NCBI RefSeq assembly: GCF_029948125.1
Contig: NZ_JASAMB010000003.1
Location: forward strand, 124,001-188,000
Length of the DNA stretch: 64,000 nucleotides
Reading direction: 5' to 3'
Source of the DNA: Catellatospora sp. KI3
GTDB lineage: Bacteria > Actinomycetota > Actinomycetes > Mycobacteriales > Micromonosporaceae
The stretch's first letter is position 1. Each line of letters begins with the position of its first letter. A program made the translations under genes and the position numbers. Below, piece by piece: positions 1 to 64,000 of this stretch. The notes under the pieces are model-generated. The model was not told the origin of the DNA and made no database searches. It was given only the letters and a program-made list of their open reading frames with translations.

Positions 1-177
1 GTCGAGGTGCTGCACACCGCCATGGGCGGCTGGCCGGTGTGCGGCGACACGACGTACGAGCTGCTCGACGGCGAGCACTACACGTTCACCGAGGCGCCGC
101 CCTCGCTGCTGGAGGTGTTCGCGGCCGGGCTGGCCGTACCCGGTGACCGGGCCGTTCCGGCGGTGTCGGCGCCATGA
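1..177 (+). CDS. C-terminal tail of a probable thioesterase domain (partial)
   Basis: Open from the first base and ending in TGA, this is the last 58 residues of a protein that begins outside the window. The tail contains a GEHYTF string followed by a short helix-like segment (SLLEVFAAGL). This resembles the region around the catalytic histidine at the end of NRPS/PKS type I thioesterase domains (G-x-H-[YF]). Its stop overlaps the start of the following P450 (ATGA), so the two are translationally coupled. The megasynthase assignment is an inference from this short motif and from the downstream P450 and type II thioesterase. Any alpha/beta hydrolase tail would look similar. Confidence 0.5.
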   Translation, partial: VEVLHTAMGGWPVCGDTTYELLDGEHYTFTEAPPSLLEVFAAGLAVPGDRAVPAVSAP

Positions 178-1466
178 CGGCGAGCCCGGCCACCGCCGTG
201 ACGCCGACCGGCTGCCCGTACGCCGCCGACGTGCCCCGGGTCGGCTTCGACAGCCACGACCCGGCGCTCGCGCGGGACCCGTTCGCGGCGCTGGACCGGC
301 TGCGCGAGGACTGCCCGGTGGCCTGGAGCACCGCCTGGGACGGCTTCTGGGTGGTGACCGGGCACGCCGACGTCGGCGCGATCACCCGCGACCGCCGCTT
401 CCACACCGGATACGAGCAGCGGGACGGCAGTTTCCAGGGCATCAGCATCCCGGCGATCGGCCAGACCGGCCGGCTGGTGCCGCTGGAGCTCAACGTGCCC
501 GAGTCGCTGCGCTACCGCAGGCTGCTGGCCGCCTACTACACCCCGAACCGGGTCGCCGCGCGGATGGCGGAGTTCCGGCAGTTGGCCGACGAGTGCCTGG
601 ACGAGGTGGTCGAGCAGGGCCGCTGCGACCTGGTGCGCGCGCTCACCGAGCGGATGGCCGCCATGCTGACCCTGCGCGACATCGGCCTGCCGGAGCAGCA
701 GTGGGCGCAGGTCGACGCGGTGCTAGAGCAGGCGCTGCTCAACGGGCCGTCCGACCCCGACGCGGCCCGCCGGGCGGCGCAGGAGCTGTGCCTGATGATC
801 GTCGACGCGATGGAGGAGCACCGCGACACCGGCGCCGGCTCCGGGCTCATCGCGGTGCTGCTGGACACGGTCCTGGACGGGCAGCCGGTGCCCGACGAGG
901 CGATCGTGTCCATGATGTACACCCTGCTCATCGGCATCCACCCGACGTCGTGCCTGGTGTCCACTTCGCTGTGGCACCTGGCCCGCGACCCGGCACTGAG
1001 ACGGCGCCTGGCCGCCGACCCGGACCTGGTCCACCGGTCCGCCGACGAGTTCCTGCGCTGGGTGACGCCGATCCCGTCCACCGTGCGCACCGTCGCGCAG
1101 GACGTCCGGCTCGGCGGACACGACCTGCGCGCCGGGGACCGGGTGTACGTGTCCTGGGCCGGGGCCAACCGGGACGACTCGGTGTTCCCCGACGCCGCAC
1201 GGGTGGACGTCGACCGCGACGCCGGTGCGCACCTCTCCTTCGGCGGCGGCCCGCACTACTGTGTCGGTGCCGGGGCGGTGCGGGCGATGTTCACCGCGAT
1301 GGTGGCGGCGGTGCTGGCCCGGATGCCGGACTTCGAACTGGCGGACCCCGGCGCCGTCACATGGTTCCCGGACGTCAGCTTCTGCTACGGGGTCACCTCG
1401 CTGCCGGTGGTGTACACCCCGACGCCGCGCGCGCGAACCGGAGGAGGACGACCGTGGACGTCATGA
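174..1466 (+). CDS. cytochrome P450 with atypical I-helix
   Basis: A 430-residue soluble P450, normal length for bacterial class I enzymes. The heme loop FGGGPHYCVG lies near residue 356 with Cys about 363, and the ExxR pair is in DEFLRW. The I-helix, where most P450s have A-G-x-[DE]-T-T for oxygen activation, reads LIGIHPTSC. The acid is His and the following Thr is Pro, although the next Thr is kept. It starts at an ATG overlapping the upstream stop (ATGA), and its own stop overlaps the thioesterase gene. It is therefore probably a tailoring oxidase of the natural product made by the cluster to the left. The substrate cannot be told; the odd I-helix suggests unusual oxidation chemistry or substrate-assisted proton delivery. 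Confidence 0.9.
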   Translation: MTASPATAVTPTGCPYAADVPRVGFDSHDPALARDPFAALDRLREDCPVAWSTAWDGFWVVTGHADVGAITRDRRFHTGYEQRDGSFQGISIPAIGQTGRLVPLELNVPESLRYRRLLAAYYTPNRVAARMAEFRQLADECLDEVVEQGRCDLVRALTERMAAMLTLRDIGLPEQQWAQVDAVLEQALLNGPSDPDAARRAAQELCLMIVDAMEEHRDTGAGSGLIAVLLDTVLDGQPVPDEAIVSMMYTLLIGIHPTSCLVSTSLWHLARDPALRRRLAADPDLVHRSADEFLRWVTPIPSTVRTVAQDVRLGGHDLRAGDRVYVSWAGANRDDSVFPDAARVDVDRDAGAHLSFGGGPHYCVGAGAVRAMFTAMVAAVLARMPDFELADPGAVTWFPDVSFCYGVTSLPVVYTPTPRARTGGGRPWTS

Positions 1467-2227
1467 CCAGGGCCACCGCGGACCGCTGGCTGCGCCGCTA
1501 CCACCGCGGCGGTACGCCGCGGCTGCGGCTCTACTGCCTGCACTACGCCGGCGGCAGCCCGTCGATGTTCCGCGACTGGCCCGCGCTGCTGCCCGCCCAC
1601 GTCGCAGTGGAGGCGTTCATGCTGCCCGGCCGCGACGGCCGGTTCCGCGAACCCGCGCTCGAACGCATGGACGCCCTGGTCGGCGCCCTCGTCGAGGCGC
1701 TGCGCCAGCAGCCGGACACCCCGTACGCGCTGTTCGGCTACAGCTTCGGCGCCCAGGTGTCGTTCCACCTCGCCCACGCGCTGCGCGAGGCGGGGCTGCC
1801 GCAGCCGCGCACGCTGTTCGTCGCCGCCAGCGCCGGACCCAGCGAGCTGGGCCACGTCCCCGGCGTCGACGAGACCGACGAGGAGCTGGTCGGCTACATG
1901 CGCTCGCTGGGCGGCACCTCCTCGGCGGTGCTGGACAACCCGGAGCTGCTGGACCTGGTGCTGCCGACGCTGCGCGCGGACCTGCGGACGGTCGCGACCC
2001 TGCCCTACACCCCGCGCCCGCCGCTGGCCGTGCCGATCCACGCGTTCTCCGGCGAGGCGGACCCCACCTCCGCCAACCCGGAGCTGATGGCCGCGTGGCA
2101 GCGCGAGACGACCGGCCCGTTCCGGCAGACCGTCTTCCCGGGCGGCCACTTCTTCATCGACGACGCGCTGCCCGAACTCGCCGCCGCCATCGGCGCCGAC
2201 CTGGACGAGCCGGCGGCGGCGCGGTGA
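1454..2227 (+). CDS. type II thioesterase (external editing thioesterase)
   Basis: A 257-residue alpha/beta hydrolase of the GrsT/TycF type. It has the nucleophile elbow FGYSFGAQ (Ser about 97), a late acid in SGEADP and the catalytic histidine in GGHFF. Such enzymes remove mis-primed or stalled acyl groups from NRPS/PKS carrier proteins. The GTG at 1454 is preferred because GGAGGAGG at 1440-1447 sits 6 bases upstream; an in-frame ATG at 1463 overlaps the P450 stop and is the alternative. The stop overlaps the next gene (GTGA). Its place between a P450 and a resistance-like glycosylase supports a secondary-metabolite operon. Confidence 0.9.
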   Translation: MDVMTRATADRWLRRYHRGGTPRLRLYCLHYAGGSPSMFRDWPALLPAHVAVEAFMLPGRDGRFREPALERMDALVGALVEALRQQPDTPYALFGYSFGAQVSFHLAHALREAGLPQPRTLFVAASAGPSELGHVPGVDETDEELVGYMRSLGGTSSAVLDNPELLDLVLPTLRADLRTVATLPYTPRPPLAVPIHAFSGEADPTSANPELMAAWQRETTGPFRQTVFPGGHFFIDDALPELAAAIGADLDEPAAAR

Positions 2228-3477
2228 GCCGCAGTGTGGGGCTGCGTGAGGCCCGCCGCCTGGCCGTCAGCTGCCAGCACCTGGCCGGGCCGGTGCCGCC
2301 GCCCGGCCAGGGGCGCCTGTGGGACGTGCTGGCGACCCTGCGCTGCCTGCAGCTCGACCCGATCGACGTGGTCGCGCACAGCCACCGGCTGGTGCTGTGG
2401 AGCAGGCTCGGCGCGTACGACGAGCAGGAGCTGGCCAACCTGCGCTGGAAGGAGCGGCGGCTGTTCGACTACTGGGCGCACGCCGCCTCGATCGTGCTCA
2501 GCGAGGACTACCAGCTGCACCACGCCATGATGCGCGGCTACCCCGACGCCGGGCAGTCGGTGCCGATGGCCCGGATCGGCGACTGGCTGCGGGCCAACAC
2601 CGGCCTGCGCGACGCCGTGGTCCAGCGGCTGGCCGAGGCGGGCCCGCTGCCCACCGACGGCTTCGACGTCCGGGCCGACGTCGCGTGGGAGGGCGGCGGC
2701 TGGTCCGCGGGCCGCAGCGTCGAGCGGATGCTCGACATCCTGTGGAACCAGGGCGTCGTCCTGGTGGCCGGCCGCGACGGCAAGAAGCGGCGGTGGGACC
2801 TGGCCGAGCGCTGCCTGCCCGACGGGCTGGACCGCACGCCGCTGCCCGAGGCGGAGATCGTGTCCCGTGCCGCGGAGCATTCGCTGCGCGCACTGGGCAT
2901 CGGCCGCCGGCGCGACATCGAACTCCACTTCATCCGGTCGCGCTATCCGGGACTGCGTGAGGTCGTCGCCACGCTGGTGGAGGCCCGCCGCTTCGTGCCG
3001 GTGACGCTGGAGGGCGCCCCGGCGGGCGAGCAGTGGTATGTGCACGCCGACCGGCTGCCGCTGCTCGACCGGATCGCGGCCGGTGACTGGAGTCCCCGTA
3101 CCGTGCTGCTGTCGCCGTTCGACAACCTGATCTGCGACCGCGACCGCACCGCCCGCCTGTGGGGTTTCGACTTCCGCACCGAGATGTACGTGCCCGCGGC
3201 CAAGCGCGAGTACGGCTACTACGTCCTGCCGATCCTCGACGGCGACCAGCTCATCGGCCGGGTCGCGCCCCGCCTCGACCGGCGCCGCGGCGTGCTCGAA
3301 CTCGAGGGCGTGTACGCCGAACCCGGCGCCCCCGCCACCCCGGCCGCCGCGGCGCGGGTCGGGCAGGCGATCACCGCGCTCGCCTCCTTCGTCGGCGCCC
3401 GGCGCGTCGAGCACCACGACCGCCTACCGGCCGGCTGGCGGGAACACCTCGGCCCGGCCCTCGACGGGCACGGCTGA
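2224..3477 (+). CDS. YcaQ/AlkZ-like winged-helix DNA glycosylase
   Basis: A 417-residue protein of the HTH_42 (former DUF1006) family. These are monofunctional DNA glycosylases that remove bulky alkylated bases and unhook interstrand crosslinks. The catalytic tripeptide at residues 43-45 is QLD, the Q-hydrophobic-D form typical of E. coli YcaQ, unlike the Q-x-Q of azinomycin-cluster AlkZ. The body keeps the family's winged-helix repeats and the C-terminal SPFDNLICDR strand region. The GTG start overlaps the thioesterase stop (GTGA), so it is made together with the biosynthetic genes. AlkZ relatives are known self-resistance enzymes in clusters for DNA-alkylating products. A resistance role here is inferred from the coupling; housekeeping repair is the alternative. 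Confidence 0.85.
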   Translation: MSRSVGLREARRLAVSCQHLAGPVPPPGQGRLWDVLATLRCLQLDPIDVVAHSHRLVLWSRLGAYDEQELANLRWKERRLFDYWAHAASIVLSEDYQLHHAMMRGYPDAGQSVPMARIGDWLRANTGLRDAVVQRLAEAGPLPTDGFDVRADVAWEGGGWSAGRSVERMLDILWNQGVVLVAGRDGKKRRWDLAERCLPDGLDRTPLPEAEIVSRAAEHSLRALGIGRRRDIELHFIRSRYPGLREVVATLVEARRFVPVTLEGAPAGEQWYVHADRLPLLDRIAAGDWSPRTVLLSPFDNLICDRDRTARLWGFDFRTEMYVPAAKREYGYYVLPILDGDQLIGRVAPRLDRRRGVLELEGVYAEPGAPATPAAAARVGQAITALASFVGARRVEHHDRLPAGWREHLGPALDGHG

Positions 3478-3503
3478 ACGTCCAGGCAGGAGCGGCGAGC
3501 CCG

Positions 3504-4876
<1,373 letters not shown>

Positions 4877-4880
<4 letters not shown>

Positions 4881-6364
4881 GCGTGGTCCGGCGCAGCGGC
4901 GTACTGCTGCACCCCACCAGCCTGCCGGGCCGCTTCGGCGTCGGCGAGTTCGGCCCGGCCGCCGACGAGTGGCTGGATTTCCTGGCCGCTGCCGAGCAGT
5001 CGGTGTGGCAGATGCTGCCGCTGAACCCGGTCAACCGGGTCGGCTGCCCGTACCAGTCGTATGCGGCCCTGGCCGGCAGTCCGCTGCTGATCAGCGTGGA
5101 CCGGCTGCGGGACGCCGGGCTGCTCAGCCGGGCCGACCTGGCCGGTGTGCCGGACCTGTCGGCGGGCCCGGTCGACTTCGCGGCCGCGACGGCGGTCAAG
5201 GACCAGCTGCTGGCCAGGGCGTTCGCGAACTTCACGCCGACCGCCGACAGCGACCGGTTCGCCCGCGAGCACGGCTGGTGGCTCGACGACTACGCCCACT
5301 ACATGGCGCTGCGCCGCCGCCACGGCAGGACCTGGACCGACTGGCCCGTGCCGCTGGCGCTGCGCTTTCCCGACGCCCTGGCCCGCTCGGCCGACGACCT
5401 CGCCCGCGAACTCGACTTCTTCCGGTTCGAGCAGTACCTGTTCGCCACCCATTTCGCGCAGGTGCGCGCGCGGGCGGGCAAGCTCGGCATCGAGATCGTC
5501 GGCGACCTGCCCATGTACGTCAGCCCGAAGAGCGCCGACGTGTGGGCCCGGCCCGACCTGTTCCAGGTGGACGCCGCCGGTCGGCCGACCGCGCTGGCCG
5601 GTTTCCCGCCCGACGCCTACAGCCGCGAGTCCCAGGTGTGGGGCAACGCGCTCTACCGCTGGGACGCGCTGGCCGCCGAGGACTACCGCTGGTGGGTCGA
5701 CCGCTTCCGCCGGATGCAGGACCTCTGCGACACGGTGCGGCTCGACCACTTCCACGGCTTCCACCGCTACTGGGCGGTGCCGGCCTCGCGCGACGCCGCC
5801 CGGGGGCGGTGGGAGGACGGGCCTGGCGCGGACCTGTTCACCGCGGTCCGCAAGGAGCTGCCCGACCTGGACCTGATCGCCGAGGACGTCGGGCCGCAGT
5901 CGGCTGGCATGCAGCGGATCCGCGCGGAGGCGGGCATCCCCGGCATGCGCCTGCTGCAGTTCGCGTTCTCCGGTGAGGAGAACCAGTACCTGCCGCACCG
6001 GTACCCGGTCGACTGCGTCGCCTACACCGGCACCCACGACAACGACACCATGGCCGGATGGTGGCACAGTGCCACGGTCGACCAGCGGGAACGGGCGGAG
6101 CGCTACCTCGGCGGCGTGGCCGACGGGATCTGCTGGCCGGCCGCGCGGGCGGTGTTCGCGTCGGTGGCCTACCTGGCCGTCCTGCCCGTGCAGGACGTGC
6201 TGCAGCTGGGCAGCGAGGCCCGGATGAACACGCCGGGGCGGACCGAGGGCAACTGGCAGTGGCGGCTGGAGCCCCGGTCGCTCACGCCGGGGGTCGAGTT
6301 CCGGCTGCGCCGCCTCACCGAACTCTACGGCCGCGACCGGGCCGCCCAGCGGTACCCGGGCTGA
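4877..6364 (+). CDS. malQ: 4-alpha-glucanotransferase (GH77)
   Basis: A 495-residue amylomaltase/disproportionating enzyme that moves maltodextrin segments between glucans. Family hallmarks are the N-terminal LLHPTSLPG, the GCPYQSY loop, RLDHFHGF with the nucleophile Asp, AEDVG with the acid/base Glu, and GTHDNDT with the third acid. The ATG overlaps the glgA stop (ATGA) with GGAAGGAG just upstream, so glgA and malQ are coupled for glycogen or capsular glucan metabolism. The last 50 bases overlap a truncated gene on the opposite strand. Confidence 0.94.
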
Positions 6365-6635
6365 CGCCGTCGCACGGTTCGGCGTGGATGAACACCGGGC
6401 CCACCTCGTCGTACGGGCCGGGATCGGCGCCGGTGTCGGCCGCCCAGCGCCGCAGTGGCGCGTACGACACCAGTGCGAGTGTCTCGCCCGCCCGGCTGCG
6501 CCGCAGGCAGCACCGCAGCGGAGCCCCGCCCTCGGCGTCCACCGACAGCCGGGGCGGGCGCCTGGCGTCATCGAAGCGCCGCAGCTGCCCGACGACCTCG
6601 GCACTGATGGCCTTGACCACGTAATCGCCTGTCAT
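6315..6635 (-). pseudogene. truncated DUF1203 protein
   Basis: Residues 1-80 match the DUF1203 pattern: a cysteine pair in LRCCLRR, a GETLALVSYAPLR block and the YDEVGPVFIHAEPCDG motif. Immediately after that motif the frame runs into an Arg/Gly-rich tail and stops inside the malQ 3' end. Family members normally continue for roughly another 50 residues. I read it as a gene whose 3' part was lost when the malQ side was joined. Between this gene and 6794 a plus-strand stretch (about 6693-6785) encodes an orphan fragment containing YRLTSADLAVQIV, also apparently without a start. DUF1203 function is unknown. Confidence 0.5.
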
Positions 6636-6793
6636 GTCCCCAGCATCGCCGCCACCGGCCGCAGGGTCCGGCGGAGATCGGACACGGCATGCACCTACCG
6701 GCTCACCTCGGCGGACCTCGCCGTCCAGATCGTCAAGAGCCAGATCCGCGACCAGGACGGAGCCGTCGTCGCCGAGATCGGCTGAAAGCCCGC

Positions 6794-7204
6794 CTACGGC
6801 GCGTCGGCCATGGCGTGGTCGTAGGTCTTGCGGGCGAGGTGGACCTGCTCGATGTGGGTCTCGGCCCAGCTCTTGATCGCCCGCTGGACCGGCAGCAGGC
6901 TCTGCCCGAGCGCGGTCAGCTCGTAGTCCACCCGGACCGGGACCGACGGTGTCACCGTGCGGGTCACCAGCCCGTCGCGTTCGAGTTTGCGCAGGGTCTG
7001 CGTCAGCATCTTCTGGCTGGCGCCGGGGATGGTCCGGGACACGTCGCGGTAGCGCAGCGGCCCGTCGGCCAGGGCGCTGAGCACCAGGGTCACCCATTTG
7101 TCGCTGAGGGTGGCCAGCAGTTCGTGCCCGGGGCACTCCGACAGGAACGCGTTGTACTCCCGGCGGTCCTGCTCCCGCCGCTCGGCGGCGCGCATCGTCG
7201 TCAC
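6794..7204 (-). CDS. HxlR-family transcriptional regulator
   Basis: A 136-residue MarR-like winged-helix protein. The HxlR core is clear: a Cys near residue 24 (ECPGHELL), KWVTLVLSALADGPLRY, the recognition region around SQKMLTQTLRKLERDGLV, and the wing ending in VDYELTALGQSL. HxlR proteins often sense electrophiles or disulfide stress through that Cys and repress a neighbouring oxidoreductase. The GTG start lies 6 bases after a -10-like TAGGTT on this strand (7211-7216), so the message is probably leaderless. It is divergent from a quinone-oxidoreductase-like gene, its likely target. Confidence 0.92.
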   Translation of the reverse strand: MTTMRAAERREQDRREYNAFLSECPGHELLATLSDKWVTLVLSALADGPLRYRDVSRTIPGASQKMLTQTLRKLERDGLVTRTVTPSVPVRVDYELTALGQSLLPVQRAIKSWAETHIEQVHLARKTYDHAMADAP

Positions 7205-7286
7205 CGCCCCAACCTACCCCGGGGAGACTTACGCACTCACAGGTGCCTACTTACCGAAAGAGAGTGCTACGCCTAGCGTTCCTGAC
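7205..7286. promoter_or_regulatory. divergent promoter/operator between HxlR regulator and oxidoreductase
   Basis: Rightward: TTACCG (7251-7256), a 17-base spacer and TAGCGT (7274-7279), 7 bases before the oxidoreductase ATG. Leftward: TAGGTT on the minus strand, 6 bases before the regulator GTG. Between them is an inverted pair GCACTC (7233-7238) and GAGTGC (7262-7267), and two copies of ACTTAC (7227-7232 and 7249-7254). These repeats are candidate HxlR binding sites. Assignment is by position and motif only. Confidence 0.5.
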
Positions 7287-8219
7287 ATGAGAACCGTGAT
7301 CGTCCGCCGGTTCGGCGGCCCCGAAGTCCTGGAGATCGCCGACGTCCCGCAGCCCGAGCCCGGCCCGCGACAGGTGCGCGTCCGGGTCGCCGCCGCCTCG
7401 GTCAACCGCATCGACCTGTCCACCCGCAACGGCGCGCTCACCCAGGCGGGCCTGCTGGCCCCGGCGCCGCAGGCGTGGCTCGGCTGGGACGTCGCCGGTC
7501 AGGTCGACGCCCTCGGCGCCGGCGCCGCCCGGTTCGCGGTCGGTGACGCCGTCATCGGCCTGCGCGACCTGCTGTCGGCGCCTGGCGCCCAGGCCGAGTA
7601 CGTCGTGCTCGACGAGGACGCCCTGGCTCCGGCGCCGGCCACGGTCACCCTGGCGCAGGCGGCGACCCTGCCGCTGATCGGGCTGACCGCCGACCGGGCA
7701 CTGGCCCTGGCCGGGCTGGAACCGGGCCGGACGCTGCTGGTCACCGGCGCCGCCGGGGGCGTGGGCGGGCTGGTCCTGGAGCTGGCCGCGCTGCGCGGCA
7801 TCCGCACGCTGGCCCTGGCCGACGCCGAGGACGAGCAGCTGGTACGAGGCTTCGGCGCCACCTGGTTCCTGCCCCGCACCGAGCACCTCGCCGCCGACGC
7901 CCGGCGGCTGGTGCCCGGGGGAGTGGACGCGGTCATCGACGCCGCGACCCTCGGCATCACCGCGCACGAGGCCCTGCGCGGCGGCGGCGTCTTCGTCGCC
8001 CTGGTCGCGCCGTACGCGCCACCGGCGCTGCGGGGCACCCGGGTGGTCGTGCAGGAGGTGTACGCCGACGGGGCGCGGCTGGCGGAGCTGGCGGGGCTCG
8101 TCGACGCCGGGCGGCTCACCCTGCGCGTCGCCGACGAGCTGCCGCTGGAGGAGGTGGCGCGGGCGCACCAGCGGCTGGCGGCGGGCGGCCTGCGCGGCCG
8201 GCTGGTACTCGTGCCGTGA
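7287..8219 (+). CDS. zinc-independent quinone oxidoreductase-like MDR protein
   Basis: A 310-residue medium-chain dehydrogenase/reductase of the QOR subgroup. It has an N-terminal GroES-like domain (GPEVLEI, then SVNRIDLSTRNG) and a C-terminal Rossmann domain with the NADPH loop VTGAAGGVGG. The structural zinc cysteines of alcohol dehydrogenases are absent. It probably reduces quinones or alpha,beta-unsaturated carbonyls with NADPH in the cytoplasm. It has no Shine-Dalgarno sequence and starts 7 bases after a -10-like TAGCGT, consistent with a leaderless transcript controlled by the divergent HxlR protein. Confidence 0.9.
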   Translation: MRTVIVRRFGGPEVLEIADVPQPEPGPRQVRVRVAAASVNRIDLSTRNGALTQAGLLAPAPQAWLGWDVAGQVDALGAGAARFAVGDAVIGLRDLLSAPGAQAEYVVLDEDALAPAPATVTLAQAATLPLIGLTADRALALAGLEPGRTLLVTGAAGGVGGLVLELAALRGIRTLALADAEDEQLVRGFGATWFLPRTEHLAADARRLVPGGVDAVIDAATLGITAHEALRGGGVFVALVAPYAPPALRGTRVVVQEVYADGARLAELAGLVDAGRLTLRVADELPLEEVARAHQRLAAGGLRGRLVLVP

Positions 8220-8227
8220 CCGGGGTG

Positions 8228-8252
8228 GCGGGTCGCCGGTCCGGCGACCCGC
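8228..8252 (+). terminator. intrinsic terminator-like hairpin
   Basis: A perfect 12-base inverted repeat (GCGGGTCGCCGG and its complement) around a single T lies 8 bases after the oxidoreductase stop. It lacks a U-tract, as is common in actinobacterial terminators. Confidence 0.65.
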
Positions 8253-8497
8253 GTCAGCGGGGGGTTCTACCACGCTCGACCGAAGTCCAGGTAGGAGCGG
8301 CACGCGACCACAACCCTTTCGCGGACACGTCGGTCGGCTTCCCCCTCGGCGAACCGCGCCAGACCGGGAGCCGATGACCGGGCAGGCAGGCGGTCAGGCA
8401 ACGCGCATACCGGGTGACTGTCAAGGATCGAAATGCGACAGTTCGTCGGCGGCATGTCAGCACGGCTGCCGCACCGGCGCGGCACATCATCGAAGAC

Positions 8498-9217
8498 GTG
8501 AGCCGGCCCGGAAACCCAGTCGCAGTCGAAGTCGCCGAGCAGCTTGACTACTACCTGGTCTTCCCGAGCAGCGGCGCGGTCGCGCGCGGCCTGGCGCCGG
8601 AGGGCCTGGTCGTCGAGGAGTTCGTGCTGCGGCCTGACGGCACCACCTCAGGCCTGGACAGCGCGGGCTGGACCAGGGCCGGAGGCAGCTGGTGGACGGC
8701 GGCCGCGTTCAGCCGCACCCTGCGCGAGGACGCGCGCCTGCGCGCCAAGGTGCTGCCCGTGGGCCGGGCGGTCGCCCAGGCGGCATACCGGACACTGAGC
8801 GGCGCCGAACTACCCGCCGAGCCGCAGCTGCGCCGCCACTTCCTCGACCGGCTGGAACTGCCCGCCCCGACCGGGCTGGTGCCGGCGCAGGCCACCGCCG
8901 GCCAGCTCGGCTACCGGCTGCTGCTCGCGGGCGAGCTCACCGAGCACGGGCTCGCGCAGCTGCGCGGCGGCTGGCGGATGCCGCCGTTCGACCGTGCCGG
9001 CGACGCCGCGCACGGGGTCGCCGGACGCACCCGCTGGACGGTGGACGGCCAGCTGGTGTCCTGGACGCTGCGCCGCCTGGACGCCGGATGGGCCGTCGAC
9101 CTGGCCGTGGACCGGGTCGACCGCGCGCCCGCGCACACCGAGCCGCTGCTGCGCCGGCTCCGCGCCGAAGCCCGGGACCAGGGCCTGATCCCGGTCACCG
9201 TCACCCGGCTGCGCTGA
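8498..9217 (+). CDS. conserved hypothetical protein
   Basis: A 239-residue soluble protein that I do not recognise. There is no signal peptide or membrane segment. The composition is ordinary coding composition, with a helical middle (AVAQAAYRTLSG, LRRHFLDRLELP) and a C-terminal beta-rich part (GRTRWTVDGQLVSWTLRRL). The open frame extends upstream to an ATG at 8414, but those extra residues are basic and low in structure. I therefore place the start at the GTG at 8498 (VSRPGNPVAVEVAEQL), although no strong ribosome site supports either. It is transcribed alone, with a terminator-like hairpin on the left. Confidence 0.6.
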   Translation: MSRPGNPVAVEVAEQLDYYLVFPSSGAVARGLAPEGLVVEEFVLRPDGTTSGLDSAGWTRAGGSWWTAAAFSRTLREDARLRAKVLPVGRAVAQAAYRTLSGAELPAEPQLRRHFLDRLELPAPTGLVPAQATAGQLGYRLLLAGELTEHGLAQLRGGWRMPPFDRAGDAAHGVAGRTRWTVDGQLVSWTLRRLDAGWAVDLAVDRVDRAPAHTEPLLRRLRAEARDQGLIPVTVTRLR

Positions 9218-9337
9218 CCCGCCCGCGCCCTGCCGCTGGCCGGGACGCGCCGCCGTTGTACGCGGGTTGTATGTCCCTGGACGTAGCATCCGCAGCCGGA
9301 CTTCACCGGTCGTACCACGACATGAGGAGTGTCAGCT

Positions 9338-10657
9338 GTGCGGAAATCCCTCACCGCGGCGCTGGTCGCCGCCTTGCTCGCCGTCGTCGCCGTGCCCTCG
9401 GCCGCGTCGGCGGCGCCCGCGACGCCGGACTTCGGCCCGTCCATCGACGGCTACGCCGCCTACGACGGGCAGCGCACCTGCGACGCCAGCGAGAAGCCCG
9501 GCGTCGCCGGCTTCCGCGACATCCTGAACGCCGCCTACGGCTGGCACAACAGCGGCATCGGGCGCGCCTGCAACGACGGCGGGCAGAGCGAGCACAAGGA
9601 GGGCCGCGCCCTCGACTACTCGCTGGACTACTACAACACCGGCCAGCGGGCGGTCGCCAACGACATCCTGAACTGGCTGCTGACCACCGACCGCTACGGC
9701 AACACCAACGCCAACGCCCGCCGGCTGGGTCTGATGTACATCATCTGGAACCGCCAGATCTGGTACGCGTCCAATCCGTACGCGGGCTGGCAGACCTATG
9801 CCTGCAGCGGCGACCCCAGCGACTGCCACATGAACCACATCCACTTCAGCTTCAGCTGGGCCGGGGCGTTGAAGCAGACGAGCTGGTGGAGCGGCTCGGC
9901 GCAGGTGTTCGAGGCGGCCAGCAACGCGGCCTGGCGGCCGCTGCCGGTCAGCGGCAGCGCGGGACCGGTCAGCGGCAGCGCGGTCGCGAGCTTCTCCGCC
10001 GGCGGCGTGAAGTACGTCTACACCGTGCGCGGCGGGCAGGTGTTCGAGGCGGCCAGCAACAACGGCTGGAAGAACCTGTGGACCGGGATCGGCGGCGTCG
10101 ACGGCGGCGCGATCGCGGCGATGAGCCATGAGGGCGTCAAGTACATCTACACCATCGCGGGCGGTGTCGTGTACGAGGCCAACAGCGCCAACGGCTGGCG
10201 CAACCTGCCGACCGGGATCAGCGGGGTCAGCAATACCGCGCTGTCGGTGCTCAGCCTGGGCGGCGTCAAGTACATCTACACGATCGTCAACGGCATCGTG
10301 CACGAGGCGCACAGCGCCAACGCGTGGCGCAACCTGCCCACCAACATCCCCGCCTCGGCCGTCGCCGTGACCGCCCTGAACGGCGTCAAACTCATCTACA
10401 CCGTCAACGGCGGGCAGGTCTTCGAGGCGGCGAGCAACGCGGGCTGGCAGAACCTGTGGACCGGCATCAGCGGGGTCAGCGGCTCGACGCTGTCGGCGAT
10501 GACCCTCGGCGGCGTCAAGTACATCTACTCGGTGGCCGGCGGTGTCATCCACGAGGCGCACAGCGCCAACGCCTGGCGGAACCTGCCCACCGGCATCGGC
10601 GGCAGCCGGGTCAACGTCCTGGTCCTGAACGGCGTGAAGATCCTCTACACCCTGTGA
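9338..10657 (+). CDS. secreted peptidase-like protein with tandem beta repeats
   Basis: A 439-residue exported protein. The GTG at 9338 is chosen over one at 9329 because GAGGAG at 9324-9329 lies 8 bases before it. A Sec signal peptide ends near SAASAAPA. Residues about 30-180 resemble the M15-like/ARB_07466-type domain of actinobacterial secreted proteins: a paired-Cys frame, SEHKEGRALDYSLD, and a late CHMNHIHFS that supplies His/Asp ligands typical of zinc D,D-peptidases. The rest is about seven units of roughly 45 residues with the pattern GVKYIYT..GG.V.EA.S...W.NL.TGI. These probably form a propeller or solenoid for surface or glycan binding. The repeats are near-identical, suggesting recent duplication. 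Confidence 0.82.
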   Translation: MRKSLTAALVAALLAVVAVPSAASAAPATPDFGPSIDGYAAYDGQRTCDASEKPGVAGFRDILNAAYGWHNSGIGRACNDGGQSEHKEGRALDYSLDYYNTGQRAVANDILNWLLTTDRYGNTNANARRLGLMYIIWNRQIWYASNPYAGWQTYACSGDPSDCHMNHIHFSFSWAGALKQTSWWSGSAQVFEAASNAAWRPLPVSGSAGPVSGSAVASFSAGGVKYVYTVRGGQVFEAASNNGWKNLWTGIGGVDGGAIAAMSHEGVKYIYTIAGGVVYEANSANGWRNLPTGISGVSNTALSVLSLGGVKYIYTIVNGIVHEAHSANAWRNLPTNIPASAVAVTALNGVKLIYTVNGGQVFEAASNAGWQNLWTGISGVSGSTLSAMTLGGVKYIYSVAGGVIHEAHSANAWRNLPTGIGGSRVNVLVLNGVKILYTL

Positions 10658-10661
10658 CCCG

Positions 10662-10699
10662 CGTGCGGGTCCGGCCGCCCAGGCGGTCGGGCCCGCACG
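10662..10699 (+). terminator. terminator-like hairpin
   Basis: CGTGCGGG at 10662-10669 pairs with CCCGCACG at 10692-10699, with a second partly paired GGCCGCC/GGCGGTC element inside. It begins 4 bases after the stop of the secreted repeat protein. Confidence 0.6.
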
Positions 10700-10870
10700 T
10701 CCGTGCCGTTTCCGGTGATACGCCCATTTCTTAGGCGGCTCTCAGCCTTCTCCGAAGCCGCTCCGAGGATGCCCCGCCACGCTGACCGCGTTCACCCGTA
10801 GGTCACCCGTGGCTCGGTCTTCGTTCACCTCGGCGATGCCGAGCCGCGGGGCGAGAGAAATGGTATCCGC

Positions 10871-11800
10871 ATGCGACTGCGTCCGCGTCCCAAGCCGGGC
10901 GGGCCCGACCGAGGCGGCGGGGCGGTCCCGCAGCCGACCGCGCGAGCAGCCGACGACCGCGGCGGTCACGCGCTGCGTGCCCCGAGCCCGCTGCACGCCT
11001 TCAACCGGTACGAGATCAAGTACTTGGTGCACGCCTCGCGGCTGGCGGCGATCCGCGACGAGCTGCGCGCCCGCCTCGATCTCGACAGCTACTGCCCCGA
11101 GGGCGGCTACGGCGTGTGGAGCGTCTACTACGACACCCGGCTGCTGCGCTTCTACTGGGAGAAGGTGGAAGGGCTGCGGTTCCGCCGCAAGCTGCGGGTG
11201 CGGCACTACGGCGACCGCTTCACGATCGCCGACGACACCACCGTCTACGTCGAGATCAAGCAGCGGGTCAACCGGGTCACCCAGAAGCGCCGCGTCGGCA
11301 TGCCGTACGCCGATGCCAGGCTGCTGTGCGACGGCCGGCAGCTGGTCCGTCACGAACCTGGTCAGACCGCCTTCGTCCAGGAGGTCCTCGGCCTGGTCCA
11401 GGGCCTGGACCTGCGGCCGGTGGCGATGACCGGCTACCAGCGCGAAGCCTATGTGGGCCGCGACGCCGACCTGGGGCTGCGGGTCACCCTCGACCACCGG
11501 GTACGCGGCCGGGACCGCGAGTTCGACCTCGGTGCCGACGCGCAGAACCGGCTGATCATCCCGGCGTCGATGTCGGTGCTGGAGGTCAAGGCCAACGACC
11601 GCGTCCCGTACTGGCTGACCGACCTCGCGGCCCGCGCCGACCTGTCGGTGGTGCGGGTGTCGAAGTACTGCCAGAGCGTCGAGGCGTTCGGCCGGGCGCC
11701 GCGCTCGATCTTCCACATCCCCGACCACGACGCCGAGCCGCAGCTCACCACCCCCACCACGCACGAAGCCGCAGTGGCGGCACCGACCGTGAAGGCCTGA
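10871..11800 (+). CDS. VTC-domain (polyphosphate-polymerase-like) protein
   Basis: A 309-residue protein with the VTC/triphosphate-tunnel fold. After a low-complexity first 40 residues come NRYEIKYLV, RFRRKLRVRHYG, VYVEIKQRVNRVTQKRR and a late SVLEVKAN, the alternating charged strands that line the phosphate tunnel. In yeast the same domain polymerises polyphosphate from ATP. Bacterial forms are usually unassigned but travel with DUF4956 and CotH genes, exactly as here. The DUF4956 gene follows after 4 bases. The ATG at 10871 has only a weak upstream GAGAG, so a start slightly downstream is possible. Confidence 0.88.
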   Translation: MRLRPRPKPGGPDRGGGAVPQPTARAADDRGGHALRAPSPLHAFNRYEIKYLVHASRLAAIRDELRARLDLDSYCPEGGYGVWSVYYDTRLLRFYWEKVEGLRFRRKLRVRHYGDRFTIADDTTVYVEIKQRVNRVTQKRRVGMPYADARLLCDGRQLVRHEPGQTAFVQEVLGLVQGLDLRPVAMTGYQREAYVGRDADLGLRVTLDHRVRGRDREFDLGADAQNRLIIPASMSVLEVKANDRVPYWLTDLAARADLSVVRVSKYCQSVEAFGRAPRSIFHIPDHDAEPQLTTPTTHEAAVAAPTVKA

Positions 11801-11804
11801 TCTG

Positions 11805-12482
11805 ATGAACTTCGACCTGCAAGACCTCACCGGCACGTTCAGCGTCACCGACATCGTCATGGCGATGGCGCTGGCGTTCCTGCTCAGCGCGATCATCGGC
11901 TGGGTGTACCGGGCCACCCACCGCAACGTGTCCTACAGCCAGTCCTACGTGCAGACCCTGGTCATCCTCGGCATGCTCGTGTCACTGATCATGCTGGTGG
12001 TCGGCTCCAACATCGCCCGCGCGTTCGCGCTGGTCGGCGCCTTGTCGGTGGTGCGGTTCCGCAACGCGATCAAGGAAACCCGCGACGTCGGCTTCATCTT
12101 CCTGGTCATGGGCGTCGGCATGGCCGTCGGCACCCGCTTCTACAGCCTCGCCGTGATCGCCACCGCCGCGATCTGCCTGGTCATCTTCGTGATGTTCCGG
12201 TTCAGCTGGTTCCGCCTGTCGGTGCAGCGCCAGGTCGTCAAGGTCCAGGTGCCGGCCGACGGCAACCACACCGCCACCGTCTCCGACGTGCTCATCGTGC
12301 ACACCACCGAGTTCGAGCTGGTCAGCATGGAGTCGATCCGGGGCGGCGCCCTCACCGAGCTGATGTACACGGTCCGGCTGCGCAAGGGCAGCGAGCCCGG
12401 CGACCTGGTCACCGCCCTCGGGCAGGTGACGGCCGGTCAGCGGGTCACCGTCCTCACCGGGTACGACCAGACGGACCTGTGA
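11805..12482 (+). CDS. DUF4956 membrane protein
   Basis: A 225-residue protein with three or four membrane helices: about residues 14-35, 48-66, 70-85, and 100-130 including GFIFLVMGVGMAVG. They are followed by a cytosolic alpha/beta tail of about 90 residues. The conserved DUF4956 segment FALVGALSVVRFRNAIKETRDVGF is present. The family function is unknown. The tight VTC - DUF4956 - CotH order suggests a membrane complex in which a phosphate polymer or phosphoryl group is made inside and used by the CotH kinase outside. That role is inference. Confidence 0.88.
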   Translation: MNFDLQDLTGTFSVTDIVMAMALAFLLSAIIGWVYRATHRNVSYSQSYVQTLVILGMLVSLIMLVVGSNIARAFALVGALSVVRFRNAIKETRDVGFIFLVMGVGMAVGTRFYSLAVIATAAICLVIFVMFRFSWFRLSVQRQVVKVQVPADGNHTATVSDVLIVHTTEFELVSMESIRGGALTELMYTVRLRKGSEPGDLVTALGQVTAGQRVTVLTGYDQTDL

Positions 12483-14068
12483 TGGCGGCCGACCTCCAGC
12501 CCGGCTCGCGGGCACCGGCGAGCCGGCTCAGGCACCGCGTCCCGGTGCGGGTGCGCCACCACTGGAAGCTGCTGGCCACCTGCGCGGCCGTGGTCGTGGC
12601 ACTGGTCGTGCTCGCGGGCAACGTCCGGGTGGCCCCGATCGTGACCAGCCAGGCAGCGGCCAAGCACGACGAGGTGGTCATCGACGTGGCGGGCACCGTC
12701 GACCTGTTCGACCCCTCCGTCGCCCACACGGTCACCCTCACCTACGACGAGGCCGACTACCAGCGCATGTTCGACGAGTACATGGAGTCGGGGGACAAGG
12801 AGTACCTGCGCGCCGACGCGACCGTCGACGGCACGCTGCTGCGCGACGTCGGCATCCGGCTCAAGGGCAACTCGACCCTGTCCGGGGTCACCCACAACGG
12901 CCAGGCGAGGTCGATGTTCGGGGACCGGGACGGCGACGGCGGCATGCCGCAGCCCGCGGGCGGCGGCGGGCAGGGCCGGCCCGGTGGCGGGATGATGGGC
13001 GGCGGGTTCGGCCGTACCAGCCTGGACAGCAGCAGACCCGAGGAGCTGCCGTGGCTGATGAGCTTCGACGAGTTCGTCGACGGCCGCCGCTACCAGGGCC
13101 GCAGCGAGATCGCCGTGCGGGTCGCGGGCATGGGCGGCGGCAGCACCGTGGTCAACGAGGCCGTCTCGCTGTCCGTGCTCGCCGCGGCGGGGCAGCCCAC
13201 GCAGCGGTACACGTACGCCGGGTTCCGGGTCAACGGGGCGCCGGCCAAGGCGCGGCTGCTGGTGGAGCACCCCGATGAGGACTTCGCCGACGGTCTCGGC
13301 AACGGTGTGCTCTACAAGTCGCTGGCCACCAGCCAGTTCACCTACCAGGGCGAGGACCCGACCGAGTACGAGGACGACTTCAAGCAGATCAACGACAAGG
13401 GCAGCCACGACCTCAAGCCGGTGATCGACCTCGTGAAGTGGGTGAACGAGGCCTCCGACGCCGACTTCGACGCCCATCTGGCCGACCACGTCGACATCGG
13501 CTCGTTCGCCTCGTACACCGCGCTGCAGAACCTGCTGCTGAACTTCGACGACATGGCCGGGCCGGGCAGGAACTACTACCTCTGGTACAACCTGGACACC
13601 GAGCGGTTCCAGGTCATCGGCTGGGACCACAACCTCACCTTCAGCGGCAGCGCCACCACCGGCCCGCACGACTCCACCACCATGGGCGGCGGCCGGGGCG
13701 GCTTCCCCGGCGGCGACTTCCAACCTCCCGAGGGGATGCAGCTCCCCGACGGCGTGCAGCTGCCGGAGGGCATGCGGCCCGGCGGCGGGGGACGAGGCGG
13801 CTTCGGCGGGCTGGGCGGCAACAAGCTCAAGGAGCGGTTCCTGGCGTCCGAGGCGTTCAAGAAGGCATACGAGGACGCCTACCGGCAGCTGTACCAGAAG
13901 ATCTACGCCGACAAGGCCGCCGAGAAGGCCCTCGATCAGATCGCGGCGACGTTGGCCAACGTCGCCGGAGCCGACGCCACCGCCGTCAAAACCGACACCG
14001 ACCAGCTACGCGCCTTGGTCCAGGAGCGTACCGCCGCACTCGCGAAAGACGCGGTGATCACGTCCTGA
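12482..14068 (+). CDS. CotH-family protein kinase, membrane-anchored
   Basis: A 528-residue protein with a short cytosolic N terminus, one membrane anchor (about residues 20-42) and a large outer domain. CotH signatures are present: GIRLKGNSTLSG, VNEAVSLSVLAAAG, LLNFDDMAGPGRNYYLW and GWDHNLTF with the metal-binding Asp-x-Asn. CotH kinases are atypical protein kinases that phosphorylate spore coat proteins in Bacillus. Two Gly/Pro/Met-rich insertions (around residues 155-180 and 400-445) are unusual and could be flexible or substrate-like. The start overlaps the DUF4956 stop (TGATG); a GTG one codon earlier is equivalent. Confidence 0.88.
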   Translation: MAADLQPGSRAPASRLRHRVPVRVRHHWKLLATCAAVVVALVVLAGNVRVAPIVTSQAAAKHDEVVIDVAGTVDLFDPSVAHTVTLTYDEADYQRMFDEYMESGDKEYLRADATVDGTLLRDVGIRLKGNSTLSGVTHNGQARSMFGDRDGDGGMPQPAGGGGQGRPGGGMMGGGFGRTSLDSSRPEELPWLMSFDEFVDGRRYQGRSEIAVRVAGMGGGSTVVNEAVSLSVLAAAGQPTQRYTYAGFRVNGAPAKARLLVEHPDEDFADGLGNGVLYKSLATSQFTYQGEDPTEYEDDFKQINDKGSHDLKPVIDLVKWVNEASDADFDAHLADHVDIGSFASYTALQNLLLNFDDMAGPGRNYYLWYNLDTERFQVIGWDHNLTFSGSATTGPHDSTTMGGGRGGFPGGDFQPPEGMQLPDGVQLPEGMRPGGGGRGGFGGLGGNKLKERFLASEAFKKAYEDAYRQLYQKIYADKAAEKALDQIAATLANVAGADATAVKTDTDQLRALVQERTAALAKDAVITS

Positions 14069-14097
14069 CCGGGGCTGCTTCCGCCCGCCTTGAACGA

Positions 14098-14151
14098 CAG
14101 CGGCGTGCCGCCGGTACCGAGCACATGCTCGGTACCGGCGGCACGCCGCTG
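14098..14151 (+). terminator. 54-base near-perfect palindrome, probable strong terminator
   Basis: Two exact 26-base arms (14098-14123 and 14126-14151) are separated only by CA. The palindrome starts 29 bases after the CotH stop. A stem this long is well beyond a typical terminator and could also act as a cruciform or a protein-binding palindrome. Confidence 0.7.
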
Positions 14152-14858
14152 CGCCGATGGCACGCCGCAGCCGACCTGCGCGGTTCTGCAAGCGGTTGAT
14201 CGACGTCCGGTGTGGAAAGCTCGCCGTGAGCTGTGGATTCTGACCGCGAGCGACGATCATCGGCGGTGAGTGGTTCCAAGATCGCGGTTGGGTTGCGTTG
14301 TCACGCTGATCGTGGACCAGAACCGACTATTCGACCCCAAGCGGCGTTTACGTTCTTGCCGCACCGACTCGCCCGCGCCCCGACCGAACCACTCGATGTT
14401 CACGCCAATCCGGCCGCGCCGCGACCGATTACCGGGATGTTCGCGCCGACCCGACCCGACCCGACCCGACCCGACCCGCGTGCGATCGAAGTCGTGATGT
14501 GTAGTCACAGCACCACGTACCTAACCCGGACCCCCACTATCCGTCCCGAGCGGGTGATCATCGTGACCCCAAAGCCCAAAGATCGCCGTGCGGGGTCGGA
14601 AAGTCGGCGGCGGGCGGAGCTTCCGGCCCGAGACAGTGATCGTCAGCCGCCAGCTGTCCCGGCGTGGCACGGACGCTAGCGGCCCCGACGTAACTTCGCT
14701 GGTCGGGTGGGCGATGTGGATCGGGACCTGCATCATCACCCGCGTCGGCGCCGCGGTCCATCTCGACCAGCACGGCGACACGGCGGGCTGCGTCAACGGC
14801 CTGGAGTCCCTGATCACCAACTGCCGGCGCTACTGCGACGACCTGTCCGTCATGCAGG
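14152..14858. other. non-coding, degenerate stretch
   Basis: No convincing intact gene. The sequence is less G/C-biased than its neighbours and lacks codon periodicity until about 14700. From there a plus-strand frame encoding residues such as MWIGTCIITRVGAAVHLD and CRRYCDDLSVM looks like the upstream part of the decayed GGDEF locus that follows. It contains a pentanucleotide repeat (listed separately). Confidence 0.5.
14448..14477 (+). repeat. (GACCC)6 pentanucleotide microsatellite
   Basis: Six perfect tandem GACCC units in non-coding DNA. They are not part of any supported reading frame. Confidence 0.85.
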
Positions 14859-15517
14859 GTGCCGCTGCGCTACGCCGCCAAACGCCTCATGGCTCTGGGC
14901 CGCCGGGTCGATCTCGACCTGACCGTCGACTCCCACGTCGACGTCATCCTGGAACAGGTCAACGTCCTGGCCGACGTGTGTGACGCACTCGCCGACCGGC
15001 AGCCCGACAAAGCGCTCACCCTGCTGGACGACGCCCGGACGCCATCGACGCCCTCGGCGTGGCCGAACCCCTGCGGCTGCGCTCGCTAGCGCTGGCCGGG
15101 ACCGGAGAGCACGCCGCCGCATCGCTGGCAGATCGTGACGGCACAGCGGTTGTCGGTGTACTGGACGTGGACGGCTTCAAGGCGGTCAACGACACGCACG
15201 GCCACCACTCCGGAGACCTTGTTCTGCAACGCATCGCCGGGGTGCCGGCCCGCGCTGTCCGGCACGGCGACATGGTCGCCCGCTACGGCGGGGACGAATT
15301 CGCGCTCATCCTGCCCGGTACTATCCCAGCCGAAGCCGAACGCATCGGCCAACGCATCGGTGACATGATCGCCGACGAAGACTGGATGTCGATGGTGCCG
15401 GGCACACCGGTGTCCGCGACGATGGGCTGGGCGCCGCTCACTCGCGAACCGCAGCGAGCCCTCCACGCCGCAGACGCCGCTCTGTACGCTGCTAAGAAGC
15501 GGTGTTCGAGCCGGTGA
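14859..15517 (+). pseudogene. decayed diguanylate-cyclase (GGDEF) gene
   Basis: The 3' portion (frame from a GTG at 15059) encodes DVDGFKAVNDTHGHHSGD and ARYGGDEFALILPG, a canonical GGDEF active-site loop, and ends in ALHAADAALYAAKKR as cyclases do. The first GGDEF-domain motif (DxLTGLxNR) is missing. Upstream coding-like sequence (KRLMALGRRVDLDL, VILEQVNVLADVCDAL) lies in another frame, and still earlier sequence returns to the first frame. Two frame changes and a lost motif point to a pseudogene. A short protein from 15059 could still be made, but without the N-terminal motif it is unlikely to make c-di-GMP. Confidence 0.6.
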
Positions 15518-15805
15518 TATGCCACCGCAGAAGAGGTCCCTGAATCAACGCGGCCAGGCGGGCACTGGTGGGTGTTGTCGGTGACGCCGTCGGTGGCCTG
15601 GCGCAGGTAGAGCTGTGCGGACGACCCGCACCGACGCCTGCCTGCCGCGAGCTCAGCAGCGGGTGCGCGGCGAGGTCGGGTTCGTGGCTCCGGCCGCGGC
15701 CAGGCGCACGACCGGCAGCTCCGGTGCCGTCGACGGCACCCTGCCGACGGGGCGGATGTGCGGATCAAGCTCCTGGCCGGATGCCCGGCGAGCGACCGGC
15801 GGTCG
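15518..15805. other. intergenic, no gene seen
   Basis: About 290 bases between the GGDEF remnant and the SARP promoter. Short open frames here lack starts, ribosome sites and recognisable motifs. Confidence 0.5.
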
Positions 15806-15835
15806 TTGCCGGACATTTGTCATCGTGCATATACT
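15806..15835 (+). promoter_or_regulatory. promoter of the SARP regulator
   Basis: TTGCCG (15806-15811), an 18-base spacer and TATACT (15830-15835) give a good housekeeping-sigma match. It is followed by AAGGAAGGA at 15847-15855 and the TTG start at 15863. Confidence 0.6.
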
Positions 15836-15862
15836 ACCTGCTCGCGAAGGAAGGACGGCGCA

Positions 15863-18769
15863 TTGCGGTTCGGCATTCTGGGGCCGTTGGAGATCCTCGC
15901 CGATGAAGGTCCTGTCCTCCTTCGCCACCCGAGACACCGGGCGCTGCTGGCATATCTGCTGCTGCACCGCGGTCGCCTGATCACCACCGATGAGCTGGTC
16001 GGGGCGGTGTGGGGACTGCGGGCGCCCGCTACCGCGCGCTCCCAGATCCACGCGGGCATGTCCGCGTTGCGGCGGCACCTGCGCGCGGCCGGGGCGGACG
16101 GCACCGTCGCGACGCGGCCCGGCGGCTATCAGCTGTCCGCCGAGAAACTCGACGCCGACGCCTTTGAGCGGTGCCTGCGGCTGGCGCGGGCAGCCGACGA
16201 CCCGGCCGAGACGGCCCGCCTGGTGCGTGACGGGCTGGACCTGTGGCGCGGGGAGCCGCTGGCCGACGTCGCCGCAGCGTACGCCGGCGAGGCGCGGCGA
16301 CGGCTGCAGGACCGGCGGCTCGACGCCCTGGAGCTGCTAGCTGACGCGGAGCTGCGGCGCGGGCGGCCCGAGCAGGTGCGGGCGCTGCTGGCCGAGGCCG
16401 TCGACCGGCACCCCGAGCGGCAGCGGCTGGCCGCGCAGCTTGCGCTGGCGGCGCAGCGCTGCGGACCCGGTGACGAGCCAGACCAGCCGCTGCCGCGCCA
16501 GCTCCCGGCACGGATCCCCGCGTTCTGCGGCCGCGCGGCGCAGCTGTCGGCCCTCGACGGGCTGCTGACCGCGGGGGACGGGGCGATCGCGGTGGTGGCC
16601 GGGACCGCGGGGGTCGGCAAGACGGCGCTGGCCGTGCACTGGGCGCACCGGGTCGCCGACCGGTTCCCCGACGGGCAGCTCTACCTCAACCTGCGGGGGT
16701 ACGACCCGGCCAACGAGCCGATGCGGCCGGAGGAGGCGGTGCACAGCCTGCTCGATGCGCTGGCCGTGCCGCGGCTGCCCGAGGGCCTTGACGCGCAGGC
16801 CGGGATGCTGCGCAGCCTGCTGGCCCAGCGCCGAGTGCTGATCCTGCTCGACAACGCCCGCGACGCCGAGCAGGTGCAGCCGCTGCTGGTCGGCAGTCCT
16901 GGCTGTCTGACGCTGGTCACCAGCCGCGACCAGCTCACCGGGCTGGTCGTCGCGAATGGGGCGAGCCCGGTCAACCTGGACCTGCCGTCCGGACCCGATG
17001 CGCACGCCATGCTGACGGCCCGGTTGGGCGCGGCCCGGGTCGAGGCCGAACCGGACGCGGCTGAGGAGATCATCTCGCGGTGTGCGCGGCTGCCGCTGGC
17101 ACTGGCGACGGTCGCCGCCCATGCCGCAGCCCGGCCCGACTTCACGTTGCGGGCCCTGGCCGACGAGCTGCGCGAGGCCCAGTGGGGCCTGGACGCCTAC
17201 CGGGGCACCGACCTTCGCGCGGTGTTCTCGTGGTCCTACCGGGCACTGCGGCCGGCCGCGGCCACGCTGTTCCGTCTGCTCGGCCTGCACCCTGGCCCGG
17301 ACCTGGGCATCGCCGCGGCGGCGAGTCTGGCGGGGTTGCCTGTCCGCGAGACCCGTACGTTGCTGCTCCAACTGGGCCAGGCGAACCTGCTCACCGAACC
17401 CGCGCCGGGCCGCTTCGCGATGCACGACCTGCTGCGCGACTTCGCTCGCGAACTGGCCGGCGCTCTGCCCGACGACGGCGCGGACCTGCGGATGGTGCAG
17501 CACTATCTGCACACCGCCTACCGGGCCGACCGGCTGTTGCAGCCGTTCCGGCAGCCGATCGCCGTGGGAGCGCCGGACCCCGGGGTCACGGTCGACGGAC
17601 CGGCTGAGGTCGCATCGGCGTTGGCATGGTTCACCGCCGAGCGCAGTGTGCTGGTCGCGTGCGTCGGCTGGGCTGCCGAGCACGGCCTGCCGGCGCAGGC
17701 CCGGCAGCTGGCGTGGACCCTGGAGAACTTCTTCGACCTGCGCGGTCGCTGGCAGGACTGGGCCGCCACGCAGCAGATCGCCGTGGCCGCGGCCCGCAGC
17801 CTCGGCGACCGCGACGCCGAGGCGCACGGATACTGCAGCCGAGGGATGGCGCTGAACAAGATGCGCCGCCACGCCGAGGCGTACGAGCATCTGCGGGAGG
17901 CGCTGCGGCTGTTCACCGACAGCGGCGACAAGGCCAGGCAGGCGTGGTGCCATCGTGGTCTGGCCAACGTCTACGAGAGCCAGGGGCTGTACCGGCAGGC
18001 GCTGGAGCACGTGCTGGCGGCGCTGCCGCTGTCGCAGGAATTGGGCGACACGATGACCGAAGCCCGAACCCGCAACATGATCGGCTGGCTGCACGCGCGG
18101 CTGGGGGAGCACGGTCCCGCGCTGGCCTACAGCCAGCGGGCGTTCGAGCAGCTCAGTGGCTCGGGCAACCGGCACGCGCTCGCGCACGTGCACCACAGCC
18201 TCGGCTACATCCACCACCATCGCCGCGACCTTGACCGTGCCGCGACGCACTACCGGCAGGCGGCGCTGCTTTTCCAGGAGATCGGCAACCGGTACGAGGA
18301 GGCCGAGGTGCTGCTGCACGAGGGCGACACGCGCCACGTCGGCGGCGACCACGCGGGCGCGGCCGGATCGTGGCGGCGCGCGCTGGCGATCCTGGAGGAC
18401 CTGGGGCATCCGGCGGTACGCGACGCCGCCCGGCGGCTGAGCGGGAACGCCCCGGTGGCGGACCTGCCCGTCGCGCTGGCGGGGCGGCTGGACGGATTCA
18501 TGCGCCGGGCGGGGATCGGCGCGAAGACGCTGAGCAAGCTGACCGGTGTGCCGCGCACGGCCATCGACAACTGGCGGGACGGCACGGTGCGCAGGCCCCG
18601 CGACTGGCGGCCGCTGGTGCGCATCGCCCGGGTGCTGTCGCTGACCCGGGGCGAGACCGATGCGCTGCTCACCTCGGCCCGACACGCCGATCTTGCCGAA
18701 CTGCACCACGGCCTGCCCGCCGGTCATCCGGACCGGGCGAGCCTCGGCTGGTGGCTGGCGTCGACGTGA
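15863..18769 (+). CDS. SARP/AfsR-type regulator with NB-ARC, TPR and C-terminal HTH
   Basis: A 968-residue regulator. Order: an OmpR-like winged helix (1-90, LRFGILGPLEIL), a BTAD activation domain (about 95-235), an NB-ARC ATPase with Walker A GTAGVGKTAL near residue 248 and ILLDNA as Walker B, and a TPR array (about 560-860). It ends in a Cro-like helix-turn-helix (GAKTLSKLTGVPRTAIDNW) near 885-940. AfsR family members activate secondary-metabolite genes through the N-terminal winged helix, gated by ATP binding. A second DNA-binding domain at the C terminus is unusual. The TTG at 15863 is chosen because AAGGAAGGA lies 7 bases before it and the family N terminus begins there. No biosynthetic target is adjacent. 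Confidence 0.88.
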   Translation: MRFGILGPLEILADEGPVLLRHPRHRALLAYLLLHRGRLITTDELVGAVWGLRAPATARSQIHAGMSALRRHLRAAGADGTVATRPGGYQLSAEKLDADAFERCLRLARAADDPAETARLVRDGLDLWRGEPLADVAAAYAGEARRRLQDRRLDALELLADAELRRGRPEQVRALLAEAVDRHPERQRLAAQLALAAQRCGPGDEPDQPLPRQLPARIPAFCGRAAQLSALDGLLTAGDGAIAVVAGTAGVGKTALAVHWAHRVADRFPDGQLYLNLRGYDPANEPMRPEEAVHSLLDALAVPRLPEGLDAQAGMLRSLLAQRRVLILLDNARDAEQVQPLLVGSPGCLTLVTSRDQLTGLVVANGASPVNLDLPSGPDAHAMLTARLGAARVEAEPDAAEEIISRCARLPLALATVAAHAAARPDFTLRALADELREAQWGLDAYRGTDLRAVFSWSYRALRPAAATLFRLLGLHPGPDLGIAAAASLAGLPVRETRTLLLQLGQANLLTEPAPGRFAMHDLLRDFARELAGALPDDGADLRMVQHYLHTAYRADRLLQPFRQPIAVGAPDPGVTVDGPAEVASALAWFTAERSVLVACVGWAAEHGLPAQARQLAWTLENFFDLRGRWQDWAATQQIAVAAARSLGDRDAEAHGYCSRGMALNKMRRHAEAYEHLREALRLFTDSGDKARQAWCHRGLANVYESQGLYRQALEHVLAALPLSQELGDTMTEARTRNMIGWLHARLGEHGPALAYSQRAFEQLSGSGNRHALAHVHHSLGYIHHHRRDLDRAATHYRQAALLFQEIGNRYEEAEVLLHEGDTRHVGGDHAGAAGSWRRALAILEDLGHPAVRDAARRLSGNAPVADLPVALAGRLDGFMRRAGIGAKTLSKLTGVPRTAIDNWRDGTVRRPRDWRPLVRIARVLSLTRGETDALLTSARHADLAELHHGLPAGHPDRASLGWWLAST

Positions 18770-18772
18770 GGC

Positions 18773-18803
18773 CCGGGGTGTGCCGGCCCGCAGCACACCC
18801 CGG
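18773..18803. terminator. bidirectional terminator hairpin
   Basis: CCGGGGTGTGC (18773-18783) and its perfect complement (18793-18803) with a 9-base loop lie between the convergent SARP and M23 genes. Confidence 0.75.
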
Positions 18804-18810
18804 ACCGGTG

Positions 18811-19593
18811 TCAGCAGCGCGGGACGCTGGGGATGAAGCCCGGGTAACCGGTGAGGCTGTTGGTGTCGGGCACGAACCGCGAGGGCCCGATGCGGTTCCA
18901 GACCGTGCTGGTGCCGTACTTGCCGGTGACCGACTGCCCGGTGATCTGGCAGTAGATCGTGATGTACGCGCCGTCGGCGATCGTGCCCTGCAGGCTGAAC
19001 GTACTGCCCGGACCCGAGTACATCGGCTGTGCCGCCCCGCTGGACGTGTCGATCCAGCCGGCGCCGGTGTTCGCGCCCTGGCAGGCGTTGGTGCTGGTGT
19101 AGGAGGCGTTGCCGTAGTAGCTGGCCTGGACGCCGTCGAACTTGGCCTTCACGATGGCCCCGTTGAGCCGCTGCTCGTAGTGCAGGTGCGGGCCGGTGGA
19201 GTCGCCGGTGCTGCCGACGTAGCCGATGAGGGTGCCGTAGCCGACGACCGCACCCTGAGCGACGACGTACTGCTTGAGGTGGGCGTAGAGCGTCTGGTGG
19301 CCGGTGAGGTGCAGGATGCGCACGTGCTTGCCGTACCCGGCGGTGCCGTTGTCCTTGACCAGGTCGACAGTGCCGGGGGCGCTGGCGTAGACGGGCGATC
19401 CGTCGCCGCCCGCGCGGGTGAGGTCGATGGCCTCCAGTGGGTTGTGGTCGGTTCGGGTGTTGCCGTTCCAGACCTGCCCGCACGGGAAGGGCAGCTTGTA
19501 GACCGGCGCGGCCGCGGCGGGGGAGGCCGCGAACAGCACCGCGGCGCCCGCGAGCGCGGTGACCAGCGCTGCCCTCAGTGATCTGCGAAGCAT
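18811..19593 (-). CDS. secreted M23 (LytM-like) metallopeptidase
   Basis: A 260-residue exported protein. A Sec signal (MLRRSLRAALV to about AAAAAP) is followed by an M23 domain with the first zinc ligands in DHNPLEAIDL and the HxH pair in GPHLHYE. The last about 80 residues are Cys-containing and SH3-like (SLQGTIADGAYITIYC), suited to cell-wall binding. M23 enzymes cut peptidoglycan peptides, though secreted actinobacterial forms can also be lytic towards other bacteria. AGGAAGG lies 6 bases before the ATG and overlaps the stop of the fibronectin-like gene 12 bases upstream, so the two are co-transcribed. Confidence 0.9.
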   Translation of the reverse strand: MLRRSLRAALVTALAGAAVLFAASPAAAAPVYKLPFPCGQVWNGNTRTDHNPLEAIDLTRAGGDGSPVYASAPGTVDLVKDNGTAGYGKHVRILHLTGHQTLYAHLKQYVVAQGAVVGYGTLIGYVGSTGDSTGPHLHYEQRLNGAIVKAKFDGVQASYYGNASYTSTNACQGANTGAGWIDTSSGAAQPMYSGPGSTFSLQGTIADGAYITIYCQITGQSVTGKYGTSTVWNRIGPSRFVPDTNSLTGYPGFIPSVPRC

Positions 19594-19605
19594 CAGAGGT
19601 CCTTC

Positions 19606-19908
19606 CTAGAGGGTGGTCGCGCAGGTGTACGGCGTCCAGGCCGACTTGCCGACGAGGTTGTAGGCGCGCACGCGGTAGCACTTGTACGCCTTCGACGCCA
19701 GCAGCGAGTTGACGAAGCGGGTCGTGTTGGCCCCGACGGTCCAGGTGGCGACGCCGTCGGACACCTCGAAGCCGGTCTCGTTGCTGGAGTTGTCCTGCCA
19801 GATCACCCTGATCTGCGACGTGCTCAGTGCGGTGGCCTGCTGGTCCGACGGCGCCGGGGGCGCGGCCGGGACGGTGGCCAGCGCGGCGGCGAGCAATACC
19901 TTGATCAT
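19606..19908 (-). CDS. small secreted fibronectin-III-like protein
   Basis: A 100-residue exported protein. A signal peptide (MIKVLLAAALATVPAAP) precedes a single FN3-like domain with the pattern IRVIWQDNSSNETGFEV, WTVGANTTRF and YKCYRVRAYN, ending TPYTCATTL. The two cysteines could form a disulfide. FN3 modules in secreted actinobacterial hydrolases bind polymers. Here the domain is a separate polypeptide translated just before the M23 peptidase, so it may be a targeting partner. AGGAG stands 5 bases before the ATG. A degenerate copy lies immediately upstream. Confidence 0.8.
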   Translation of the reverse strand: MIKVLLAAALATVPAAPPAPSDQQATALSTSQIRVIWQDNSSNETGFEVSDGVATWTVGANTTRFVNSLLASKAYKCYRVRAYNLVGKSAWTPYTCATTL

Positions 19909-19921
19909 GTGGGCTCCTCTG

Positions 19922-20113
19922 CTAGAAGGTGGTGGTGGTGCAGGCGTCGGGCGTCCTCGCGGACTAGCCGTAGGCGTGGTAGGACCGCACGACGAAGCAC
20001 GTGTACTTCTTCGACGGCAGGCCGGGGTGCGGTCGGACGGTGACGTCGAAGGTTCCTTCCCCGACGTCAACACCGAGCCCGATCGTCGTGCGGGCGCGGT
20101 CGGCCTTCCAGCC
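19922..20113 (-). pseudogene. nonsense-mutated copy of the FN3-like protein
   Basis: In one minus-strand frame the sequence reads QIHGWKADRARTTIGLG, TFDVTVRP and KKYTCFVVRSYHAYG. Then comes an in-frame TAG (19964-19966), then SARTPDACTTTTF and a second TAG. This parallels the intact neighbour (YKCYRVRAYNLVG, then KSAWTPYTCATTL). The internal TAG sits where the neighbour has Lys (GK-SAW against G-stop-SAR). The 5' part also runs into a TAA, so signal peptide and start are lost. This is a tandem duplication with one copy inactivated. Confidence 0.72.
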
Positions 20114-20638
20114 ATGAATCTGCACCTGTTACTCACCGTGACGGCACATCGGGCATGGCGGGACCGGCCCCGGCGGCTGTGCCGGTCAGCTCTACGTCGC
20201 CGGCCTGTCGCGACCGCGGCCGTGGCGGCCGCACATCCGGTGCCGGCTGCGGCTCTACTGGCGCGAAGGCCAGGTGGTTCGATGGTCGAGTCCGGCAGGG
20301 CTCGCAGTGCTTCCCGTCGCCCTCTGTCGATCGATGTGGCGGGGCGTCGTCTCCGGGACCTGATGCCGGCCTGCCCGGGGTACGGGTTCGCGTCTCGCGG
20401 CGCGGAAAACCGGCGGAGTTGACCGAGGAGGACCGTGTTCGTCGCGTCGACGGGCCGACCGGGCGACGGCTGATGCCCGCGCCGCGTAGGCCGGAGGGGG
20501 TTTGTCGGACCGCGCCGGGCGGTATCGGCTGGACATGAGCCTTTCCGCCACCGCCCGTCGCACGGCGCAGTAGGCGACGATGTCGCCGACGCGGGATAGC
20601 AGGGCCGGATCCGTCGCGCCCGGGGCCGCGGCGACCCG
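20114..20638. other. intergenic, no gene seen
   Basis: About 520 bases without a supported gene. Long minus-strand frames here are Arg/Pro/Ser-rich shadows with no start signal or motif. Only the remnants on either side are recognisable. Confidence 0.5.
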
Positions 20639-20875
20639 AAGGCGGTCACGCTCGGTGCGGACCGGCTCGACTACACCAAGGGAGTCGAGCACCGGCTCAA
20701 GGCTACAAAGGGATCTTCTACCGTACCCCGAAAGGTCGTGGCGCAGGTCCGTCCCGCCCGGCTGAGAGTGCGCGCGACCAGGCATTACGTAAGGGTGGAG
20801 CGGGAGGTTGGCCGGATCAACGGTGATTTCGGCCGTGTCGGCGTGCCTGCCGTGCATTACTGCGCCAGCCGTACA
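20639..20875 (+). pseudogene. otsA: trehalose-6-phosphate synthase (OtsA) remnant with internal deletion
   Basis: One continuous plus-strand frame encodes VTLGADRLDYTKGVEHRLK, the OtsA nucleotide-sugar loop. After about 12 non-matching codons it encodes VVAQV and VEREVGRINGDFGRVGVPAVHY, the OtsA region that normally lies about 40 residues later. The intervening segment and everything else of the roughly 460-residue enzyme are absent, with no start. The frame continues into non-homologous sequence to 21160. It is clearly a relic and not a small functional protein. Confidence 0.72.
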
Positions 20876-21145
20876 GTCGGTGCGGGCGACCGACGTCCGC
20901 CCTCGGTCGGCTCCCGCTGCCTCCGCGGAGCAACGGGCTCCCCTTGCCTTCGGGCAGGGTCGACCGAAAGGTGGGCGCCCATGGCACGCGACCGGATCCG
21001 TCGCGGGCCTGGCCGGACATCCGGCCACCGCAAGACCGCCGTGATCGTGACGGCGGTACTGCTGCCCTGCATGACCAGCGTTGGAGTCGAGGCGATCCGC
21101 CAGGTCGCACCGATCGTCCGAGTGGTCGTCGGCAGCGAGAACGGG
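20876..21145. other. intergenic, continuing open frame without homology
   Basis: The frame of the OtsA relic stays open to 21160, but the encoded residues are Arg/Gly/Pro-rich and show no motif. No ribosome site or alternative gene is seen. Confidence 0.45.
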
Positions 21146-21171
21146 TGTGGCCCCGCCTAGGCGGGGCCACA
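21146..21171. terminator. terminator-like hairpin
   Basis: TGTGGCCCCGCC (21146-21157) pairs perfectly with 21160-21171 around TA. It could terminate the TPR regulator-like gene on the minus strand or transcripts from the left. Confidence 0.6.
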
Positions 21172-21173
21172 GC

Positions 21174-21227
21174 GCGGAAGAGGGCTCCTGCTTCTGAGTT
21201 CGCAGCCCTGGGCAGGGGCTCTTCCGC
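21174..21227. repeat. imperfect inverted repeat
   Basis: GCGGAAGAG (21174-21182) is complementary to 21219-21227, with CTGC/GCAG inside. A second stem-loop lies directly next to the previous hairpin. The doubled hairpins and nearby relics could mark an old recombination boundary, but no transposase or target duplication is visible. Confidence 0.45.
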
Positions 21228-21384
21228 AACGCGGTCCATCCGGCACACGTCCACGTAGATTGTGCCGCCGCCATGACCCGATCGCATCCCGCGCCTCCCA
21301 GACATGCCGCGCCGACACCCGCCGCAACAGACCCTGTCGAGGCACTCCCACCCTCCATCGCCGCCGGCACGGGTCACGCGTGGC

Positions 21385-23298
21385 TCAGCTCGGCCGGTAA
21401 GAGCAGCGGACTCCGGTCCGCACCGCCGCTCGCAGCTCCTCGCCGATGACCGGGTCGGCGGCCGCGATCCGGTCCAGGGCACGGCGGATCGCCTTGCCGA
21501 CCGCGACCCTGGCGCGTTCGCCGCTGCCGGTGAAGCTGCGGACCCGGCCGTGCAGCCCGGTGGCGGCGGCCAGCTCCGCGATCAGCCAGTCCTTCTCCGC
21601 CCGGGTCCGTTCGGCGCGAGCCAGGTCGTTGGCGGCCTCGGCGCTGTCGAGCTCGTCCTGCAGCTCGGCCAGCTTGCGCCGGTAGGCCTGCTTGGCGGCG
21701 TCGTCGAGCACCGGCTGGGCGACGTCGGTGGTGGGCACGGGCCGACCGGGCCCGACGGCGAGATCGACGGCGGGTATCTCGAAGCCCGGATTGGCCAGCA
21801 GCGCGGCGAGGTAGCCCATGCCGACGCTGTCGTCGACGGTCGCGGTGCGGTGGCCGAGCTCGATCTCCCAGCTGGCGCCCTGTCGTCGACACAGCGCGGG
21901 CCGCTTGACGGCACGGCCAGGCGCGGGCCGGAACACGCCGGCGGGCAGCGACATGCCGAGGTCGGCGGCTTCGCGGTCGGCAAGGTGGTGTTCGGTATCG
22001 GCCTGGGCGCGGTCACCGGGGGCGGCACGCAGGCGCAGCGCCTCGGCGAGGCGGGCACGGGAGGTGGTGGCGGCCGGGAAGTGGCCCAGGACGAGGTTGT
22101 CGTGCACGGCGGCCCTGAGGTGACGGACAGCCCGGTCCGGCTCGCCCGTGGTCAGGGCGGCGACACCGAGAGCCTGCTGGACGGAGCCGAAGCAGCTGAT
22201 GCCGACACTGGCGAGCATGGGCAGGTGGCCGTACGGGGCGAGCAGGTTGTAGGCGGCCGCGGCCGTGGCGGGGTCGCCGAGCAGGCAGGCGGTCTCGACG
22301 ACGCCGTACAGGCACACCAGCCAGCTGCTGGAGCGGGGCAGACAGGCGAGGTCGGGGCCGGTGAGGCGGGCCAGGGCGGCGGTGGCCTGGCGGTGGTCTC
22401 CGGCGCGGGCGCGGGCCAGGGCCCACGCGGCGAGGAAGGAGTTGTCGGTGGCGCTGAGCGTGGGTGAATTGACCATCTCTTCGAGCATCGGCAGCAGTTC
22501 GTCGGTGCGACCCTGGTACCAGCGCAGGGCGAACAGGTGCGCGCCGTACCAGCCCGAGCTGTCGGCGTCTCCGGCCTGCCGGCCGCGGTGCGCGCAGGCG
22601 GTCGCCAGGGTCTCGGCGTCGGCGAAGCGGCCGGCCCGGATCAGCAGCATCACGTCGACGGCTTGCACGACGAAGGACACGGCCAGGTGATCCTGCTCGG
22701 CCAGCAACTGTTTCAGTTCGGTGAGGCTGCGTTCGGCGTGCGGATCGGCGTCGAGGAAACGCCCCGCGGTCTGCCACAGCATGCCCATGACCAGGTCGGA
22801 GCGGCAGCCGGCGTCCACGGCGGCGGCGAGGATCCGGCGGCTCAGCTCGCGGCGCTGCGGGCCGTGGTCGGGTCCGAGCAGGCAGTGGTACGCCAGGCTG
22901 ATCGCCTCGGTGAGCACCACCGGGTCGCCGCTGCGTTCGGCCTCGGCCAGTGCGGCGAGGATGTCGGCGGTTCGGCCGCGACGGTAGTCGGCCTCGGCGG
23001 TCTGGCGCAGTCTGATCCGCAGGGCCAGCGGGGATCGCGGGTCGAGCGTGGACAGCGCACGGGCCAGGCGTGCCTCGACGGCGGCCGCCGCGGCGGCCCC
23101 GCGATGCTCGTGCACCCACAGACCGGCCTGGCCCAGCGCGGCCAGGGCCTGAGCCTGCGGGTCGCCTGCCTGCTCGGCCTGCCGGTAGGCGAGCTCGAAG
23201 TGGATTCTGCTGCGCCACAGGTCTCCTTCGGTCCACAGTGCTCGGGTGCCGTGGTCCAGCGGACTGCCCTCGGTGATGACGAGATCTGCGGGTCGCAT
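21385..23298 (-). CDS. TPR-rich regulator-like protein with actinobacterial C-terminal domain
   Basis: A 637-residue cytoplasmic protein. Residues 1-430 are alpha-helical TPR-like repeats (FELAYRQAEQAGD, LARALSTLDPRSPLALR, EAETLA-type pairs). Residues about 440-640 match the tail found in many actinobacterial AAA/LuxR- or SARP-type proteins. These are the GMGYLAALLANPGFEIPAVDL segment, a charged helix DELDSAEAANDLARAER, and ERARVAVGKAIRRAL ending near VRTGVRCSYRP. No ATPase or DNA-binding domain is present, so it may be a partner or a degenerate regulator. The ATG at 23298 follows GGGGAGGG. It is divergent from the MocR gene. Confidence 0.75.
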   Translation of the reverse strand: MRPADLVITEGSPLDHGTRALWTEGDLWRSRIHFELAYRQAEQAGDPQAQALAALGQAGLWVHEHRGAAAAAAVEARLARALSTLDPRSPLALRIRLRQTAEADYRRGRTADILAALAEAERSGDPVVLTEAISLAYHCLLGPDHGPQRRELSRRILAAAVDAGCRSDLVMGMLWQTAGRFLDADPHAERSLTELKQLLAEQDHLAVSFVVQAVDVMLLIRAGRFADAETLATACAHRGRQAGDADSSGWYGAHLFALRWYQGRTDELLPMLEEMVNSPTLSATDNSFLAAWALARARAGDHRQATAALARLTGPDLACLPRSSSWLVCLYGVVETACLLGDPATAAAAYNLLAPYGHLPMLASVGISCFGSVQQALGVAALTTGEPDRAVRHLRAAVHDNLVLGHFPAATTSRARLAEALRLRAAPGDRAQADTEHHLADREAADLGMSLPAGVFRPAPGRAVKRPALCRRQGASWEIELGHRTATVDDSVGMGYLAALLANPGFEIPAVDLAVGPGRPVPTTDVAQPVLDDAAKQAYRRKLAELQDELDSAEAANDLARAERTRAEKDWLIAELAAATGLHGRVRSFTGSGERARVAVGKAIRRALDRIAAADPVIGEELRAAVRTGVRCSYRPS

Positions 23299-23491
23299 GC
23301 GCCCTCCCCGGCAAAATGAACCGACCACTGCTGCCTATTGCTGTGATGCTGGCCTCGGTGCGCTCGAGGTGTCAATCGCAAATATCCGCCACCGTCTCCA
23401 TGTATCAGCAGCTTGATGTACCGGTTGCGGTCAGCATATGTGACAGTGATTACTTTCGATACCTCAGTGCAATTTGCTCCGATGCAATGTA

Positions 23492-23520
23492 TTGACAGCC
23501 CCGACCATGCGGTACATGAT
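23492..23520 (+). promoter_or_regulatory. promoter of the MocR-type regulator
   Basis: A perfect -35 TTGACA (23492-23497), a 17-base spacer and CATGAT (23515-23520) sit 38 bases before the ATG. The whole stretch 23400-23520 is markedly A/T-rich for this genome and also serves the divergent minus-strand gene. Confidence 0.55.
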
Positions 23521-23557
23521 TCGGCCGTTGACCCGGTCCGTCGCGCAGAGGATTCCC

Positions 23558-24892
23558 ATGGACGACTTTCGACTCGTGGCCGACGCGGTCGAGGCTGAGA
23601 TCCGCTCGGGGCGGCTGGCGGCCGGTGACCGCCTCCTGCCGCAGCGGGAGTTCGCCCGGCACCGCGGCATGGCCGTCTCGACCGCCGCCCGGGTGTACCG
23701 GGAACTGGTCAGCCGGGGCCTGGTAGCCGGCGAGGTCGGCCGGGGCACCTATGTGCTGCCCGGCGGCTCCCGCCCGCCGACCGGTCCCGCCACCTCAGGC
23801 ATCGTCGACCTGGAGGCGAACTTCCCGGTGCTGCCCGGCCAGGCCGAGATGATGGCCCCGACCATGGCGCGACTGCTGCACAGCCCGTCGTTCGCGGCCA
23901 GCCTGGAGCCCGTTCCGGCCGCGGGGACAGCCGAGGCCCGCTCGGCGACCGCACGGTTCCTCAGCCGCCGGGACTGGACGCCCGCCCCCGACCGGGTGCT
24001 GTTCACCGGCAGCGGCCGGCAGGCCATCGCCGCCGCGATCGCGGCCCTGGTCCCGCCGGGCGGCAGGCTCGGCGTGGAGGAGCTGACCTACCCGGTGGTC
24101 AAGGCGATCGCGGCGCGGCTCGGCGTCACCCTGGTCCCGATCCGGATGGACGAACACGGCCTGGAGCCCACCGACCTGCGCGAGTCGCACCGGCGCGACC
24201 CCCTGGGCGCCGTCTACCTGCAACCGACCCTGCACAACCCGCTCGGGATCACCATGCCCGACCGGCGCCGCGACCAGATCCGCGACCTGCTCGGCGAACT
24301 GGACCTCATCGCGATCGAGGACGGCGTCAACGCCTACCTCGCCCGGCAGGCCCTGCCGCTGGCCGCGACCGCCGGACACCGCACGGTGTACGTCGACAGC
24401 CTCACCAAGCAGATCGCGCCAGGACTGAGCCTCGGCGTCGTCGTGGCACCCCCCGGGCTCGACGCGGAATTGGCCGCGAGCATCCGGTCCGGACCGTGGC
24501 CGGCGACCGGTTTCGCGCTGGCCGCGACGTCCGCGCTGATGGACGACGGCACCGCCGCCCGCATCGTGGCGGCCAAGCAGGCCGACGCCTCCGCCCGGCA
24601 GCGGATCGCCGCCGAGCGGCTGGCGGGCTTCGACGTCAGCGCCGACCCGGACTCCTACCACTGCTGGTGGCGGCTGCCGGACCGGTGGCGCACCGACACG
24701 TTCGTCGCCGCCGCGGCCCGGCACGGCATCTCGGTGAGTCCCGGGGCCGCGTTCGCGGTCGATCCGCAGCAGGTCCCCAACGCGATCCGCATCGCCGTGT
24801 CCGCGCCGGACCTGCCGGGCCTGGCCGCCGCCCTCGACACGCTCGCGGGTCTCGCGCGGGCCCGGCCGGAGGACACGGGTCCGGCGTACTGA
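23558..24892 (+). CDS. MocR-family regulator (GntR HTH + PLP aminotransferase fold)
   Basis: A 444-residue regulator. It has an N-terminal GntR winged helix (MDDFRLVADAVEAEIRSG, LLPQREFARHRGMAVSTAARVYREL) and a class I aminotransferase-like domain from about residue 85. That domain carries the PLP lysine in DSLTKQIAPGLSLG and the QPTLHNPLG asparagine motif. MocR proteins (GabR, PdxR) sense amines or PLP through the aminotransferase fold. GAGGA lies 6 bases before the ATG; an upstream extension in frame is disfavoured because it would cover the promoter. The target is unknown. The divergent TPR gene and the downstream secreted gene are the local candidates. Confidence 0.92.
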   Translation: MDDFRLVADAVEAEIRSGRLAAGDRLLPQREFARHRGMAVSTAARVYRELVSRGLVAGEVGRGTYVLPGGSRPPTGPATSGIVDLEANFPVLPGQAEMMAPTMARLLHSPSFAASLEPVPAAGTAEARSATARFLSRRDWTPAPDRVLFTGSGRQAIAAAIAALVPPGGRLGVEELTYPVVKAIAARLGVTLVPIRMDEHGLEPTDLRESHRRDPLGAVYLQPTLHNPLGITMPDRRRDQIRDLLGELDLIAIEDGVNAYLARQALPLAATAGHRTVYVDSLTKQIAPGLSLGVVVAPPGLDAELAASIRSGPWPATGFALAATSALMDDGTAARIVAAKQADASARQRIAAERLAGFDVSADPDSYHCWWRLPDRWRTDTFVAAAARHGISVSPGAAFAVDPQQVPNAIRIAVSAPDLPGLAAALDTLAGLARARPEDTGPAY

Positions 24893-24971
24893 GCCGGGGT
24901 GGAACCGCGGGGAACGGCATGGAACGCCGTAGTGGCTGTCATGTGCCACAACGGATTCGGAAGGACCCGCA

Positions 24972-25859
24972 ATGCCACGCAAACACGGTCTGCTCCTGGC
25001 CGCCGCAGCGCTGCTGCTGGCCACGATCACCAGCAGCCCCGCCACGGCCGCCGGCCCCGACCTCGCCGACACCGGCACGCTGGCGGACGCCCCGCCCGCC
25101 GCCGCGGTGGACTGGGAAGGCCTGCCGACCTGGAACCAGGGCTACGGGCCGCTGCGCAACCAGACCAACGGCCTCAAGGCGCTGCGCTACTCGGTACGCG
25201 ACTACGGCATCAACCTGGGCTGGACGGACTGGCCCAACTCCAGGTGGGAGGTCTACGCCGAGGGCCTGGCCCCGGACGCCCCGATCACCTCCACCACGAA
25301 GGTGGCGCTGCGGGTGGCCGACAGCCCCGGCTACATCCGCTGGGGCGCCCAGAACTACGGCATCGACCTGGTCTGGTCGTCCACCCCCGTCTACGAGTGG
25401 AACCTGATCAGCACCCCGAGCGGCCAGGCGCTGTTCAACACCAACCGGCGGGACTACATGGTCTACGGCGGACGGTTCTGGGGCGTCAACCTGATCTGGC
25501 TCAGCGACATGGTCGCGTCGCCGTCCCCGACCCAGGGCGTGAAGACCTACACGCTGCAGAACTGCCACGACGCCAAGCGGGCGGTGCAGGTGTGGGTGTC
25601 GGACATGGACACCGGCGGCGCCTGGGTGGACAAGGGCCGGCTGAACTCGCAGTGGTCGGGCACCAGCTGCCCGGTGGTCGGGCAGCCGTTCACCTTCTCG
25701 CCCACGGTCAGCAACCACCGGTTCCGGGTACGGGCGATCGACTTCGGCGCCCCGGGCTGCACCAACGATCCGACCCTGTGCGTGATCTTCGAGAACGGCT
25801 TCATCAGCGACGTCAACGGCTACATCCCGGCTCCTGACCAGGTGACCGGCTCCCGGTAG
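24972..25859 (+). CDS. secreted protein with three aromatic GI[ND]L-W repeats
   Basis: A 295-residue exported protein of unknown function. A Sec signal (LLLAAAALLLATITSS to ATAAGP) is followed by three repeats of about 50-60 residues with the core YGINLGW, YGIDLVW and WGVNLIW, each preceded by an alpha/beta segment (LRYSVRD, YIRWGAQN, YMVYGGRF). The C-terminal about 100 residues contain four cysteines (NCHDAK, TSCPVV, GCTNDP, LCVIF) and are probably disulfide-bonded. The repeats suggest a beta-trefoil or propeller binding surface. It is followed by a strong terminator. Confidence 0.72.
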   Translation: MPRKHGLLLAAAALLLATITSSPATAAGPDLADTGTLADAPPAAAVDWEGLPTWNQGYGPLRNQTNGLKALRYSVRDYGINLGWTDWPNSRWEVYAEGLAPDAPITSTTKVALRVADSPGYIRWGAQNYGIDLVWSSTPVYEWNLISTPSGQALFNTNRRDYMVYGGRFWGVNLIWLSDMVASPSPTQGVKTYTLQNCHDAKRAVQVWVSDMDTGGAWVDKGRLNSQWSGTSCPVVGQPFTFSPTVSNHRFRVRAIDFGAPGCTNDPTLCVIFENGFISDVNGYIPAPDQVTGSR

Positions 25860-25869
25860 CACGGCAGGC

Positions 25870-25902
25870 GGAAGGGGCCGGGGCCTGATCCCGGCCCCTT
25901 CC
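25870..25902 (+). terminator. intrinsic terminator
   Basis: A perfect 13-base stem (GGAAGGGGCCGGG) with a 7-base loop begins 11 bases after the secreted-protein stop. Confidence 0.8.
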
Positions 25903-26108
25903 CGGCGCGGGTGCCGCATCGTGGCTGACGCAAGTGCTGCTGGCGGCAGTAGTGATGCCCGCCGTGGAACGGTCTGGCGGCATGCCGCGCTGAAACGCGG
26001 CGTGGCGACGCTGAGAGGAAGCCCATCACCTCGGGTTGCGGGCCGCCTCTCACCGCACGGCCGGACTGTCGGCTGGCGGCGTCACCCGCCTGTCGTAGCA
26101 TTCGCCGC

Positions 26109-26678
26109 ATGGCGCTCACCCTTGATCACATCTACGGCTACGTCGAGAACGGCCTGGACGACGACCTGGCCCGCTGGTTCCCGTCCGCGCCCCGGGTGAG
26201 CCTGCCCGCCACGACCCGCGCCGTGGAACCGTTCCTGTCGCGGCTGCCGTCGGGCGCCGCCGCGTCCCTGGCCGCCTTCGACCGCCGGGTGCGCTCGGGA
26301 TCCATGGCCGACTTCCTCGACATCGCCGACTGGTCCTACGGCTTCGACTTCACCGCCAACGAGTGCGACCTGCTCGACGCCGACTACACCACCACCACCG
26401 TGTCGGGCGACGACGTCTGGTCGATCGGCGCCGACGGCAGCGGCAGCTACCACGTGGTGCTGGCCAGCGGCCAGGTGGCGCTGTGGTTCCACGAGGAGCA
26501 GGTGATCGAGGGCCACACCCGGTTCGACAACCTCGACGTGTTCGTGTGGTCGGTGGTCCGCTACCGCGCCGTCCGGGCGGGGGCGCTGGACCTGGCCTCG
26601 GTCGAGAACGACTTCCGCGCGCTGGCGCAGCCGGGCGTGCTGGCCGACGAGGTGGGCCTGCTCGCGATGCTGCGCTGA
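26109..26678 (+). CDS. hypothetical SMI1/KNR4-like (SUKH) protein
   Basis: A 189-residue soluble protein. The middle part, VWSIGADGSGSYHVVLASG followed by VALWFHEEQV, then FDNLDVFVWSVVRY, resembles the SUKH fold: a strand-turn-strand with a small-residue loop followed by an aromatic helix. SUKH proteins are often immunity proteins for polymorphic toxins, but no toxin is adjacent. The similarity is by eye and moderate. A -10-like TAGCAT at 26096-26101 lies 7 bases before the ATG with no Shine-Dalgarno, so the transcript is probably leaderless. Confidence 0.6.
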   Translation: MALTLDHIYGYVENGLDDDLARWFPSAPRVSLPATTRAVEPFLSRLPSGAAASLAAFDRRVRSGSMADFLDIADWSYGFDFTANECDLLDADYTTTTVSGDDVWSIGADGSGSYHVVLASGQVALWFHEEQVIEGHTRFDNLDVFVWSVVRYRAVRAGALDLASVENDFRALAQPGVLADEVGLLAMLR

Positions 26679-26863
26679 CGCTGGGCCCACCTGCGCACCG
26701 TCGGCGAGCAGAAGGCCGACCCGGTTTGTCGCCCTGGCATGTCCCCGTCCGGTGGTAGGGCACGATCACTGGCGACGGCAGCTACCGCGAGCTCCGCCTG
26801 TCCACGGCCGACCTGCGCCTGCGCCGACTGCCCCCGGCACCGCACGGATACCCGCGATCCGAC

Positions 26864-26894
26864 TTGATCTCAACTGCGGTTGAGGTCCTATGCT
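26864..26894 (+). promoter_or_regulatory. SoxR-type promoter/operator of soxR
   Basis: TTGATC (26864-26869) and TATGCT (26889-26894) are separated by 19 bases, the over-long spacer typical of MerR-family promoters. Inside lies the dyad CTCAAC-TGCG-GTTGAG (26869-26884). The predicted transcript would begin at or next to the GTG at 26901. Confidence 0.75.
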
Positions 26895-26900
26895 GCGGCC

Positions 26901-27383
26901 GTGTCATCGCCACCGCTGTCGCACCCCGACGACCTGCTCACCGTCCAGCAGGTCGTCGCCCGGACCGGCGTGATGCCCTCTGCACTGCGGTTCTACGAGG
27001 CGAGAGGGCTCATCACGGCCGAGCGCAACAGCGGTAATCAGCGGCTGTACCGGCGGTACATGCTGCGGCGCATCTCGCTCGTTCTGGCAGCCCGGCGCCT
27101 GGGCATCCCGCTGGCCGACGTGGCAGACATCTTCACCACGTTGCCGGTGGACCAACCACCGAGCCACCAGGACTGGGTGCGGGTCTCGCGGGTGTGGAAA
27201 CGCCAGCTCGCTGAACGGCGACGCTTCCTCACCAATCTTGAACGCCAGCTCACCGCCTGCATAGGGTGCGGCTGCCTGTCCATGAAACTATGCGATCTGC
27301 TCAACCCTGATGACGGGCTCCGGACACGCGGCCAGGGACCGGTCCGCCTCCACGACGAGGGCGAGCGGAACGATCCGGGCTGA
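26901..27383 (+). CDS. soxR: redox-sensing transcriptional activator SoxR
   Basis: A 160-residue MerR-family protein. The winged helix starts at LTVQQVVARTGVMPSALRFYE. The C-terminal [2Fe-2S] motif CIGCGCLSMKLC followed by DLLNPDD supplies the four conserved SoxR cysteines. Actinobacterial SoxR responds to redox-active metabolites and activates small regulons. The GTG at 26901 is preferred to an in-frame ATG at 26880 because the latter would lie inside the operator. Its own promoter carries a SoxR box, as does the convergent ferredoxin gene, giving a self-contained circuit. Confidence 0.95.
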   Translation: MSSPPLSHPDDLLTVQQVVARTGVMPSALRFYEARGLITAERNSGNQRLYRRYMLRRISLVLAARRLGIPLADVADIFTTLPVDQPPSHQDWVRVSRVWKRQLAERRRFLTNLERQLTACIGCGCLSMKLCDLLNPDDGLRTRGQGPVRLHDEGERNDPG

Positions 27384-27385
27384 CC

Positions 27386-27721
27386 TCAAGCCGATGTGCC
27401 GCCGGCAAGCCGTGGCGGCAGTGCCGCTACGAGAGCGTGGTCGCCGGCGACGCGCCCTTTCTGCGTGGCCCCTCCGGGTGAGCCGATCGAGCTGAAGAAC
27501 TCGGCGTTGACAGCGGCGTACCCGGTGAACTCGGTGGGCAGGTCGTCCTCGAAGAAGATGGCTTCGACGGGGCAGGCCGGCTCGCAGGCGCCGCAGTCGA
27601 TGCACTCGTCCGGCTGGATGTACAGCATCCGGTCGCCCTCGTAGATGCAGTCGATCGGGCACTCCTCGACGCATGCCTTGTCCAGCACATCCACGCATGG
27701 CAGCGCGATCACGTAGGTCAT
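27386..27721 (-). CDS. fdxA: seven-iron ferredoxin
   Basis: A 111-residue FdxA-type ferredoxin with the 3Fe-4S/4Fe-4S pattern: an early Cys in ALPCVDV, CVEECPIDC, then CIDCGACEPACP. The C terminus is extended by about 50 residues, as in actinobacterial forms that feed electrons to P450s and other oxidoreductases. It is convergent with soxR, the stops being 2 bases apart. The ATG lies 8 bases downstream of a -10-like TAGCCT, so it is probably leaderless. The promoter has a SoxR box, making this ferredoxin a predicted direct SoxR target, perhaps to re-reduce SoxR or serve redox metabolism. Confidence 0.94.
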   Translation of the reverse strand: MTYVIALPCVDVLDKACVEECPIDCIYEGDRMLYIQPDECIDCGACEPACPVEAIFFEDDLPTEFTGYAAVNAEFFSSIGSPGGATQKGRVAGDHALVAALPPRLAGGTSA

Positions 27722-27738
27722 GCTGCGCAAGGCTAGGA

Positions 27739-27756
27739 GCTCAACCGCGCTTGAGC
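27739..27756 (-). promoter_or_regulatory. SoxR box in the ferredoxin promoter
   Basis: GCTCAA-N6-TTGAGC is a perfect 18-base dyad. On the minus strand it lies between TTGCGC and TAGCCT, with exactly 19 bases of spacer. That is the same architecture and half-site (CTCAA) as at the soxR promoter. Confidence 0.75.
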
Positions 27757-27902
27757 GCAAGGCAGTCCGCCCATCGACGCCTCCGGCCACGGCCACCCGG
27801 ATGGCCTTCTACGGGAGCGACAGTCACCCACCAGAACGGTGCGCGGCCGCCGCGGCCGATGCGCCCGTGCCCGCGGTCCCTCCGGGCACGGGCGTACCCA
27901 CC

Positions 27903-28118
27903 TCATCGGCTGGGCGACGGTGCGGGGATCAGCGGCCGGCCGTACAGCGCCCCGATGATCGCCGATGCCATCTGGTTGGCCGGCTGCTCGCCGTTCGCAC
28001 CCGCGAACAGCGAGGTCAGTACGATGACGTCCTTGCGGACCGGGTCGTACGCCAAGGAGTTGTACCCGGCAACCCACCGACGGCCCCGAAGCCGAGCCGT
28101 TGGCCGTCGGCGTACGGG
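27903..28118 (-). pseudogene. C-terminal remnant of a serine hydrolase (beta-lactamase family)
   Basis: Minus-strand sequence reads YADGQRLGFGAVGGLPG. After a one-base frame change it continues YNSLAYDPVRKDVIVLTSLF and ANQMASAIIGALYG to a TGA. This is the end of an S12 beta-lactamase/D-Ala-D-Ala carboxypeptidase-like protein, in which G-H-x-G-x-x-x-G-Y-x-S precedes the last strands. It abuts the deaminase-like stop directly and has no 5' part, so it is a truncated, frameshifted relic at a rearrangement junction. Confidence 0.65.
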
Positions 28119-28769
28119 TCAGCTGCGCATCAGCGGGACCATCAGGTGGGTGCCCAGGACGTCGTTCATGACAGGCGGGGTCTGGGTGTCGTACTTGCCG
28201 GTGCCTGAGCGCACCGACAGGAGCATCCGGCCGAGCGCGCCCGGAGCGAGCTCATAGGCCTGCAACGCCGAACCCCGGAAGATGACCGGCTTGCCGTACT
28301 GCGCGGCCAGCCGAACCATCACCCCGCCGATGAGTTTCTGGCAGGTCGAGCACGGGCTGTTGGTCTGGTGCGCCTCGACGATGACGGCGAGCGCCGTCTC
28401 CTGGTTCAGGTTCACGGCAGCCGCCTCGAACCAGGCCAGCAGCGCCTGGAACTCGGAGTGCGCGACACCGGAGACGCCCTTGAGCTTGTGCGGTTCGACG
28501 GTGTCCTTGGCGGCGGCCGACTCCTGCTCGATCTCCCCACCGACGCGCCGGACCACGGTCAGGCCGGCCAGCAGCGAGTTTCCAGACGCCCCGCCGGGCA
28601 GCGCCGCCCGGTGCAGGGCGGGGGCGGTGACGGTGTAGTACGTCGCCGGGGCGGTCCGCAGCAGCACGTCGAGGGTGTCGGCGACGGCCCACAGGCTCCC
28701 GCCGGTATGGGTCACGCCACCCGCCTCGTACTCGTACTGCTCGCCGGTGAAACTCAGGTGATTGGGCAT
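28119..28769 (-). CDS. candidate free-standing zinc deaminase (CDA fold)
   Basis: A 216-residue protein that I do not recognise by name. The second half contains GVAHSEFQALLAWFEAA, then about 30 residues later SPCSTCQKLIGG. This H-x-E plus P-C-x-x-C pair is the zinc and proton-shuttle signature of cytidine-deaminase-fold enzymes. Spacing and intervening strand (ALAVIVEAH) fit. The N-terminal about 100 residues (GEQYEYEAGGVTHTGG) are unfamiliar. Substrate could be a nucleobase, nucleoside, nucleic acid or small metabolite. AGGAGG 5 bases before the ATG is strong. It lies downstream of the RiPP operon on the same strand, but 237 bases separate them. Confidence 0.6.
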   Translation of the reverse strand: MPNHLSFTGEQYEYEAGGVTHTGGSLWAVADTLDVLLRTAPATYYTVTAPALHRAALPGGASGNSLLAGLTVVRRVGGEIEQESAAAKDTVEPHKLKGVSGVAHSEFQALLAWFEAAAVNLNQETALAVIVEAHQTNSPCSTCQKLIGGVMVRLAAQYGKPVIFRGSALQAYELAPGALGRMLLSVRSGTGKYDTQTPPVMNDVLGTHLMVPLMRS

Positions 28770-29006
28770 CTGCGCCTCCTGTGTCGGTCGGACGCCGAGT
28801 AAGAGGAGGCACGCAGGCCGGTTGATACGGCGTCCGCCCAGCGGCCGGGTCGGGTTGGCGACGCCGGGCGACGCGCCGCTGCGGGCGCCGGCAGCCGCGG
28901 CCGATCGGGCGGCTGTTCATCCAGACGGAGGTAGGTGCTGGCACCGACGTGCGCGGCCCTGCCCGCTACCAGCATTCATGGCGTTGAGCACCGGCAGCGA
29001 CGGCTC

Positions 29007-30794
29007 CTAGTCGGCCATCGCCAATCCCGTGGGGTGAGGCGCGTTCAGGGCCAGGACGCCAAGCGCAGAGAGCTCCTCGGCCAGTGCGCGTGCCGGGCCC
29101 GGGGAGTCCCAGCCGACGCGTGATCCGACGTCGGCGATGCTCCTCGTTCCATCGCAGGCGATCACGAAAGCCGCGGCCCGGGCTGTCAGCGTGAAGAGTT
29201 TGATCGCCTGCGGCTGTGCGTATGGCAGCACGATCACCAGGGTCTCGGCTGTCGCGTCCGAGCTGGGGTCCTCGGTGAGCATGGCGATCGGGTCCCGCGC
29301 GTAGAGCTCCGCGCGCGCCCCGGGCACGAGCGAGGGCCGGCACCCTGCGGCCGCTTCGTCGCTCCAGGCCGGGCACCGCGTATCGAGTCGGAACAGGGAG
29401 CCATCGCAACTCACGGATGCCTCGTCGCACGCGCTCAGAAGCTGGTCGGCCACCCGGCTCAGATCTGAGAGCTCCGCGGGCGGCGAGTCCGCCTGTTCGA
29501 GCTTGCGGCGGATCGCGGCGAGCAGCGGAGGCAGCCCGTCGCTCGGTGAAGCCTCGACGACGTCCTCTGCTTCCGCGCCGGAGGCATCGGGATGGACAGC
29601 ACGGTGAATCGCGGCTTCAAACGCCTGCGGGAACCGGCACTGCGCTTGCACGTGCTCGACGAACAGCCGGCCTCGCCTTCCCACCTCGGCGCGGAAGGGC
29701 TCGGCGAGGGCGAGGGCGAGGCACTCCGCGATCTCCTCATGATCGTTGGTATCGCGCACGATCCAGCAGTTGTACCCGTGCGCGAGCCGCTGGCGTTCCG
29801 GCTGCTTCGCCGCGATCTCGTGGGACAGCAGGACTGCAGTCCCTGTGGCCATGACCTCAAGCGCGATGACCGGGTTGTGCGCCGTGATCGGGAAGTCCTG
29901 CTCGAGGCAGCACGCCACATCGCAGCCGCGAAGGAACTCGGGCACTCGCCAGTGGGGCATGAACGGGATCCGAATGACGTGGTCGCGCAGGTCGAGCTCC
30001 TCGACGAGAGAGGCGAATGCCTCCTCCTCGGGTGCCTCGCCCTGGACCATGGCCGCGAGCCGGACCGGCACCCCTCGATCCAGGCAGTTCCGGATCGCGC
30101 GGACCAGGGGCAGGACACCCTTGAAGCGTCCGAGCTTGCCGAACACCCCGATGGTGGGCGCGGTCGATGCCGGCGCGACTTCGAGCGCTGGGCCGTCAGG
30201 AGCGAATTCGTCGAGAGGAACGAAGTGCCCGTCGTTCGGCATCATCCTCGAGCGCGGAACACCGATCTCCGCGAGCGCCTTGGGCAGGCCCCTGACGCCG
30301 ATGACGACGTCAGCGGCGCGGAAGATCCCGTCGTACAGCGAGCGCATCCCAGGCTGGTGCCATAACCGCCCCACATCGCTGCCCGCGGTGTTGATGACAT
30401 GGGGCCTGCCGGTGAGACTCGCGGCGAGGTGACCGGCGACGCCGTACGGCTCCAGGTACCAGGAGACCACGCACTCGAGATCGTGCTCCTTGATCGTCTC
30501 GATCGCGAGCCCGGCGAGCTTGGTCGCGTAGGGGTTGTGCCACGGCACATGCCACTGGCCATAGTGGTCGGCCAGCGTCTGGTGGATGCGGACCGTTCCA
30601 GGACCGTAGTGGCCGCCGAGGCGCGTTCGATCCTCCGGGCGCAGCTGGATTCGATACTGATCCTCGACCTCCGCCGCATTGGTGACCACGTGAACGGCGT
30701 GACCGCGTGCGGCGAGCCCGTGGGCGAGACGATATGTCCTCGCGCTGACGCCTCCCTGGATCGGAGGGTACTTCCCGATCAGGCAGATACGCAC
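29007..30794 (-). CDS. GT4 glycosyltransferase with PqqD-like C-terminal domain (RiPP cluster)
   Basis: A 595-residue protein. Residues 1-400 are a GT-B fold of family 4: RICLIGKYPPIQGGV at the N terminus, GVFGKLGRFKGVLPLVRAI at the donor lobe, and an ALEVMATGTAVLLS block replacing the usual E-x7-E. Residues about 500-590 (FTLTARAAAFVIACDGTRS, LAEELSALGVLAL) resemble the PqqD/RRE winged helix that binds RiPP leader peptides. The GTG start overlaps the DUF692 stop by 16 bases. I infer a leader-guided sugar transfer to the precursor. An unrelated surface-sugar role is less likely given the coupling. Confidence 0.75.
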   Translation of the reverse strand: MRICLIGKYPPIQGGVSARTYRLAHGLAARGHAVHVVTNAAEVEDQYRIQLRPEDRTRLGGHYGPGTVRIHQTLADHYGQWHVPWHNPYATKLAGLAIETIKEHDLECVVSWYLEPYGVAGHLAASLTGRPHVINTAGSDVGRLWHQPGMRSLYDGIFRAADVVIGVRGLPKALAEIGVPRSRMMPNDGHFVPLDEFAPDGPALEVAPASTAPTIGVFGKLGRFKGVLPLVRAIRNCLDRGVPVRLAAMVQGEAPEEEAFASLVEELDLRDHVIRIPFMPHWRVPEFLRGCDVACCLEQDFPITAHNPVIALEVMATGTAVLLSHEIAAKQPERQRLAHGYNCWIVRDTNDHEEIAECLALALAEPFRAEVGRRGRLFVEHVQAQCRFPQAFEAAIHRAVHPDASGAEAEDVVEASPSDGLPPLLAAIRRKLEQADSPPAELSDLSRVADQLLSACDEASVSCDGSLFRLDTRCPAWSDEAAAGCRPSLVPGARAELYARDPIAMLTEDPSSDATAETLVIVLPYAQPQAIKLFTLTARAAAFVIACDGTRSIADVGSRVGWDSPGPARALAEELSALGVLALNAPHPTGLAMAD

Positions 30795-32395
30795 GGGCGG
30801 ACCTCGATAAGGTGCCCCGCCGCCAGCGAGAGCACGAGTTCCTGGATCGGCTCTGCCTGCGCCGCATGGATAGTCGTCCAGTCGTCCAGCGTGAGCAGCA
30901 GCGCCGCGACGCCGGGATCGAGCCAGAAGACACGCGCGCTGTCCGCGCCGGGCACGACAGCCACGGTCTGATCGGGCCCGCGGTCGAGCGTCGCCGAGTC
31001 TGCGCCGTCGAGCACCCGCTTCAGATCGAACGGGGTCTTAAGGATCTTGAGATCGCTGGCGGAGCGCAAGTCAAAGCTCTCCCCGGCTGCGGGGGGCGCG
31101 AAGGGGTACCGCCGCTGCTCCCGCTCGCGCGAGGAGAAGGTCGCGGACGCGATCATGTGCTCGAGGCGTACAAGGTCGACGAGGTAGTCGGGTTCGACCC
31201 GGCCGGCTGATGCGACGATGAAATCGTGCAACTGCCGGGCGTTCTCGCGCCGGCCCGGGGACCGCGGTGGCTCGACGGCAGCGAACTCGCGGATCAGGTG
31301 CGCGGCGTGCGCGTCCAGGCAGCGGCAGGTCGCAGGCAATATGCTCTTGATCTTCTCCCAGCGTTTGGCCAGGACGAGGCTGCCGACGAGCGCCAGGCGA
31401 TCCAGGTGGTCGCCGCGGACGCCGCCAGGGGCGCCGCGGAGCGGCTCTGCCGAGGCGTACCCCGCCGGGTTCGACAGATGTTCGAGGATCGAGCGCTGGC
31501 GGTCGAACAAGGTTCGTCGTCGCGCGGAAGCGCTGACCGTGGGCCGAGGCGGCGGCACCTCGCTCGTGCCCGCGGATCGGGGGAGATCCGCGGCGGCCTC
31601 GTCGCGGATGCGCCGGGCCTGCTCGACGTCGACCAGCACCTCCATGAAGCCCTCGAAGGCCTGGTCACGCTCGATGATGATCGCGTCAGGCTGATGTCGC
31701 CGCAGCGCCTCGGGCAGGAGCGCGAACGTCGCGGGGGACACCTGGCGGTCATGTGTGTCGATGGCGAGGTCGTGGCTTTCGCAGCCCCCCGCGAGGTGGA
31801 TCGCCCGGACTGCTCGCGGCGGCAGGGCCGCGAGGAAGGCGCCCGCGTCATACCCGTGATTGCTGGAGTTGATGCGGAGATTCTCGAGGTCGAGCAGGAT
31901 TCCCGCCCCGGTACGGTTGCAGACCTCCGCGAGGAAGTCGGCCTCGAAGACCTCGGAGTCATGGTAGTCGAAGTAGTAGGAGATGTTCTCGAGGACCACG
32001 GGGAGGCCGACGCCATCCTGCACGATGTCAATGTTGTCGCAGAGGATCCGCAGAGTCTGCTCGGTCCTCGGCAGCGGCAGGAGTTGGGCATGATCGAGAC
32101 CGGGGACTTTGGTGAATGCCAGGTGCTCGCTGTACCACGGCACCCCCAGCCACTGCGCCCATTGCCTGACGTCGCTGAGATAGCCGGAATCCGGGCGCTG
32201 GGCCGTTCCTAAAGACAGGCCCACGCCGTGGAGGAACACCGGGCAGAGCTCCGGCAGCTGCCGGAAGTCCCGGCGGTGCTCGGGGATGCTCCGGATGCAG
32301 TGATCGACTGTGATTTCGAGCGCCTCGATGGGCGGCATGCTCTCGCGGATGAAGGGTCCGACCTCGCTGCGGTAACCGACCCCGATGAGCGGCAC
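30779..32395 (-). CDS. DUF692 (MNIO) oxidative enzyme fused to a partner-like domain
   Basis: A 538-residue protein. Residues 1-270 carry the DUF692 metal-site pattern: LHGVGLSLG, WYSEHLAF, VVLENISYYF, LLDLENLRINSSNHG, IHLAGG, IDTHDRQV and IIERDQAFEG. DUF692 enzymes (MbnB, TglH and relatives) use two or three irons to rearrange cysteines or other residues in ribosomal peptides, together with a partner protein that presents the substrate. Here the C-terminal about 260 residues appear to be that partner fused on. They include a winged-helix-like end (VFWLDPGVAALLLTLDD, LVLSLAAGHLIEV). The GTG follows GGAG, which overlaps the precursor stop (9-base gap), so precursor and enzyme are coupled. Confidence 0.85.
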   Translation of the reverse strand: MPLIGVGYRSEVGPFIRESMPPIEALEITVDHCIRSIPEHRRDFRQLPELCPVFLHGVGLSLGTAQRPDSGYLSDVRQWAQWLGVPWYSEHLAFTKVPGLDHAQLLPLPRTEQTLRILCDNIDIVQDGVGLPVVLENISYYFDYHDSEVFEADFLAEVCNRTGAGILLDLENLRINSSNHGYDAGAFLAALPPRAVRAIHLAGGCESHDLAIDTHDRQVSPATFALLPEALRRHQPDAIIIERDQAFEGFMEVLVDVEQARRIRDEAAADLPRSAGTSEVPPPRPTVSASARRRTLFDRQRSILEHLSNPAGYASAEPLRGAPGGVRGDHLDRLALVGSLVLAKRWEKIKSILPATCRCLDAHAAHLIREFAAVEPPRSPGRRENARQLHDFIVASAGRVEPDYLVDLVRLEHMIASATFSSREREQRRYPFAPPAAGESFDLRSASDLKILKTPFDLKRVLDGADSATLDRGPDQTVAVVPGADSARVFWLDPGVAALLLTLDDWTTIHAAQAEPIQELVLSLAAGHLIEVRPCVSA

Positions 32396-32404
32396 ATGGT
32401 CTCC

Positions 32405-32638
32405 TTAGGCGATGCAGCTACATCCGCAGTTGGTGACGCACCTTCCGGCCACGGTCTCGGACGGGTCCTGCGGTCGGATCGTCCACTCGACGATCATCCC
32501 TTTGCTCGCCGCCTGGGTGAGCCGCTCGCCGATCGCACGGGTCTCGTCGGTCCGCTCGATGCTGAGGGCCTTGCGGCGCGCCTCGCCAGCCTCGATGAGC
32601 TGCTGCTTCAGTTCTGCGTACTTCTCCGCATCAGACAT
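32405..32638 (-). CDS. RiPP precursor peptide with four-cysteine core
   Basis: A 77-residue peptide. The first about 60 residues are charged and helical (AEKYAELKQQLIEAGEARRK, SIERTDETRA) and look like a leader. The C terminus is GRCVTNCGCSCIA, four cysteines in 10 residues and no other cysteine in the peptide. GAGGAGGA lies 5 bases before the ATG, a very strong ribosome site. It is the first gene of a coupled operon with the DUF692 enzyme and the glycosyltransferase. The core differs from methanobactin cores in motif order. The most likely modified residues are the cysteines; Thr, Ser or Cys could carry the sugar. Confidence 0.82.
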   Translation of the reverse strand: MSDAEKYAELKQQLIEAGEARRKALSIERTDETRAIGERLTQAASKGMIVEWTIRPQDPSETVAGRCVTNCGCSCIA

Positions 32639-32727
32639 CGGGTCCTCCTCGAAGGCCGCATCGCGAAATCATGGACGCGTACAGCCAACTTACAAAACTA
32701 ACTAATAGTAATCAAGGGAGACACAGA
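32639..32727. promoter_or_regulatory. divergent promoter region of the RiPP cluster
   Basis: A distinctly A/T-rich patch (about 32688-32714, ACTTACAAAACTAACTAATAG) separates the precursor and the asparagine synthetase. It holds short repeats (ACTTAC, ACTAAC/ACTAAT). I cannot fix -35 and -10 elements with confidence. GGGAG lies 8 bases before the synthetase GTG. Confidence 0.45.
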
Positions 32728-34488
32728 GTGTGCGGCATCGTCGGGTACCACGATCGTGAAAGCTCGCACAATCTGTCCGAAATCGCGCTAGCCTTGGCTC
32801 ACCGCGGTCCCGATGGCACCGGCGTGTGGACCGGCGACGAGACCGGACTGGCGGTCACCCGGCTCAGCCTGCTCGACCTCGAGCACGGCGCCCAGCCGAT
32901 GGCGACTGAGGACGGACGAGCGGCCGTGGCCCTCAACGGCGAAATCTACAACCACGCCAAGCTGCGCGCGGAGCTCGAAAGCGAGGGGATCTCGTTCCAG
33001 GGCCGCTCGGACACCGAGGTCCTCCTACGCGGTTTCATCCGCTGGGGACCACGAGTGGTGGAGCGTCTCGAGGGCATGTTCGCCGTGGCGATGAGCCAGG
33101 GCCGCAGACTGCACCTCGCGCGTGACACGTTCGGCATGAAGCCACTGTTCTGGTGGCTGTCACGCGACCGGCAGGCGTTGGCGTTCGGTTCGGAGATCAA
33201 GGCGTTGCTGCGCTTCCCCGCCGTGCCGCGCCGCCTCGACCCCACGGCGCTCGTCGAGGAGATGGTCTTCGGCCACACTCTGGGAGTCCGGACCCTGCTC
33301 CGCGACATTCAGCAACTCGCGCCCGGGACTCTCATGACCATCGAGCCTCGACACTCCCGGCTCGAGATCAGCACCGAGCGCTTCGCGTTGCCGCGCCTCG
33401 GCGCGACGCCCCCGACCGCGCGGCAGGCCGGTGAGCAGATCGGCGAGCTGCTGCGAGAGTCGGTCGCCCTGCACATCAACGCCGATCACCCCGTGGTTAC
33501 ATACCTGTCCGGAGGCGCCGACAGCACGCTTCTGGCATCGCTGCGGCGAGATCACCGAGGATCGAAGTCGTTCGTGGTCGCAGACGGCAAGCATGTCGCG
33601 GACCTGGCTTACGCGGCCGAGGTGGCGAATGCGCTCGGCCTCGAACACGAGCCGATCCTCACCCCCCGCGAACCTCAGCTCGCCTGGCTCGCGAACGCGG
33701 TCCTGGCCATGGAGGCCCCTCGCACTCCCACGCTCGCGCTCGTGTCGGCTCCTCGCGTGCGCTCCTTCACCAAAGCAGCGCTGTGCGGCGAGGGCGCGGA
33801 CGAGCTGCTCTCGGGCTATCCCATGCACGAGCGGCCGGGGCCGTATCTCGATCGATTCGAGCAACGCCTCGCGCGGCTGCAGAGCACGAGCAGGCTGCCG
33901 GCATCGGCATTCGAAACCACCGAGGCGCAGCTCGCCGCGCTGCGGCCAGATCGTCACCGTGATCAGCCCTCGGCTGTCTACGACTTTCTCCTCCACCAAG
34001 TCATGCCCAACAAGCACCTGGCCATCTGGGATCGCGGCGCGATGGCCGCGTCGCTCGAGATTCGCATGCCGTACCTCACGCGAGGGATCCGCGACTTGGC
34101 GCTGAGCCTGCCGAAAGACCGGACTTCCGGATCACCGAAGGAGCTGCTCGCAGCGGCAATGCAGCGTGCCTTGGGCGCCCCACTCGCCGAGCGGATCGCG
34201 ACACGCACCAAGACCGCCGCACCCGACGCGCTCGAGGTGACGCGCCGCCGCCTGAGCAATCTCGCCACCTCGGCGATGCCCTCGGCCTGGCACAGCCGGC
34301 ATCCACTGCGGCGAATCTGCACGGCACCGCACATGCTGTTCATGCTCGACTTGTTCCTCATCGCTTTCATCGATCGCGATGGCTCATTTCCCCACGACTT
34401 CGCCGCCGAGGCCCTCTACACGCGCCATGAAAGCGACCTTCGGGCAGCCCACGAATCCGCTTGCGATGCGTTGCTGGAAGGGCGATGA
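32728..34488 (+). CDS. asparagine synthetase (glutamine-hydrolysing) of the RiPP cluster
   Basis: A 586-residue AsnB-type amidotransferase. After the initiator comes Cys2 (VCGIVGY), the glutaminase nucleophile, with LAHRGPDG and LNGEIYNH of the Ntn domain. The synthetase domain has the ATP loop YLSGGADSTLL and GEGADELLSGYP. Both half-sites look intact, so it should form an amide from a carboxylate using glutamine. In RiPP clusters AsnB homologues amidate or cyclise peptides (lasso cyclases are relatives). Divergence from the precursor across a shared promoter suggests it acts on this peptide. The GTG is fixed by the required Cys2. Confidence 0.88.
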   Translation: MCGIVGYHDRESSHNLSEIALALAHRGPDGTGVWTGDETGLAVTRLSLLDLEHGAQPMATEDGRAAVALNGEIYNHAKLRAELESEGISFQGRSDTEVLLRGFIRWGPRVVERLEGMFAVAMSQGRRLHLARDTFGMKPLFWWLSRDRQALAFGSEIKALLRFPAVPRRLDPTALVEEMVFGHTLGVRTLLRDIQQLAPGTLMTIEPRHSRLEISTERFALPRLGATPPTARQAGEQIGELLRESVALHINADHPVVTYLSGGADSTLLASLRRDHRGSKSFVVADGKHVADLAYAAEVANALGLEHEPILTPREPQLAWLANAVLAMEAPRTPTLALVSAPRVRSFTKAALCGEGADELLSGYPMHERPGPYLDRFEQRLARLQSTSRLPASAFETTEAQLAALRPDRHRDQPSAVYDFLLHQVMPNKHLAIWDRGAMAASLEIRMPYLTRGIRDLALSLPKDRTSGSPKELLAAAMQRALGAPLAERIATRTKTAAPDALEVTRRRLSNLATSAMPSAWHSRHPLRRICTAPHMLFMLDLFLIAFIDRDGSFPHDFAAEALYTRHESDLRAAHESACDALLEGR

Positions 34489-34599
34489 GGCAGGGCACGT
34501 GATCATCGTGAACCCGACCGGCATCAGCCGGAGCAGTATCAAGCGTCCGTCGGGAGCCGGGTCACCGGCACGAAGGGCGGGTCATCGCCGGACCGGCTG

Positions 34600-36267
34600 T
34601 CACGAGTCGCCGGAGCGAGGCTGTCCGTAGTTGAGGATGCGCAGCTGGAGCATGGCCGCGAAGCGCTGGTCGGGATCACTGAGATCCAAACCGCTGACCT
34701 CAGTGATCCGCCGCAGCCGGTAGCGCAGGGTGTTGGGGTGGATGAACAGTGCGTTCGCGGCGGCGGTGACGTCTCCGAGAGCGTCGAGCCAGGCGCGCAG
34801 CGATTCGACCAGGCCGCTTTCGCCGTCGAGGTCGTAGTCGAGCAGCTTGGCCAGTGCGCCGCCGGGGCGCTCGCCGCGCGCGGCCGCGATGTCGCGCAGT
34901 TCCAGCATCAGGGATTGGGTCTGAACGTCGTCCAGGCGGGCCACGCGCTGGGTGGCGGGACCGTCGACCAGGACGCGCAGCACCCGGTCGGCGACCGCTC
35001 GCGATTGGACGAGTTCGCTGACGGCGCTGGCGACCGTGCCGATCGCCGCGACCAGGGGGAGCTTGTCGCCGACCCGGTCGGCGAACTCGTTGAGGATCCG
35101 CATCGTGCGTTCCTCCGGGTCGCCGGGCCGGCGCGGCGTGTGCAGGAGCGCGTACACGGTTCGGCCGACGGGGGCGACTGCCGCCTGCTGCGCGGTGGCG
35201 GTGAGGTGCACCGACATGGCGTCGGCCAGCCGCTGCTGCGCGGCGGCCCGTTCGGAGTCGCGTTCATACTCGGTCGGCAGCGCGGCTGCGACGACCAGGA
35301 CCGGTTTGCCGCTGAGCCCGAGGCGGGCGAGTGCGTCGCGGGCGGCTGGTCCGCCTTCGAGCGCGGTGCTGACCAGGTCGGTCTGGAGCCGGCGTTGGAC
35401 GTCTGCGCCGGCGCGGATGCGCAGCAGGTGCAGTGCGACGAGGTTCGCCGCTTCGCTGAGAGCCTTCGACCGCTGGGGGGTGATGTCGCCGTCCATGACG
35501 GCCCAGATCGAGCCGAGGATCTCGTCGCCGGCCCGGACCGCGATGGCGATGCGCTGCTTGGTCAGGCTCTCGTGGCCCAGCGCCCGGGGGTCCACGATGA
35601 CGGGTCCGCGCTGGCGGTACAGGTCGCGGAACACGCCTGCCTCGGTGAGCAGCCGGGCATACCGGTCGGGCACCTGGCGGCCGATGACGGTCTCCACCCG
35701 CGAGGGGTCGGCTTCCTCCTGGCGGCCGGAGAACGCCAGGACGCGGGAGCTGCGGTCTTCGATGGTGACGGGTGCGTCGAGCAGGGCGGCGACCGCGTTG
35801 GCGACGGCGAACAGGTCGCCGGAGGGCAGGCCGCCGAGGGACTCCTGCGCGGTGACGGCGACGTCGTCCTCGGCCAGGACCGAGCGCAGCAGCGCGATCA
35901 GCTGGGTCCAGGTGGCCCCGCGGCGCAGGCCGATGAGGGCGATCCCGGTGCGGTCGATGGTGCGCCGCAGCTCGTCGTCGATCGCGGCGGAGCGGACCAC
36001 GAGCCCGACCGCGCCGCGGCCGGCGACGCGGGCGATGACCTCGGGCAGGTGGGCGGCCTCGATGCCGAGCCCGAGGACGAGGGCCTGGGGTGGGAAGACC
36101 GGCTCGTCGGTGGGGTCGTCGATGACGACCCCACCGATCTCACCGTGGTGGTCGGGATCGCCGTGCAGCAGTTCCAGCAGCGTGTCGCCGAGGTCGCCGA
36201 GCACGCGGCCCAGGCTGGCTCGCGGTCGCTGGGTCACGGGGTGCAGCTTACGCACTGGTGGCGGCAC
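34600..36267 (-). CDS. PucR/CdaR-family transcriptional regulator
   Basis: A 555-residue regulator. It has an N-terminal PucR-type domain (about 20-140), a GAF-like middle (VIEDRSSRVLAFSG-like strand, RQRGPVIVDPRA), and a C-terminal HTH_30 with VTAAANALFIHPNTLRYRLRRI. PucR proteins activate catabolic operons in response to their substrates. It begins 4 bases after the racemase stop, so it is the last gene of the long minus-strand array and probably controls it. The GTG at 36267 is the longest start; another GTG at 36255 is possible. Confidence 0.9.
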   Translation of the reverse strand: MPPPVRKLHPVTQRPRASLGRVLGDLGDTLLELLHGDPDHHGEIGGVVIDDPTDEPVFPPQALVLGLGIEAAHLPEVIARVAGRGAVGLVVRSAAIDDELRRTIDRTGIALIGLRRGATWTQLIALLRSVLAEDDVAVTAQESLGGLPSGDLFAVANAVAALLDAPVTIEDRSSRVLAFSGRQEEADPSRVETVIGRQVPDRYARLLTEAGVFRDLYRQRGPVIVDPRALGHESLTKQRIAIAVRAGDEILGSIWAVMDGDITPQRSKALSEAANLVALHLLRIRAGADVQRRLQTDLVSTALEGGPAARDALARLGLSGKPVLVVAAALPTEYERDSERAAAQQRLADAMSVHLTATAQQAAVAPVGRTVYALLHTPRRPGDPEERTMRILNEFADRVGDKLPLVAAIGTVASAVSELVQSRAVADRVLRVLVDGPATQRVARLDDVQTQSLMLELRDIAAARGERPGGALAKLLDYDLDGESGLVESLRAWLDALGDVTAAANALFIHPNTLRYRLRRITEVSGLDLSDPDQRFAAMLQLRILNYGQPRSGDS

Positions 36268-36270
36268 GGA

Positions 36271-37395
36271 TCAGAATTCGAAGAGGTCCACGGCCGTGGT
36301 GACCTCCTCCAGGATCTCGGGGATCGGATCGACGCCCAGTCCGGCGCCGGTGGGTACGCGGATGTGGCCGTCCTCCAGGACGAGCGGTGCGGTGACGTCG
36401 ACCCGGTAGAACCGCCCCGAGGCGGAGATGTCGCCCGGCAGCGTGAATCCGGGCAGGGATGCCAGTGCCGCGTTGGCGGCGCGGCCGAGACCGCTTTCGA
36501 TCATCCCGCCGCACCACACAGGTACGCCGTGGGCCGCCGCGACGTCGTGGATGGCTCTGGCTTCGAGGTAGCCGCCGACCCGGCCGGGTTTGATGTTGAT
36601 GACCTGGGTGGCGCCGAGCCGGATCGCCGCGGCGGCGGTCTGCGCGGAGGTGATCGATTCGTCGAGGCAGATCGGCGTGCGCACGGTCTTGGCGAGGTCG
36701 GCGTGGCCGAGGACGTCGTCCTCGGCCAGCGGCTGCTCGATCAGGAGCAGGTCGAAGTCGTCGAGCTTGGCCAGGTGCCGGGCGTCGCGCAGGGTGTACG
36801 CGGTGTTGGCGTCGACCTGCAGCGCGACGTCGTCGCCGAATCGCTCCCGCACGGCGCGGACCGGTGCCACGTCCCAGCCCGGTTCGATCTTGAGTTTGAT
36901 CCGGCGGTAGCCCTCGCCGAGGTAGCCTGCCACCACGTCGAGCAGCGCGGGAATGGACTCGAGGATCCCCACCGACACGCCCGCCGGGACCCGGTCGACC
37001 ACGCCGCCGAGTTCGCGGGCGAACGAGCGGCCCGTCTCGCGCAGTTCGGCGTCCAGGATCGCCATCTCAAGGGCGGCCTTGGCCATGCGATGGCCTTTGA
37101 ACGGCTCCAGCAGCCGGGCGACGACCGGGGCGCCGAACTCGCCGACAGCGGCTGCGCCCTGGCCGGTGGCCAGCGCCGGCAGGAAGAACTGCCGCAGGAC
37201 ATCGCTCTGCCCGTCGACATACTCCGGTGAGTAGCCGGGGTCGGCAAGCGCGACGCATTCGCCCCAGCCGCACGCACCGTCGGTGATCACCTTGAGCAGC
37301 AGGATGTCGCGCTGATGCTGGGTGCCGAACGAGGTACGAAACGGGCTGACCAGCGGCATCGCGATCCGGCGCAGCTCCACTGCGCGTAGTTTCAT
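36271..37395 (-). CDS. N-succinylamino-acid racemase / o-succinylbenzoate synthase-like enolase
   Basis: A 374-residue muconate-lactonising subgroup enolase-superfamily protein. The two-base catalytic set is complete: RIKLKIEP (KxK), metal ligands in QVDANTAY, IEQPL and CLDESI, and the second lysine in NIKPGRVGG. The capping domain has FRTSFGTQHQRD, typical of the OSBS/NSAR family. No other menaquinone genes are near. The adjoining GNAT and M20 genes match the known D-to-L amino-acid pathway in which NSAR epimerises N-succinyl-D-amino acids. The start is coupled to the GNAT stop (ATGA). Confidence 0.88.
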   Translation of the reverse strand: MKLRAVELRRIAMPLVSPFRTSFGTQHQRDILLLKVITDGACGWGECVALADPGYSPEYVDGQSDVLRQFFLPALATGQGAAAVGEFGAPVVARLLEPFKGHRMAKAALEMAILDAELRETGRSFARELGGVVDRVPAGVSVGILESIPALLDVVAGYLGEGYRRIKLKIEPGWDVAPVRAVRERFGDDVALQVDANTAYTLRDARHLAKLDDFDLLLIEQPLAEDDVLGHADLAKTVRTPICLDESITSAQTAAAAIRLGATQVINIKPGRVGGYLEARAIHDVAAAHGVPVWCGGMIESGLGRAANAALASLPGFTLPGDISASGRFYRVDVTAPLVLEDGHIRVPTGAGLGVDPIPEILEEVTTAVDLFEF

Positions 37396-38201
37396 GGCCT
37401 GTGTCCCATCGGAGTCGGGGGTTCGAGGTGGTATCCGGCAGTACGGTCGAAACCGGCGACCCGCCAGCCTTGCGACAGCAGCGGCTGTAGGCCGTCGCGC
37501 ACGCGCACGCGCCACGCTCGAGCCTCGGCGTGACCACCGGCCCGCATCGCCTCGATGTCGGCCGGCAACGCCACGCGCGCGGCACGCTCCGACGGGCTCA
37601 CCACCGGCAGCGCCCGCCCCGTGCAGGCGGCGACGGCGGCGGGGGAGAGCAGGTCCCAGCGCACCAGGACCCGGTCGGAGTCGTCGAAGCCGTTGATCGC
37701 GTCGTTCATCCGGCCGTAGAAGTTCGTCAGGTACTCCACCGGCCGGGCGCCGAGCTTGGCGATGTTGAAGTACGCGTTGCGGGCGACCAGCGGATCGTAG
37801 GTCCATTCGATCGCCGCGATGCCCCGGTGCAGCGCCCACGCCCGCTGGTGCAGCTTGAGCGCGTAGCCGACGCCGCGCCCCACCCGGCCCGGCAGCACCC
37901 CGGCGATGTGGCTGTGCAGCGCACGGACACGCGGTGCCTCGTGGAAGGCGACGCAGCCGCCGATCAGCTGCCCGTCGGCGTACGCGCCGACGACGTAGCT
38001 GCCGGCTTTGCTCATGGCCCGCAGCAGCTCGCCCGACATCATCGGGACCGAGGACCCCCAGATCTCGGTGAACCGGTCGGCCAGGGCGGTGACCTCGCCG
38101 ATCTCGGTGAGCTCGCGCAGCTCGGTGCCCGCCTGAGCGGCGGCCTTGGCCCAGCCCGCCTCCGCTTCGGCGATGCGGCCGTCACAGTCGTCTGCGCTCA
38201 T
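37392..38201 (-). CDS. GNAT acyltransferase, predicted D-amino-acid N-succinyltransferase
   Basis: A 269-residue GNAT protein of the COG3375 type. It has an acceptor-binding N terminus (ALADRFTEIWGSSVP), a core strand VVGAYADGQLIGGCVAF, and the acyl-CoA loop GVLPGRVGRGVGYALK (Q/RxxGxG/A-like). A wide C-terminal part (WTYDPLVARNAYFNIAKLG, EYLTNFYG) is characteristic of this subfamily. In Geobacillus a member of this family succinylates D-amino acids next to NSAR. Here it overlaps both neighbours by 4 bases, supporting the same role. The exact acyl donor is inferred. Confidence 0.82.
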   Translation of the reverse strand: MSADDCDGRIAEAEAGWAKAAAQAGTELRELTEIGEVTALADRFTEIWGSSVPMMSGELLRAMSKAGSYVVGAYADGQLIGGCVAFHEAPRVRALHSHIAGVLPGRVGRGVGYALKLHQRAWALHRGIAAIEWTYDPLVARNAYFNIAKLGARPVEYLTNFYGRMNDAINGFDDSDRVLVRWDLLSPAAVAACTGRALPVVSPSERAARVALPADIEAMRAGGHAEARAWRVRVRDGLQPLLSQGWRVAGFDRTAGYHLEPPTPMGHRP

Positions 38202-39319
38202 GTGCTTTCCTCGAGGAGTTCGGCGACCAGCGCGTGCAGCAGCGCGCACCGGTCGAGGAGACGGTCGACGAGGACGTGCTCACCGTCGGCGTGAGCCCCC
38301 GCCCCGACGGCGCCGAGCCCGTCCAGGGTGGGCGTGCCGACACCGGCCGTGAAGTTGCCGTCGCTGGCCCCGCCGACGGCGGCCGTCGACAGCGGCGGCA
38401 GGTGCAGCCGGTCGACGATCCGGTGCGCGCGGGCGACCAGCGGCGCGCTGGACGAGGCCTCCAGCGGCGGCCGGTTGACGCCACCGGAGACGGCCAGGGT
38501 CGCCCCGGCCAGCACCGGGGTGAGCGCCCGCAGCGCCGTATCGACCCGCTGCTGCTCCTGGGCGCTCCAGGCCCGCACATCCACGTTGAAAGCGGCCGCC
38601 GCCGGGACGGTGTTCGATGTCGTGCCTGCCCGTACGACCGTCGGGGTGACCGTCGTACCGGCCGCCGGATCACCGAGCGCCGCGACGGCGAGCAGCTGGT
38701 GGGCCAGCTCCAAACCGGCGTTGACGCCCTTGTCCGGTTCCAGGCCTGCGTGGGCGGCCCGGCCGGTCACCCCGACCTCGTACAGCGACACGCCCTTGCG
38801 GGCCGTCTTCAGCGCGCCGCCGTCGGCGGAGGCTTCCAGGACCAGCGCCGCCGCGGCGCCGCGGCACTGGTCCTCGATCAGCGCGCGCGAGGACGGCGAG
38901 CCGAGTTCCTCGTCCCCGGTCACCAGCAGGGTCACCCCGTCGCGCTCGGCCAGCCCCGCCACCACGTGGATGGCCATGGCCAGGCCCGCGAGCATGTCGA
39001 AGCAGCCCGGTCCGCGTATCACGCCGTCCTCGACGCCGAACGGGATGCGCCGCAGCGTCCCGATCGGCCACACGGTGTCGTGGTGGCCCAGTAGCAGGAC
39101 CCGGCCGGTGGGCCGGTCGCCGAAGCGCCACCGCAGGTGGCTCCAGCCGTCGATGGTGATCCGTTCGGGTGCCTGGCCCAGGCGGGCGGTGCCGATCTCG
39201 GCGACCAGGTCGGCTGACCGGGCCACCGCCGCGTGGTCAGCCGACGGCGACTCGCATTCGACGAGCCGCCGCAGGTCCGACAGCAGCTCGCCGAGGTCAA
39301 CTGGTGGAGGTGTGTGCAC
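38198..39319 (-). CDS. M20 peptidase, predicted N-succinyl-L-amino-acid desuccinylase
   Basis: A 373-residue co-catalytic zinc hydrolase of the ArgE/CPG2 family. It has LLGHHDTVWPIG (His, Asp), GPGCFDMLAG (bridging Asp), GDEELGS (catalytic Glu and ligand), and a late GAGAHADGEH. A lid domain is inserted around residues 170-285 (VGVTGRAAHAGLEPDKG). In the NSAR pathway the final enzyme frees the L-amino acid from its succinyl group. The neighbours and 4-base overlap with the GNAT gene place it there. The GTG start follows the serine-hydrolase stop by 3 bases. Confidence 0.85.
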   Translation of the reverse strand: MHTPPPVDLGELLSDLRRLVECESPSADHAAVARSADLVAEIGTARLGQAPERITIDGWSHLRWRFGDRPTGRVLLLGHHDTVWPIGTLRRIPFGVEDGVIRGPGCFDMLAGLAMAIHVVAGLAERDGVTLLVTGDEELGSPSSRALIEDQCRGAAAALVLEASADGGALKTARKGVSLYEVGVTGRAAHAGLEPDKGVNAGLELAHQLLAVAALGDPAAGTTVTPTVVRAGTTSNTVPAAAAFNVDVRAWSAQEQQRVDTALRALTPVLAGATLAVSGGVNRPPLEASSSAPLVARAHRIVDRLHLPPLSTAAVGGASDGNFTAGVGTPTLDGLGAVGAGAHADGEHVLVDRLLDRCALLHALVAELLEEST

Positions 39320-39322
39320 GGG

Positions 39323-40711
39323 TCAGGCTGTCTGCTTCGGGGTGGCGCGCGCGCCGAGGTGGATGTAAGCCTCGCCGGTCGGCAGGGTGTAGAACCGCAC
39401 CGGGTAGTGGGCGTCGGACCCGTCGAGCTGGACGGCGAACAGCGCCTCCTCGACCGGGATCAGCGGGTGCGTCTCGGGCTTGGCGTCCTCCAGCTGGGCC
39501 ACCGGGCCGGACAGGGTGATGCGGATCATCGGCCGGCCGTCCTCGAGGAATACTTCGAGGTTCACCGATTCGCGGCGGTACACGCCGGTGTACGGGGTGG
39601 CGTCGACCTGGACCGGTACGGCGGGCACGGCGAAGCGGGGCGGCAGGGCCACGCCGGCGAGCTCCTCGAAGATCTCGCCGAACAGGTCCCGGTACAGCGG
39701 GATCGCGCTGCCGATGTTGGCGTTGAGGGCGACCGCGATACCCGCTTCGGGCAGCAGCCGCAGGAACGCCGTCTGGCCGATGGTGTTGCCGTCGTGTCCG
39801 ATGGCGCGGTGGCCGTTCCAGTCGCACCGGAACCAGCCGAGCCCCCACGAGTCGCCGAGCAGGATCTTCTCCGGGCAGTCCACCTGGAAGGCGGACATCG
39901 CGGCGGTGCTCTCCGCCGACAGCACGGCGGTGCCGTCCTTGGCGCGTCCGCCGGTCATGTGCATGCGGGCGAACGCGAGCACCTCGGCGACGGTGGAGTT
40001 GATCAGCCCGGCCGGCCCGACCGAGCGCGGCAGCGCCCACACCGGTGCGACGACCGGCTCATCGCCGCCCTTGAGATGCCCGACCGAGTGCGCGAACACC
40101 ATCGCCTCCTCGGGCAGGGTGCCGGTACGGGTGAGCCCCAGCGGGACGAACAGCTTCTCCTTGATCGCCGCGTCCCAGGTCTGCCCGGTGACCACCTCGA
40201 TGATCCGGCCGAGGATCGAGTACCCGGAGTTGCAGTACGACCAGGTGGCCCCCAGCGGATGGTTCTGCGCGGCGGTGCTCAGCGCGGCGACGTACTTCTG
40301 CAGGGCGTCGTCGCCGCGGCCGGTGTCGGTGAACACGTCGCCGTCGACGCCGCTGCTGTGGGTCAGCAGGTGCCGGACGGTCACCTCCCGGGTCACGTCC
40401 GGGTCGCGCAGCTGCAGGTCGGTGAGGATGTCGGCCACCGGGGTGTCGAGGGTGAAACGGCCCTCGTCGACCAGCTGCATGATGACGGTGGCGGTCCAGA
40501 CCTTGCTGATAGAGCCGATCTGCCACACCGAGTCGGTGGTCGCGGGCTGGCCGGTCCCGGCGTGCAGGACCCCGGTGGCGGTGACGAACAGCTCGTCGTC
40601 GGCACCGTCGGTGCCCAGGCGCAGGATGCCGAGCTGGGCACCGGGAACGCCGTACTGGGCCACCAGTTCGGCCAGGCGGCTCTCCCAGTGGGCGTGGTTG
40701 ATCGTGGTCAT
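39323..40711 (-). CDS. cytoplasmic serine hydrolase, S12 (beta-lactamase/D-aminopeptidase) family
   Basis: A 462-residue protein with a beta-lactamase fold in the first about 340 residues: nucleophile SxxK in GSISKVW, YxN in SYCNSGYS and the third motif in GHDGNT. A lipocalin-like about 100-residue beta tail follows, as in D-stereospecific aminopeptidases. No signal peptide, so it acts inside. Together with the dipeptide transporter it plausibly removes N-terminal D-residues from imported peptides. GGAGGAG stands 6 bases before the ATG. A second copy of the family lies at 46126-47508. Confidence 0.85.
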   Translation of the reverse strand: MTTINHAHWESRLAELVAQYGVPGAQLGILRLGTDGADDELFVTATGVLHAGTGQPATTDSVWQIGSISKVWTATVIMQLVDEGRFTLDTPVADILTDLQLRDPDVTREVTVRHLLTHSSGVDGDVFTDTGRGDDALQKYVAALSTAAQNHPLGATWSYCNSGYSILGRIIEVVTGQTWDAAIKEKLFVPLGLTRTGTLPEEAMVFAHSVGHLKGGDEPVVAPVWALPRSVGPAGLINSTVAEVLAFARMHMTGGRAKDGTAVLSAESTAAMSAFQVDCPEKILLGDSWGLGWFRCDWNGHRAIGHDGNTIGQTAFLRLLPEAGIAVALNANIGSAIPLYRDLFGEIFEELAGVALPPRFAVPAVPVQVDATPYTGVYRRESVNLEVFLEDGRPMIRITLSGPVAQLEDAKPETHPLIPVEEALFAVQLDGSDAHYPVRFYTLPTGEAYIHLGARATPKQTA

Positions 40712-40769
40712 CGGGTCTCCTCCGAACGGACGGGATGGGTAGGGAAAGGGCAGCCGGTACCGGCCATGG

Positions 40770-41540
40770 TCAGTCGCAGCCGCTCTCGGCGGACCGGACG
40801 GGCCGGCGGCCGCCGGCCCCGGTCGGCACCGCGGCCAGCAGCTGTCGGGTGTAGTCGTCACGCGGGTCGGCGAGGACCTCGGCCGTGGGGCCCTCCTCGA
40901 CGATGCGGCCCTGGTACATGACGGCGATCCGGCTGGCGACATACCGCACGACCGCGAGGTTGTGCGAGATGAACAGCATCGACAGGCCCAGCTCGCGCTG
41001 CATGTCACGGACGAGGTTGAGGATCGCGCCCTGCACCGACACGTCCAGCGCCGAGGTGATCTCGTCGGCGATCAGCACCTCGGGCCGCCCGGCCAGCGCG
41101 CGGGCGAGCGCGACGCGCTGACGCTGGCCGCCGGACAGCTGGCCCGGACGGTGACCGGCACGCGCCGGATCGAGGTGGACCAGGTGCAGCAGCCGCTCGA
41201 CCTCGGACCGGCGTGCGGCCCGGCCCAGCCGGTGCGGGATGGCTTCGGCGATGCTGTCGCCGACCGTCATACGAGGGTCGAGCGAGGAGTACGGGTCCTG
41301 GAAGACCATCTGCACCGGGCGCCGCCGCCCCCGGCGGGGCAGGTCACGGCCGTCGAGTGCGATCCGGCCGCCGCTGACGGGGGCCAGGCCGACGACGGCG
41401 CGGGCGATGCTCGACTTGCCCGAGCCGGATTCCCCGACCAGTCCGACGATCTGACCCTCGGGAACGACGAGGTCGACGCGGTCGACCGCGACCGTGTGCC
41501 GGTAGCGCACGGTGAGGTCGTGCAGGCTGAGAATGCTCAC
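40770..41540 (-). CDS. dipeptide/oligopeptide ABC transporter ATP-binding protein
   Basis: A 256-residue DppF/OppF-type ATPase: Walker A GESGSGKSS, Q-loop VFQDPYSSLDP, signature LSGGQRQRVALARAL, Walker B VLIADE and H-loop ISHNLAV. The C-terminal oligopeptide-binding extension is short. The GTG overlaps the stop of the permease-ATPase fusion (GTGA), so all transporter parts are coupled. It pairs with the ATPase domain of that fusion to form the heterodimeric motor. Confidence 0.93.
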   Translation of the reverse strand: MSILSLHDLTVRYRHTVAVDRVDLVVPEGQIVGLVGESGSGKSSIARAVVGLAPVSGGRIALDGRDLPRRGRRRPVQMVFQDPYSSLDPRMTVGDSIAEAIPHRLGRAARRSEVERLLHLVHLDPARAGHRPGQLSGGQRQRVALARALAGRPEVLIADEITSALDVSVQGAILNLVRDMQRELGLSMLFISHNLAVVRYVASRIAVMYQGRIVEEGPTAEVLADPRDDYTRQLLAAVPTGAGGRRPVRSAESGCD

Positions 41541-43444
41541 GCGTCGACCTCCAGGGCCGCCAGGTCGGACAGGATCGGCAGCGGCTCGCCGGCGTGCCAG
41601 CACGCCACCCGCGATCGGTCGGCCGCTGTCCGCAGCGGCGGGTCCTGCGCTCGGCAGCGGTCGTCGGCCAGCGGGCATCGTGCCGCGTAGGCGCATCCGG
41701 CCGGTACGTGGGCGGGGTCGACGGGCTGGCCGGGGATCGTGGCCAGCGGTGCGTCGATGTCGCTGCGCATGTCGGGTACGGCGGCGACCAGCGCTCTGGT
41801 GTAGGGGTGGCGGGCGCCGTCGGCCAGCTCACCGGCGGGCAGGTCCTCGACGACGCGCCCGGCGTACATCACCAGGACCCGGTCGCAGACCTCGGCGATC
41901 ACGGAGACGTCGTGGCTGATCAGGATGACGGCGACGCCGTCGGCGGCCCGTACCTCCTGCAGCATGTCCAGGACCTGGCGCTGGACGGTGACGTCGAGTG
42001 CCGTCGTCGGCTCGTCGGCGACGATGAGCTTCGGCGTCCCCATCAGCCCCATCCCGATCATCGCGCGTTGGCGCATGCCGCCGGAGAACTCGAACGGGTA
42101 CTGCCGTGCCCGTCGCCGCGGGTCGGGGATGCGGACCGCCCGCAGCCGGTCGACGGCCCGCTGCCACGCCTGTGCCCGGGTCGCGCGCTGGTGGGCCCGG
42201 GCCGCTTCGGCCAGTTGCGCCCCGACCCGGTGGGCCGGGTTGAACGAGGTCATCGGGTCCTGGAACACCACCGCCAGCGACGTGCCGAGCAGGTGCCGGT
42301 GGCCGGTGCCGTCGCGCAGGTCGGCGCCGAGGAACGTGAGCCGTTCGGCGTCCACCCGTGCCGGGAACTCCAGCAGGTCGGCCACTGCCAGCGCGGTGAG
42401 CGACTTGCCTGAGCCGGACTCGCCGACGATGCCGACCGCTTCGCCGCGGTGCACCTGGAACGTGACGCCGCGTACCGGGCTGATCTCCGCATCGCCGTGC
42501 GGGAAGGCCACGCGCAGGTCCCGGACGTCCAGGACGAGGTCGGTGTCGGTGTCCGGGCCGGTGCGGGCGCCTGCGGCCGGTGCCCGCCGTCGGCGCGGCG
42601 TGACGGCCGCGCGCCACGGGACGTCGATCTGCACGCCCAGCGATCGGGCCACGGCTTCGCCGCTGAGGTTGAACGCGAGCCCGGCGATGATCACCGCGGC
42701 GCCGGGCGCCAGCGCGGCCAGCGGGTGGACGTAGATGCCGGTCAGCCCGTCCTGCATCATGCGCCCCCAGTCGTAGGCCGGCGACTGCACGCCGAGGCCG
42801 AGGAACGACAGGCCCGCGAAGGACAGCAGCACCCCGCCGGCGCCGATGGTGGCGTTGACCATCAGCGGCTCGGCGATGTTCGGCAGCACGTGCCGGATGA
42901 GGATGCGGCCCGAGCCCACCCCTGAGACCCGGGCGGCGGCGACGAAGTCGCGGCCCGCGACACCGGCCATCAGCGTGTGGCACAGCCGGGCGAAGACCGG
43001 CGCTCCGGCGAAGCCGACGGCCAGCACCGCGCCTTGGGCCCCGACGCCGAAGACGACGGCGAAGAAGAGCACCAGCAGCAGGCCGGGGAACGCGACGACC
43101 GTGTTGACCAGTCCGATGATCGGCCGGCCGAGCCAGCGGCCCAGCAGCATGGGGGCGGACCCGAGCACGATGCCGACGGCGACGGAGATGGCAGTCGCCG
43201 ACACCGCCAGGGCGATCGACAGGCGGGTCGCGACCAGTACCCGGAAGAAGATGTCCCGGCCGAGGTTGTCGGTGCCGAACCAGTGCTGGGCAGAGGCCCC
43301 GGCCAGCATGTTGTCGGTGTCGAACGAGGTGGCCTGGTGGCCCCAAAGCAGCGGGGCGAACACGGCCGTGAACAGGGTGAGGGCGAGCAGCCCGAACCCG
43401 GTGAGGCCCAGCGGTGTGCGCACGGCCCGCGACCAGTTCTTCAT
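41537..43444 (-). CDS. fused dipeptide ABC permease (DppC) and ATPase (DppD)
   Basis: A 635-residue fusion. Residues 1-290 are an OppC-type permease: an N-terminal helix, HWFGTDNLGRDIFFRVL, the EAA loop around AAARVSGVGSGRILIRH, and helices to about 275. A 30-residue Arg/Ala/Pro linker leads to an ATPase of about 310 residues with Walker A GESGSGKSLT, signature FSGGMRQRAMIGMGL and the Cys-containing OppD C terminus (CAYAARCPLADDRC). These are normally two genes. The frame is continuous, with no hint of an error. It starts directly after the DppB stop. Confidence 0.92.
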   Translation of the reverse strand: MKNWSRAVRTPLGLTGFGLLALTLFTAVFAPLLWGHQATSFDTDNMLAGASAQHWFGTDNLGRDIFFRVLVATRLSIALAVSATAISVAVGIVLGSAPMLLGRWLGRPIIGLVNTVVAFPGLLLVLFFAVVFGVGAQGAVLAVGFAGAPVFARLCHTLMAGVAGRDFVAAARVSGVGSGRILIRHVLPNIAEPLMVNATIGAGGVLLSFAGLSFLGLGVQSPAYDWGRMMQDGLTGIYVHPLAALAPGAAVIIAGLAFNLSGEAVARSLGVQIDVPWRAAVTPRRRRAPAAGARTGPDTDTDLVLDVRDLRVAFPHGDAEISPVRGVTFQVHRGEAVGIVGESGSGKSLTALAVADLLEFPARVDAERLTFLGADLRDGTGHRHLLGTSLAVVFQDPMTSFNPAHRVGAQLAEAARAHQRATRAQAWQRAVDRLRAVRIPDPRRRARQYPFEFSGGMRQRAMIGMGLMGTPKLIVADEPTTALDVTVQRQVLDMLQEVRAADGVAVILISHDVSVIAEVCDRVLVMYAGRVVEDLPAGELADGARHPYTRALVAAVPDMRSDIDAPLATIPGQPVDPAHVPAGCAYAARCPLADDRCRAQDPPLRTAADRSRVACWHAGEPLPILSDLAALEVDA

Positions 43445-44446
43445 TCAGTCGACTCCGATCGTGGAGCGCGGGTCGAGCACGGCCAGCGCGACGTCGACCA
43501 CGGTGTTGATCAGCAGCACTCCGATCCCGTAGACGAGAACGGTGCCCTGCACCAGCGGAAAGTCCTTGTTGGTGATCGACCCGACGATCGAACTGCCCAG
43601 CCCCGGCCAGGCGAAGACGTTCTCGACCAGGACCGTGCCGGCCACCAGCGACCCCAGCAGCAGCCCGCTGAGGGTCAGCGTCGCGGTGACGGCGTTGGGC
43701 AGTGCGTGCACCAGGTGGATGCGCAGCCCCGACAGCCGTTTCGCCCGCGCGGTACGCAGATAGTCGGTGTCCAGGACGGCCAGCATCTCCACCCGCACGA
43801 TCCGGGACAGGATCGCCGCCGGGCCGATCGCCAGGGCCAGCACCGGAAGGACGTAGGAGCTGGGCGCGTCCCGGCCGGCCACCGGCAGCCAGTGCAGCTG
43901 GACGGCGAAGACGAACACCAGCAGGACGCCGAGGACGAAGTCCGGGACGGCCCCGAGGACCACCGACGATCCGGCGAAGGCCAGTTCGGTGCGGCGTGCG
44001 CGCCCGTGCCGGGTCAGGGCCGCGATCGCCGCACCCAGCGGTATCGCGATCGCCATTGCCACCGCGAACGCCAGCAGCGCCAGCTCGGCGGTGGCCGGCA
44101 GCCGCTGGCCGATGATCTGGCCCACCGGCAGCTGGGTGCCGATGGAGTCGCCGAGCTGCCCGGTGCACAGGTCACGCAGGAAGTGCCAGTACTGGACCAG
44201 CAGCCGGTCGTCCAGACCGAGCGCGTGCCGGCGCGCGGCGACCACGTCGGCCGCTGCCAGCGGCCCCAGCGCGGCCCGGACCGGATCGCCCGGTACCAGG
44301 TGCACCATGAAGAACGCCGCCGTGACGAGCACCCACAGCGACACCAGCAGCCGCAGGAGCCTTCGGGCCGCGAAGCGGACCCACCGGTTCTGCCACCATG
44401 CGGTGGCCCGGCCGGGCTCCGCGGCGGCTGCTGGTGTCGCTGACAT
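43445..44446 (-). CDS. dipeptide ABC transporter permease (DppB type)
   Basis: A 333-residue membrane protein with six predicted helices. The OppB N-terminal block RLLRLLVSLWVLVTAAFFM with HLVPGDPVRAALG is present, as is the EAA loop (YLRTARAKRLSGLRIHLVH). The stop is adjacent to the start of the fused permease-ATPase. It forms the membrane pore with that permease. Confidence 0.93.
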   Translation of the reverse strand: MSATPAAAAEPGRATAWWQNRWVRFAARRLLRLLVSLWVLVTAAFFMVHLVPGDPVRAALGPLAAADVVAARRHALGLDDRLLVQYWHFLRDLCTGQLGDSIGTQLPVGQIIGQRLPATAELALLAFAVAMAIAIPLGAAIAALTRHGRARRTELAFAGSSVVLGAVPDFVLGVLLVFVFAVQLHWLPVAGRDAPSSYVLPVLALAIGPAAILSRIVRVEMLAVLDTDYLRTARAKRLSGLRIHLVHALPNAVTATLTLSGLLLGSLVAGTVLVENVFAWPGLGSSIVGSITNKDFPLVQGTVLVYGIGVLLINTVVDVALAVLDPRSTIGVD

Positions 44447-44500
44447 GAGGGCGTTCTCCCGGGGGTTGAGGTGACGGTTGCGGCGTGGTCGGGCCGGAGG

Positions 44501-46090
44501 TCAGCCGAGCATCTTGATCGAGGTGGGCGCGATCGTTCCGGCCTGCTCGAGAGTGGCGCCCTTGAAGAAGGTCGGTAGCAGGCTGTTGGCGAACGGCACC
44601 ACATCGGCCGCCTTGAACAGGGCCGCCTCGGCCGCGAGCCAGTCGGCGCAGCCGGCCGCGCCGACCTGGGCCGCGGCCTTGGTCGCGGCGGCGGTGTACG
44701 CGGCGTTGTCGATGGCGGCGAAGTTGGTGCCGTTGGGTGCGGCCAGCCCGGACAGGAACGCCAGGAGCTGGTCGGGGGTGTTGACGTTCAGCGCCTCCCA
44801 CGCCACGTCCCAGGCGCCGGTGCCGAACATCGCGCCCTGCATCGCCGCGGTCGGCTGCGACGTCGCCGTCACCTCGACGCCGATCGCCTTCCACTGGCTG
44901 GCCGCCAGCTCGGCGGCGGCCGACGCCCCGGTCCCGAGTGCCGAGTCGTACAGCATGGTCAGGGACAGCTTCTTGCCGTCCTTGGTCAGGATCCCGTCGG
45001 AGCCGGGCGTCCAGCCGGCTGCGGCGAGCTTCGCCTTGGCGCCGTCGACGTCGGTGGCCGGTACGTTGCCCTGCACCGAGTCGCCCTGGCAGCCGGCCGG
45101 CGGCAGCACCGCGAGCTGGGTGGCCGGTCCGCCGGTGTTGCTGGTCAGCACCTTCTGCAGCTGCGCCAGGTCCAGTGCCTCGGTCAGCGCCAGGCGTACC
45201 TGCGGGTCGCTGGTCACGTGCCCGGCGGCGTGGTTGTACCACTGCTGTCCGAGCAGCAGCGGGGTCGATGACGAGGCGACGCCCGCCGCGCTCAGGCGGG
45301 TGCGGTCGGTGCCGACGATCTGTGCGGCGTTGATCTGGCCGGCGAGGAGCTGGTTGGCGGCGGTCGTCTCGTTCTGGATGACCTTGACGACGATCTTGGC
45401 CGGAGTGCCGTCCGCCGCGGTGCTCGCCCCGCCGGGGCCCCACGTGTAGTCCTTGCGGACGGTGTAGACGTACTGGTCGCCCGGGCTGGCCTGGGACAGC
45501 GTGTAGGGGCCGGTGCCGTCGGTGGCGCCCTTGAGCGAGGCACGGTCCCGCATGCCCTTCGGGCACACCATCGGCAGGTTCGACAGGCTGCTCAGCAGGA
45601 ACGGCGCCGGCTGGGCCAGCTTGAGCTGCACGGTCGAACCGCTGGCGGTGGCGGTGGCACCGGCGGGGATGAACGCGCCGAGCAGCGGGCTCTTGTTGGC
45701 CGGATCCTCGACGTAGGTGATGTTGTCGGCGACCGTCTGCGCGGTGAAGGCCGTGCCGTCGGCGCAGGTGACACCGGACTTGATGGTGAATGTGGCCGAC
45801 GTGCCGTCGACGGTCCACGACGAGGCCAGCTGCGGCTGGATGTCGCCCTTCGCGCCGAGGCTGACCAGCGCGTCGTACGCGAAGGCGTTCAGCTGGATCA
45901 GCGAGCTGCCCGCACCGGCCTGCGGGTCCAGGCTGCCGGGGTCGGACGTCGCGGCGAGGGTGAAGGTGGCCCCGTTGACATACTTCTGCGACGGCGCGTC
46001 ATCACCGGAACCGCCGCTGCACGCGGAAAGGCACGCCGCGACGAGCGCCGCGGCGCCCACGGCCCGTGCCCTGCTCGGGTAAGACCTCAT
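44501..46090 (-). CDS. peptide-binding lipoprotein (SBP_bac_5)
   Basis: A 529-residue extracytoplasmic solute-binding protein. A lipobox LSAC near residue 24 is followed by a Ser/Gly linker. The family 5 opening LAATSDPGSLDPQAG and the LTEALDLAQLQKVL helix are present. It is the receptor of the ABC transporter encoded just downstream. Family 5 binds di- and oligopeptides. The two serine hydrolases and the dipeptidase in the operon argue for peptides and not nickel or sugars. Confidence 0.92.
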   Translation of the reverse strand: MRSYPSRARAVGAAALVAACLSACSGGSGDDAPSQKYVNGATFTLAATSDPGSLDPQAGAGSSLIQLNAFAYDALVSLGAKGDIQPQLASSWTVDGTSATFTIKSGVTCADGTAFTAQTVADNITYVEDPANKSPLLGAFIPAGATATASGSTVQLKLAQPAPFLLSSLSNLPMVCPKGMRDRASLKGATDGTGPYTLSQASPGDQYVYTVRKDYTWGPGGASTAADGTPAKIVVKVIQNETTAANQLLAGQINAAQIVGTDRTRLSAAGVASSSTPLLLGQQWYNHAAGHVTSDPQVRLALTEALDLAQLQKVLTSNTGGPATQLAVLPPAGCQGDSVQGNVPATDVDGAKAKLAAAGWTPGSDGILTKDGKKLSLTMLYDSALGTGASAAAELAASQWKAIGVEVTATSQPTAAMQGAMFGTGAWDVAWEALNVNTPDQLLAFLSGLAAPNGTNFAAIDNAAYTAAATKAAAQVGAAGCADWLAAEAALFKAADVVPFANSLLPTFFKGATLEQAGTIAPTSIKMLG

Positions 46091-46125
46091 TATGGAGCCT
46101 CCTACTGGGGTGTCGTGCGGAACCA

Positions 46126-47508
46126 TCAATCGGCGGTCCGGGCAACAGCCCGGCCGTAGTGGATGTACTGGCAGCGCCCGGCACCGTCGCGGCCGATGAA
46201 GGCGAAGACGAGATGGACGCCGTGGTGCGGCTCGGCAGAGATCAGGCAGTCCGGGGAGTAGCGCACCAGCCGCGTACGCAGGGGCTGCTCCAGCCCGGCG
46301 AGCACGTCCTTGGGCACCCGGTCCAGCCAGACCGTGCCGTCGGTGTCCCGGCTCACCGTGATGTCGTAGATCGTGTCGGCGTAGCGGCCCAGGTACGGCG
46401 CGGCATCGAACGCGACCGGTGCGGCCGGCGGAACTCGCGGGCCCGGCAGCACGATGCCCGCGAGCTGCTCGAGCAGGTGCCCGACGACGTCGCGGTAGAG
46501 CCCGATGACATCGCCGCCGTTGGTCAGCAGCGCGACCGCGACACCGGCGTCGGGCACGACCCGCAGGAACGCCGCCTGACCGATGGTGCCGCCGTCGTGG
46601 CCGACGACCGTGCGGCCGTCGTACACGTCGCGCTCCCAGCCCAGGCCCCACGAACCGCCCATCATGGCCAGCTCCGGGACCGTGACCTGCGGCTGCTGCA
46701 TGGCGGCGACTGTCTGCGGTGCCAGGATCAGCGTGCCGTCCGCGGCCGTGCCGCCGGCCAGGTGCATGGCTGCGAAGCCGACCAGATCGCCGGGGGTCAT
46801 GGCCAGCATCGAGCCCGCCGGTGCGTTCGACCGCGGCAGCGCCCAGGTCGCGGTGGGTACGGGGCGGCCGTCGTCGCCGGTGAGGTGGCCGACGGCGGCC
46901 CGGTGCACGATCGCCTCGTACGGGCTCGGGCACACCCGAGGCAGGGCCAGCGGTGCCGCCAGCCGCCGCATCAGCACCTCGTCGTACGGCAGCCCGCGCA
47001 GCACCTCCACCAGCCGCCCGAGCACCACGAACCCGGTGTTGTTGTAGGAGAAGAACTCGCCCGCCGGGAACAGCTGCGGTATGCCGCCGATGGAGGCGAC
47101 ATACCGCTCGACCGCGTCCTCGCCGCGGCCGGTGTCGGTGAAGACGTCGCCCTCGAAACCGGCGGTGTGGCACAGCAGCTGGCGCGGCGTGATCGCTGCG
47201 GCGGCCACCGCGTCGCCGACCGCGAACTCCGGCAGGTGAGCCCGGACGGGCTGGTCCAGGTCGACCAGCCCGTCGTCCACCAACTGCATGACCAGGGCAC
47301 TGGTCCACAGCTTCGTGATCGACCCGATCTGGAACACGGTGTCCGTGTCGACCGGGACCCCCGTGGTCGTACTGGTGACCCCGGTCGCAGCCGCGAACCG
47401 GCGGCCGCCGGCCAGCACCGCCACGGAGGCACCCGGCACGCCGCGCTCGGCGGCCAGGCGGCCGAGGTTGGAGTCAAGCCAGCTCTGAACGTCCTTCGGG
47501 TCGGTCAT
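46126..47508 (-). CDS. second S12 serine hydrolase (D-aminopeptidase-like)
   Basis: A 460-residue protein that parallels the one at 39323-40711: SxxK in GSITKLWTSALVMQL, YxN in FSYNNTGF, and GHDGGT, then a beta-rich C-terminal domain. No signal peptide. Shared strings (GDVFTDTGRG, WALPRS) show that the two are paralogues that have diverged widely, implying different specificities within the same pathway. It lies between the dipeptidase (84-base gap) and the binding protein (35-base gap). Confidence 0.85.
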   Translation of the reverse strand: MTDPKDVQSWLDSNLGRLAAERGVPGASVAVLAGGRRFAAATGVTSTTTGVPVDTDTVFQIGSITKLWTSALVMQLVDDGLVDLDQPVRAHLPEFAVGDAVAAAAITPRQLLCHTAGFEGDVFTDTGRGEDAVERYVASIGGIPQLFPAGEFFSYNNTGFVVLGRLVEVLRGLPYDEVLMRRLAAPLALPRVCPSPYEAIVHRAAVGHLTGDDGRPVPTATWALPRSNAPAGSMLAMTPGDLVGFAAMHLAGGTAADGTLILAPQTVAAMQQPQVTVPELAMMGGSWGLGWERDVYDGRTVVGHDGGTIGQAAFLRVVPDAGVAVALLTNGGDVIGLYRDVVGHLLEQLAGIVLPGPRVPPAAPVAFDAAPYLGRYADTIYDITVSRDTDGTVWLDRVPKDVLAGLEQPLRTRLVRYSPDCLISAEPHHGVHLVFAFIGRDGAGRCQYIHYGRAVARTAD

Positions 47509-47592
47509 GCGGACCGACAGTAGGGATCCCGGCCCCGCACCGCTTTGGCCTGGTCGACAAACCAGGACCCCGTGCCTTGTCGGATCGGCCAG

Positions 47593-48567
47593 CTACCGCC
47601 AGACCTGGCCCGCGACTCGACGGAAGTTCCCGCCGAGGATGCCCTCGACGGCGTCGAGCGGATACCCACGCTTGATCAATTCGGCCTCGACACCGACGGT
47701 GGTCTCCGGTTCGACGAACCGGATCGTGCCCCACCGGGTGTACTCCTCGGGGAACAGATCCGGGTTGGCCTCCAGGTCGACCTGCAGATCCTCGGCGTCG
47801 AAGCTGTAGTCGCTGCCGATCCCCACATGCTCCCAGCCCACCAGGTCGACGGCGTAGTCGATGTGCGCGACGAACGCGTCCATGGTCGCGGTGTTCTCAC
47901 CCAGGAAGATGCCCACCCCCGGGATGCCGATCACCCCGCCGGTCGCCGCGCAGTCCCTGGCCTGCTCGTCGGTGATGTTGCGGACGTGGTCCCAGACGCC
48001 CTTCATCGCCGAATGCGAGTAGATCATCGGCCGCTCGCTGACCGCGGACAGGTCCAGGCCGGTCCGGATGCTGCAGTGCGAGCCGTCGACCAGCATGCCG
48101 ACCTCGTTCATCCGGCGGACCAGGTCCCGGCCGTAAGCCGTCAGGCCGGTGTCCTCGGAGTCCAGGCAGCCGCAGCCGGCGGCGTTGGCAGTGTTGTACG
48201 TCGGCAGCAGCGCGCGCACGCCCAGCGCGTAGAAGGTCTCCACCATGTCCAGGTCGCCGTCCAGCGGACGCGAGTCCTCGAGATCGAAGGCCACGACGGT
48301 CCGGCCGGCGGCGCGCGCCGCATCGACATCGGCGACACCATCGGCCAGCGCCAGGTCGGGATGCTCGCCGATCTGTCGGCGGAAGTCGTCGAGGAAGCCC
48401 AGCGACATCTGCTTGGTGTGCGGGGCGTAGCCGACGTTGACGCAGATGTACGAGCCGCCCGGCCGGCGGTAGCGCAGGATGTCGCCCACGTCCGCGCCGG
48501 CCGCCAGGGGCAGGCAGGTGTGCTGCTCCCAGAACAGCCTCGGTGTCGTGCTCGCAGTGGCAGTCAC
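47593..48567 (-). CDS. membrane-dipeptidase-like hydrolase (M19)
   Basis: A 324-residue amidohydrolase of the renal dipeptidase family, which cleaves dipeptides and accepts a D-residue at the C-terminal position. Family blocks are AFDLED (bridging Glu), DGSHCS, YSHSAMKGVWDHVRN, GIGSDYSFD and the C-terminal GILGGNFRRV. The first-strand ligand pair, normally H-x-D, reads FWEQHTCLPL (H-x-C), and the usual substrate His after the fourth strand is replaced (YNTANAAG). These may mark a distinct subfamily or metal. The GTG at 48567 has GAGGAGG 6 bases upstream. It is the first gene of the long operon. Confidence 0.85.
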   Translation of the reverse strand: MTATASTTPRLFWEQHTCLPLAAGADVGDILRYRRPGGSYICVNVGYAPHTKQMSLGFLDDFRRQIGEHPDLALADGVADVDAARAAGRTVVAFDLEDSRPLDGDLDMVETFYALGVRALLPTYNTANAAGCGCLDSEDTGLTAYGRDLVRRMNEVGMLVDGSHCSIRTGLDLSAVSERPMIYSHSAMKGVWDHVRNITDEQARDCAATGGVIGIPGVGIFLGENTATMDAFVAHIDYAVDLVGWEHVGIGSDYSFDAEDLQVDLEANPDLFPEEYTRWGTIRFVEPETTVGVEAELIKRGYPLDAVEGILGGNFRRVAGQVWR

Positions 48568-49057
48568 GTCGAACCTCCTCGAATGGGTCGAACCGTCGCA
48601 TGGAATCGGAACCCGGCCCGCCACCATCGACTGGCCGGGGTGCGGCAGAGCGCCGCCGCGCCGCGCCGATCAGGGGCGTCGGTTTCCGCCGAGGCACGGT
48701 AGCCGGGAGGACCCGGCTTGTCCCTGTGCCGGCCACCAGGCGATCCGAATGAGGTTTGTCCGTTCGGCCAAACGCCGCCCACCCGACTTCCCGGCCAGGG
48801 CGGCCTGCCGTGCTGTCCGCCCTGCCGTCCGGCGGCCGCCGGTCATGACACGGCGGCCAGGCCACTCACCACCGGCCTGGCCGCCGGGACTGTCACAACG
48901 AGCCGTGCGATGCGGGTTCTTCCACCCGGCTCCCGCGATCAAGTCGGCCCGACTCCGGACGACGCGCCGTGCCGGTCGGCTGCTCGTGCCCCGTCTGCGG
49001 GTACCCTCAGCGCCAGCGCCCCCGTCCCGGGCGGCCCTGCGGATCGAGGATGTTCGG
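48568..49057. other. leader/intergenic region upstream of the peptide operon
   Basis: About 490 bases without a supported gene between the divergent dipeptidase and spermidine-synthase-like genes. It contains the dyad at 48755-48772 (listed separately) and a GGCGGCCAG/CTGGCCGCC pair near 48851 and 48887. Confidence 0.5.
48755..48772. promoter_or_regulatory. candidate PucR operator
   Basis: TTTG-x-CCG-xx-CGG-x-CAAA, an 18-base dyad with 7 of 9 symmetric pairs, lies about 190 bases before the dipeptidase start. It is the best palindrome in the operon's upstream region. Its link to the PucR-type regulator is inferred. Confidence 0.4.
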
Positions 49058-49792
49058 ATGGGCCTGCGGTTTCAGGAACTGGGCTGGCGGCAGACCCCGA
49101 TGGGCCAGATCAGCCTGCGCCGCCGCTGGGATCCACAGTTCGAGACCGAGGTGTACGAGGTCAAGCTCGACGACGACTTCCTGATGTCCAGCCTGTTCAC
49201 CGTCGCCGAGGTCGAGGTGGCCCGCCTGGCGCTGGCCGAGCTGAGCCCGGCCGACTTCGGCGCCGAGGCTCTCGACGTGGCCGTCGGCGGACTCGGCCTG
49301 GGCTTCACCGCCCTGACCGTGCTCGAGGACGACCGGGTCGGCTCGCTGCTGGTCGTCGACGCGCTCGCCGACGTGATCGAATGGCACGAGCAGGGCCTGA
49401 TCCCGGCAGGCGCGACGCTGACCGCCGATCCGCGCTGCCGGCTCGTAACCGGTGACTTCTTCGCCCTGACCGCCGGCGCGGACGGCCTCGACCCGCAGTC
49501 GCCCGGCCGCCTCTTCCACGCGATCGTCGTCGACATCGACCATTCGCCCAGCCACCTGCTCCACCCCAGCCACGCGGACTTCTACCAGCCGGCCGGCCTG
49601 CGCCGGCTCGCCGAGAGGCTGCACCCCGGCGGCGTGTTCACCCTGTGGTCCAACGACCCGCCGGAGGACGACTTCACCGCCCGGCTCGCCGAGGTCTTCA
49701 CCGAGGTCCGCGCCGACGTCATCGCCTTCGCCAACCCGTTGCAGGACCGGGACTCGACCAACACGGTGTACCTCGCGAAACGCGCCGGGTAG
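49058..49792 (+). CDS. spermidine-synthase-like methyltransferase-fold protein
   Basis: A 244-residue protein with the polyamine aminopropyltransferase layout: a beta N-terminal domain (LGWRQTPMGQISLRRRW), an altered SAM-type loop LDVAVGGLGLGFTAL (GGG-like), SLLVVDALADVIEWH for the acidic strand, and HAIVVDIDHSPSHLL with the catalytic-region Asp. In true spermidine synthases the gatekeeper is GGGDG, and here it differs, so a putrescine substrate is doubtful. Such proteins are often annotated spermine/spermidine synthase-like. GAGG lies 7-8 bases before the ATG. Confidence 0.75.
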   Translation: MGLRFQELGWRQTPMGQISLRRRWDPQFETEVYEVKLDDDFLMSSLFTVAEVEVARLALAELSPADFGAEALDVAVGGLGLGFTALTVLEDDRVGSLLVVDALADVIEWHEQGLIPAGATLTADPRCRLVTGDFFALTAGADGLDPQSPGRLFHAIVVDIDHSPSHLLHPSHADFYQPAGLRRLAERLHPGGVFTLWSNDPPEDDFTARLAEVFTEVRADVIAFANPLQDRDSTNTVYLAKRAG

Positions 49793-49832
49793 GCGTCACG
49801 ACGCCCGGCCCGCATCCGCAGGGCGGGTGGAG

Positions 49833-49936
49833 TCAGGCGTACGCCTCGACCGACCGCAGCGAGTAGCCGTATCCCGTGCCCCGTGCCGTGCCGTTTACGC
49901 GTGGTAGCGGCCGGTGCCGGTCAGCCCGGTGGGGTC
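49833..49936 (-). pseudogene. remnant of an F5/8 type C (discoidin) carbohydrate-binding domain
   Basis: Minus-strand sequence encodes PTGLTGTGRY. After a one-base frame change it gives RVNGTARGTGYGYSLRSVEAY and TGA. This is the conserved last strand of F5/8C modules (RYVRxxGTxRxTxYGYSLxExEVY). The rest of any secreted hydrolase is absent, so it is the frameshifted 3' end of a lost gene. Confidence 0.6.
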
Positions 49937-50046
49937 GTCGGTGCCGTGCCGCCCGCCATGGTGGCCATCACGCCGCACTCCCGGCAGATGGCGCACGCCG
50001 CGGCGCCGAACACGGGGCGGTGTTCGTCGAGCGCGGACCAACTCAT
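49921..50046 (-). CDS. possible 41-residue cysteine-containing small protein
   Basis: An ATG-initiated frame encodes MSWSALDEHRPVF, then CAICREC and a Gly/Thr/Pro tail. The C-x2-C-x2-C spacing could bind zinc. There is no clear ribosome site, and the 3' end overlaps the discoidin relic, so this may be chance. The rest of 49793-50243 holds no other supported gene. Confidence 0.25.
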   Translation of the reverse strand: MSWSALDEHRPVFGAAACAICRECGVMATMAGGTAPTTPPG

Positions 50047-50243
50047 TTACCGACGTCACTTTGAGCTGACGTTATATCGCGCGCCCGCAGGACGCAGTCG
50101 GCACGCCTCTGCCTGCTCGACCACCGGGTCGGGCAGCGCCGATCCTCGCTCTGCGGCAGCCCGACGCGCAGGGTGTCGATTGACAAGTGTCAAATGAGGC
50201 GGTTCACTGCTCCGGGCAGTAGCGATCCGAAGAAAGGCCGGTC

Positions 50244-51362
50244 ATGACACTCCGACGTCGATCGTTCCTCGGCAGGGTCGCGGCCACGGGGGTCGCCGCG
50301 GCGGTCCTGCCCGCGGTGGCCCTGCCCCGCCCCGCCCAGGCAGCCACGTGGAAGAAGCGCCTCACCGGCGCAGACCTGGACACCAACAGCCGCTGGCGCG
50401 TGGCCGGCACCGACCTGGGCATCCCGTACGTGCTGGAGAACGGCTCCATCGGCTACCTCTTCGGCGACACTTTCGACACCCCGTGGCCAGAGGGCCCGCC
50501 GCTGCCCAACGACTGGCGCTCGCCGGTGATGCTGCGCTCCAACATCCATCCCGGCGCGGCCGGCGGGATCGTCTTCGACAGCGCGGCCCGGGTCGGCGGG
50601 AACGGCCGCGCCCCGGAACTGATGCGCAACGGCCACAACGGCATCGGCATCGACGGCCTCTGGGAGGTCACCGTCATTCCGAACGACGGGATCAGCTTCC
50701 CGGAGACCGGACGCCAGCTGATCTCGTACATGAGCATCGAGAACTGGAACTCCGCCGGCCCGGCCGGACCGCAGTGGAGGTCCCGCTACGCCGGGCTGGC
50801 CTACTCCGACAACGGCAACGACTTCCTCCGCACCTCCCTGAAGTGGTGGAACAACGGCGGCAACACCGACCCCTTCCAGATGTGGACGATGCAGCGCGAC
50901 GGGGACTGGGTCTACGTCTTCTCGGTGCGTTCGGGCAGGCAGGACGGTCCCATGATGCTTCGGCGGGTTCGGTGGGACCGGCTGTTCTACCCCGAGTCCT
51001 ACGAGGGCTGGGGCTGGAACGGCAGCGACTGGGGCTGGGGCCGCCCGTGCACGCCGATCCTGAACGGCCGGTTCGGCGAGCCGTCGGTGCGCCGACTCGC
51101 CGACGGCACGTGGGTGATGGCCTACCTCAACTGCGTCACCGGCTGCATCGTGACACGCACCGCCGCCGGCCCGGACCGGGCCTGGACGGCCGAGAAGATC
51201 CAGGTCACCCCCTGGCAGGAGCCCGCGCTGTACGGCGGCTTCATCCACCCCTGGTCCAGCCGTGCCGCCAACGGCCTGCACCTGATGGTCTCCAAGTGGA
51301 CCAGGACACCTGACGGCCGCAGTACCGCCTACCACGTCAGCCAGTTCACCGGCTCCGTATGA
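50244..51362 (+). CDS. Tat-exported DUF4185 protein
   Basis: A 372-residue exported protein. The twin-arginine signal RRRSFLGRVAATG is followed by an AxA site near residue 33. The mature part matches DUF4185 (RVAGTDLGIPYVLENG, GYLFGDTFD, EPALYGGFIHPW), a predicted five-bladed beta-propeller related to glycosidase clans. An enzymatic role on extracellular glycans is possible but not shown. GAAAGGCCGG precedes the ATG. Several Trp-rich loops (WGWNGSDWGWG) suggest carbohydrate contact. Confidence 0.82.
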   Translation: MTLRRRSFLGRVAATGVAAAVLPAVALPRPAQAATWKKRLTGADLDTNSRWRVAGTDLGIPYVLENGSIGYLFGDTFDTPWPEGPPLPNDWRSPVMLRSNIHPGAAGGIVFDSAARVGGNGRAPELMRNGHNGIGIDGLWEVTVIPNDGISFPETGRQLISYMSIENWNSAGPAGPQWRSRYAGLAYSDNGNDFLRTSLKWWNNGGNTDPFQMWTMQRDGDWVYVFSVRSGRQDGPMMLRRVRWDRLFYPESYEGWGWNGSDWGWGRPCTPILNGRFGEPSVRRLADGTWVMAYLNCVTGCIVTRTAAGPDRAWTAEKIQVTPWQEPALYGGFIHPWSSRAANGLHLMVSKWTRTPDGRSTAYHVSQFTGSV

Positions 51363-51466
51363 CGCCGCGACGCCACGTCGCATCCTGAGACCCGGGAGAG
51401 CCGGCACCGTACGGGGGAAGGCGCCAGACGCCGACACCGGCGATCACGTCCGATCGTTGGCAGAGC

Positions 51467-52735
51467 ATGCGCAGAAACATCCCAGGTCGGCTCGCCGTAC
51501 TCGCCGCCGTCGGCGCGCTGCTGGCGGCGACCGGGCCGGCGTACGCCGTACCGGTGCCGACGGGGGTGGTCGGTGCCGACCCGGCCGACTGGACCCCGCA
51601 CATCACCGACGGTGAGGTCTGGGCCCTGGCCCAGGTCGGTGACACCGTCGTGGTCGGCGGACACTTCGACACCGTCACCAGTGCCGACGGCAGGACCACC
51701 TACCGGCGCAAGAACCTGATGGCCTTCCGGCTCGCCGACGGCGCCGTGTCCGACTTCGCCCCCGATGTCGACGGTCCGGTCTACGCGCTGGCCACCGGCC
51801 CCGCCGGCACCGTGATCGCCGGCGGCGACTTCGGCAAGATCAACGACACGGCCCAGCGTACGGTCACCCGGCTCGACCTGGCCACAGGCGACGTCGTCCC
51901 CGGATTCGCCGCACCGGTCAAGGGCGAGGTCTTCACGCTGGCCCGCAGCGGCAGCCGGCTGTACCTCGGCGGTCGGGTCTACGTCGACGGCCGGACCGGC
52001 AGCCGCGGCCTGCTCCGGCTGGACGTGGCCACCGGCGCGGTCGACAAGACCTTCGACGTCGAGCTCACCGCCCCAGCCGGCCGGCCCGTCAAGGTCCAGG
52101 ACCTGACCATCTCAGCCGACGGCACCCACATGCTGGCCCTGGGCACCTTCACCCGAGTCGGCGGCCAACCACGCTCGCAGGCGGCCATGTTCGACCTCGC
52201 CGGCCCTGCCCCGGCCCTGAACGGCTGGCGCACCGACTTCTACGGCGCCGACGCGTGCAGCGACGACTTCAACACCTACCTGCGGGCCGCTGACTTCGAC
52301 CCCACCGGCGCCTACGTCGTCGTCGTCACCAGCGGCCACTCGTCCCGAATCGGGCTGCCCTGCGACACCGCCGCCCGGTTCGAGACCGCCCCCGCCACCC
52401 GCCGCCCGACCTGGATCAACTACACCGGCGGCAACTCCCTGTACGCCGTCGAGGTCACCGACGCCGCGGTCTACGTCGGCGGTCACCTGCAGTGGCTGGA
52501 CAACCCGTACGGCAACAAGACCAAGGGCGCCGGAGCCGTCGACCGAAAGGGCATCGGCGCGATCGACCCGGCCACGGGGCGGGCACTGCCCTGGAACCCG
52601 GGCCGTACCCGCGGCGAAGGACTGCGGGCGTTCCTGGTCAGCGGCAGCGGCCTGGTCGTCGGGTCCGACACCGACCAACTCGGCCATGAGTACCACGGCC
52701 GGATCGGGCTGTTCCCCCTCGCCGCGCGTGGTTGA
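51467..52735 (+). CDS. secreted beta-propeller protein (delta-60-type repeats)
   Basis: A 422-residue exported protein. A Sec signal (RLAVLAAVGALLAATG, AYA) is followed by blades with the pattern VWALAQVGDTVVVGGHF, VYALATGPAGTVIAGGDF, VFTLARSGSRLYLGGR and similar, each followed by LDLATGDV-type strands. Actinobacteria export many such proteins. They may bind surface polymers or partner proteins. It lies 104 bases after the DUF4185 gene and may be co-transcribed with it. Confidence 0.82.
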   Translation: MRRNIPGRLAVLAAVGALLAATGPAYAVPVPTGVVGADPADWTPHITDGEVWALAQVGDTVVVGGHFDTVTSADGRTTYRRKNLMAFRLADGAVSDFAPDVDGPVYALATGPAGTVIAGGDFGKINDTAQRTVTRLDLATGDVVPGFAAPVKGEVFTLARSGSRLYLGGRVYVDGRTGSRGLLRLDVATGAVDKTFDVELTAPAGRPVKVQDLTISADGTHMLALGTFTRVGGQPRSQAAMFDLAGPAPALNGWRTDFYGADACSDDFNTYLRAADFDPTGAYVVVVTSGHSSRIGLPCDTAARFETAPATRRPTWINYTGGNSLYAVEVTDAAVYVGGHLQWLDNPYGNKTKGAGAVDRKGIGAIDPATGRALPWNPGRTRGEGLRAFLVSGSGLVVGSDTDQLGHEYHGRIGLFPLAARG

Positions 52736-52781
52736 CTCGGGGCCGTCGACGCGACAGCCCTGAGAATCACGTTCGCCGGAG

Positions 52782-53021
52782 TCAGACTGCCACGATGGTC
52801 CGCTGGTTGTCGGTGTGGGTGTTGGGGGCCCACAGCGCGCAGACCGACCCGGCCGTGGTGCTGCCCGTACCATCGAGTGCGGTGCTCGTGCCGCGGTTGA
52901 CGATCCGGTAGCGGCCGCTGCCCATCGGGTTGAGCCGCCAGTGCTGGTTGACCCCGCCGTTCCACGCCGACTGCCGGCACGGCGCCCCGTTGGCGGTGTT
53001 GCCCCAGCTGTCGGCGACCAT
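52782..53021 (-). pseudogene. fragment of a ricin-type beta-trefoil lectin
   Basis: The minus strand encodes CRQSAWNGGVNQHWRLNP, GRYRIVNRGTSTALDGTG and SVCALWAPNTHTDNQRTIV. These are the Q-x-W repeats and Asp of one to two ricin trefoil units. There is no signal peptide, catalytic domain or complete third unit, and the last Q-x-W is degraded (NQRT). It is the tail of a lost secreted enzyme. The rest of 52736-53129 contains nothing else I can support. Confidence 0.6.
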
Positions 53022-53129
53022 CCCGTTGGTGCGGTGTGGGGGCGGCGGTGGGTGTCGGATGGGCGGCGGTTGGCCGGCGGAGACGGTTAGGCGACTGAAG
53101 GCGCGGGCCGTCGCGCCTAGGCTGCCCGC

Positions 53130-53813
53130 ATGCGCCGTACCCCTCGCCTGATCCTGATCGCGGTCTGTGTGCTCGCCGCCGGCACCGGCTGCGGCTCCGA
53201 CAAGGGCGATCCGGTCGCCGCGCCCACCTTCGGCACGGTGGTCAGTCCGAGCGCCGCGCCCGAGTCGGCGGTCCCGTCGCCGGCGCGCTCGTCGGCCCGG
53301 CCGTCGCCGGCGGCGCCGTCCTGGCCGTCGCCCGCCGACTGCGTCTCCTACGACCCGAACAACCTGACCGTGCAGTACGAGGCAGGCATCCACCAGGTCA
53401 TGGACGGTTCGAAGGTGGTGGCGCGGGTGCACGGCGGTCCCGGTGAGGTCATGGGGGACCAGGCTCTCGCCCTCGCGCAGCGGTATAAGCGCCACTGCTT
53501 CACCGGCCGCGGCAACGGGCGCGAGGATGCCAATGCCTACGTCTTCGACTACTGGCGCGACCCGTCCGGCAAACGCACCACCATCGCCGGTGAGGACGAC
53601 GCCTGCTCCTCCTACGATCGGGGCAACCTGCAGGTCAACGACATGGGTGGTGGCCAGGGCTGGCGGGTCAAGGACGACGACAACGTGCTGCACCTGTTCG
53701 ACGACGAGTCCGACGCCCGCGCCGGCCGCCTCGTCCTGGCCAAGTACGGCCGGATCTGCCGCATCGGCAACCCGCCCGACGACGACCAGGACTACCTCAC
53801 CTACGGCAAGTGA
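53130..53813 (+). CDS. lipoprotein of unknown function
   Basis: A 227-residue lipoprotein. A short signal with lipobox LAAGTGC (Cys about 21) precedes a Ser/Pro/Ala linker to about residue 68. A compact domain follows with four to five cysteines (ADCVSYDPNNL, KRHCFTGRG, DACSSYDRGNL, GRICRIGN) and the repeated element D-x-N-L. The two related halves, CVSYDPNNLTVQ and CSSYDRGNLQVN, suggest an internal duplication. A -10-like TAGGCT ends 6 bases before the ATG, consistent with a leaderless transcript. No known family recognised. Confidence 0.75.
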   Translation: MRRTPRLILIAVCVLAAGTGCGSDKGDPVAAPTFGTVVSPSAAPESAVPSPARSSARPSPAAPSWPSPADCVSYDPNNLTVQYEAGIHQVMDGSKVVARVHGGPGEVMGDQALALAQRYKRHCFTGRGNGREDANAYVFDYWRDPSGKRTTIAGEDDACSSYDRGNLQVNDMGGGQGWRVKDDDNVLHLFDDESDARAGRLVLAKYGRICRIGNPPDDDQDYLTYGK

Positions 53814-53822
53814 GAAGCGCGC

Positions 53823-54593
53823 CTACAGCGGCGGCGAGCCCGGTGGCCGCATGTCGACGCCGAGTTCCCGTTCGGCGGTAGGGACGGTGTCGGCACCAGG
53901 TGTTAGGCCGCTCACCCGGCGCCCGCGGCTGGCACGCCACCGGACGAGCCGCTGTGCGAGCAGCTCACGCAGGTCGTCGGGCAGCCCGCCGACCTCGACC
54001 AGGCCGGGCAGCAGCTGCGGCTCGGTGGCGAACGCGCGGAAGGCTCGGGCGATCGTCACCCCGTGCGCCGGCCGGCCCTCCACCGTCACCGGATCGCCCG
54101 CCCACACCTCTCCCGGTTCCAGCACCCGCAGGTAGGCACCCGGGCGCACGGCCCGGGAGAAGGTCTTCATCCAGCGGGGCTCACCCATCCTGCGCTGGAA
54201 CGTGATGCCCGGGACACGGCCGAACACCGGCTGCAGCACCAGCCGCGGACCGACCCGCCACCGCTCGCCGATGACCGCGCCGTTGACGTCGACGCCTTCG
54301 GTCGTCAGGTTCTCACCGAACAGCCCGTTGGCCAGCCGTCGGCACAGCCGCGCCTGCCACCAGTCGTAGTCCTCCCGCGCGTAGGCGTACACGGCGCGGT
54401 CGTCGCCGCCGTGGTGCTCGATGTCGAAGATCTGGTCGCCGACCAGGCCGCTGTGCGAGCCTGCCGTCATCGGCCCCGGCGCCCGCACGGTGACGAGGTG
54501 GTCGACCGGACGCTTGACGATGCCCGTCAGGCCCACGCCCGTGACCGGGTTGCGCTCCGGCACCGCCAGGTTGACCGACCCGATCCTGCTCAT
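53823..54593 (-). CDS. MOSC-domain protein (YiiM-like)
   Basis: A 256-residue protein with the MOSC core GLVGDQIFDIEHHGGDDRAVYAY, then NGLFGENLTTEGVD and FGRVPGITFQ, and a helical C terminus. YiiM-type MOSC proteins bind molybdenum cofactor and protect against N-hydroxylated base analogues. The ATG at 54593 (MSRIGSVNL) is chosen because the domain begins there; an ATG 12 bases earlier is equivalent. Convergent with the lipoprotein gene. Confidence 0.88.
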   Translation of the reverse strand: MSRIGSVNLAVPERNPVTGVGLTGIVKRPVDHLVTVRAPGPMTAGSHSGLVGDQIFDIEHHGGDDRAVYAYAREDYDWWQARLCRRLANGLFGENLTTEGVDVNGAVIGERWRVGPRLVLQPVFGRVPGITFQRRMGEPRWMKTFSRAVRPGAYLRVLEPGEVWAGDPVTVEGRPAHGVTIARAFRAFATEPQLLPGLVEVGGLPDDLRELLAQRLVRWRASRGRRVSGLTPGADTVPTAERELGVDMRPPGSPPL

Positions 54594-54804
54594 ACCAGGC
54601 AACATACCGATGCCGGGGCAGGCTCGCCTGTCCATTTCGCTCCGCTCCGCGCCGCTGCCGGGCCCGCCCTCGCCGGCGATCTGGGATTTGCGTGAGCGAT
54701 CGCTTACAGCCCCGGCGGCGGGAGCTGCCGTCGAGCGGCCTCCGAAGATCGCGGCGTCGTGAATGATCTCGTCTTCGTGACCGGCCGGGACCTATCGTCG
54801 AACA

Positions 54805-55584
54805 GTGAAGTATGCCGATGGAGTCCTCGGTAAGGGCACCCCGACCGAACTGGCTCGCCTACGGGCACTGGAAGAACTGTGCGACCCGATCTCCAAGGAA
54901 CTGATCACACGCCTCGGCCTGGCACCCGGATGGCTCTGCGCGGACGTCGGCGCCGGGGCGGGCTCGGTGGCCGGATGGCTGGCCGAGACGGCCACCGTCG
55001 TGGCGACCGACCTGGACACCCGCTTCCTGACCCCCGGCGAACGGCTGACCGTGCTGAACCACGACGTGACAGCTGACCCGGTCCCCGGCGGTCCGTTCGA
55101 CCTCGTCCACGCGCGCTTCCTGCTCGAGACGCTGCCTGAGCCCGAGGCGGCCGTCGGGCGGCTGGTGCAGTGGCTGCGCCCCGGCGGCCACCTGGCGGTG
55201 ATCGGAGTGGACCTGACGGTGTCGGCGCTGACCCCGCACCCGGAACTGCGAGCGGTGACCAGCGCCCTGCTGGAGGTGTTCCGCGAGCAGATGGGAACCG
55301 AGCCGACGTTCGGCCGGCGCCTGCCGCCGCTGCTCGCGGCCCGCGGCCTGACCGACATCCGGATGGAGGTGCATCCGCTGCTGGTCGGTGACGGTGGAGC
55401 GGGGGAGAGGGTGATGCGGGCGACGTTCGAGCAGGCCTTCGGCACGATGGTGGCAACCGGGCGGCTGACCGCCGAGCAGGTCGAGGAGAGCAGGGCCTGG
55501 TTCGGGCGGCCCGGGCATCTCGACATCATCGCGCTGATGCCCGTCGTCTGGGCACGCCGCCCGGGACCGTCACCCCACCACTGA
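54805..55584 (+). CDS. SAM-dependent methyltransferase
   Basis: A 259-residue class I methyltransferase. It has motif I DVGAGAGSVAGWL, an acidic strand end VVATDLD, FDLVHARFLLETLPEP and LRPGGHLAVIGVD as motifs II-III. Substrate unknown. A -10-like TATCGT ends 6 bases before the GTG and there is no Shine-Dalgarno, so it is probably leaderless. Confidence 0.85.
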   Translation: MKYADGVLGKGTPTELARLRALEELCDPISKELITRLGLAPGWLCADVGAGAGSVAGWLAETATVVATDLDTRFLTPGERLTVLNHDVTADPVPGGPFDLVHARFLLETLPEPEAAVGRLVQWLRPGGHLAVIGVDLTVSALTPHPELRAVTSALLEVFREQMGTEPTFGRRLPPLLAARGLTDIRMEVHPLLVGDGGAGERVMRATFEQAFGTMVATGRLTAEQVEESRAWFGRPGHLDIIALMPVVWARRPGPSPHH

Positions 55585-55729
55585 CGCGACGCCCGACCGG
55601 CGGGCGGCCGCGATCGAGCAACTGTCGCACCGGTCAATACTCTGGAGGTCAGGCGGCTGACCGGCGCTTTGTCGGTGGATGGTCGGCGTCTCGCTCCCGT
55701 ATGGTCCTCGCAGAGGGACGGGGAGGTTC

Positions 55730-58150
55730 ATGTTCGGTTCGATCCTGCGAGAGCATCGGGCCCGAGCCCTCCTCACTCAGGAGGAACTCGCCGCCCGCGC
55801 CGGTGTGAGCGTGCGGCACCTGCGTGAGATCGAGTCCGGCCGGGTGCACTCGCCCCGAGTCAGCACGGTGCGTGCGCTGGCGGACGCGCTGGGGTTGAGC
55901 GAGCCGGACCGGGACCGCTGGCAGCGAGCCGCCCGCGAGATGGTCGGCGAACTGCCGGATCCTGCCCACCCGGGACCGCACCAGGCGGTCGGTGACGGGC
56001 AGGAGGCGCCGCGGCCAGCGGACACCGAGGATCCCGTCGTCCGGCAAGGCGCCGACGGTACGCCCCATCCGCACCGAGAGGACCGCCTCTCGGCGACGCC
56101 GGCGCCCTGGCGACCCGTCCCGGCGCTGCTTCCACCGGACGCGTACGGGTTCACCGGGCGCACCGAACCGCTCGCCCGCCTGGACGCCCTACTCGCCACG
56201 GTGGCGGCCGAGCAACCGACCGCGGTGCCCATCTGCCTGGTCAGCGGTGCCCCCGGCGTGGGCAAGACGACCCTGGCGGTGCACTGGGCACACCGCAACA
56301 GGCAGCGCTTCCCCGACGGTCAGCTCTACATCGACCTGCTGGGGTTCACGGCGGGACAGTCGGCGGTCGAGCCCACCTATGCGATCCGCCGCCTCCTGGA
56401 TGCCCTCGGCGTACCGCCCGGGCGGATACCGGCGGACACCGGCGCGCAGCTGGACCTCTACCGGATGACGCTCGCCGGGCGGCGGCTTCTCGTCCTGTTG
56501 GACAACGCCCGCGACGTCGCCCAGGTACGTCCGCTGCTGCCGGGCAGTCCCACGACCATGGTGATCGTGACCAGCCGTGACCAGCTCACCGGCCTCATCG
56601 CGGGCAACGGGGCGCATCCGGTCGGTCTGGGCACCTTCAGCGAGGAGGAGAGCCACGAGTTCCTCCGCCGGCGGCTGAACGACGGGCGGGCCGACGCGCA
56701 GCCACAAGCCATCGAGAACATCGCGCAGCGGTGTGCCCGGCTGCCGCTGGCGCTGGCGATCGTGGCAGCGCGCGCTGTCCAACAGCCCTCCTTTCCGCTG
56801 TCCGCCTTCGCCAGTCAGCTCGCGGACGACCGCAGGCGGTTGGACCTCCTCACCGCCGACGAGGCCGACACCGACCTTCGCGCTGTCCTCGCCGACTCGT
56901 ATGGCGGCCTGGACACCGCGTCGGCACGCTTGTTCTGCCTGCTCGGAGCCTGGCGGGCACCGGAGGTCACGGTTGCCGCCGCGGCCAGCCTGGCCGGGCT
57001 GCCACCCGACGGCGTGGAGGCGCTGCTGGCCCGGCTTGTCCGGGCACATCTGGTGGTGGAGCGCGCGGAAGGCCGATATCTCCTGCACGACCTGCTGGCC
57101 GCCTACGCCGCGGAGCTGTCCCACGAGCGACTCGACGAGGCTGAACGCGTCGAGGCGGCGCATCGGGCCCTCGACCACTTCCTCCACACCGCGGCGGCGG
57201 CAGCGGCCGTCCTGCGACCGCAGCGGCAGCTGCCGCCGCTGCCTGTCGCGCGGCCGGGCGCGGTGGTCGAATCCATCACGACGATCGGAGCGGCGTTCGC
57301 CTGGTTCGCCGGCGAACTGCCCACGCTGATGACGGCGGTCGGCATCGCCGGTGTGCTCGGATTCGACCAACACGCCATGCTGCTGGCCCAAGCGGTGCAG
57401 ACCTACCTCTTTCGACAGGGGCTCCACGACGAGCAGGTCCACGTCCAGCAGACGGCGCTGGCCGCCGCGCAGCGCCTCGGCGACCGCCCGGCAGAGGCCC
57501 GGGCCTACCTGTCCGTCGCGCACGCCTTAACGTGCGGCGGACGCCCCGACGAGGCGTTACGACACTTCAATCAAGCTCTCGCGCTCTACCGTGAGGTCGA
57601 TGACAGCCAGGGACAGGCGCAGGCACATCGGCACATCGCCTGGCTGCACGAGACCCGCGATCACCACCGAGAGTCGCTGCACCATGCCGAGCAGGCGCTC
57701 GTCCTCTCCGCCGCCGCGCGCGACGAACTCGGTGTCGCCGAGGCACTGAACCTGGTCGGCTGGTATCACGCGATGCTCGATGACACCGTCGCCGCACAGA
57801 TCTACTGCCGACGCGCGCTGGCGCTGCACCGCCGTCTGGACAACCCCGCGGGTGAGGCGAACACCTGGGACAGCCTGGGCTACGCGCTCGTCCGCGCCAA
57901 CCTTCACCGTCGCGGGATCTCGCACTACCAGCGTGCCCTCCGGTTGTTCCGCGCCGTCGGCGCCCGCCTCGACCAGGCCGAGGTTCTGGATCACCTGGGC
58001 GACGCCCACGCCGCCGTCGGCGAGACCGCGAACGCCCGCCGCTCGTGGCGCGAGGCGCTCGCGATCCTGGAGACCGTCGACCCAGCCAGGATGCCCGACG
58101 TACGGGCAAAACTCAGCCTCCTCACCCGCTCGGCCTCGCCGCCCTGGTGA
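55730..58150 (+). CDS. XRE-NB-ARC-TPR regulator
   Basis: An 806-residue signal-transduction protein. It has a Cro-like helix-turn-helix (1-65: LTQEELAARAGVSVRHLREIESG), a charged linker, and an NB-ARC ATPase with Walker A SGAPGVGKTTL near residue 172, Walker B LLVLLDNARD and an RPLLPGSP/TSRDQLTGL block. TPR repeats run from about 560 to the end. The ATPase and TPR parts are close in pattern to those of the SARP protein at 15863, so the two share an origin but use different N-terminal DNA-binding domains. GGGAGG stands 4 bases before the ATG. Target unknown; a decayed ArsR/SRPBCC pair follows. Confidence 0.88.
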   Translation: MFGSILREHRARALLTQEELAARAGVSVRHLREIESGRVHSPRVSTVRALADALGLSEPDRDRWQRAAREMVGELPDPAHPGPHQAVGDGQEAPRPADTEDPVVRQGADGTPHPHREDRLSATPAPWRPVPALLPPDAYGFTGRTEPLARLDALLATVAAEQPTAVPICLVSGAPGVGKTTLAVHWAHRNRQRFPDGQLYIDLLGFTAGQSAVEPTYAIRRLLDALGVPPGRIPADTGAQLDLYRMTLAGRRLLVLLDNARDVAQVRPLLPGSPTTMVIVTSRDQLTGLIAGNGAHPVGLGTFSEEESHEFLRRRLNDGRADAQPQAIENIAQRCARLPLALAIVAARAVQQPSFPLSAFASQLADDRRRLDLLTADEADTDLRAVLADSYGGLDTASARLFCLLGAWRAPEVTVAAAASLAGLPPDGVEALLARLVRAHLVVERAEGRYLLHDLLAAYAAELSHERLDEAERVEAAHRALDHFLHTAAAAAAVLRPQRQLPPLPVARPGAVVESITTIGAAFAWFAGELPTLMTAVGIAGVLGFDQHAMLLAQAVQTYLFRQGLHDEQVHVQQTALAAAQRLGDRPAEARAYLSVAHALTCGGRPDEALRHFNQALALYREVDDSQGQAQAHRHIAWLHETRDHHRESLHHAEQALVLSAAARDELGVAEALNLVGWYHAMLDDTVAAQIYCRRALALHRRLDNPAGEANTWDSLGYALVRANLHRRGISHYQRALRLFRAVGARLDQAEVLDHLGDAHAAVGETANARRSWREALAILETVDPARMPDVRAKLSLLTRSASPPW

Positions 58151-58201
58151 CCGGGCTGCTCGCCCACCGCAGAGCCGTGCAGACCAGCCACCGGCCATGG
58201 T

Positions 58202-58381
58202 CGCCGTCAGGAAGTCGGCCTGGTGGTGACGGAGAAGGTCGGGCGGACGCGGCAGTGCCGCCTGGGCGCCGAAAGACTCGACGAAGCGATGACCTGGATC
58301 GGCTTCTACCAGCGGCTCTGGGAGCGTCGCCTCGACGGCCTCGACGCCTTCCTCACCCTCCAGAAAGGAACCCGACCGTGA
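58202..58381 (+). pseudogene. C-terminal remnant of an ArsR-family regulator
   Basis: The frame encodes EVGLVVTEKVGRTRQCRL, ERLDEAMTWIGFYQRLWER and LDGLDAFLTLQ, the wing and last helices of ArsR regulators of the SRPBCC-paired type. The recognition helices and start are missing. Its TGA overlaps the next frame's GTG, preserving the original operon junction. Confidence 0.65.
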
Positions 58382-58530
58382 CCGGGCAAACCTCCGACCT
58401 CACACACGCCAGGTGGCCCGTGTCCGGTCCCCGGCTGGACACGGGCCGCTGGCGTCAGGCGGAGGTGGGCTTCCAGCTCGCGTGGAGAAGTCGGCCGTGG
58501 CAGGCCGGTCGGTGGCATTTGCCTGCGTAG
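58378..58530 (+). pseudogene. remnant of an SRPBCC (AHSA1-like) protein
   Basis: A GTG overlapping the ArsR stop opens VTGQTSDLTHARWPVSG, the usual N terminus of SRPBCC proteins (LTHATFTVER). The sequence then diverges to a stop after 50 residues instead of about 160. With the preceding fragment it represents a decayed ArsR-SRPBCC pair. Confidence 0.5.
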
Positions 58531-58558
58531 GGACCTGCCGTGGCGGACGGTCGCGGTG

Positions 58559-59359
58559 TCATGCCCTTCCTGCTGCGGCCGTCGCGACGCAGATGATGTG
58601 GGGGGAGTGGATGCTGAACGGCGACAGGTCGTAGTCGCCCCAGACGGCCGTGGGCGCGAATCCGCACTCGGCCAGCATCGCCATGAGCTCGTGGGCGCTG
58701 TAGACCCGGTAGTCCGCGGCCACTGTTCGCGGCTGGTCGCCGACCGAGCGGATCTCCCACCGGATGCGGCTCGTCGCCGGGTCGAAGCGCTCCTCGTGCA
58801 GGTAGAGCCGGCCGGTGGAGGAGTCGAAGTTGCGGATCACGAAATCGGTCTGGTCCACGCCGAAGGCCACACCGGTCTGACGGAGGAACCAGTCGCGGTT
58901 CATCACGTCGATGAGCACCTTTCCGCCGGGGGCCAGCACGCGGTGTATCTCGCGGAGCACGCCCGCGTTCTCCTCGTGCGACGGGAAGAAGCCGAAGCTG
59001 GTGTGCAAGCTGACGACCGCGTCGAACGAACCCGGCTCGAGCGCCCGCAGGTCGCGCATGTCGGCTTGGACGAACCTGGCGGGCTGATGCGCCGCCTGCG
59101 CCCGCAGCCGGGCGCGATCGAGGTACTCCTCGACGAGGTCGACTCCGGTGACGGTAAACCCGGCCGCGCTGAGCCGTACGGCATGGCGGCCGGTGCCGCA
59201 GGCGAGATCGAGGAGGCGGGCACCCGGTTCGAGCCGCAGCGCGGCTGTCACGCAGCGGCTCATGTCGTCGGCGACCGCGTCATCGCGCAGTTCGATGTCG
59301 GAATCGACGTAGATCTCAGTGAAGAATGTCGTCCACCAGGTCGCCGGGGCTGCCGTCAT
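58559..59359 (-). CDS. SAM-dependent methyltransferase
   Basis: A 266-residue class I methyltransferase. It has LLDLACGTGRHAVRLSAAGF as motif I, VTGVDLVEEYLDRAR, FDAVVSLHTSFGFF and LAPGGKVLIDVMNRDWF. The C-terminal domain (RWEIRSVGDQPRTV, YSAHELMAMLAECGF) is of the type seen in many small-molecule methyltransferases. The ATG at 59359 (MTAAPATWW) is preferred over an upstream frame extension because the family begins there. No pathway neighbour. Confidence 0.85.
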   Translation of the reverse strand: MTAAPATWWTTFFTEIYVDSDIELRDDAVADDMSRCVTAALRLEPGARLLDLACGTGRHAVRLSAAGFTVTGVDLVEEYLDRARLRAQAAHQPARFVQADMRDLRALEPGSFDAVVSLHTSFGFFPSHEENAGVLREIHRVLAPGGKVLIDVMNRDWFLRQTGVAFGVDQTDFVIRNFDSSTGRLYLHEERFDPATSRIRWEIRSVGDQPRTVAADYRVYSAHELMAMLAECGFAPTAVWGDYDLSPFSIHSPHIICVATAAAGRA

Positions 59360-59787
59360 GAGGTGACCGCCCCGGTCGCCGGACCGGTGTCCCGGCTGGG
59401 CTGTCCGTCCGGTGGCAGGCACCGGACCCTTCGCGCCCCGCCGGGCGCCGCGCGAGGCGCGAGGCGCGGGTAGACCGCGCCCCCGTCGTTGTCATCGATA
59501 GTCACCGGTTGATATTAGCTACGTCGTGAGTGCGCACCAGAGCCGCAGCCATCTGCCCAGCGCCGTCGTCCCTCGCCCCGCCGCAGGTCGGGCTGAGCAC
59601 CTCAACCTGCCCGCCGGCCGAGGCCGACCCGGTCCAGTGCCACGAGCGCTGCAGTGTGCCGCCGGGCAGCCGCGAGAGGCTGCGGCGATCTGGTGCCAGC
59701 TGCCCCGGAGCTTTCGAAGCGTTGCCAGGCGCCGGACTCCGTAAATCGGACTGACCGGCCATCCGACCCACGAGTACCCTCGTGCAG
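59360..59787. other. intergenic with promoter of the GNAT gene
   Basis: No gene supported in this 430-base gap. A short A/T-richer patch near 59495-59525 and many shadow frames are present. Its right end carries CTGACC (59751-59756), an 18-base spacer and TACCCT (59775-59780), a plausible promoter for the GNAT gene. Confidence 0.5.
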
Positions 59788-60423
59788 ATGATCTCGCATG
59801 AAGTCACTGATGTACTCCGCGGCTGGGCAAAGGGTCTGGCTGCGGTCAGGCGCAACTCGGTACCCGTCGAGACCCCCTGGGGCCTGCGGATCGACGAGGT
59901 CCGGCCGAAGACCCGCGCCCGCTGCCTGGTGTTCCGCGACGACCTCGACGCGGTGCGCGGCGCGGCGAACGACGCGACCGCTCCGCACGGTGTGGTCATC
60001 GTCGCCGCCGCCGAGGACGCGGCAGCGGCCGTGCTCGGGCCGGCCTGGCACAGCACGCCGCCAGAGCCGATCATGACGACCACGCTGCGGTTGGCCCCGT
60101 CGAGCGTGCCCGCCGGCTACGACCTCAGCACGACGATCGACGCGGGCGTCATCCACGTGCGCGTACATTCCGACGGGGAGGTCGTCGCGGCGGGTTACAC
60201 CGCCGTGGTCGACGGTGTCGCGGTCGTGGACCGCGTCGGCACCGATACCGCCCATCAGCGCCGCGGCTTGGGCACAGCGGTGATGAACGCACTGACCGTC
60301 GCAGCCATGGACCAGGGCGCTGCGAGCGCCGTACTCCATGGGACAGAGGAAGGACGTGCGCTCTACGAGGGCCTCGGCTGGCGACTGCACTCGAACATCA
60401 CGAGCTTCACCCACGCGGTATGA
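59788..60423 (+). CDS. GNAT-family N-acetyltransferase
   Basis: A 211-residue acetyltransferase. The N-terminal half is a degenerate GNAT-like unit (LVFRDDLDAVRGAA). The C-terminal half has VDRVGTDTAHQRRGLGTAVMNAL, the acetyl-CoA loop R-x-x-G-x-A/G, and GTEEGRALYEGLGW. The ATG at 59788 lies 7 bases after a -10-like TACCCT without a Shine-Dalgarno, again leaderless in style; a GTG at 59782 is in frame but too close to the -10. Substrate unknown. Confidence 0.8.
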   Translation: MISHEVTDVLRGWAKGLAAVRRNSVPVETPWGLRIDEVRPKTRARCLVFRDDLDAVRGAANDATAPHGVVIVAAAEDAAAAVLGPAWHSTPPEPIMTTTLRLAPSSVPAGYDLSTTIDAGVIHVRVHSDGEVVAAGYTAVVDGVAVVDRVGTDTAHQRRGLGTAVMNALTVAAMDQGAASAVLHGTEEGRALYEGLGWRLHSNITSFTHAV

Positions 60424-60425
60424 CT

Positions 60426-60441
60426 CCGCCGACTGCGGCGG
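60426..60441 (+). terminator. short terminator-like hairpin
   Basis: CCGCCG and CGGCGG with an ACTG loop directly follow the GNAT stop. The stem is short, so it is weak evidence. Confidence 0.35.
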
Positions 60442-60586
60442 CGGGCGAGCACGGCCGACCCGGCTCGCGGCGCGCGAACCAGTTCGGACGGCGCGGACCT
60501 GGCGGCGGCTGCTCGCGTGATGAACCGGGACAGTGCTGACGGCCCAGCCGAGGTGAGCACACGCGCTCCTGCGGCCGCAGGTCCGT

Positions 60587-61042
60587 TCACAACGGGGTGA
60601 TCGCCGCCGGATCGTGGTGTTCGCGGCGGTACCCCAGCCACACCGGGCCGTCCTCGCTGAACCATTCGGTGGCCGCCCGGATGCCGTCGCCGACGTAGTC
60701 CACGAAGTGGAGCACGCCCTCCCGGTCGGCGCCGAGCTGTCCGGCGAGATCGCCGACCACGGTGTATCGGGCGCTGTCGCGCTCGACCTCCCGCAGCGGC
60801 ACACCCCCGATCCCGGGGGCGGCCGGGTCGAAGCCCAGTTCGCGGGCGTCGCAGCGCTGCCACTGCGCCGTCTGCGCCCCCGTCGGGAGCAGTTCGACGG
60901 CCAGCCAGGTGTACTGGCCGTCTCCGGCCATCAGGTACTCCGACCAGCGCTGCGTCGTCGACACCGCGTCGAGGCGGGCCTGCACTGTCCACCTGCGTCC
61001 GTCGATGAGGAACGCGCTGCCGAGGGCGTGGGCGGCTGTCAC
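60587..61042 (-). CDS. DUF4178-type protein
   Basis: A 151-residue beta-rich soluble protein. The pattern SAFLIDGRRWTVQARLDAV, WSEYLMAGDGQYTWLAVEL and VWLGYRREHHD fits DUF4178, a small domain of unknown function. The GTG overlaps the stop of the flavin oxidoreductase (GTGA), so it is the last gene of the cupin - MetRS-like - oxidase set. Confidence 0.7.
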   Translation of the reverse strand: MTAAHALGSAFLIDGRRWTVQARLDAVSTTQRWSEYLMAGDGQYTWLAVELLPTGAQTAQWQRCDARELGFDPAAPGIGGVPLREVERDSARYTVVGDLAGQLGADREGVLHFVDYVGDGIRAATEWFSEDGPVWLGYRREHHDPAAITPL

Positions 61043-62082
61043 GGGTCACTCCTGCCGGATAGGGCGAATCGGGGCGGTGGCGGCGTGGCGCCGGCCAGGG
61101 CGTCGGCGGCGTGCCGGGCGAGGCTGGGGCCGTGTTTGAACCCGTGCCCGCTGTCGCCGCCGAGGAACCATACGTGGGGGTGGTCGGGGTGGCGGTCGAG
61201 CAGGAAGTCACCGCCGGGGCGGTCGGCGTACCCGCACGGCTCGCGCCGGACACGGCGGCCGCCGAGCACCGGCAGATGCCGGTGCAGGTACTCCGTGACC
61301 TGGTCCGGCGACTGGTCGGCGGCGTCCAGGTCGGGCACCACCTTGACGGATCGCCCGTCGGTGCCGGGTACGCCGTAGAAGCCGCGCACGTGGTCGAGCC
61401 ACGCGGGCTGCCCGGGCGCGGTGAACGGTCCGGCCGCCGGGACCCGGAACACGTCGTGCGCGACCGGCGTGACGTCGGTGCGGCCGGGGAACAGCTCCGG
61501 CAGCGCACGGCCGACGGCCCACACGATCCGGTCGGCCGACAGCTCCCGGCCCCGCCACCGGACGGCGGCACCGGCCGGGGCGGCGGTGCCGCGCAGGAAG
61601 CGCACGCCCCGGGCGGCGGCGCGGGCGCGCAGGGCCGCCATCGCCCGCGCGGCCAGCAGGACTCCCGCATCGGGTTCGGCCAGCGCGGGGCCGCCGAGCC
61701 CGGCGAGGGCGGGGTAGCGGGTCCGCAGCTCGGCTCCGTCCAGCGGCCGCGCGGCGACATCGAGCTCGCGCAGGGTGCGAACGGTGTCGGCGAGCCACGC
61801 CTCGGTGCCGAACGACACGACGCCGACCGGCTGGAAGAGGCGGCTTCGTGTCTCCGCCTCCAGCTGCCGCCAGTGCGCGCGGGCCTCGTCGGCGGAGGCG
61901 GCGTACCAGGTGTCGGTGCCGTGCGCGCAGCGCAGGATGCGGGTGTCGGCGTAGGACGGCGACCGGGTGCCGGTGCGGTCGCGTTCGACTACGCGGACCG
62001 TCCAGCCCCGGCCCGCGAGTTCGGCGGCGAGGCTGAGTCCGAAGACACCGGCGCCGATGATCAGAGCGCGGTCACCGGTCAG
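61039..62082 (-). CDS. sarcosine-oxidase-like FAD enzyme, apparent CTG start
   Basis: A 347-residue DAO-family flavoprotein. It has an N-terminal Rossmann loop LIIGAGVFGLSLAAELAGRG, a GYADRPGGDFLLD segment preceded by Cys (PCGYAD, the position of the cysteine that binds FAD covalently in monomeric sarcosine oxidase) and GGDSGHGFKHGP. It should oxidise a secondary or primary amine with O2. No ATG, GTG or TTG is in frame near the N terminus. The only fitting codon is CTG at 62080-62082, which overlaps the upstream TGA as CTGA, parallel to ATGA/GTGA couplings. The start is therefore inferred. Confidence 0.82.
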   Translation of the reverse strand: MTGDRALIIGAGVFGLSLAAELAGRGWTVRVVERDRTGTRSPSYADTRILRCAHGTDTWYAASADEARAHWRQLEAETRSRLFQPVGVVSFGTEAWLADTVRTLRELDVAARPLDGAELRTRYPALAGLGGPALAEPDAGVLLAARAMAALRARAAARGVRFLRGTAAPAGAAVRWRGRELSADRIVWAVGRALPELFPGRTDVTPVAHDVFRVPAAGPFTAPGQPAWLDHVRGFYGVPGTDGRSVKVVPDLDAADQSPDQVTEYLHRHLPVLGGRRVRREPCGYADRPGGDFLLDRHPDHPHVWFLGGDSGHGFKHGPSLARHAADALAGATPPPPRFALSGRSDP

Positions 62083-63734
62083 GACTTCATCACCGTCTGT
62101 TCGAGGTCGCCGGGCAGGCGGGTGAAGAACACGGCCGTCGTGTCGACTTCCTGCCCGGCGGGCGGCGGGTCGGTGCCGATCCAGCGGGGTGCTCCGGCTT
62201 CGCCGAGCGCCGTCCACAGCCGCTGCGCGAACTCCGGCATCAGCGGGTACGCGACCTGCGCGAGCGTCCGTGCCGCCGCGAGCTCCGCCGCGACGGCCGC
62301 CGCCGCGACGGCCAGTCCGGCCGATCCGGTCGCCTCGGCGCTGAGCCCGAGCTGGGTCGTGCGGCGGCTCTGTGCGGCGGCGAAGTCGACAGCCTCGGCG
62401 ACCAGGCGCACCAGCCCCCGGGCGGCACGTCGGGTGGAGAACCCCGCCGCGTCGTACGCCGAGAGGATGTCCTGCGCCACGGTGTCCAGACGCAGCAGGA
62501 ACTCGTGCTGGCTCCGGGTCGCGGCGGCGAAGGACGGCACCCGGCCGCCCGCGGCGGTGACCCGTTCGAACAGCGCCGACAGCCACCCCTGCCAGTTCTC
62601 GGCCAGTTCGCCGTCGGCGAGGGCGTGGAACCTGTCCCAGCCGAACGAGGTGCGGGCGACCTCGGGCCGGTCGTGGGAGAGCACGAACCGCACGACGCTG
62701 CCGGGCACCTGCGCCAGCAGGTCGGTCGCCCAGATGGCGTGGCGGCGGCTGGTGGAGAACTTGGTGTCGCCGAGCAGGTAGAACTCGTTGGTCAGCAGCG
62801 CGGACGGCAGCTTCAGCCCCGGGTCGTAGGCCATCATCAGGGCCGGGAAGAGCACGGCGTGGAAGTATCCGTTGTCGAAGCCGAAGAACTGCACCACCTC
62901 GGCCCGGTCCCAGGCCGAGCGCCAGTCCGCCGTGGTCGTGGCCTGTGCCAGCTCGGCGAAGTAGCCCGGGACCATCTCGCCCCAGACGTAGATGCGCTGG
63001 CCGGGGTGGCCGGGCATGGGCAGGCCCCAGTCGGTGGGGTGGGTGACCGGGATGTCGGGCAGCCCGGCGGCGAGCATGTCGGCGCAGAGCGCCTCCAGCT
63101 GCGGGCTCATGACGGTGCTCGCGTGGTAGGCGCGCAGCCGGTCGGCGTACTCCGCCAGGGGCAGGACCAGGCGGGTGCCGAGCCGGGTCGTCGGAACGGA
63201 CTTGCACACGTTGCAGACGGCGTCGACCAGGTCGCTCACGTTGTTGGGCAGCGCGCAGTTCTCGCAGGAGTTGCCGTCGCAGGCGACGCCGCAGTGCGGG
63301 CACCGGCCGGTGAGGTGCGCCTCGAAGAGGTAGCGGTCGCAGGTCGCGCAGTGCGGCAGCGGTTCGGTCACCTCGCGCAGGGCACCGCGTTCGTCGAGGC
63401 GGGCGAAGAACTCCGTCACGATCCGGGTGTGCTCGGGGGTGTGCTGCGGGCGGACCACCGCGGCGGTGGCGAACGCGGCACTGGTAAAGATCTCGGCGAT
63501 CTCGTCGGCGTACCCTTCGGCCATGACCAGCGGGTCGACGCCCTCGCGGCGTGCTTTCGCCGGCACGTAGCTCTGGTGCAGGTCCGATCCGGTCACGTAG
63601 TACGCCTCGCCGCCGCGCAGCCGGGCCGCGCGGGCGTACACGTCGGCACCCAGGTAGGGGCCGCTGACGTGGCCCAGGTGCAGGTCGCCGTTGGGGGTGG
63701 GCGGGGCGGCCGTCACGGCCGTCAGCGATCGCAT
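62079..63734 (-). CDS. methionyl-tRNA-synthetase-like class I enzyme
   Basis: A 551-residue paralogue of MetRS. It has PNGDLHLGHVSGPYLGADV with the HIGH-type motif, a zinc knuckle region (HCATCDRYLF, RCPHCG, CENCALPNN, VCNVCKS), and KFSTSRR in place of KMSKS. An anticodon-binding-like helical domain follows. Housekeeping MetRS would be about 600 residues and would not normally sit in an operon with a cupin, a flavin amine oxidase and DUF4178. It may activate methionine or an analogue for a pathway or make aminoacyl-tRNA for peptide-bond formation. It begins 11 bases after the cupin stop. Confidence 0.85.
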   Translation of the reverse strand: MRSLTAVTAAPPTPNGDLHLGHVSGPYLGADVYARAARLRGGEAYYVTGSDLHQSYVPAKARREGVDPLVMAEGYADEIAEIFTSAAFATAAVVRPQHTPEHTRIVTEFFARLDERGALREVTEPLPHCATCDRYLFEAHLTGRCPHCGVACDGNSCENCALPNNVSDLVDAVCNVCKSVPTTRLGTRLVLPLAEYADRLRAYHASTVMSPQLEALCADMLAAGLPDIPVTHPTDWGLPMPGHPGQRIYVWGEMVPGYFAELAQATTTADWRSAWDRAEVVQFFGFDNGYFHAVLFPALMMAYDPGLKLPSALLTNEFYLLGDTKFSTSRRHAIWATDLLAQVPGSVVRFVLSHDRPEVARTSFGWDRFHALADGELAENWQGWLSALFERVTAAGGRVPSFAAATRSQHEFLLRLDTVAQDILSAYDAAGFSTRRAARGLVRLVAEAVDFAAAQSRRTTQLGLSAEATGSAGLAVAAAAVAAELAAARTLAQVAYPLMPEFAQRLWTALGEAGAPRWIGTDPPPAGQEVDTTAVFFTRLPGDLEQTVMKS

Positions 63735-63745
63735 GCTCAGCTCTC

Positions 63746-64000
63746 TCAGAGGTCGATCGGGCCGTGTTCGGCGGGCCAGTAGACGGACAGGAAGACCAGC
63801 CGCTCGGTGGCGGAGGTGTTGGCGACGTGGTGCCGGCTCCCAGCCGGGATCAGCACCGACGTGCTCGCGTCGACGGGGCAGGACTCGTCGCCGATGGTCA
63901 TCGTGCCGGTGCCGGACAGGAAGACGAAGACCTCGTTCTCGGTGTGCTCGTGCGGCTCGGTGCTGCCGCCCGGCTCCACCACCGCCCGGCCGACGCCCCA
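63746..64000 (-). CDS. cupin-domain protein (partial)
   Basis: The C-terminal 84 residues of a cupin whose start lies beyond the right edge. Both cupin motifs are present: GSTEPHEHTENEVFVFLSG (H-x-H, Glu) and PAGSRHHVANT (His, Asn), so a metal site is likely. Small cupins act as isomerases, epimerases or dioxygenases. It heads or continues the coupled set ending at 60587. Confidence 0.85.
   Translation of the reverse strand, partial: WGVGRAVVEPGGSTEPHEHTENEVFVFLSGTGTMTIGDESCPVDASTSVLIPAGSRHHVANTSATERLVFLSVYWPAEHGPIDL

Follow-up and report, generated by a model that had tools for sequence, protein, structure and literature searches.

A candidate RiPP cassette in Catellatospora: a four-cysteine precursor, an MNIO fused to its partner, a GT4 glycosyltransferase and an asparagine-synthetase-like enzyme

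The window, a 64-kb stretch of DNA from Catellatospora sp. KI3, contains a compact block of four genes. On the reverse strand these are a precursor peptide gene (32405–32638), an MNIO of the DUF692 family fused to a partner protein (30779–32395) and a GT4 glycosyltransferase (29007–30794); on the forward strand, and divergently oriented, lies a gene for a glutamine-dependent, asparagine-synthetase-like amidotransferase (32728–34488), called AsnB here. The first-pass annotation of this DNA had described a 9-base gap followed by a 16-base overlap, and the coordinates confirm both: bases 32396–32404 separate the precursor gene from the start of the MNIO, and the MNIO and glycosyltransferase genes overlap by 16 bases. 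It had also described a divergent AsnB with an intact Cys2. Orientation and Cys2 hold, but the start that AsnB has in common with its closest relative is the GTG at 32728 and not 32671, giving a divergent intergenic region of 89 bp (32639–32727). None of the four genes codes for a transporter, a peptidase or immunity, and no tRNA gene was found in the 64-kb window.

When 84,980 species genomes were scanned, one close relative emerged, in Mycobacterium sp. ACS1612 (locus L041), which has the same four genes in an identical arrangement. The DNA in common is the cassette only (window positions 29046–34488), and forms a single alignment of 5,472 columns with 83% identity. Within it the intergenic region is identical at 61 of 89 aligned bases, and all four genes are under purifying selection. 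A RiPP cluster had been expected to fail as an explanation if homologous loci lacked the small ORF or its cysteines, or if the glycosyltransferase and AsnB were unlinked in all relatives; L041 has the ORF with all four cysteines, and the two enzyme genes are linked there. A radical SAM gene adjoins the cassette in L041, and a search of the Catellatospora genome, run with no positive control, gave no match to it.

The precursor gene encodes 77 residues ending GRCVTNCGCSCIA. Its ribosome-binding site, GAGGAGG (32644–32650, reverse strand), lies five bases 5' of the ATG, in line with the strong site first described. The putative core (residues 65–77; 32408–32446, reverse strand) contains Cys67, Cys71, Cys73 and Cys75, has no Asp, and ends Cys-Ile-Ala. 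The L041 orthologue has 80 residues, ends GRCVVYCGCSCIA and is 77% identical. The two cores agree at 11 of 13 residues, the variable ones (TN in the window, VY in L041) being non-cysteine, and all four cysteines are kept. Change by codon position is 0.16/0.09/0.32, and thus highest at the third position, with dN 0.14 and dS 0.58. Because of this identity, the more variable third positions, the excess of dS over dN and the retained cysteines, the small ORF is, as judged from the comparison of the two loci, a real gene. With only two close copies, the conservation of four cysteines at 77% identity in itself proves little. No Pfam or NCBIfam model matches the precursor above cut-off (the best Pfam match, E 0.075, is unrelated), and neither a DUF2282 signature nor EGKCG-type repeats were found on Pfam scanning and reading of the sequence. 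By eye, its start does not resemble a signal peptide. A precursor profile searched against 376 genomes matched its own genome only, one weak match (0.005) that contains a stop having been dropped, and the precursor found no match among plasmid records. In the wider search for orthologues, three scans of viral contigs also yielded no relative.

The MNIO has 538 residues and matches Pfam PF05114 (DUF692) at 1.8e-74 and 250.7 bits, against a gathering score of 25, in agreement with its first description. The catalytic domain occupies about residues 1–265 (31601–32395, reverse strand), and H56, H91, E136, D169, N172, N179, H200, D213, H215, E242 and D244 are invariant in all 43 rows (42 of them different) of the alignment. 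Over its full length the fusion is 79% identical to its L041 counterpart. The best NCBIfam models, BufB (211 bits) and HvfB (179 bits), fall below their equivalog cut-offs of 310 and 360, which by this measure leaves the enzyme outside the named bufferin and captophorin families. Installation of 5-thiooxazole is reported for a group made up of HvfB, BufB and FonB (PMC12668002). The window MNIO has a long branch, placed beside BufB in a 43-row tree (95/78, with a warning that long branches meet) and on the other side in a 23-row tree, where the MNIOs of loci L106 and L107, described below, group together (85/91, not starred). Because of this unstable position a thiooxazole product is a weak guess. 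FonB prefers a small residue directly after the modified cysteine, which fits Cys71 (followed by Gly) and perhaps Cys73 (Ser), and not Cys67 (Val) or Cys75 (Ile).

The rest of the protein, about residues 296–538 (30782–31510, reverse strand), comprises a DUF2063-like helical domain and a recognition-type winged helix. Compared with six separate BufC-type partners by hhalign, it scored 92.7% (E 4e-7, 206 columns), against 0.1% for an unrelated control, and the tblastn matches H2–H10 extend into DUF2063 genes, to query residues 403–418. The match to the DUF2063 Pfam model (13.6 bits) is below the gathering score of 27.2, and the L041 partner half matches HvfC at E 0.09 only. This resemblance to DUF2063/recognition-domain partners by profile, with no Pfam signature, is the pattern of PME-type 2 partners, which are likewise related to DUF2063 by profile comparison and lack the signature (PMC12452194). 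Judged by these profile and tblastn comparisons, the C-terminal half of the MNIO is a fused DUF2063-type partner. Among 397 order-level genomes, 25 (the window's own included) have an MNIO match at E 1e-40, and no alignment other than the window's own passes residue 318. The C-terminal half, searched against 396 phylum-level genomes, found its own only, a weak match (4.7e-4) with stops having been dropped. A candidate second natural fusion in an Aeromonas caviae plasmid record (H1) was rejected, as stops lie between the two parts, which are two genes. In two genomes of the same family, L108 and L109, no glycosyltransferase or AsnB match lies within 19 kb of the MNIO. The AlphaFold model of the fusion has a pLDDT of 35.9, too low to be usable.

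The glycosyltransferase has 595 residues and is 81% identical to that of L041. Its Pfam matches above cut-off (PF00534 at 9e-12, PF13579 at 4e-10, PF13439 and PF13477) are all of GT4 type, as first annotated. Its tail had been called PqqD-like, and the probable recognition domain within it lies at 29040–29402 (reverse strand). By hhalign to 21 PqqD sequences the tail gives 35–43% and E values of 2.5e-4 to 3.9e-4, above ten of ten shuffled sequences. In model scans the L041 tail matches PqqD at E 0.18 only. The tail of the L106 enzyme matches NGO1945_C (E 0.0027), PqqD (0.005), ApyI (0.006) and HvfC (0.018), and none of these matches reaches its curated cut-off. The tail of the window enzyme has no match among Pfam models (E up to 10), NCBIfam models (E up to 0.1) or plasmid records, and its AlphaFold model, with a pLDDT of 38.9, is likewise unusable. 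In PDB sequence searches with the tails of the glycosyltransferase and the MNIO, a plant lectin matched part of the former at E 5e-4, a match judged doubtful, and nothing else fell below E 0.6. The tail is probably a PqqD-like recognition domain, and the earlier assignment stands as probable, not as proven.

AsnB has 586 residues, of which 476 are identical in L041. It scores 312 bits against TIGR01536 (cut-off 267), and the intact Cys2, glutaminase and ATP motifs are present. The AsnB-like enzymes TsrC, ScdTA and PesC all work at the C-terminus of a peptide. From motif and spacing we infer that AsnB keeps the Glu359/Tyr364 pair responsible for carboxylate activation in PesC. The features that decide between an amide and a nitrile product are not clear (PMC13060819).

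A second, divergent cluster (L106, in genome G981) was found with a glycosyltransferase profile built without it. It contains two small precursors, one of which ends SSCGGCNGCMGCSM, an AsnB, a partner protein, a separate MNIO, a tailed GT4 and a second AsnB (an AsnB-methyltransferase), with gene ends close or overlapping. Its MNIO is 40% identical to that of the window, its glycosyltransferase 41% over 382 columns, and its AsnB only 30%. The partner has no match to BufC (hhalign 0.2%), and at its N-terminus it is similar to RiPP peptides of the NHLP clan (6.8e-7). The co-occurrence of precursor, AsnB, MNIO and glycosyltransferase extends to this divergent cluster, which is headed by its cysteine-tailed ORFs.

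The glycosyltransferase family itself is found beside small proteins with cysteine-rich tails. Its relatives adjoin such proteins in Rhizobium gallicum, Agrobacterium and G696, and share a cluster with them in G981, so that the association holds in four of the four lineages whose tails were read. Counted by locus, a small protein with such a tail lies near the glycosyltransferase in all seven read (the window, L041, L049, L050, L055, L102 and L106), L102 being a repeat of L050 and an eighth record, L103, being left out of the count; in L049, L050, L055 and L102 the two genes are directly adjacent.

Several known systems share features with the cassette. Bufferins and captophorins (BufB, HvfB and FonB with PME-type 1 partners) provide the nearest named MNIO models, and have a partner of the DUF2063 plus recognition-domain type and a cysteine-containing precursor. 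The Catellatospora cassette differs in that MNIO and partner are one protein, GT4 and AsnB are added, the precursor has neither EGKCG repeats nor DUF2282, and no DoxX or sigma factor is encoded in it. Nitrilobacillins (pes, PMC13060819) likewise combine an MNIO and an asparagine-synthetase-like enzyme on one RiPP precursor, but with a separate partner, a pseudo-MNIO, an HExxH enzyme, M16 peptidases, a transporter and no glycosyltransferase listed. They have modified Asp and Pro and a C-terminal Asn, whereas the window core, rich in cysteine, lacks the C-terminal Asp-Asn. MovX-type MNIOs, as PMC13419390 describes them, are also natural fusions to a C-terminal recognition domain; the window enzyme differs in fusing a DUF2063-like domain as well, and carries its whole partner in cis. 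The Streptomyces plasmid locus L107 (NBC_01527) encodes an MNIO 35% identical to that of the window, with an upstream 56-residue protein containing NCAGCGGTTCVSC; an FAD/NAD protein, a 2OG oxygenase and an ABC transporter are annotated there, and no glycosyltransferase or AsnB. Glycocins are S- or O-glycosylated RiPPs, and a glycosylated, cysteine-containing ribosomal peptide is what would be expected here too. The known glycocin glycosyltransferases belong to GT2, whereas the window enzyme is a GT4 with a probable recognition tail.

The first-pass reading of the locus as a RiPP cluster is supported, and we regard it as very probable. The chemistry we infer as follows. The enzymes that modify the peptide would bind its 64-residue N-terminal leader through recognition domains of their own; the fused partner half of the MNIO would supply one of these, and the glycosyltransferase tail probably another. 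The MNIO, with its own partner in cis, would oxidise one or more cysteines of the core, and that it acts on cysteine is likely; by clade the product would be 5-thiooxazole or a related heterocycle, 5-thiooxazole in particular being a plausible guess that falls short of probable. The GT4 would add a sugar to the same cysteine-rich core, on Cys or the conserved Ser74, and its action on the precursor is highly likely. AsnB would adenylate the C-terminal carboxylate and amidate it with glutamine-derived ammonia, or continue to a nitrile as PesC does; C-terminal amidation is the outcome towards which we lean slightly. With genes for transport, proteolysis and immunity all missing from the cassette, maturation and export would depend on other host functions. 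We favour this scheme as a whole with reasonable, not strong, confidence.

The function of AsnB is the point most readily disputed. It might instead amidate a uronic-acid sugar added by the glycosyltransferase, or close a lactam in the manner of lasso cyclases or beta-lactam synthetases. The XrtA/PEP-CTERM amidotransferase model (236 bits) and the lasso cyclase model NF033535 (128 bits) also score, the PDB matches include a beta-lactam synthetase (33.6 bits), and the two AsnB genes of L106 suggest that functions may differ. Asparagine synthase is, however, the only listed NCBIfam model over its cut-off, that for lasso cyclase (525) being far off; Cys2 is intact, as are the glutaminase motifs, and no gene like a lasso leader peptidase was found among the six window neighbours scanned. 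We consider this alternative a serious minority view. Somewhat less likely is that the MNIO hydroxylates or cleaves a residue other than cysteine, with the four cysteines serving as ligands, disulfides or sugar sites. Hydroxylation of Asp, Phe and homocitrulline is among the reactions of MNIO enzymes, as is cleavage of N–C-alpha at Asn, and glycosyltransferase relatives beside cysteine tails have no MNIO annotated within 9 kb. The window core does contain an Asn, although L041 has Tyr at that place. The residues that vary between the two cores are the non-cysteine ones, the nearest named models (BufB and HvfB) modify cysteine, and the precursors of L106 and L107 have in common, by eye, a cysteine-rich segment close to the C-terminus, with no further target that is obviously shared.

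That the GT4 modifies a lipid, polysaccharide or small molecule, its linkage being a matter of chance, is improbable. The family is huge, the closest PDB sequences are unspecified glycosyltransferases and a BshA, TIGR02149 (30.6 bits) and BshA (25.3 bits) score weakly, and there is the lectin match to the tail. Against this stand the overlap with the MNIO gene, the probable recognition domain and the neighbours of its relatives: at E 1e-5 a search of 72,556 plasmid records gave only three matches, each adjoining a homologue of one small protein, and the adjacency recurs in G696, with cysteine-tailed precursors in the G981 cluster. That the small ORF is regulatory or metal-binding and the enzymes an unrelated metabolic operon we regard as very improbable. 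The missing transporter, peptidase and immunity genes and the lack of any model for the precursor would suit such an operon; the peptide-binding type of the fused partner, the cysteine-tailed ORFs at the head of L106, and the 9-base spacing together with purifying selection argue against it.

The first-pass annotation knew of no characterised pathway with this combination. For an MNIO with an AsnB-like enzyme the nitrilobacillins show otherwise, but three features remain new within the literature searched, namely the glycosyltransferase, the naturally occurring fusion and the four-cysteine core: in open-licence papers, neither an MNIO system containing a glycosyltransferase nor a natural MNIO–DUF2063 fusion was found. 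A bolder reading, which we rate below even odds, is a new RiPP class, in which a cysteine-rich core is oxidised by an MNIO with its partner in cis, glycosylated by a GT4 (possibly S-linked, outside the known glycocin enzymes) and C-terminally amidated or nitrilated to give a Cys-heterocycle metallophore capped with a sugar; this GT4 family would also modify cysteine-rich tails on a broader range of proteins in Rhizobiaceae and actinobacteria. If true, this would be the first sugar-bearing MNIO product found in the literature searched. The four genes would form a minimal system whose chemistry could be quickly rebuilt, and the natural fusion is of use because, for studies of the cofactor, it was an artificial HvfB–HvfC fusion that provided a highly active enzyme (PMC13419390). 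The cassette also points to a GT4 family tied to cysteine-rich peptide tails across phyla, which is separately testable.

The cassette appears to have moved horizontally, as first proposed; this is supported because the block is common to a distant Mycobacterium and absent from the 10 other same-genus genomes. Nine of these have MNIOs only at 31–35% identity to the cassette enzyme, the tenth gave no match at E 1e-30, and the idea that it is typical of the genus was rejected. Less G/C-saturated third positions, also claimed, are seen but the difference is modest: GC3 is 0.82–0.86 in the four genes, and the 31 flanking frames have a median of 0.91, with 4 of them below 0.86; this control is biased by preselection at GC3 of at least 0.8. 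In an empty-site comparison the flanking genes had no synteny in relatives L070, L071 and L072. A deaminase-like gene is the sole part of the flanks that aligns in L072; in L070 and L071 it aligns together with short stretches of window 16.6–17.3 and 56.3–56.6 kb, in non-collinear order. The window's own genome encodes one further MNIO (L001), whose neighbour is a membrane protein that has a Gly/Ser/Cys tail; a Pfam scan of this protein gave no match, and we take it to be TIGR04222.

The locus at 29007-34488 of the window is a real, conserved and mobile RiPP cassette, of four genes. The 77-residue precursor (32405-32638, minus strand) has the C-terminal end GRCVTNCGCSCIA, and is preceded by a ribosome site GAGGAGG with the ATG five bases downstream. 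The MNIO (DUF692) gene starts after a gap of 9 bases, and overlaps the glycosyltransferase (GT) gene by 16 bases. The first-pass annotation had placed all four genes, the spacings and the strong ribosome site correctly. It also described the asparagine synthetase (AsnB) correctly as divergent with an intact Cys2, but its start codon is here moved from ATG 32671 to GTG 32728, because this yields Met-Cys2 and is the start common to the relative L041.

L041, a locus of Mycobacterium sp. ACS1612, was the one relative found when 84,980 species genomes were scanned with the MNIO protein (79% identity over the full 538 residues); the scan required exact 8-residue stretches and therefore detects close relatives only. 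All four genes recur in L041 in an unchanged layout, with AsnB again divergent, so that the small ORF is present and GT and AsnB are linked there too. A blastn comparison (E 1e-5) of the whole 64-kb window with the 17.6 kb of L041 gave a single alignment, window 29046-34488, of 5,472 columns at 83.1% identity. It begins 39 bases inside the 3' end of the GT gene and ends at the AsnB stop codon. Between the proteins, identity is 77% for the precursor, 79% for MNIO, 81% for GT and 81% for AsnB, and the dN/dS values (NG86) are 0.14/0.58, 0.13/0.42, 0.10/0.54 and 0.10/0.46 respectively: all four genes are under purifying selection. In the core (precursor residues 65-77) 11 of the 13 residues are identical, including all four cysteines, and the only differences, TN in the window against VY in L041, fall between cysteines one and two. 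At 77% overall identity, the four kept cysteines are not striking by themselves.

The cassette MNIO is absent from all 10 other genomes of the genus, and no further orthologue was found in 397 order-level or 396 phylum-level genomes. An empty insertion site could not be demonstrated, because the window flanks lack synteny to relatives. The third-position G+C is indeed lower than in the flanks: 0.82-0.86 for the four genes, where 31 frames from the flanks have a median of 0.91. As a sign of transfer, which the first-pass annotation took it to be, this gives modest support for a foreign origin, because the flanking frames had been picked for high GC3. From a G+C of about 72% and the genes present, the host is taken to be an actinomycete.

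Several neighbouring genes are worth recording. Adjoining the cassette is a deaminase-like protein (28119-28769, minus strand) with a weak, sub-cut-off cytidine-deaminase match; the gene is present in 3 of 10 other genomes of the genus at 90-95% identity, without common synteny. In L041 a B12-binding radical SAM RiPP C-methyltransferase (3317-5332, minus strand; TIGR03975, 662 bits) adjoins AsnB outside the common block; a search of the window's genome, run without a positive control, found no match to it. The second MNIO of the window's own genome (L001 on contig C25, 1310-3227, minus strand) adjoins a membrane protein whose tail is rich in Gly, Ser and Cys, a layout common among actinobacteria. 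This membrane protein had no match in a Pfam scan; we take it to belong to family TIGR04222.

The MNIO matches PF05114 at 250.7 bits. In NCBIfam it scores highest with BufB (211 bits against a cut-off of 310) and HvfB (179 against 360), and it therefore lies outside both of these named groups. Across all 43 aligned rows, eleven positions (His, Asp, Glu or Asn) do not vary. On trees it forms a long branch, whose placement shifts with the sample. The claim that it is a fused protein stands: profile alignment of the C-terminal half to six separate BufC-type partner proteins gave 92.7% probability (E 4e-7, 206 columns), and an unrelated alignment used as control 0.1%. This half scores below the Pfam threshold for DUF2063 (13.6, cut-off 27.2), as is likewise reported for PME-type 2 partners (PMC12452194). 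In plasmid loci (hits H2-H10), tblastn matches continue from MNIO into the adjoining DUF2063 gene, to residues 403-418. Taking the profile match and this run-on together, the window protein is a natural MNIO-partner fusion. The one plasmid hit reaching residue 482 was considered as a second natural fusion and rejected, because stops lie between what are two genes.

AsnB scores 312 bits against the asparagine synthase cut-off of 267, with Cys2 and the glutaminase motifs intact. Judging by its spacing, the GE-GADE-GY motif should contain the Glu/Tyr pair that is linked with activation of the carboxylate in PesC. The nearest solved structure by sequence is 7ylz, called a hydroxyamidotransferase.

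The GT has GT4 domains and a tail of about 190 residues, which had been described as PqqD-like. For the window tail, searches of Pfam (E up to 10) and NCBIfam (E up to 0.1) gave no match; the L041 tail matches PqqD at E 0.18. Using hhalign against 21 PqqD sequences, the tail scored 35-43% (E 2.5e-4 to 3.9e-4) and exceeded all 10 column shuffles, of which the best reached 9% (E 0.0036). Against this, tail residues 55-119 (tail at 29010-29582, minus strand) have a profile match (E 5e-4) to PDB entry 1dlp, a plant lectin, which a recognition domain does not explain. The tail is probably a PqqD-like recognition domain.

The most surprising part of the finding is the link of this GT4 family to Cys-rich tails. 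The survey covers matches that pass thresholds of E 1e-5 (plasmids) and E 1e-22 (phylum-level genomes). Only three GT matches occur in 72,556 plasmid records, on two Rhizobium gallicum plasmids and one Agrobacterium plasmid. The small protein adjoining the GT of R. gallicum IE4872 ends SCKGCNGCAAGCVS, and those of Agrobacterium end ACKGCSACSSCGGGGSCTVH and ACRGCSGCNSCSGQSCTVH; none of the three belongs to a Pfam family. In R. gallicum R602sp a homologue of these proteins precedes the GT. G696, the sole additional match among 376 phylum-level genomes (E 1e-22), also has a Cys-tailed small protein adjoining its GT, with the tail region SCDQCGNYCAQTCVA followed by 11 more residues. Among 50,697 phage records there is one match, MT837770.1.

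A profile of five GT catalytic domains (window, L041, R. gallicum, Agrobacterium and G696) matched, among 325 class-level genomes at E 1e-30, only the window's own genome and G981. The G981 neighbourhood (L106) was not known beforehand and is hence an independent test. It encodes two precursors, of 62 residues (ending ASCNGCNTCSAAVEISNEVTR) and 67 residues (ending SSCGGCNGCMGCSM), followed by an AsnB, a 279-residue protein, an MNIO, a long-tailed GT4 and an AsnB fused to a methyltransferase, with gene ends overlapping or close. Identity to the window is 40% for MNIO, 41% for GT and only 30% for AsnB. This divergent cousin supports the enzyme combination. The 279-residue protein matches PqqD (7e-4) and ApyI (8e-4); it is only a likely MNIO partner, because its N-terminus resembles NHLP-clan RiPP peptides (6.8e-7) and hhalign gave no match to BufC (0.2%). 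The GT tail matches NGO1945_C (0.0027), PqqD (0.005), ApyI (0.006) and HvfC (0.018), NGO1945 being a PME-type 1 partner (PMC12452194); all these partner and tail matches are under curated cut-offs. A further point against is that, in a 23-row tree, the L106 MNIO groups not with the window pair but with L107 (85/91, not starred), a Streptomyces sp. NBC_01527 plasmid cluster with no annotated GT or AsnB.

The genes flanking L106 (1383-3020 and 12857-16000, minus strand) encode a second glycosyltransferase, a protein weakly similar to 2OG oxygenases, and a carbamoyltransferase whose tail resembles a winged helix; L106 may be part of a much larger RiPP cluster. L107 (6720-13252) encodes a 56-residue protein with NCAGCGGTTCVSC, an MNIO, an FAD/NAD protein, a 2OG oxygenase and an ABC transporter; a 274-residue protein in the partner position has no Pfam or NCBIfam match. 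It is another uncharacterised Cys-core MNIO cluster.

We propose that the leader would be held by recognition domains built into the modifying enzymes, while MNIO would oxidise core cysteines, GT would glycosylate the core and AsnB would amidate the C-terminus. The last role is suggested because TsrC and ScdTA amidate peptide C-termini, PesC proceeding to a nitrile after MNIO action (PMC13060819). A 5-thiooxazole product is a guess from the clade: HvfB, BufB and FonB are reported to be close relatives of one another, and MNIOs with PME1 partners to install this group broadly (PMC12668002). FonB tolerates Arg before Cys and wants a small residue after it (PMC12668002), which by analogy would point to Cys71 and perhaps Cys73. 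There is no transporter or peptidase in the cassette, and the product may therefore stay in the cell or depend on functions of the host; that it binds metal is a guess.

The first-pass annotation knew of no characterised pathway with this combination. MNIO with an AsnB-like enzyme is in fact already published (PMC13060819), but word searches of the open-licence literature, which are prone to misses, found neither an MNIO system with a glycosyltransferase nor a natural MNIO-DUF2063 fusion. Glycosyl mentions in the MNIO and RiPP papers found were a reference only (PMC13174530), a vancomycin example (PMC12707348) and a general statement on fusions (PMC12710340). For MovX, an MNIO is stated to carry a recognition domain in the same protein, and HvfB has been joined artificially to HvfC (both PMC13419390). 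Glycosyltransferases (named as PF00535) with fused recognition domains have been reported from structure mining (PMC12710340). The cassette thus belongs among the MNIO RiPPs, as a variant not met in the open-licence papers searched.

Some further observations concern the small proteins. They form a family of about 150-230 residues with a WHxF...Y..FC...HH domain and, except in L058, a stretch rich in cysteine that lies at the C-terminus or close to it, and look like large-leader RiPP precursors. Members are L049 8312-8899 (R. gallicum), L050 7695-8294 and 8335-8928 (Agrobacterium), L055 2838-3338 (G696, minus strand), L056 6857-7540 (minus strand), L057 5926-6381 and L058 5872-6357. Genes near them encode a GT4, an ABC transporter, an adjoining unannotated protein or, at about 1 kb, a radical SAM protein. 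In R. gallicum R602sp the GT is annotated in two pieces (L103 2086-3368) and looks broken; the IE4872 copy is intact. In the phage record MT837770.1, labelled 'Bacteriophage sp.', the proteins look no different from those on Agrobacterium plasmid pAtCFBP6625a; the record is probably a piece of plasmid that was assigned wrongly. Proteins of the small family are also encoded by small plasmids of E. coli, about 7.9 kb in size. In the example read, pHUSEC41-3 (L056 4339-7540), an ABC transporter and a cupin-domain protein adjoin the small protein, which has the C-terminal end CGCSGKGCGAGCSCNSR; this may be a peptide system that has gone unrecognised.
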